This document shows positions 1 to 19,814 of a stretch of 19,814 nucleotides of DNA, piece after piece. The number at the start of each line of letters is the position of its first letter. Within the stretch, counting starts at the first letter, position 1. Under the pieces are notes generated by a model, which saw only the letters and a program-made list of their open reading frames with translations, searched no databases and was not told the DNA's origin. The stretch spans positions 1 to 19,814 of the forward strand of contig DUGQ01000017.1 of assembly GCA_013331315.1 (NCBI GenBank). The letters are read 5' to 3'. The stretch is from Thermoplasmata archaeon. GTDB lineage: Archaea; Thermoplasmatota; Thermoplasmata; UBA10834. The translations under genes and the position numbers were made by a program.

Positions 1-138
1 ATCCCCTGCGGGAATCGTTACCACCAGCGGCTCACCGTCTTCGTGCGCGACAACAAGCCAGGCGCAGGACACCATGCCCATGAGCAGCGCGACTGTCGCA
101 GCAGACACCTTCTTGCAGCTACTCCTTGGTCCCCCCAT
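1..138 (-). CDS. Secreted protein, N-terminal fragment (runs off the left edge)
   Basis: Only the first 46 codons are in the window. They begin at an ATG whose complement is CAT at 136-138 and stay open to base 1. The peptide starts MGGPRSSCKK, followed by a hydrophobic stretch of about 20 residues (VSAATVALLMGMVSCAWLVV) and then AHEDGEPLVV, which is a typical Sec signal peptide or N-terminal anchor. The Cys inside the hydrophobic stretch is not in a convincing lipobox. A good Shine-Dalgarno sequence (GGAGG, complement of 146-150) sits 7 nt upstream, and a TATA box and paired dyads lie further upstream, so the start is well supported. Nothing of the mature protein is visible apart from the first few residues, so no function can be given. 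It resembles the other exported proteins here only in having a signal sequence. Confidence 0.75.
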   Translation of the reverse strand, partial: MGGPRSSCKKVSAATVALLMGMVSCAWLVVAHEDGEPLVVTIPAGD

Positions 139-150
139 AGTTCGTCCTCC

Positions 151-175
151 AGCGTCAGTTCGCCTCACTGACGCT
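151..175. promoter_or_regulatory. Dyad 1, AGCGTCAGT-N7-ACTGACGCT (operator or leader hairpin)
   Basis: A perfect 9-bp inverted repeat with a 7-nt spacer. It spans the predicted transcript start and leader of the minus-strand gene at 1-138 and directly abuts its Shine-Dalgarno sequence. Its inner half-sites CGTCAGT/ACTGACG recur in the dyad at 212-234. It could be a repressor operator blocking initiation or an RNA hairpin next to the ribosome site. The repeat of the same half-sites upstream of TATA favours DNA binding. Confidence 0.6.
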
Positions 176-198
176 TCTTGCCTTTAGGGCCCTCTTCG

Positions 199-208
199 TA
201 TTTTATAC
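199..208 (-). promoter_or_regulatory. TATA box for the partial secreted gene at 1-138
   Basis: Read on the minus strand this is GTATAAAATAC, a good archaeal TATA element. It predicts a transcript start near 176, leaving about 38 nt of leader that includes the Shine-Dalgarno sequence at 146-150. It lies exactly between the two CGTCAGT/ACTGACG dyads. Confidence 0.65.
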
Positions 209-211
209 GTT

Positions 212-234
212 CGTCAGTTCAGCTCGTACTGACG
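212..234. promoter_or_regulatory. Dyad 2, CGTCAGT-N9-ACTGACG, upstream of the TATA box
   Basis: A perfect 7-bp inverted repeat with a 9-nt spacer. It carries the same half-sites as the dyad at 151-175 and is centred about 60 bp from it. It sits just upstream of the TATA box at 199-208, in the BRE/activator position of the minus-strand gene at 1-138. Matched dyads on both sides of TATA suggest one regulator bound at two sites. Confidence 0.55.
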
Positions 235-287
235 GCTATGTAGCGTGCCGGGCATAACGGCGGTAAGCGATGTGTTAATTTGAAGGC

Positions 288-300
288 GATGGAAAAATCG
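288..300 (-). terminator. Possible oligo-T terminator of the surface-protein gene
   Basis: About 25-30 nt past the stop codon at 325 the minus strand reads CGATTTTTCC, a run of five T. Archaeal termination commonly uses short T-runs without a hairpin. This is the only T-run before the next gene, but the run is short, so the call is weak. Confidence 0.3.
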
Positions 301-324
301 TAAAGGGGTTTGTAGGGTTTACAA

Positions 325-1791
325 CTACTTCCTGTTGTAGTACTTCTCCCACTCGCCTGGCTTCGAGTCTCGGGACCTCTCGTAGCTGTGCTTGACTCCT
401 CGCTTGGGCTTGTCCTTGCCAGAGGATATCACCGCCAAGGCAACTATCACTATGGCTACGACAATTGCCGCAAGGCCGATGAACACGATCGGCAGGCTAC
501 TCTCCCGGACGAAAGAGACGTCCACTAACGCCTCGGACGAGAAAGTCGGGTCGTGGACTATCAGACTTCCGCCAGGGAAGGTCAGGCCAGTCAGTGCCAC
601 GAATCCATCGAACCTCGTCTGCCCTTCGCCGAAAGCGAGAACCCTGTGCCCTGCCATCACCTGGGCTTTGACCATGGCCGGCTCCCCGTCCACCATGACA
701 TCGTCGACCCACGTCAGCACCCCGATCTCCGTCCAGTCGCTCCCGAAGGTCAGCCTTGTCGCCGTGAGCTGCCTGACGGCTGGCAACGGTCCCGTCGTAT
801 CGTTGACCTCGAGGGTTCCTGCAGACGACTCGCAGGTCATCACGCCAACGGCGTTCATGTACGTCAACAGCCGCGTGTCCATCCATTTCGCCATCAGTGG
901 CGGGATCAAGTTCCCCACGATGTTCTGCATCTCCATGATCAGCGTCGGGTTCTCGTTGGCGGGGTCGAAGTCCCAGCCTTCTATCGTTTGATCCCACTTG
1001 ACATCGTACTTAATCAAGTTCCCGACTATCTGAATGTCGTCGATCCTCTCTGGTAGTATCAATGTCGAGGCGCCCAGCGGTCCGGTCGTAACGGTTATCC
1101 TCCACTGAGGCAGCGAGGCGTTGTCAACCTGGACTGTGGTCGCCTCCAGGTTGAAAGAGAGTCTGAAGGCATTCAAGACGCCGTCACCTACCGCCTCGGT
1201 GGCGTTCTCCGCGAGGAGAACATAAGGCAGATTGGTCGCTGCGAGGTCGAAACTCCACGACCTGTTGTCTTCCACTTCCTTGAACTCGACCTCACTCGCG
1301 TTCCAAGCGGTGTTGAGGTCTACCTTCTTGATTATCGGCTCAGGTCCGACATAGGATGTGAAGTCGCCTTCCATCTCGCTGTAGGTCCTCTGATACTGCA
1401 GGGCTCCGTTGTCGTCCACATCGTCGAACTCGACTATGCTGTCGAGCTTGACGGCGTACATCGTGTAGACCTTCATCGTGTAGTTGTCCTGCAGCAGCTC
1501 GCCATCGCCATCGTACACATCGGCGACGCCAAGGTACCTAGCCTTGATCACGACGAAGTAGACGTTGTTCTGAGTCTCCTCTGTTCCCCATACAATCCCG
1601 AATGCCGCGTCGGTGCCGAACTTCACGAAGAAGTGGTCTCCGCCACCGAGCGCCGTTGTCGCCCCATCCTCAGTGGTGAGGTCATCGGTCAGCGAGACCC
1701 CTGCAGAGGCTGTGGCCGCGACCATGAGCCCGCTGAGTATGAACATGGCCATCGACGCTAGTGCGACTGTGCTTTTGGCTGTCTTATTCAT
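325..1791 (-). CDS. Secreted surface protein with C-terminal membrane anchor, function unknown
   Basis: A 488-residue protein. The start is set at the ATG at 1789-1791, which has a strong GGAGGTGA site 7 nt upstream (1799-1806). An in-frame ATG at 1857 is rejected because it precedes the TATA box at 1845-1853. Residues 1-31 are a clear signal peptide (MNKTAKSTVALASMAMFILS..., likely cleaved after ATASA). Residues 32-430 look beta-rich and acidic, with scattered N-glycosylation sequons and no enzymatic motif that I recognise. Residues about 432-457 are a transmembrane helix (IVFIGLAAIVVAIVIVALAV), followed by a 31-residue basic cytoplasmic tail ending EKYYNRK. This is the usual layout of an archaeal cell-surface protein held by one helix. 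It is transcribed divergently from the large STAND regulator and may be its target, which is inference only. Confidence 0.8.
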   Translation of the reverse strand: MNKTAKSTVALASMAMFILSGLMVAATASAGVSLTDDLTTEDGATTALGGGDHFFVKFGTDAAFGIVWGTEETQNNVYFVVIKARYLGVADVYDGDGELLQDNYTMKVYTMYAVKLDSIVEFDDVDDNGALQYQRTYSEMEGDFTSYVGPEPIIKKVDLNTAWNASEVEFKEVEDNRSWSFDLAATNLPYVLLAENATEAVGDGVLNAFRLSFNLEATTVQVDNASLPQWRITVTTGPLGASTLILPERIDDIQIVGNLIKYDVKWDQTIEGWDFDPANENPTLIMEMQNIVGNLIPPLMAKWMDTRLLTYMNAVGVMTCESSAGTLEVNDTTGPLPAVRQLTATRLTFGSDWTEIGVLTWVDDVMVDGEPAMVKAQVMAGHRVLAFGEGQTRFDGFVALTGLTFPGGSLIVHDPTFSSEALVDVSFVRESSLPIVFIGLAAIVVAIVIVALAVISSGKDKPKRGVKHSYERSRDSKPGEWEKYYNRK

Positions 1792-1844
1792 TCTTCCTTC
1801 ACCTCCCTCTCGGAAGGATTGTCGAGGTTCTACTCCGCTGGTAT

Positions 1845-1853
1845 GTATATAAA
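1845..1853 (-). promoter_or_regulatory. TATA box of the surface-protein gene
   Basis: The minus strand reads TTTATATAC, a near-consensus archaeal TATA box. A start about 25 nt downstream (near 1823) leaves a leader of roughly 30 nt carrying the GGAGGTGA site. This fixes the translation start at 1791 rather than 1857. Confidence 0.75.
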
Positions 1854-1954
1854 CCATTAGGGCTGTTTTGCACTAGTATTCTCAACGGTGTGGCTGCCAT
1901 TATGGATGGGACCCGAAAGGGGTATCTATCACCATCATCGTTCGTGGTGGTCGG

Positions 1955-4705
1955 ATGACGCGCCTCGTGATGTCCCAAAATGAGAGGCTGCTCCTGAACC
2001 TCCTTGAGAATGACAGGTACCGCGACTCGGCCGAGGTCCCCCTGGCCGTTTCCCAGGAGGGCATAGCCAAGGTGCTAGGGACCCAGGTCCACAATGTGTC
2101 CAGGGCGTTGTCTTCGTTGGAGTCAGACGGTCTGGTCTCAGACAGGCTGGCACATGTCCGTGGCGCTCCGCGGCGACGTCGAGCGTACTTCTTGACGGAT
2201 AAAGGGAGACGAACTGCCGAGGGCATTCAGGCCAGCCTGATGAAGGCCAGTGTCTCCTGGAACGGCGAGGGCGGGTTCGAGGAGGTGTTGGTATCCGAGG
2301 CGGTCAGGCGAGCCTCTCTGGCAAGCGGCCGCACCGTCTCCCTGCTCGAAGTCGCAGACCTCGCCAGGGACGGAGCCCCGCTCTCCCCTTCCGTCCTTCT
2401 GGAGAGGGCGGAAGTGGTCGAGAAACCGCGCACGGTGGAGAAGTCCATCGGCCGGCCGATGGTCGAACAGTTCGTCGGAAGATCAGGGGCACTCGGCGAG
2501 CTGATGGATGCCCTTGACAAAGGGGTCGTCTCGACAATACTGGTCCATGGCATGCCAGGAATTGGGAAGAGCACCCTCCTATCCAAGGTCTTCGACGAAC
2601 TCGCCGGCAAGCGGTCACTCTTCTGGTACACCTTGAGCTCTTGGGATTCCGAGAGGGGCTTCGCCGAACACCTCGCGTCATTCCTGTCAGCTAGCGGATG
2701 CCGCTCGCTAGCGCGGTCCCTCAAGTCGGACGTCCCCGTGTCCGACTTCTACCCCTCACTTCTTTCCGACTTGAGTTCCATGGACGCCGTGTTGTTCATT
2801 GACGACGTCCACAAAGCGCCTGAGACGTTCGAGCTGATAATGTCCATGCTCATTGACGCTGCGAGGATATCTCCCTCGGTCCAGTTGGTGCTCGTTTCGA
2901 GAACGGTCCCGGAGTTCGTCCCGAAGGATATCAGGCAGAGCTTTCACATGGAACTCAAGGAACTCGACCGTGAGAGCGCGGGACAGATAGTCGCGTCCGC
3001 CTCCGACGGAGTGCGGGAGGAGATTATCCGGTGGGCTCACGGCAACCCGCTACTCCTGACCCTCGTGGCGCGAAAGGGGGTCGCCGCGGAGAGAAGGGAC
3101 GTGATCGACTACATCGACAGCGAAGTGTACTCTGGCTTATCCGGGGACCAACGTGGCCTGCTGGAACTCCTTTCTGTCTTCAGACACCCTGTGCCTCTGG
3201 AAGTCCTATCTGATCGTGACAGAGAAGTCGCGACTTCTCTGAAGGGCATGTCCTTGATATCCGAACAGGAGAGTGGCATCTGGATTCACGATCTGCTGAG
3301 AGATTACTTCTCATCACGGCTCAGCTCCGATCGTCGCCGGCTGGCTCACCTCAAGGCTGCGGAATGCTGCACCCCTAGAACCGAGCCAGAATGGGATCTG
3401 GAGACTCTCTTCCATCTCGTCGAGTCTGGCGACTCAACGAAGGCGGCCAGGTTCGCCATCGAGAATTCCGACGAGTTCGTCGAGGCCTTCCCACATGAGT
3501 CTTCTTCCCTCGTTGCCAGGATCGACGAGAGCTCTGTCTCGGCGGAAATCCTCCCGCGGCTACTGTTCACGATCGCCGAATTGGCGGAGACTGAGGAAGA
3601 CTTCGAACGCGCGATCTCCGCTTACGAGAGAAGTGTCGCCACACTCGCTGACGATGACCCTGTTCGCCCTGTGGCCCTTGAGTCCCTCGCGAGGCTGCAG
3701 GCGGAGAACGAGCAGTGGACGAAGGCGGTCGAGGCCCATGAGCGGGCAAGGCAGATATACGAGCGGACAGGTGACTCAGAGGGGCAAGTCAGGGAGTGGC
3801 TCAACCTCGGCATGCTGCTGAAGCGAAGGGCGGACGTCGACGGGACCAGAGAAGCGTACGCGAAGGCCCTCTCCATAGCGGCGAGGGCGGAGAACCGGTC
3901 CGCCCAAGCGGCCTGCATGAACAACATAGCTATGGTGGAGTGGGAGACGGGGTCCCCCGGAGACGCCGAGAGGATGTTCAGGGAATCCATACGTCTCGCT
4001 CACGCAGCCGGGGATAACATGGGCGAGGGGCGTGCGCTGGAGAACTTCTCTCGGTTCTGCAGGTCGTATCACAGGCTCGAGGAAGCCGCCAACCTGCAGC
4101 TGGAGGCGTCAGCAGCCTACGCTCGAGCCAGCGACGTAGTGGAGTCCAAGCACGCCAGATCTGCGCACTGCGAGTTGCTTTGGGAGTTGGAACGGCATGA
4201 AGAAGCCATTTCGACATGCAGGTCTGGACTCTCGTCTCCATCTCTTCGTCGGAGGCGCGGGCTGTTCAAAGACAGCCCACTATGGGATTCTGGCGACTTC
4301 GCTCTCATGCTGACCCTCGTGGACTCCCTCAGACTGGCGGGCGAGTACGACGAGGCGCGAGAGGAGCTTCGCAAGTACGCGGCGGAGGCCGAGAGAGCCA
4401 ACGACCAAACGCTCCTAGCCAAGGGGAAGATGGAGGCCGCGATGATAGCCGAGAGCGCGGGCGAATTCGAGGAATCCCTGGCCCGTCTGCGCGAGGCAGA
4501 ACAGATACTCATAGAGATGGTGGACCGTGAAGGGCTCATAGCCGTCTACCTCAGGCTTGGCACGGTCGAAGAGAAGATGGGAGACATCGACTCGGCCCGC
4601 ACCCACTACTTGAGCGCGGCCCGCCAGGCAGAGATGGCTGGCAACCACAGAGCGCTCGCCATCGCTAAGGATAGTATGGAGTCCGTCTCCAGGCCATGCG
4701 CCTAG
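1955..4705 (+). CDS. Winged-helix / STAND ATPase / TPR regulator
   Basis: A 916-residue signal-transduction protein. Residues about 8-90 form a winged-helix DNA-binding domain (helix-turn-helix around SQEGIAKVLGTQVHNVSRAL, basic wing GAPRRRRAYFL). Residues about 172-400 are a STAND-type P-loop NTPase: Walker A GMPGIGKST at 199-207, Walker B LFIDD at 280-284, a sensor Arg in LVLVSR ending at 316, and the GNPL motif at 363-366 typical of this class. A second winged-helix region follows (WIHDLLRDYF near 443-452). Residues about 530-916 are helical TPR-like repeats for ligand or protein sensing. In MalT-like STAND proteins, ligand binding to the repeats drives ATP-dependent assembly, and the same logic is likely here. 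An ATG at 1970 is an alternative start. GGTGG at 1946-1950 supports 1955. The signal and target genes are unknown; the divergent surface-protein gene is the first candidate. Confidence 0.85.
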   Translation: MTRLVMSQNERLLLNLLENDRYRDSAEVPLAVSQEGIAKVLGTQVHNVSRALSSLESDGLVSDRLAHVRGAPRRRRAYFLTDKGRRTAEGIQASLMKASVSWNGEGGFEEVLVSEAVRRASLASGRTVSLLEVADLARDGAPLSPSVLLERAEVVEKPRTVEKSIGRPMVEQFVGRSGALGELMDALDKGVVSTILVHGMPGIGKSTLLSKVFDELAGKRSLFWYTLSSWDSERGFAEHLASFLSASGCRSLARSLKSDVPVSDFYPSLLSDLSSMDAVLFIDDVHKAPETFELIMSMLIDAARISPSVQLVLVSRTVPEFVPKDIRQSFHMELKELDRESAGQIVASASDGVREEIIRWAHGNPLLLTLVARKGVAAERRDVIDYIDSEVYSGLSGDQRGLLELLSVFRHPVPLEVLSDRDREVATSLKGMSLISEQESGIWIHDLLRDYFSSRLSSDRRRLAHLKAAECCTPRTEPEWDLETLFHLVESGDSTKAARFAIENSDEFVEAFPHESSSLVARIDESSVSAEILPRLLFTIAELAETEEDFERAISAYERSVATLADDDPVRPVALESLARLQAENEQWTKAVEAHERARQIYERTGDSEGQVREWLNLGMLLKRRADVDGTREAYAKALSIAARAENRSAQAACMNNIAMVEWETGSPGDAERMFRESIRLAHAAGDNMGEGRALENFSRFCRSYHRLEEAANLQLEASAAYARASDVVESKHARSAHCELLWELERHEEAISTCRSGLSSPSLRRRRGLFKDSPLWDSGDFALMLTLVDSLRLAGEYDEAREELRKYAAEAERANDQTLLAKGKMEAAMIAESAGEFEESLARLREAEQILIEMVDREGLIAVYLRLGTVEEKMGDIDSARTHYLSAARQAEMAGNHRALAIAKDSMESVSRPCA

Positions 4706-4753
4706 TGACCTGCATGAATTTGAAATACCAAGCAACGGTTCACTTGACGTTGG

Positions 4754-6262
4754 ATGAGAGAGAAGAAGCTGAGGGAGATCCCAATCGCGAGCGCGATAGA
4801 GACGATTGGCCATGAGATAATCGAAGTCACTCCCACCTTCTTCAGGTTCTTCGCCAGACTGCCGAAGATGGTGCAACGGTCAATCAAGATATTCCTGCCG
4901 TTCTTCGTCCTGCTTCTCCTGACAGTGATCCCCCTCCCGCTGGATGCTCAGGTACAGTACGCCTTGGCGATATTTGTATGCGTCTCAATGCTCTGGACCT
5001 TTGGCGGCCTTCCCTTGCCGGTGACGGCCCTTCTCGTACCAGTCCTTCTCACCTTCTACGGCATATTCGGGACCGACGAGGCACTCAGGCCGTTCGCTGA
5101 CCCTGTGGTCTATCTCCTGATGGGAGGCCTGATAATGGCGGAGGCGTTCAGGAAGCACGGCGTCGACCGCAGGTTAGCATACACGATCGTCGCGCGGTTC
5201 GGCGGAGACGTCGGCAAGATACTCTTCTCGTTCATGATCGTCGCCGCCGTGCTGTCCATGTGGATATCCAACACAGCAACGGTTGCGCTGATGATCCCTG
5301 TGGTCCTCGGCATCGCCGCGAGGGCCGGCGAGGAGAAGGGCAGGTTGTCCATACTGTTCCTTCTCGGGGTCGGCATAGGCTCGGCATTGGGCGGAATGGC
5401 GACGATAACCGGTTCCGCCCCCAACGCTGTCGCGTCTTCCCTCCTCGCTCAGAGACTGGCTGTCGACGGTGCCACGTGGACGTTCGTCGACTGGATGAAG
5501 ATTGGCCTCCCGGCCAGCATCGTCCTTCTCTCGTTGTCATGGTACCTGCTCAAGCGCATGTTTCCCGTGAAAGTACGGACGCTGAACATATCCTCCGTAA
5601 GCAAGGAGCTGGCGGAGATGGGGTCCCTCTCCCAGGGCGAGAAGAAGACCCTGGGTATATTCGTCCCAACAGTCATCCTGTGGATCGCAGGGGCGGACAT
5701 AGGCGCCATGTTCGGCTTTCCGGCAAGCTTCATGAGCGCCGCGATCGTCGCCCTCAGCGCCGCGGTCCTCTTGTTCGCCAGCAAAACCCTTGACTGGCAG
5801 GACGCCAGAGCGATATCCTGGGACATATTCCTAATCATCGGAGCAGGCCTTGCCCTGGGTGAAGGACTGCAGCAGTCAGGCGCGGCTGAATGGATGTCCG
5901 GCGTGCTCGTCTCGCTAACGGGTGACCTCCACATATTCATCATCATGCTCGTCGTGTCGTTGGTGTCTATCGCCTTCTCCAACTTCATGAGCAATACCGC
6001 TACTGCTGCGATACTGGCTCCGATCCTCATCGGCATGTCGGATGAGCTCATGGTCGATCCGAGATTGCTCGTTCTCGTCTGCGCGCTCTCAGTCTCGATA
6101 TCATTCATCACGCCTATCGGGACGCCTCCGTTCACACTCATATATTCCACTGGCATAATCTCCCGGAGGGATCTCGCCAGAAGCGGGCTTCGACTATCGA
6201 TTCCAGCGGTTCTCGCAATCTCGACTCTTGTGTATCTCATGGTGAAGTTCGGTCTAGTTTGA
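4754..6262 (+). CDS. DASS/SLC13-family sodium-coupled anion symporter
   Basis: A 502-residue polytopic membrane protein with about a dozen hydrophobic segments after a short cytoplasmic N-terminus. It carries both signature SNT motifs of the divalent-anion:Na+ symporter family, at residues 172-174 (WISNTATVALMIP) and 413-415 (NFMSNTATAAILAP). In VcINDY these motifs line the sodium and substrate sites. TGSAPN at 219-224 and TPIGTPPF at 453-460 complete the inverted-repeat pattern. The family imports dicarboxylates, sulfate or phosphate with Na+; the specificity cannot be read here. Its length is usual for the family. The start at 4754 has only a weak ribosome site; a start near 4868 (MVQRSIKIF) would drop 38 residues. 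A small TrkA-N-like gene follows after 16 nt, suggesting co-transcription. Confidence 0.88.
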   Translation: MREKKLREIPIASAIETIGHEIIEVTPTFFRFFARLPKMVQRSIKIFLPFFVLLLLTVIPLPLDAQVQYALAIFVCVSMLWTFGGLPLPVTALLVPVLLTFYGIFGTDEALRPFADPVVYLLMGGLIMAEAFRKHGVDRRLAYTIVARFGGDVGKILFSFMIVAAVLSMWISNTATVALMIPVVLGIAARAGEEKGRLSILFLLGVGIGSALGGMATITGSAPNAVASSLLAQRLAVDGATWTFVDWMKIGLPASIVLLSLSWYLLKRMFPVKVRTLNISSVSKELAEMGSLSQGEKKTLGIFVPTVILWIAGADIGAMFGFPASFMSAAIVALSAAVLLFASKTLDWQDARAISWDIFLIIGAGLALGEGLQQSGAAEWMSGVLVSLTGDLHIFIIMLVVSLVSIAFSNFMSNTATAAILAPILIGMSDELMVDPRLLVLVCALSVSISFITPIGTPPFTLIYSTGIISRRDLARSGLRLSIPAVLAISTLVYLMVKFGLV

Positions 6263-6278
6263 TTTGGAGGTGAAGTGG

Positions 6279-6629
6279 TTGAGGGTGTTGGTGATCGGTG
6301 CGGAGAAGCTCGGCGCCAAGGTAATCAAGCAGTTGAGGAAGAACCCCGATGTGGAGATACTGGTGGCCGAGAGGCGTGAGAGACCGTACGCGGTGGAATG
6401 CGGCGCGATCGACAAGGTGGACGTCGTCGCGCACGTCACGTCGATGAACTTCGAGGAGACGCTGGAGATGACCGAGCCAGATTTCGTGATACTGGCCAGA
6501 ACCGTGGAGGACTGGGATAAGGCGGAGACCCCCATGGGATCGGAGTACGTCGCGGGCATGGAGCGCGAGATGACCAAGTTCGACGTCGCGGTACTCCCAG
6601 TGGACAGCAGGGTCCTCGGTCCATGGTGA
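6279..6629 (+). CDS. Small TrkA-N/RCK-like Rossmann protein
   Basis: A 116-residue protein if started at TTG 6279, which has GGAGGTG at 6266-6272 with 6-nt spacing. The upstream in-frame TTG at 6264 would overlap that ribosome site, so it is rejected. It begins with a beta strand and a glycine turn (RVLVIGAEKLGAKVIKQL), then a second strand ending in an acid (VEILVAE), as in NAD-binding Rossmann domains of TrkA/RCK proteins. The glycine motif is GAEKLG rather than GxGxxG, so nucleotide binding is uncertain. Later strands (DKVDVVAHV, PDFVILAR, FDVAVLPVD) fit the fold. It lies 16 nt after the DASS symporter gene and probably shares its transcript. RCK-type domains often gate transporters, so a regulatory subunit role is plausible but inferred. 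It ends 6 nt from the converging CBS gene. Confidence 0.65.
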   Translation: MRVLVIGAEKLGAKVIKQLRKNPDVEILVAERRERPYAVECGAIDKVDVVAHVTSMNFEETLEMTEPDFVILARTVEDWDKAETPMGSEYVAGMEREMTKFDVAVLPVDSRVLGPW

Positions 6630-6635
6630 GGAGTG

Positions 6636-7106
6636 CTATGGCCAGAACTTCTTGCTCGCCTTGAGGATGTCGAGTCCGTTCAGCTCGCCCACGAGGATAT
6701 TGTTGTCGTCCACTATCGGCAGGTCGTTCAGGTGGTGCTCGACCATCATCCTGGTCACATTCACGAGCATCTCGTTGTGAAGAACCTTGACAGGCTTGTG
6801 CATGACTTCCGTGACCTTGTCCGTGGATATCTCGCCCAACATCTTGAGGAACGAGGTCATCCCCGCCTTCCTCACGCCGAGCAGGTAGCCCCCGTGCCTC
6901 AGCAGAGTCTCGAGGGTGATGGTGCCTTTCAGCTTACCATCGCTGTCGACGACGTACACCTTTCTCGTCTCGCTGTCCTCGACCATGGCCTCCACGGCAT
7001 CCTTGAGGTGCGCGTCGATCGAGACAGTGGCCGCCTTTGTGGTCTTGCCAATCTCCGCTATCACATCAGACACACGAATATCGCTGATGGGCTTGTCGTC
7101 TACCAT
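6636..7106 (-). CDS. CBS-domain pair protein
   Basis: A 156-residue soluble protein. The start chosen is the ATG at 7104-7106, preceded by AAGGAGGAGG, a very strong ribosome site. An earlier in-frame ATG at 7154 overlaps the end of the channel gene and has a poorer site. Residues about 12-70 form the first CBS motif (ATVSIDAHLKDAVEAMVED ... YVVDSDGKLKGTITLETLL). Residues about 95-150 form the second (VTEVMHKPVKVLHNEML ... LPIVDDNNILVGELNGLDIL). CBS pairs bind adenosyl nucleotides and report energy state. It sits 40 nt downstream of the MscS-type channel in the same direction, so it is probably co-transcribed and may modulate that channel. That link is inference. Confidence 0.82.
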   Translation of the reverse strand: MVDDKPISDIRVSDVIAEIGKTTKAATVSIDAHLKDAVEAMVEDSETRKVYVVDSDGKLKGTITLETLLRHGGYLLGVRKAGMTSFLKMLGEISTDKVTEVMHKPVKVLHNEMLVNVTRMMVEHHLNDLPIVDDNNILVGELNGLDILKASKKFWP

Positions 7107-7146
7107 TCCATCCTCCTCCTTAGTCCAATATGCCTTCCCGAAGGAT

Positions 7147-8685
7147 CTAGCCATCCTTCTTCAGGTAAACCACCCTCTGCGGGAACGGTATCTCTATCCC
7201 GGCGTCGTTGAGCTTCCTGTATATCTCCTCCACGAGCCTGTCGCGTGCTGCGATTCTCTTGCTGCGGTCGTTGATCCAGAGGATCACCTTGAATACGAGG
7301 GCCGAGTCCCCCATCGAGTCGAATATGATTATCGGCTCCCTGTTGGGGTCGTCAAGAAGCGAGTACGGGTTGTCCCTGATCGCCTGCATTATGGTCTCCC
7401 TCACCTTCGTGGGGTCGGAGCCGTATGCGACACCGACATTGGTGTCTACACGTCCAGGGTCAGAGACGTTGGTCATGCGAACGATCTTCTCGTTCACGAG
7501 CTTGTTGTTCGGTAGCGAAATGATGGAAGCGTCGGTGTATCTGTAGAGACGCGTGGTCCGCATGCCTATCCTTCTGACCTCGCACCAGTCTCCGTCGCTC
7601 AGAATGACCGTGTCCCCCTCGCTGAACGGCCTGTCAAGCAGTATGAAGATGCCGCTGAAGAAGTTCGATATGGTCTCTTGGAGGGCGAACGCCAGGACCA
7701 TCGAGATCACGACCCCGCCCGCGACGAACATGGTCAGGTCGACGTCGAGGGCTCCGAGCGCGTAGGCGAGGGCCGCGAACGCTATCACAACGACGCCGAG
7801 CTTCTCGACGACTGGTATCAGGACATCGTCGATCTTGCTGGCGGTCTTCTTCGAGATGATCTTGCCGTAGTAGACGAGGATCTTCTTGAAGAGCTTGTAG
7901 GCGAGGTAGAACACCACCAGAACGATGACCACGCTGTAGACGGACATTATCGCGTCCCGTATGTCCATGGGGATGTGCATGTGCAACGCGTCCAGCGAAT
8001 GGACGACACCGTAGACGAAGATCAGTATCAGGATGGGCGTGCGGACTATCCCTAGGATGATGTCGTCGAGCATCGAGGTCGTGTTCCTGGTGAATGCCCA
8101 TCCGATGCCGTCCATGATGTACGCACTGGCGTAGGCCAAGGCCAGCCAGAAGATGACATCGAGGAGGAACACCCCCCACTCATTGTCCAGAGGCGATGGT
8201 AGCGGGTTCTCGAACATCCCCAGTACCTTGTTGGCGCTGGCGAACGCTCCCACTACGGCGGTGTCCGCCCCCATCGACAAGATCTGGACGAGATGGGCGT
8301 CCTCGTACACGTTAAGAAGTACCGAGAGGTTCGACTCCTCCGAACCGCTCTCAAGAGGCGCAGTCACCGTGACGGTGATCGTGTCCAGGCCGTCCTGGAC
8401 CAGCACGATCGGCGTCGTGTCGAAGTCGCAAGTCCACCCTCTTCCGGTGATGCTCGCTGAGACCTCCACAGTGAGGTTTGCCCCGGAATCCACGTTCATG
8501 ATCGTCCAGTTGTAGCTCGCAGTGGATCCCGCGGTCACCTCCTTCTGGTAGTTGTCCACGGAGAGGACCTGCACGAATTCGGTCTGTAGCGCGCTGGCCC
8601 CCAGCGACAGCGAGAGGAGCAGGGTGACAGAAACAGCGGCGGCTGCCATTACATATGCGGTCGTTCTGCCCTTGCGTGCTACCAT
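7147..8685 (-). CDS. MscS-family mechanosensitive channel with extracellular Ig-like domain
   Basis: A 512-residue protein started at the ATG at 8683-8685, with GAGGTGA upstream. Residues 1-32 are a signal peptide or first helix. Residues about 33-145 are an exported Ig-like/NEW3-type beta domain (TAGSTASYNWTIMNVDSG, then DTITVTVTAPL). Hydrophobic helices follow near 170-195, 208-231, 245-270 and 291-313. The pore region is at 318-354 (MFVAGGVVISMVLAFALQ, then QETISNFFSGIFILLDRPF), which matches MscS TM3 and its kinked continuation. Residues 355-405 form the MscS beta domain (GDWCEVRRIGMRTT, then IISLPNNKLVNEKI). Residues 406-512 are the alpha/beta C-terminal cage. The channel should relieve osmotic pressure. 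The exported N-terminal domain is beyond the minimal MscS and may touch the cell envelope. The CBS gene lies directly downstream. Confidence 0.9.
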   Translation of the reverse strand: MVARKGRTTAYVMAAAAVSVTLLLSLSLGASALQTEFVQVLSVDNYQKEVTAGSTASYNWTIMNVDSGANLTVEVSASITGRGWTCDFDTTPIVLVQDGLDTITVTVTAPLESGSEESNLSVLLNVYEDAHLVQILSMGADTAVVGAFASANKVLGMFENPLPSPLDNEWGVFLLDVIFWLALAYASAYIMDGIGWAFTRNTTSMLDDIILGIVRTPILILIFVYGVVHSLDALHMHIPMDIRDAIMSVYSVVIVLVVFYLAYKLFKKILVYYGKIISKKTASKIDDVLIPVVEKLGVVVIAFAALAYALGALDVDLTMFVAGGVVISMVLAFALQETISNFFSGIFILLDRPFSEGDTVILSDGDWCEVRRIGMRTTRLYRYTDASIISLPNNKLVNEKIVRMTNVSDPGRVDTNVGVAYGSDPTKVRETIMQAIRDNPYSLLDDPNREPIIIFDSMGDSALVFKVILWINDRSKRIAARDRLVEEIYRKLNDAGIEIPFPQRVVYLKKDG

Positions 8686-8854
8686 CTCAAGTCACCTCAG
8701 CCACTAACTCGTTAGGAGAACACAGGTTCCTGACTTAACGCTTTTGGCTGTTGAGGGGCCCCGCCCCCAGCAACATCTTGCCTATTGTTGCCATTGAGCA
8801 TGTCCCATGCCTGGTGCTGAAATACACCATAATCGATACGTCGAAGGTAAGCCG

Positions 8855-9589
8855 ATGTCCGAAGATCCCACCATATTGCTGTCCGCTCTCAAAGAAGAAG
8901 CCATCGGAACGCGATTTCGGAGCAGGAAGAATAGCGTCTACTTGAGTGCATACAATGGCGAGCTAGTGGTGGTCAAGGAGTTGCACGACAGCCAAACGGC
9001 GTCGAAGGAACATGCCCTTCTCTCCTTGTGTGCCGCGGGAGGTGTTCCGGTCCCTCGCCCGTTGGCTGTCATTGGCAGCGCGTTGGTGCTTGAATACGTT
9101 GAAGGTGGGACCGTGGCTGAGTTGATGGATTCCTTATGGTTGAGGAAAACCTCTCCCTCAGCGGATGAACTTGTCATGCTCGCCGATGTCGCATCGTCCC
9201 TGGGTGAGTGGCTGGCGGGTTTTCACAGTCTTTTCGAGTTCCGGGTTGTGAGGGGAGACGCGAACATGAGGAATTTCATCATGCGAGGCCGCTCGGTGGT
9301 CGGCATTGATTTCGAGGAGTCGAAGGAGTTCGATATCATTGACGATCTTGGACAGATGTGTTCTAGCGTCCTGAGCATGAATCCCATGTTCACCACCGAG
9401 AAGCTCGATTTCTGCAGGAAGATGTCTGACACCTACTTCGGCTTGGTCGGAACAGATCGATCGAACGCCCTCAACTCAGCGGTCGCCAGAGCACTCAGAT
9501 ACTACGCTGCTTTCCGGGACGACGGTCACAGGATGATAGGATTCGCCTCGTCAATCGAGAAGTCAGGTTTTCTCTCAGAGAAGGAGTAG
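8855..9589 (+). CDS. Small Bud32/APH-like protein kinase-fold phosphotransferase
   Basis: 244 residues from the ATG at 8855 (GAAGGT site at 8843-8848); an in-frame ATG at 8807 has no ribosome site. The kinase fold is recognisable from the order of its motifs: VVVKEL with the nucleotide-binding Lys at 41, a likely helix-C Glu at 52, a hinge-like VLEYVEGG (78-85), the catalytic loop RGDANMRN with Asp135 and Asn140, and the metal-binding IDFEES with Asp152. The spacing and small size resemble Bud32/RIO or aminoglycoside-phosphotransferase-like proteins. The usual His of HGD is Arg133, and DFG is DFE, as in many APH-type enzymes. The substrate (protein, lipid sugar or small molecule) is unknown. 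It is divergent from the channel gene, and its 3' end overlaps the converging ecfT gene by 15 bp. Confidence 0.75.
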   Translation: MSEDPTILLSALKEEAIGTRFRSRKNSVYLSAYNGELVVVKELHDSQTASKEHALLSLCAAGGVPVPRPLAVIGSALVLEYVEGGTVAELMDSLWLRKTSPSADELVMLADVASSLGEWLAGFHSLFEFRVVRGDANMRNFIMRGRSVVGIDFEESKEFDIIDDLGQMCSSVLSMNPMFTTEKLDFCRKMSDTYFGLVGTDRSNALNSAVARALRYYAAFRDDGHRMIGFASSIEKSGFLSEKE

Positions 9590-10336
9590 CTGTCCCCCCG
9601 AGATGCACCTGTCCAAGATTGCGACGGCTGTGGCTAGCCCTCCCATGGCCAGGATGGCTACCCCATCAGCCGTCGAAGGTCTCAACGGGTGCAGCAGCGT
9701 GCGCTTCGGATTGCTCCCGAACCCTCTTCCCGTCATCGACGCCGCAAGCGAATTCACTTTGAACATCGCCGAGAAGAACATTGGCAACGCAGTGTATCTT
9801 GCAGACCGGATTAGCCCCCTTGGACTCCCATCCAGTCTCAATCCCCTGATCGTCTGTGCCTCCCTGACCGAGTTCAGCTCGAACTGGAATGTCGGGACGA
9901 ACCTCATGGCCAGCGCGGGCAGATATGCGTATCGATACGGAACGCCAATCGACATCAGCGAGGCAGACAACTCGGAAGCCTTTGTCGTCCCAACCAGCAT
10001 CCAAGACATCATGATCAGGCAGAGGAACTTGCCTGCAATGGTTACCCCATTCGATATCCCTCCCGCCGTCACGGAGAGTATGGTCGTCGAGAAGACGGTC
10101 TCCCCTGAATGGTTGAAGATGATCTGCGCGGCGAATATCGCGAAAGCGAACCCTATGACTCCTTTTGTGAATATGCCCCTTGCCTTGAAATGCTGCTTCG
10201 CCATCATCACTACAACGACCATTCCCAGCATGACGATTGGTGCGCTGATCGTTATCACCAGGACGGACGCAATGACAAGCATCACTACCTTGGCGACAGG
10301 ATTCAGTCTTCCCGCCCGATCTGGTCTACTCTGCAT
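9575..10336 (-). CDS. ecfT: ECF transporter transmembrane component (EcfT/YkoC-like)
   Basis: A 253-residue membrane protein started at the ATG at 10334-10336, where N-terminal MQSRPDRAGRLNP fits EcfT proteins. It has several hydrophobic helices (for example VAKVVMLVIASVLVITIS and TKGVIGFAFAIFAAQIIF). Both ATPase-coupling motifs are visible: EAQTIRGL (159-166) and ASMTGRGFG (199-207), corresponding to the two Ala-Arg-Gly type motifs of EcfT that grip the ATPase subunits. Its start overlaps the end of the ATPase gene by 11 nt, just after an 8-G tract that may serve as ribosome site, so translational coupling is likely. It is the last gene of the five-gene operon. The length agrees with YkoC of the ykoEDC-type importer as I remember it (about 254 residues). 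Its 3' end overlaps the converging kinase gene by 15 bp. Confidence 0.88.
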   Translation of the reverse strand: MQSRPDRAGRLNPVAKVVMLVIASVLVITISAPIVMLGMVVVVMMAKQHFKARGIFTKGVIGFAFAIFAAQIIFNHSGETVFSTTILSVTAGGISNGVTIAGKFLCLIMMSWMLVGTTKASELSASLMSIGVPYRYAYLPALAMRFVPTFQFELNSVREAQTIRGLRLDGSPRGLIRSARYTALPMFFSAMFKVNSLAASMTGRGFGSNPKRTLLHPLRPSTADGVAILAMGGLATAVAILDRCISGGQLLLL

Positions 10337-11801
10337 CGGAGCGCCCCCCCCGTGAAACCGCAGCCCAGCACGTCTCAGGAACCTCGTCAAACGGGCCGGA
10401 AGCCACGATCCTGCCCTGGCTCATGATGATCACATGGGTGCAGAACCCTCTGGCGAACTCCTGGTCGTGGGTGACGATGACGATTGTTGCCCCCCTCTTC
10501 TGGAGCCTCTCGAGAACCTCTGTAATCCTCTCTGCGTTCCCTCGGTCCTGCCCAGCGAACGGCTCGTCCAAGAGCAGGATATGGGGGGCGTGAGATGACC
10601 CAGAATGGATGTTGACCCGTCTCTTCTGGCCGAAGCTGAGGCAGTGAGGGTGAACGTATCTGATCAACCCCTCACGCTCCTCGAAATCCTTGGTGAACGC
10701 CTCCGCCGTGTCGAGCGGAGCATTGAAGTTGCGCGGAGCGAAGATCATCTCTCCCTCCACAGTATCCTCGAAGATCTGGTGGTTTGGGTTCTGAAAGATC
10801 AGACCGACGTCTCTGCCCAGAGTCCACGCATCCAGCTGGCATCCGGGAGTGATTCTGTGGCCGCGGACCGCCACCTCTCCCTTCTGGACACTCTGAAGTC
10901 CCGTGAGATGTCTCAGCACCGTCGTCTTGCCAGCGCCGTTCTCTCCCATGAGTGCGACGACGGCGCCCTTGTTGATTCTGAACGACACGTCGTCGAGAAT
11001 CATACAATCGTCGACTTCGTATCCCAGTCCCTTCACTGAGATGACGGCCTCTCTAGAGTCACATGATGGACGTCGGCTGTTGAGAGGGACGAAAGCTTCT
11101 TCTCTCAGACGACGGAAGGCCTCGCTTCCCCTGCTGCAGTCCTCCTTCACCCTTCCGCCGGAGAGGACGATCACTCTTCCGACCATGTCAATGAACTCCC
11201 TGATGCGGTGTTCGACTATCACCAGCGTCAGTTCGGTCCGCGACCTCATGCTATCTATTGCGTGGATGACCTGGCCCACCGACCTCCGGTCAAGGTTGGC
11301 GGTTGGCTCGTCGAGTATCAGAAGCTTCGGCCCCACCGAGAGCATTGAGGCGATAGCGACCTTCTGCTTCTCCCCACCTGACAGCGTGGAGAGCCTGCGG
11401 TCTCTCAGATGGGAGGCCTTGACCCTCGACAGCGACTCCTCCACTACTCTCTCTATCTCCGATCTCTCGAATCTGAGGTTCTCTGGGCCGAAGGCGACCT
11501 CCTCCTCGACGGTCTCGGTGCAGAATTGAGTCTCAGGGTCCTGCTGGACCATGCAGGCAACGCCTGCTACGTCGCTGGGATCGGAGTAGAACCTACCGTC
11601 CAGGGCGATGCTCCCGGAGATGTCGGCCGGGATGATATCGGGGATGAACCCACACACCGCCTGCATGGCAGTGGACTTCCCCGATGCGCTGTCCCCCGCC
11701 ATCAGGACGAAATCTCCTCTGTCTATGCTGAGGGTCAGGTTGTCCAACGCAGGTTTCGACCTTCCCCTGTATCTGACGCAGAGATTCCTTATGTCGAGCA
11801 T
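10326..11801 (-). CDS. ECF transporter double ATPase (EcfA-EcfA fusion, YkoD-like)
   Basis: 491 residues containing two ABC ATPase domains in tandem. Domain 1: Walker A GDSASGKST (36-44), Q-loop region VQQDPETQ, signature LSGGEKQ (140-146), Walker B LLILDEPTAN (160-169), switch His198. Domain 2: Walker A GENGAGKTT (286-294), FQNPNHQ, signature LSFGQKR (388-394, with Phe for Gly), Walker B ILLLDEPFAG (408-417), switch His445. The PETQ and NPNHQIF Q-loops are typical of ECF ATPases, which bind EcfT rather than a classic permease. A fused pair of about 490 residues matches YkoD. The gene starts 1 nt after the stop of the S-component gene, with GTGAGGT in front, and overlaps ecfT at its end. It powers the importer from the cytoplasm. 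A run of eight G lies six codons from its stop. Confidence 0.92.
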   Translation of the reverse strand: MLDIRNLCVRYRGRSKPALDNLTLSIDRGDFVLMAGDSASGKSTAMQAVCGFIPDIIPADISGSIALDGRFYSDPSDVAGVACMVQQDPETQFCTETVEEEVAFGPENLRFERSEIERVVEESLSRVKASHLRDRRLSTLSGGEKQKVAIASMLSVGPKLLILDEPTANLDRRSVGQVIHAIDSMRSRTELTLVIVEHRIREFIDMVGRVIVLSGGRVKEDCSRGSEAFRRLREEAFVPLNSRRPSCDSREAVISVKGLGYEVDDCMILDDVSFRINKGAVVALMGENGAGKTTVLRHLTGLQSVQKGEVAVRGHRITPGCQLDAWTLGRDVGLIFQNPNHQIFEDTVEGEMIFAPRNFNAPLDTAEAFTKDFEEREGLIRYVHPHCLSFGQKRRVNIHSGSSHAPHILLLDEPFAGQDRGNAERITEVLERLQKRGATIVIVTHDQEFARGFCTHVIIMSQGRIVASGPFDEVPETCWAAVSRGGRSDAE

Positions 11802-12881
11802 CTACCTCACTTCGACGACCACTATTCCTTCCACCCAGTATCCGCCTTCGTACGAGTCAGCGACGATTCTGAACGAGTCTCCCTCGTCCACGATAATCAT
11901 GCCATCGTCAGCAAGGACGTCCGCAAGATTGAAGACGACATAGTATCCGTCGCTGGCTGTCACGACGACTTCCGTGGCCCCGTCCTCTGGGTCAGCATGA
12001 AAGAGCACGGTGGACAGAAGGACTCCAGTGTAGTTCCTCGGGGGCACGTACGTCACGGTCCCGACGAGCTCCGCATTCACCACCACCTCGTAATCCACGA
12101 AATCTTCGTACGAGAAATCGTAGGGGTTCTGGACGTTCCCCTCTACGCTTATCGTGTCCCCTCCAGGGAGGACGAACACGAACATGAAATAGTAGACAGC
12201 TCCAACTGTGAACACGGCAAGGAATGATGCGACTGCTGCAAACGAGACAACCCTCCGCCTTCTTGTCCGCAGCTCCCTCCTCCAGGAGTGATCCTCCGCG
12301 GACATGCGGTCAACGAACATCTCGTCCTTTCCACCGACGACTCCGGCTCCTTCGAGTGCCTCAAGCATCTCGACCGAGAGCCATCCTCCGAATATCATCC
12401 CGGACGCACAGGCGAGCATGCACAGCATAAGGATGAGAATCCACGGAACACCTGCGAAGAAGAACGCCTGAAAGACGATGACGCTAATAGCGGCAGACAA
12501 CCCCCCCGCCGCTGAGAACGGGACATAGTCTCTCCGCTCCTTCGTCTTGTCGCTGAAGAGAACAAGGTCCACGACCAAGCCCTGGACGAGCGAGACAACG
12601 ACTATGACGACTCCGTGTGTGCTTCCCGTGAATAGCTCGACCACTCCCTTCAGGAAGCCCGTGACTGTCCCCGCCCCCTTCCTCCTGGTAATCCCTGTCG
12701 CAAGGATGATCCAGACAACGTGAAGCCCAGCCATGAACTGCCCTGCCCCAAATGGGACCCCGACGACGTGATTCATCAGGTTGCCGAGGTATCCGACGTA
12801 GGTGGAGAGTACGCCGCCTAGTGCGGACAGAAGCGCTATGGTGGCCAGGTCTTTCGTGGATAACATCGGCTTCGACTTCAT
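11802..12881 (-). CDS. ECF S-component (YkoE-like) fused to an extracellular SUOX-like domain
   Basis: 359 residues from the ATG at 12879-12881, overlapping the stop of the phosphoesterase gene as ATGA; GGAGGTGAT lies 10 nt upstream. Residues 1-176 are a multi-helix substrate-binding S-component (LSTKDLATIALLSALGGVLS, then GVPFGAGQFMAGLHVVW, and FLKGVVELFTGSTHG) resembling YkoE, the hydroxymethylpyrimidine/thiamine S-unit. Residues about 177-210 are a basic cytoplasmic linker. Residues 211-238 are an extra transmembrane helix. Residues 240-359 are an exported beta domain of the sulfite-oxidase molybdopterin-binding type: GNVQNPYDFSYEDF, YTGVLLSTVL, VVTASDGYYVVF, then FRIVADSYEGGYWVEGIVVVEV. 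I see no Cys where the molybdenum ligand would be. The transporter function is well supported by the adjoining ATPase and EcfT; the ligand and the role of the extra domain are inferred. Confidence 0.82.
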   Translation of the reverse strand: MKSKPMLSTKDLATIALLSALGGVLSTYVGYLGNLMNHVVGVPFGAGQFMAGLHVVWIILATGITRRKGAGTVTGFLKGVVELFTGSTHGVVIVVVSLVQGLVVDLVLFSDKTKERRDYVPFSAAGGLSAAISVIVFQAFFFAGVPWILILMLCMLACASGMIFGGWLSVEMLEALEGAGVVGGKDEMFVDRMSAEDHSWRRELRTRRRRVVSFAAVASFLAVFTVGAVYYFMFVFVLPGGDTISVEGNVQNPYDFSYEDFVDYEVVVNAELVGTVTYVPPRNYTGVLLSTVLFHADPEDGATEVVVTASDGYYVVFNLADVLADDGMIIVDEGDSFRIVADSYEGGYWVEGIVVVEVR

Positions 12882-14374
12882 TGGGCGGGGATCACCTCCA
12901 GAGTCAGGACACACTTGACCCATCTCGCGCCTGCTGAAGGATACTGCGAGTATCCTTGCCCCTCGTAGGAAGTCGCTTCACAATCCGCGTTGCTGTACAG
13001 TCCGTCGGGTGCGAGCATGATCAGTTTGGGCCCGTCCCCCCAGTCTGGGACGACGACCGATTCAGTGGCGAGGGCTATCAACATCTCTCCTTGGACCTCG
13101 CCCCAGGCCTCGTTTGGATACACGTTCAGGTACCCGAATTCCTGGGTATAGCCATCGGACGAGGTGACCCTTAGGACGTCCTCTTCACCCATCCCACCGA
13201 TGCTGTCAATGAGATGCCTAAGAAGCACTCCTGAGTAGTTGCCCATGCCGCCAACGTTGCCGTAGAAGTTCTCGTATGACGAGTAGCCGTGAACCTGATC
13301 CAGGGCGAACAACTCATCGTGGCTTACATTCCTCGCCTCACCGGTGCCCGAGACGAGCGTGATGTGTGGCAGGGAAGACGTGTCCACTGTGACGTTGACT
13401 CTGTCGTAGACGCATTCCCCCTGTGAGTTGATCGTCACGTTGACGAAGTGGTGCTCCCCCGTGACGAGGGCGCCACCTGCTCCCCCTGTAATGATTAGGT
13501 CCGTGTCTCCGGTCACCGTATGATTGAAGGCATGGATGTGCCCAGCGAACACCATGTCTACACGATCAGATTGAACGAACTTCGATACTCTGGCACATGA
13601 ATCAGGAAAGAGGGTATGGTTGTCGCCGAATGGGTCGACGAACGGCGCATGGGTCACCAATGCCTTGCTCTCAGCCCCAACGAACTCCTCCCTCATCCAC
13701 AACACCTGCTCGTCCGTGATGTTTAGGTCAGATGAGTCGACAACGACGAATCTGACGCCTCCGAAGTCGAAACTGTATTGCGTGGATCCGAAGCGTTCCT
13801 GGTAGTTTGAAGTGCCTTCGTACATGACGTCATGATTCCCAGGAGTCGCATAGATTGGAACAGGCGATTCTGACAGGACCTCCTGCACCGCAGCGAATTG
13901 CTCGTCAGTTCCCGATGGCGTCAGGTCCCCACAGAGCAGGGCGAACTCACATCCTCTCAGATGCGGGAGTATGGCTCCCAGGACCTGGTTCGCACCCTGG
14001 CTGTCCCCCATGACCGCGAAAGTGAAGTTGCTCTTGAACGGCGGGATAAAAAACACCGACAGCGGATCACCGTCACAGCGGAATGACACGGAGGTGTCGT
14101 CCACCGTCTCGGCTTCTGAGACTCCTTCGATTGTGGATTCAGTCAAGCAGTTCGTCAGGATTACCCGTCCGTCGAAATTGTCTATGTCGATAACGACCTC
14201 AGGCTCGGTGCACCATACGCAGACCTCATCGTCGGACTTTGAGAGCACTATTCCTCCATCCACCGTGATCGTCGGGTCAGGACGAAGGATGACCCCGAAA
14301 CTGTAGGCTGCGAAGAAACCAGCGACTACTACTAGCAAGGACAATGCTGCAGCCGCCACCAGCTTCCTCGACAT
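12878..14374 (-). CDS. Secreted calcineurin-like metallophosphoesterase with C-terminal SUOX-like domain
   Basis: 498 residues. Residues 1-30 are a signal peptide or anchor (LVAAAALSLLVVVAGFFAAY). A short Cys-containing domain follows (to about 110). Residues about 116-310 hold the metallophosphoesterase motifs in order: GDSQG (123-127), GD at 149-150, GNHD (179-182), THAPF with His242, and GHIHAF (278-283), giving a two-metal active site. Gln in the first motif, where His is common, is the only deviation. Residues about 335-497 repeat the SUOX-like pattern of the neighbouring genes: YSGVLLRHLID, VTSSDGYTQEF, then GARWVKCVLTLEV. It begins 4 nt after the preceding gene and overlaps the S-component gene by 4 nt. 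The enzyme should act outside the cell on a phosphoester, perhaps removing phosphate from the transporter's substrate, which is inference. Confidence 0.85.
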   Translation of the reverse strand: MSRKLVAAAALSLLVVVAGFFAAYSFGVILRPDPTITVDGGIVLSKSDDEVCVWCTEPEVVIDIDNFDGRVILTNCLTESTIEGVSEAETVDDTSVSFRCDGDPLSVFFIPPFKSNFTFAVMGDSQGANQVLGAILPHLRGCEFALLCGDLTPSGTDEQFAAVQEVLSESPVPIYATPGNHDVMYEGTSNYQERFGSTQYSFDFGGVRFVVVDSSDLNITDEQVLWMREEFVGAESKALVTHAPFVDPFGDNHTLFPDSCARVSKFVQSDRVDMVFAGHIHAFNHTVTGDTDLIITGGAGGALVTGEHHFVNVTINSQGECVYDRVNVTVDTSSLPHITLVSGTGEARNVSHDELFALDQVHGYSSYENFYGNVGGMGNYSGVLLRHLIDSIGGMGEEDVLRVTSSDGYTQEFGYLNVYPNEAWGEVQGEMLIALATESVVVPDWGDGPKLIMLAPDGLYSNADCEATSYEGQGYSQYPSAGARWVKCVLTLEVIPAQ

Positions 14375-14378
14375 GTCC

Positions 14379-15896
14379 TCACTCTGGCAAGTCGACTAGG
14401 TCTATCCTCACGACGCCCTTGATGTTGTAGGATCCCGGCAGCCCCTCTCCTGTCAGCTTCAACGGGTAGCTGTCCCCAGACAGGTACTCACCGTCGAAGG
14501 TGAGCGCGACTATGAGTGAGTCGTTGTACTCGACATCCGCTGCGGACAAGGTCTTGTTGTACTCATCTGAGCCAGTGACCTTCACTCCGTAACCTGCCTC
14601 AGCGAGGCTCTCGTTGAACAGCCAGTGAGAGGAGTCTGCTCCATCCACGAGACCCACGAGTATCCAGAGCGGTATACCGGCATAGCTGTGCTCCACCGAG
14701 TCCTCGGTGTAGTTGTAGTAGCTGACGTGCAACTCCTCGTCGCAGTTGAACAGCGCCACGAAGTCCCACTCCGTGAAGGTCGCATCGGTGAGGCCGGCGA
14801 GTGTCAACTCCCAGGCGGGGTTTTCTTCGAACCCTTCCATGGCTATCCTGACGATGCCCCTGACCTTCTGGGAGCCGGCCAAACCGTCGCCGACGATTCT
14901 CAACGGCCAGCTGTCATCTTCTAGGGCGTTTCCGTCAAGCTTGTAGGCCACCATTATGCTGTCGTTTCTGGAAACTTGCTCGGAGTCGAACAACGCGCAG
15001 TAGCCGTCCGATGCCGTCACATTCACGGTGTAACCTCCCTCTGCTAGTGCGTCGTTGAACATGTAGTGCCCGTCGGGGGCGTCCCCTTCGTCAACGGCTG
15101 ACAGCAGGACCCAGAGCGGCACGCCCTCGTAGGAGTGGTCACCATCTTCGTCCGTGTAATTGTAGTACATAGTATGGTAGTAGCACGATGCAAGCGACTC
15201 AAAGGTCTGGCAGTCCATGTCCATCGAGGTTACGCCGACAAGTTCCAGAGTCCAGTCCCTGACGTATTGGGCGACGTTCAGCTCCTTCACCATCTTCGCC
15301 CAGAAATGTCCGTCCGTAATCGGGGTCTCCTCGTCATCGACAATCACAATGCGGAGGCTGTCGTAGGCCAGGCGTTCCCCGTCCTCTTGGTAGGCCAGCA
15401 TCATGGTGAAATCGTCCGGTCCGAGAAGATCCCCTTCGAAGTCATAGATCGGGAAGGTGCCGTTCTCTACTTGGCCGGAGTTGTAGGTCATCTCGTAGCC
15501 GTCCCACGCCACCGTACCAAGACTGTAATTGTCTCCGTCGTATACGAGGTCCACCAGCTCTCTGATCGGTACCCCGGTGAAATTGAGCGGGCCGACAATC
15601 GTCCCAGTGGACTTCATATAGTATCCTGAACCCTCGTAGGACTGCATCTCGGCCAGATCCGAAATCGTAAGATTGACGGACTCCCCGAATCCAGAGACCG
15701 TGATTGCCACTGTCACGTCGGGCGTCTCGTTGTCCGTCCCCTGAATGGCCAGATATCCAATTGGCACGCTCAACAGGATTGCTGCGATTGCTATGAGGGC
15801 GATGGCCTTCGTCCGCCCAAGCCCTTTCGCGGCCTTGGGTGGCCGTGTTCCGTTCCCATGCCCCGGCTCTCCATCGATCTTGTTCTCCTCCGCCAT
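14379..15896 (-). CDS. Membrane-anchored protein with three SUOX-like (molybdopterin-fold) domains
   Basis: 505 residues from the ATG at 15894-15896, preceded by AGGGAG; a start at 15914 is possible, but longer versions would cross the TATA box. The N-terminus is hydrophilic, then residues about 30-50 form a transmembrane anchor (AIALIAIAAILLSVPIGYLA). Outside are three related domains: 62-220, 216-354 and 362-502. Each has the pattern of a strand, Y/F-x-GVP-L-x-x-LL, a DGY turn, then a final VRGIVRI-type strand. Domains 2 and 3 are clear duplicates (YYNYTDEDGDHSYEGVPLW against YYNYTEDSVEHSYAGIPLW). The fold is that of the sulfite-oxidase molybdopterin domain, but the Mo-ligating Cys position carries no Cys in any copy, so a binding rather than redox role is likely. 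First gene of the operon with the phosphoesterase and ECF importer. The fold assignment rests on motif pattern only. Confidence 0.78.
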   Translation of the reverse strand: MAEENKIDGEPGHGNGTRPPKAAKGLGRTKAIALIAIAAILLSVPIGYLAIQGTDNETPDVTVAITVSGFGESVNLTISDLAEMQSYEGSGYYMKSTGTIVGPLNFTGVPIRELVDLVYDGDNYSLGTVAWDGYEMTYNSGQVENGTFPIYDFEGDLLGPDDFTMMLAYQEDGERLAYDSLRIVIVDDEETPITDGHFWAKMVKELNVAQYVRDWTLELVGVTSMDMDCQTFESLASCYYHTMYYNYTDEDGDHSYEGVPLWVLLSAVDEGDAPDGHYMFNDALAEGGYTVNVTASDGYCALFDSEQVSRNDSIMVAYKLDGNALEDDSWPLRIVGDGLAGSQKVRGIVRIAMEGFEENPAWELTLAGLTDATFTEWDFVALFNCDEELHVSYYNYTEDSVEHSYAGIPLWILVGLVDGADSSHWLFNESLAEAGYGVKVTGSDEYNKTLSAADVEYNDSLIVALTFDGEYLSGDSYPLKLTGEGLPGSYNIKGVVRIDLVDLPE

Positions 15897-15926
15897 GCGA
15901 TTCTCCCTCGTCATGCTCGAGTAAGC

Positions 15927-15950
15927 ATATCGCGGAAGAGCTCTCGATAT
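15927..15950. promoter_or_regulatory. Dyad ATATCG-N12-CGATAT over the operon promoter
   Basis: A perfect 6-bp inverted repeat with a 12-nt spacer that itself contains the palindrome AGAGCTCT. It runs from the TATA box to the predicted start of the minus-strand operon, where a bound repressor would block transcription. Six-base arms can occur by chance, so this is a candidate operator only. Confidence 0.35.
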
Positions 15951-15955
15951 AAATA
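15946..15955 (-). promoter_or_regulatory. TATA box of the SUOX-like/ECF operon
   Basis: The minus strand reads TATTTATATC, close to the archaeal consensus. It places the transcript start near 15923-15925, about 27 nt ahead of the ATG at 15896. The leader is therefore too short for a riboswitch. A dyad ATATCG-N12-CGATAT (15927-15950) overlaps this box and the predicted start. Confidence 0.75.
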
Positions 15956-15997
15956 GGTGTCGAAAGGCCAAGCCTCTCCTCTGGGCTGGATAGCACG

Positions 15998-16005
15998 TAT
16001 ATATC
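15998..16005 (+). promoter_or_regulatory. TATA box of the fused permease gene
   Basis: TATATATC preceded by CACG. The predicted start is near 16027, giving a leader of about 23 nt with GGAGGTGG at 16035-16042. It supports the TTG start at 16050 over the GTG at 15957, which lies upstream of this box. With the minus-strand TATA at 15946-15955 it forms a compact divergent promoter region. Confidence 0.65.
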
Positions 16006-16049
16006 CAGATAAGACGATTACATTTGCAGCTGTCGGAGGTGGCGTGGCA

Positions 16050-17885
16050 TTGAACGAGTCTGTCAAGTACGGCCTTAGGACCGCAGCGGTGTTTCTTCTC
16101 GCGGTATTTGTCATCCTTACAGTGATGTTCGTGATTCTGAGGGTAGCCCCGGGAGACCCGGAAAGACTTGCCATGCCCCGGGATCCCGGCCAGCAGGAGT
16201 ATCCCGACGGGGTCATCGAAGAGATAAGAGCGTTGTTCGATGAGCCGTTGTCTGCCCAGTATGTTAACTTCATCCAGGACATGCTCTCAGGGGAGTTCTA
16301 TTACAGCTTCACGTTCCATACGGATGTCTCCGATTTCATATACGACTATATGTGGCGGACAGCCGCTCTGTTCGCGGCAGCGCTTCTACTGTCAGTGACG
16401 CTCGGCTTCCTTTACGGGTTTCTTAGCTCGCGTGTCCGGAAACACGTTCCCCGTCAGGTGGTATCCCTTGTTCCTCTGTTGCTGATGTCCGTCTCCGTGC
16501 TGAGCGTGGCATGGATCGGCTTTCACCTCACCGCAATCGAGGGTGACATATTCCCGTCGTCCCCGTTCCCAAATCCCGGCTCGTCTGATGACAGTCTGAT
16601 GGTTGATTTGTTCGGTAACTCACAGCTGGCCCATTCCATACTGCCAGTGCTCATCGTGAGCCTGGTATCGTTTGGTGCGCTCGCTCTGGTCATGAGGGAC
16701 GGGTATCGCTTGGGTTGGTCCCTCAACGGGTGCCCCGAGGAGAGGCCATCCTACCGCTCGGACGGGCTCTTCGTCTCCTTGCCTCTCATACAGCTGTTCG
16801 TCGCATCACTGATCTGTTGCATCATTGTTGCTGAGTATCTGCTGTCCTTCAGGGGTCTGGGTTGGCTGCTAATCGAATCGATGAACAGAAGGGACTACTT
16901 CCCGCTTCAAGCATCCTTCTTCTTGATTGCAGTCATGGTGTTCGTCGCCAACATCGTGTTGTACGTGTTGGTGACAGCTCTCAGGCCGAACAAAGGCTTT
17001 GACATGCCTCGGCAGGAATGCCCTCCAACTGGGCCAGTCGTGTCATATGGGAGCACGAAGAGCAGTGCAGAGAAGAAGGGTCTTGCCAGGGCCGCGTTGG
17101 CTGAAGGGTCTTCCATCTGCAGAGACTACGTTAAGAGCCCGGTCGGGCTTGTCTCTCTCGCCGTCTTCGCAGCCTTGTTCGGTGTTGCCTTGGCTGGCAG
17201 TCAGCAGGACATGGCCTTCGACCTGGCCCGCCGCCCGATCCCCTACGATCCGTCGACACTCTTCCTGATCGGTGCGGTCGCACCGATGACGATGACATTG
17301 CTGGGAGGCCTGTTGGCCTTTGTCCTGTCCATATTGCTCGGCATCGCATTCGGGGTCTCGATCCGTTTCACCCACGCCTTGATGCAGGGTGTGTTTCACG
17401 GGATCGTCTCGATGCCTATCGTGCCCTTCGTGATGCTGATCGCCTTCATCAGTGAAGAGGCCTGGCACAACGAACTCACGGTCGTCCCAAGGCTCGCCTT
17501 GCTGCTCTCGCTTCCGCTGGTTGTGCTTGTTGCCAATTCCCTGCTACTCTCAAGGCAGCGCTTGTGGTCTATGGGTCGCGATCCAAAATCAATAGCCGTC
17601 CGTGACTCTCTTCCGAAGGTCTTGTCATGGAGCCTGTTCGGCCTGAAGTACTCGTTGGTCGCGGGGCTGTCCGCAGTGGTGATGTGCGACTTCGTCGGTG
17701 TGACCCATTGGGAGAGCTGGGGCCGTAGTCTGAACCTGGTATTCGAAGGCGGACTCATGATGACTTCGGGAGGATGGGACTATGTGTTGCCTGCCCTGAT
17801 CGGGATATCTCTCCTTCTCTCGAGCGTGTTCCTTATCCTGGATACTCTTGAGAACATAATCAGACGTCGGCACGGACCGGTCTAG
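16050..17885 (+). CDS. Fused OppB-OppC-like ABC permease
   Basis: 611 residues from TTG 16050, which has GGAGGTGG 7 nt upstream; the resulting N-terminus MNESVKYGLRTAAVFLLAVF and then VILRVAPGDP matches DppB/OppB proteins. Residues 1-312 resemble the B subunit, ending with EYLLSFRGLGWLLIESMNRRDY (261-282), the familiar GLG...RDY region. Residues about 313-350 are a hydrophilic linker. Residues 358-611 resemble the C subunit: KSPVGLVSLAVFAALFGVAL, LGGLLAFVLSILLGIAFGV, then GGWDYVLPALIGISLLLSSV and a basic tail. One chain thus replaces the usual heterodimer. The cytoplasmic EAA loop of the B half (normally RAKG-like) is degenerate, reading MRDGYRLGWSLNGCPEERP. No ATPase or peptide-binding protein is adjacent. 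It is divergent from the SUOX/ECF operon and could share its regulation. The substrate is unknown. Confidence 0.8.
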   Translation: MNESVKYGLRTAAVFLLAVFVILTVMFVILRVAPGDPERLAMPRDPGQQEYPDGVIEEIRALFDEPLSAQYVNFIQDMLSGEFYYSFTFHTDVSDFIYDYMWRTAALFAAALLLSVTLGFLYGFLSSRVRKHVPRQVVSLVPLLLMSVSVLSVAWIGFHLTAIEGDIFPSSPFPNPGSSDDSLMVDLFGNSQLAHSILPVLIVSLVSFGALALVMRDGYRLGWSLNGCPEERPSYRSDGLFVSLPLIQLFVASLICCIIVAEYLLSFRGLGWLLIESMNRRDYFPLQASFFLIAVMVFVANIVLYVLVTALRPNKGFDMPRQECPPTGPVVSYGSTKSSAEKKGLARAALAEGSSICRDYVKSPVGLVSLAVFAALFGVALAGSQQDMAFDLARRPIPYDPSTLFLIGAVAPMTMTLLGGLLAFVLSILLGIAFGVSIRFTHALMQGVFHGIVSMPIVPFVMLIAFISEEAWHNELTVVPRLALLLSLPLVVLVANSLLLSRQRLWSMGRDPKSIAVRDSLPKVLSWSLFGLKYSLVAGLSAVVMCDFVGVTHWESWGRSLNLVFEGGLMMTSGGWDYVLPALIGISLLLSSVFLILDTLENIIRRRHGPV

Positions 17886-17889
17886 GACC

Positions 17890-19044
17890 CTAACTACCGA
17901 GTTCCTTAACGACTTCCTTAAGATGACGCCGTATCTCCAGCCTCTGCGGGCATAGGTCCTCACACTTCCCGCATTCCGTGCACTTCGAAGCCCTGTTCTC
18001 CGCCTTGACGGACCATTCGTACGCCCTCTTCGCATAGGACATGTCGTCGTACATAGAGCCGTGGTTAAGCTGTTCGAAGCAAGCCGGTATGTCGACGCCT
18101 GACGGACATGGCATGCAGTACTTGCACCCAGTGCATCTGACGGTCGACTTGGACTGCAGGTTCTTCTTGACACGCTCGACGAGCTTCTTCTCCCCTTTTC
18201 CCAGCCCGCGGGCCTCAGCATCTTCCGCGATTCGGATATTCTCCCGCAGCTGAGACATCGTGGTCATGCCGCTCAATACGACGTTCACCTCAGGCTTGTC
18301 CCAGATGAAACGGAGCGCGAGCTCCGCCGGTGTCCTCCTCGGGCTCGCGCGCCCGAGCATGGACCTGACATCCTTGGGCAGCTTGTTACCCAGAAACCCG
18401 CCAAGGAGTGGCTCCATCACAACCACTCCGAGCCCCTTCCTGGCGGCGTACTTGAGCCCCTTTGTGCCCGCCTGGTTCTCCTCGTCCATGTAGTTGTACT
18501 GTATCTGACAGAAACTCCAATCGTAGGCGTCCACGATCTTCTTGAACAGTGGGAGGTCGTCGTGGAACGAGAACCCCGCGTATCGTATCCTGCCGTCCGA
18601 TAGTGCGTCGTCCAAGAAGTCGGACACGTGGTGCTTCGTGAGGTTCTCCCAGAAACCCGTGTTCATCCCATGGAGCAGGTAGAAGTCTATGTGGTCCGTC
18701 CTGAGCCGCCTGAGCTGGTCTTCAAGGAACTTGTCCATGTCTCCCCTGCTCTTGACGAGCCAGCTAGGGAGCTTGGTGGCGATATTGACGTCCTCCCGAG
18801 GATACTCCCGAAGGACCTTTCCGAGGAAAGGTTCGCTCCATCCTCTCGGGCTTCTGTTCGACTTGTGATAGGGATACGCAGTGTCGAAGTAGTTCACTCC
18901 GTGAGCGATGGCATACCTTATCATCCTCGAGGCTCTCGCCTCGTCTATCTTGTGTGCCTTCCCGCCCACGGTCGGGAACCTCATGCACCCGAACCCTAGG
19001 ACGGAGGCGCTCTCGCCCGTTCTGCCGATACTTCGGTACCTCAT
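17890..19044 (-). CDS. Aldo/keto reductase with C-terminal 4Fe-4S motifs
   Basis: 384 residues from the ATG at 19042-19044, with GAAGGA 6 nt or so upstream; a TTG at 19065 would give seven extra residues. Residues 1-290 form the aldo/keto reductase barrel (RYRSIGRTGESASVLGFGCM). The catalytic tetrad is visible: Asp54 and Tyr59 in FDTAYPYH, Lys91 in ATKLP, His125 in YLLHGM. Residues 300-370 hold eight cysteines in two ferredoxin-like motifs: C304, C307, C310, C313 (CTGCKYCMPCP) and C355, C358, C361, C365 (CTECGKCEDLCP). This fusion is a known predicted-oxidoreductase family of archaea and anaerobic bacteria; the substrate is undefined. It is cytoplasmic and probably linked to ferredoxin-type electron transfer. 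The gene converges on the fused permease with a 4-nt gap and shows no clear functional link to it. Confidence 0.92.
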   Translation of the reverse strand: MRYRSIGRTGESASVLGFGCMRFPTVGGKAHKIDEARASRMIRYAIAHGVNYFDTAYPYHKSNRSPRGWSEPFLGKVLREYPREDVNIATKLPSWLVKSRGDMDKFLEDQLRRLRTDHIDFYLLHGMNTGFWENLTKHHVSDFLDDALSDGRIRYAGFSFHDDLPLFKKIVDAYDWSFCQIQYNYMDEENQAGTKGLKYAARKGLGVVVMEPLLGGFLGNKLPKDVRSMLGRASPRRTPAELALRFIWDKPEVNVVLSGMTTMSQLRENIRIAEDAEARGLGKGEKKLVERVKKNLQSKSTVRCTGCKYCMPCPSGVDIPACFEQLNHGSMYDDMSYAKRAYEWSVKAENRASKCTECGKCEDLCPQRLEIRRHLKEVVKELGS

Positions 19045-19081
19045 GACCAGTCCTTCGGACTGCAATCACCATTGCGCTGCT

Positions 19082-19091
19082 GCGATATTGA
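19082..19091 (-). promoter_or_regulatory. Possible TATA element of the aldo/keto reductase gene
   Basis: The minus strand reads TCAATATCGC. It predicts a start near 19060, about 16 nt ahead of the ATG at 19044, with GAAGGA in the leader. The match to the TATA consensus is only fair. Confidence 0.35.
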
Positions 19092-19171
19092 TGTTTGCCG
19101 GAGCCAATGGAAAGAACACGGAAGGGGTTTCTCGACGCTCAGGGGTTCCCTGCTACGCCCCTGCTCGTTCC

Positions 19172-19384
19172 TCACCATACGATGCCTGAACGGTTCTGGC
19201 TCGACTGTCCAGGGAAGTAGTCATCGTCGTACGGGTTGTTGTTGTTCTCGAAGTAGTTTCCCCCATCCTCTCCGTTCGTGTGCTGGTTGTTGTCACCGCT
19301 CGCGGAGACGTCATCGGCGACTCCGACGACGGCCACCCCGGCGATGAGACAGCCCACCAGTAACGCCGCGTATATCCTGGGCAT
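19172..19384 (-). CDS. Small secreted Asn/Asp-rich protein
   Basis: A 70-residue protein. Residues 1-28 are a signal peptide (MPRIYAALLVGCLIAGVAVVG, likely cleaved after VSA near residue 28 or earlier). The mature part of about 42 residues is strongly hydrophilic and acidic, rich in Asn, Asp, Gly and Gln (GDNNQHTNGEDGGNYFENNN, then NPYDDDYFPGQSSQNRSGIVW). It has no Cys in the mature part and no known domain. The ATG has no ribosome site, but a TATA-like TTAATA (19408-19413) lies about 26 bp upstream, which is the spacing of a leaderless archaeal transcript. The clear signal peptide plus a placed promoter argue it is real. The function is unknown: it could be a secreted peptide, an ion-binding tether or a fragment of a larger decayed gene. 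Confidence 0.55.
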   Translation of the reverse strand: MPRIYAALLVGCLIAGVAVVGVADDVSASGDNNQHTNGEDGGNYFENNNNPYDDDYFPGQSSQNRSGIVW

Positions 19385-19407
19385 GACACATCGGATTCAT
19401 CGTAGGC

Positions 19408-19413
19408 TATTAA
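19408..19413 (-). promoter_or_regulatory. TATA-like element for a leaderless transcript
   Basis: The minus strand reads GGCTTAATAGCC around this position, with TTAATA centred 26 bp ahead of the ATG at 19384. This spacing puts the transcript start at or next to the start codon, in line with the absence of a ribosome site. Confidence 0.4.
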
Positions 19414-19414
19414 G

Positions 19415-19433
19415 CCGTTATCTGCCCGTTATC
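19415..19433. repeat. Direct repeat CCGTTATC, 11-bp period, upstream of TATA
   Basis: CCGTTATC occurs at 19415-19422 and again at 19426-19433, one helical turn apart. It lies immediately upstream of the TTAATA element of the small secreted gene. This is the position of an activator site in archaeal promoters, though the repeat is short. Confidence 0.4.
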
Positions 19434-19479
19434 AGCTCGTGTACCTGTTACGCGTCCAACATCCATCACGGAAAGTTCT

Positions 19480-19521
19480 ACTGATGTCCCAAATCAGTTA
19501 TTAACGGTGAAATCCTTTCAC
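19480..19521. promoter_or_regulatory. Two small dyads between divergent secreted-protein genes
   Basis: ACTGAT-N7-ATCAGT at 19480-19498 and GTGAAA-N3-TTTCAC at 19507-19521 lie in the 189-bp gap between the minus gene starting at 19384 and the plus gene starting at 19574. TTATTAA between them (19498-19504) may be a weak TATA element for the plus gene. The GTCAGT at 19541-19546 recalls the dyad half-sites at 151-234. These are candidate operators, individually weak. Confidence 0.35.
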
Positions 19522-19573
19522 GTGCTAACTGGGCAAGTCAGTCAGTGCGCTTGCTCGGTGGGGGAGAGACGCA

Positions 19574-19750
19574 ATGAGGTCAAACGCAGTAGGGCGTGTG
19601 AGAGGGCTGCTTGCTAGCGTATGCATGTGCACAGTGGCCATGATGGTGCTGCCGGTCGCAGGGTCGGACTCCCTGCCTTCGACCGTGTTTATAGATGGAG
19701 TGCCTCTGTATCAGCAGACCGCGCCACATCCCTTGGCGTCGATCTGCTGA
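19574..19750 (+). CDS. Secreted protein, N-terminal fragment broken by an inverted repeat
   Basis: An ATG at 19574 with a purine-rich GGGGGAGAG upstream opens a 58-codon frame. It begins MRSNAVGRVRGLLASVCMCT, followed by VAMMVLPVAGSDSLPSTVF and then IDGVPLYQQ: a basic start, a hydrophobic core and a likely cleavage near VAG, so a signal peptide. After about 48 codons the sequence enters the 24-nt loop of a perfect inverted repeat, and the stop at 19748-19750 lies in the repeat's second arm. The stop is therefore probably not the true end. The real protein most likely continues beyond the contig. The mature start (STVFIDGVPLY) looks like a beta strand but is too short to assign. Confidence 0.6.
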   Translation: MRSNAVGRVRGLLASVCMCTVAMMVLPVAGSDSLPSTVFIDGVPLYQQTAPHPLASIC

Positions 19751-19814
19751 TACAGAGGCACTCCATCTATAAACACGGTCGAAGGCAGGGAGTCCGACCC
19801 TGCGACCGGCAGCA
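19647..19814. repeat. Perfect 72-bp inverted repeat with 24-nt loop at the window end
   Basis: Bases 19647-19718 are the exact reverse complement of 19743-19814, separated by 19719-19742. Every base of both arms pairs, and the second arm ends at the last base of the window. The arms consist of coding sequence for the signal-peptide protein that starts at 19574, so the second arm is that gene read backwards. No transposase, target-site duplication or recombinase gene accompanies it. Perfect identity and termination at the edge fit a fold-back chimera from amplification or assembly better than a natural element. Confidence 0.9.

Follow-up and report, generated by a model that had tools for sequence, protein, structure and literature searches.

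An ECF importer with sulfite oxidase-like domains and its probable cargo, a molybdopterin-type pterin

In Gram-positive bacteria, the Isd heme relay uses surface-anchored proteins whose small NEAT binding domains, arranged in tandem, feed an ABC-type importer. We know of no characterised importer for a Mo/W pterin cofactor in any organism, and a Moco/molybdopterin importer of the kind considered here is not reported among the literature matches listed. C. elegans is described as taking up dietary Moco by a membrane-crossing mechanism called unknown (PMC9793310), and type 11 secretion proteins have been speculated to act in molybdopterin uptake (PMC12282271). Pterins are bound in the periplasm by PruR, which lacks a Mo-ligating Cys, prefers tetrahydromonapterin, is described as having a site likely too small for the larger Moco and serves as signalling partner of DcpA/DTB regulators (PMC13259868). 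Moco riboswitches are described as controlling Mo/W ion transporters as well, and an RF01055 form without the P3 stem is tied to the tungsten cofactor (PMC2408646). The main text of PMC2408646 does not mention ECF, cobalt or sulfite oxidase, and the available portion of PMC3766115 names no riboswitch target of ECF, cobalt or sulfite-oxidase type.

Here we describe a locus in a Thermoplasmata archaeon, within a window (the whole stretch of DNA analysed) of 19,814 nucleotides. The locus encodes a group I ECF importer that probably carries the molybdopterin-type pterin of the W (or Mo) cofactor, or a precursor of it. If so, the locus would name a transporter family and a new ECF substrate class, and would fill a gap among nutrient transporters for many microbes that require the cofactor but seem to have lost its synthesis genes.

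The gene cluster and its SUOX-like domains

The original prediction described a YkoEDC-like ECF importer among five tightly spaced minus-strand genes. All five open reading frames are present, and a convergent kinase gene, which was not part of that gene set, belongs to the cassette.

14379..15896, minus strand: triple-SUOX protein, membrane-anchored, with three PruR-like domains (PF00174, model, Foldseek)
15267..15704, minus strand: SUOX-like domain 1 of the triple protein (own profiles, alignment A5)
14808..15248, minus strand: SUOX-like domain 2 of the triple protein (own profiles, alignment A5)
14385..14807, minus strand: SUOX-like domain 3 of the triple protein (own profiles, alignment A5)
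12878..14374, minus strand: calcineurin-like metallophosphoesterase, with a hydrophobic stretch at the N terminus and a SUOX-like domain at the C terminus (PF00149, motifs)
12887..13360, minus strand: SUOX-like domain of the phosphoesterase (own profiles, alignment)
11802..12881, minus strand: YkoE-type ECF S component with an extra helix and a C-terminal SUOX-like domain (PF09819)
11805..12152, minus strand: SUOX-like domain of the S fusion (own profiles, alignment)
10326..11801, minus strand: double ECF ATPase, two ABC domains in a single chain (PF00005)
9575..10336, minus strand: EcfT (CbiQ family), transmembrane coupling protein (PF02361)
8807..9589, plus strand: small APH/RIO/Bud32-like kinase, convergent with ecfT (PF01636, PF01163, motif alignment)

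By coordinates, the triple-SUOX stop (14379) and phosphoesterase start (14374) leave a gap of 4 nt, the phosphoesterase stop (12878) and S start (12881) overlap by 4 nt, there are 0 nt between the S stop (11802) and ATPase start (11801), and the ATPase stop (10326) overlaps the EcfT start (10336) by 11 nt with the 253-aa EcfT start. The S start used is that of the 359-aa version, as in database copy P0001. The triple-SUOX open reading frame has alternative starts at 15914 or 15971.

A Pfam scan identified Oxidored_molyb (PF00174, E 1e-14) in the triple protein, Metallophos (PF00149, E 1e-13) in the phosphoesterase, ABC_cobalt (PF09819, E 8e-19) in the S component, ABC_tran (PF00005, E 3.5e-52, two stretches) in the ATPase and CbiQ (PF02361, E 5.7e-27) in EcfT; ECF_ATPase_1 matched the double ATPase at 6e-93, slightly below its cut-off. 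These matches agree with the predicted YkoEDC-like importer, and the S, A, A' and T components all lie in a single operon, the hallmark of group I. The phosphoesterase translation carries GDSQ, GDL, GNHD, THAP and GHIH, which we take to be the calcineurin-like metallophosphoesterase motifs. The kinase matched PF01636 (1.2e-6) and PF01163 (1.5e-5) and has the core RGDANMRNFI ... GIDFEE; searches against PDB sequences and PHROG gave no match. Of the 80 fetched loci, 37 have a kinase homologue no more than six genes away from S, and the copy in the riboswitch operon of locus L029 is without the GD of this core (LGEVHLRHFI). A fused OppB/OppC-like permease next door (15957-17885) was excluded from the system because no gene of equal size occupies that place in L001 or L002.

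PF00174 sees only two stretches in the triple protein, stays below cut-off in the S fusion (21.1 versus 24 bits) and misses the SUOX-like tail of the phosphoesterase. Iterated single-domain profiles built from the fetched loci recovered the other four domains at E < 1e-18 in the four profiles with window matches shown. Because these profiles each recover the other four, the sequences indicate that the five domains (3+1+1) are genuine homologues of one family, in the three genes and the numbers originally predicted.

The model of the triple protein (pLDDT 84.6) shows a single N-terminal membrane helix (residues 34-59) followed by beta-rich domains, and Foldseek aligned it with sulfite dehydrogenase (9.7e-7) and with PruR (7kom, 6.5e-6, TMt 0.73). 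By these predictions, the SUOX-like domains share the fold of sulfite dehydrogenase, of Moco-binding enzymes and of PruR; an unrelated fold, the outcome named beforehand as counting against the proposal, did not emerge. Membrane helices in the models suggest that the domains are exported, and the view that they are ligand-capture modules outside the membrane holds up, with pterin binding suggested by the SUOX/PruR-like fold. In the alignment, a D-G-Y motif is conserved among the domains, several classes of which also have a Trp close to the C terminus; these features can be set beside Tyr104, Asn/Asp102 and Trp160 of the PruR pterin site at the level of motifs only. If the proposed role is correct, it would give a function to SUOX-fold domains without an active site.

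Linkage, riboswitches and loss of cofactor synthesis

The fetched loci are the best 80 of 129 found with the fused S+SUOX protein as query. The S gene could be placed in 79 of them, and all 79 copies carry a fused SUOX domain, a frequency biased by this choice of query. An ECF ATPase follows within two genes of S in 68/68 loci of sufficient length, a T component is present in 38 of the 39 loci that extend 4.5 kb in each direction, and a further SUOX-domain gene lies within seven genes of S in 76 of the 79 mapped loci. The anticipated linkage of SUOX-like and ECF genes is thus conserved across genomes. The fusion is distributed among Thermoplasmata, Asgard archaea, Bacillota and a few other bacteria, and its carriers include Thermovorax subterraneus DSM 21563 and Anoxynatronum buryatiense Su22. 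In Pelotomaculum-type loci, the neighbours are a PBP_like_2 solute-binding protein with DUF364 (L035) and TrmO_N+FmdE (L059), presumably of the tungstate/molybdate type. Six stretches with SUOX-only matches, from genomes lacking the S fusion (L081-L086), were excluded from system counts: L081, L082, L085 and L086 hold SUOX-domain proteins of 345-352 aa away from ECF genes, and mechanical ORF picking gave no SUOX gene in L083 and L084, probably because longer opposite-strand ORFs won. In Asgard archaea, about 36 genomes gave weak matches confined to the S part; these were taken as other YkoE-like S components and not counted as carriers.

Scanning of 35 bacterial loci revealed 22 RF01055 Moco/W-cofactor aptamers in 15 of them, all on the cassette strand. 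Sixteen immediately precede SUOX, phosphoesterase, S or kinase genes, four precede adjoining solute-binding/ABC genes and two lie elsewhere in the locus (L029 15218; L050). The P3 stem is absent in all six displayed RF01055 alignments. The other 20 bacterial loci have no riboswitch, many of them being short contigs, and neither the window nor any of the four scanned archaeal loci gave an Rfam match.

AOR-family W-pterin enzymes are encoded in 48 of 49 sampled carriers, while MoaA was found in 18, MoaC in 17 and MoeA in 19. MoaA, MoaC and MoeA are missing together from 28 of the 29 non-Bacillota carriers; MoaE alone is left in three MoaA-negative carriers (G011, G015, G016), and carrier G027 lacks AOR as well as MoaA/MoaC/MoeA. 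MoaA is kept in 17 of 20 Bacillota carriers, so the system there is not a simple replacement. MoaE appeared in 5/20 Bacillota carriers (E 1e-6 to 1e-8), and its absence there is uninformative because it scores weakly. Among 200 Thermoplasmata, the system occurs in 23/41 AOR-positive, MoaA-negative genomes, 1/47 with both AOR and MoaA and 0/112 without AOR, and in Asgard archaea in 45/116 MoaA-negative versus 1/79 MoaA-positive genomes, kinship being ignored in both counts. On the S-component tree of 48 carriers, the MoaA state needs at least six changes, so independent MoaA events are few. The system is absent from 18 of the 41 AOR-positive, MoaA-negative Thermoplasmata; therefore, another route or missed genes must exist. 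Judged by gene content, carriers appear to use W/Mo-pterin enzymes but, outside Bacillota, to be mostly unable to make the pterin.

Proposed cargo and alternatives

The computations support architecture, fold, linkage, bacterial riboswitch proximity and the co-occurrence of the system with AOR and with MoaA/MoaC/MoeA loss. The Moco/W riboswitches, the presence of AOR without MoaA, MoaC and MoeA and the concentration of the system in MoaA-negative genomes argue for a molybdopterin-type cargo and not thiamine. In the scheme we favor, SUOX/PruR-like domains of single- and multi-domain anchored proteins would bind the pterin outside the cell and might then pass it towards the SUOX-like domain that S carries. 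The phosphoesterase would strip a phosphate ester from the pterin, in line with the processing step originally assigned to it and with its Metallophos domain, after which the YkoE-like S component, EcfT and the double ATPase would import the dephospho-pterin and the cytosolic APH-like kinase would restore the phosphate. Relative to the earlier proposal, the kinase joins the set and the ligand narrows from pterin-like to the molybdopterin cofactor. The cargo might already carry tungsten, because 25 of the 26 archaeal carriers examined lack both MoeA and WtpA.

The system could instead import, or sense, a different pterin (a tetrahydropterin or a folate/methanopterin breakdown product), the Mo/W link being indirect. 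The PruR preference for tetrahydromonapterin and the size of its site (PMC13259868), together with the conserved D-G-Y and near-C-terminal Trp, fit this reading, which nonetheless predicts neither Moco/W-cofactor riboswitches nor AOR in 48/49 carriers nor concentration in MoaA-negative genomes, and we regard it as unlikely.

A thiamine/HMP importer like Bacillus subtilis YkoEDC, with SUOX-like domains as accessory thiamine capture, is very unlikely. The S component is homologous to YkoE, and under an apparent chain-to-paper numbering offset of 2, the YkoE contacts Tyr46, Trp49, Glu77, Gln95 and Asp131 map to A51, H54, E82, Q100 and Q138, two of five being kept. These two are the pyrimidine contacts, E82 and Q100, which are invariant in the 37 rows of alignment A1 (Q100 falls below 90% in the wider alignment A2), but the remaining thiamine-site residues are changed. 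ThiC is absent in 10/10 Asgard carriers tested and 15/20 Bacillota carriers, but present in 14/16 Thermoplasmata carriers. At the gathering score, neither the window nor any of the 39 loci scanned has a TPP riboswitch ahead of the cassette; the sole one, in L078, is on the other strand and points away from S. Thiamine would also leave the Moco riboswitches and the MoaA/AOR pattern unexplained. Of the ligands first proposed, thiamine/HMP-like or pterin-like, the former is thus rejected on riboswitches, ThiC distribution and pocket residues, and the latter stands.

Uptake of tungstate or molybdate (oxyanion or metal chelate), with SUOX-like domains binding metal and not pterin, would agree with Moco riboswitch control of Mo/W ion transporters (PMC2408646) and with riboswitches heading solute-binding/ABC genes beside the cassette in L033, L035, L052 and L059. 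Some W source is also needed, because WtpA is above cut-off in only 1/49 carriers. Ion import alone, however, is no help to genomes without MoaA, MoaC and MoeA, S is a vitamin-type component, it is not obvious what the phosphatase and kinase would do with an oxyanion and there is no conserved Mo-ligating Cys, making this reading highly improbable.

That the five domains are active secreted sulfite- or sulfoxide-type molybdoenzymes merely sharing an operon with a vitamin importer can practically be dismissed because the catalytic Cys is missing: the domains do have the fold and Pfam family of sulfite oxidase, and 32% of repeat-type domains, window domains 2 and 3 included, have a Cys at alignment column 22, but the SorA Mo-ligating Cys sits in a stretch missing from the SUOX-like profile, the S and phosphoesterase domain classes have no conserved Cys at that site, Cys244 in window domain 2 immediately follows a helix and is not at the end of the next strand, and the domains occur single, in tandem or fused to a transporter. 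From the models, we judge that the Cys residues in repeat domains 2 and 3 do not correspond to the Mo-ligating one.

Returning to the molybdopterin-type cargo, tungstopterin might be a traded "vitamin", with many Asgard and Thermoplasmata AOR users as obligate auxotrophs fed by neighbours through a SUOX-fold relay and ECF pump, an idea we offer tentatively. If this cargo is imported, uncultured Thermoplasmata and the Asgard archaea, which are related to eukaryotes, would be expected to depend on the cofactor, and cultures of such carriers may need a Mo/W-pterin source.

Comparison with known systems

The likeness to the NEAT/Isd relay is one of mechanism, by analogy only, since fold and ligand differ. 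With the sulfite oxidase/dehydrogenase family (SorA 2blf, SoxC 2xts, MsrP/YedY 1xdy) the system shares the Moco-domain fold, but no conserved catalytic Cys was found here and the neighbourhood is one of transport, not redox. PruR (7kos, 7kom, 7rkb) offers an exported SUOX-type domain fold without the Mo-ligating Cys, although here the domains, probably exported too, are repeated and fused to transporter and phosphatase, and the Pfam scan found no cyclic-di-GMP or sensor-kinase domain that would point to a DcpA/DTB-type regulator among the window genes. The resemblance to YkoEDC (YkoE 5edl) lies in the YkoE-homologous S component. Compared with YkoEDC, however, the S component here has an extra helix and a SUOX-like domain, the set is enlarged by the kinase, the phosphoesterase and the SUOX-repeat proteins, only two of the five thiamine contacts are kept, and bacterial copies adjoin Moco/W and not TPP riboswitches, an RF01055 aptamer lying near 15 of 35 bacterial cassette copies.

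Cassette architecture and conservation

ORFs and domain profiles in the window bear out the five-gene layout of the original prediction, a YkoEDC-like ECF importer encoded with exported SUOX-like domains and a phosphoesterase. The genes read leftwards, with junctions of +4, -4, 0 and -11 nt in reading order.

Minus strand, first in the cassette: triple SUOX-like anchored protein
Minus strand, second: metallophosphoesterase with a C-terminal SUOX-like domain
Minus strand, third: YkoE-type S component with a C-terminal SUOX-like domain (the S fusion)
Minus strand, fourth: double ECF ATPase
Minus strand, fifth and last: EcfT
8807-9589, plus strand: small APH/RIO/Bud32-like kinase, converging on ecfT with a 15-nt overlap
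15957-17885, plus strand: OppB-like and OppC-like permease halves in one chain (weak PF00528/PF19300; Opp4B, 2.8e-23), divergent from the SUOX gene
1955-4705, plus strand: 916-aa STAND-type regulator with a winged-helix N terminus, AAA_16/NB-ARC NTPase and TPRs
325-1857, minus strand: 510-aa, seemingly exported protein with a C-terminal hydrophobic stretch

The contig is archaeal, and its relatives carry Thermoplasmata or Euryarchaeota in their record titles. The window's S fusion shares 76% identity with the one in locus L002, and protein data contain closer copies (up to 89%). Neither L001 nor L002 has a similar-sized gene at the place of the permease, homologues of the regulator occur in L003 and L005, and searches of Pfam and NCBIfam at E 0.1 matched nothing in the 510-aa protein. 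The SUOX domains fused to phosphoesterases (window copy, 12887-13360) carry a class-specific conserved insert, S-N-x-D-C-x-x-T-S ... S-A-G-x-R-W, with a Cys that is 87% conserved; the S-fused domains lack this insert.

Relatives were gathered by scanning one genome per species with the fused query, and the best 80 of 129 were taken. These include Thermoplasmata, Thor-, Hermod-, Heimdall- and Lokiarchaeota, Bipolaricaulota, Acetothermia and many Bacillota, among them Syntrophomonas, Pelotomaculum, Thermovorax and Anoxynatronum. Among these 80, the linkage of SUOX-like and ECF genes, which had been proposed for checking in archaea, is conserved in archaea and bacteria. The S gene could be mapped in all but L078 and carried a SUOX domain in 79/79 loci, a figure favoured by choosing loci with a fused query. 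An ECF ATPase lies within two genes after S in all 68 loci of sufficient length, and a further SUOX gene (76/79) and a phosphoesterase (62/79) lie within seven genes of S. In the 39 loci that extend more than 4.5 kb to either side, a further SUOX gene is present in 39, EcfT in 38, the phosphoesterase in 31 and the kinase in 23. SUOX domains number from one to nine per gene.

Kinase homologues near S, defined by BLASTP clustering, stand at +3 in 22 loci (19, including the window, on the opposite strand); 11 loci, all Asgard by title, have a same-strand copy at -2, and five have one elsewhere within six genes of S. They keep a (R/K)GDxxLRNFI...GxDFEE-like core, but the Gly is changed in L035, L039 and L068, and the L029 copy is degenerate.

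S-layer-domain proteins adjoin the cassette in some loci (L032 is a scanned example) and ExbB-like genes in others (L063; MotA_ExbB, 2.8e-10). In the Bacillota loci L039, L046, L063 and L066 the ExbB-like cluster member lies upstream of the SUOX genes, as does a ~110-aa neighbour in L039, L046 and L066; the ExbB-like neighbours look as if they served an energised surface step. Pelotomaculum-type loci have ABC permease/ATPase genes near the cassette (L035, L059, L068), together with a PBP_like_2 solute-binding protein and DUF364 in L035 and TrmO_N+FmdE in L059.

Riboswitches and cofactor genes

Scanned against Rfam at the gathering score, 39 loci (35 bacterial, four archaeal) gave 22 RF01055 (Moco/W-cofactor) aptamers, two tRNAs and one TPP aptamer, with no match in the window or the four archaeal loci. 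The RF01055 aptamers are spread over 15 of the 35 bacterial loci, every one on the cassette strand, and 16 are directly upstream of SUOX, phosphoesterase, S or kinase genes; distances (~85 nt to the phosphoesterase in L041, 60 nt to S in L059) depend on mechanically picked ORF starts, which the aptamer overlaps in L044, L052, L069 and L072. Four precede solute-binding/ABC genes adjoining the cassette (L033, L035, L052, L059), and the last two have other positions (L029, at 15218; L050, 1.9 kb upstream of the first cassette gene). The single TPP match belongs to L078, where it sits ~1 kb before S but on the opposite strand, facing away from that gene. The riboswitches near bacterial cassettes point to Moco/W cofactor as the ligand class. 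The kinase lies within riboswitch-headed sets in L029 (aptamer, kinase [degenerate copy], SUOX genes, phosphoesterase, S, A, T) and L068 (aptamer, S, A, T, kinase), which supports its link to the cassette and the cofactor.

The P3 stem was missing in all six RF01055 alignments displayed; one study ties the P3-lacking form to tungsten cofactor (PMC2408646). The same study describes three such aptamers ahead of a seven-gene Syntrophomonas wolfei operon with "other genes of unknown function" (PMC2408646), which could be SUOX-repeat/ECF genes.

Of the 80 loci, 49 were taken for a survey of carrier genomes, by record title 16 Thermoplasmata/Euryarchaeota, 10 Asgard, 20 Bacillota and three other bacteria. 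The tungsten-pterin AOR family (PF02730) is present in 48, in up to 12 copies; the MoaA C-terminal domain is found in 18, MoaC in 17, MoeA in 19 and MoaE in nine. All 29 non-Bacillota carriers have AOR, and 28 lack MoaA, MoaC and MoeA; three of the 28 are represented by records titled "chromosome" (L003-L005), which makes missing contigs an unlikely cause there. The remaining one, G014, is also the only carrier with WtpA above cut-off, and by our reading of its ORFs moaA, moaE, moaC, mog and moeA adjoin wtpA. Bacillota carriers mostly have these genes (MoaA 17, MoaC 16, MoeA 18 of 20); the exceptions lacking all three are G042, with AOR, and G027, without it. ThiC occurs in 19/49 carriers (Thermoplasmata 14/16, Asgard 0/10, Bacillota 5/20, others 0/3). 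Three archaeal carriers without MoaA, MoaC and MoeA (G011, G015, G016) have MoaE, which could point to import of cPMP in these genomes or to a MoaE with a new role.

Among 200 Thermoplasmata, the class being named from titles of known members, 24 have the S fusion, 88 AOR and 106 MoaA. The fusion occurs in 23/41 AOR+MoaA-, 1/47 AOR+MoaA+, 0/59 AOR-MoaA+ and 0/53 AOR-MoaA- genomes (Fisher p 5e-18; within AOR+, 4e-9; both ignore kinship). Among 195 genomes of the Asgard phylum, where the fusion was called at E below 1e-50, 46 have it and 79 have MoaA; carriers are 45/116 MoaA- and 1/79 MoaA+ (p 2e-11, ignoring kinship), the sole exception, G252, having a MoaA match under its cut-off. All 16 Thermoplasmata and 10 Asgard carriers known beforehand are in these samples, which therefore cannot serve to estimate how frequent carriers are; of the newly found carriers, counted by hand, 8/8 Thermoplasmata are AOR+MoaA- and 35/36 Asgard are MoaA-. 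Mapped onto the tree built from 79 S proteins, MoaA state in 48 carriers changes at least six times, and independent events are therefore several, not many. The pattern leaves unexplained 18 AOR+MoaA- Thermoplasmata without the system. Two AOR+MoaA- genomes of the Thermoplasmata sample that lack the S fusion, G090 (C1, 21004-21462, in L084) and G196 (C1, 224356-224751, in L083), have a single SUOX-domain match each, left out of the S-fusion count, and may use another cofactor route.

Candidate import mechanism and known systems

The pterin ring has a 2-aminopyrimidine face resembling the pyrimidine of thiamine, and molybdopterin ends in a phosphate ester. By our mapping, the S component keeps YkoE Glu77 (E82) and Gln95 (Q100), the residues that hold the pyrimidine face in YkoE, although Q100 is less than 90% conserved in a wider alignment; Trp49, Tyr46 and Asp131 are replaced by H54, A51 and Q138. 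The economical reading for a molybdopterin-type cargo is that the exported phosphoesterase would take off the terminal phosphate ester, the vitamin-type ECF pump would bring in the neutral form and the cytosolic kinase would put the phosphate back. The presence of more than one SUOX domain on a surface protein suggests, by analogy, a relay like that of the heme NEAT domains. MoeA and, among tungstate transporters, WtpA are absent from 25/26 archaeal carriers, which would argue for a cargo that carries W. The small YkoE cavity, given as 545 cubic angstroms (PMC5037267), argues for a single dephospho-pterin.

None of the literature matches listed describes an importer of this kind for Moco, molybdopterin or tungstopterin. 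The route of Moco across membranes in C. elegans is called unknown in one paper (PMC9793310); another suggests that epibiotic DPANN archaea obtain the cofactor from hosts and reports that, in three Thermoplasmatota orders, most members lack MoeA (PMC11733289). The SUOX domains resemble PruR in fold, and the window has no PruR-DcpA pair. Homology places the cassette among group I ECF transporters, of the same type as YkoEDC, but it departs from the thiamine system in two features, pocket residues and TPP control.
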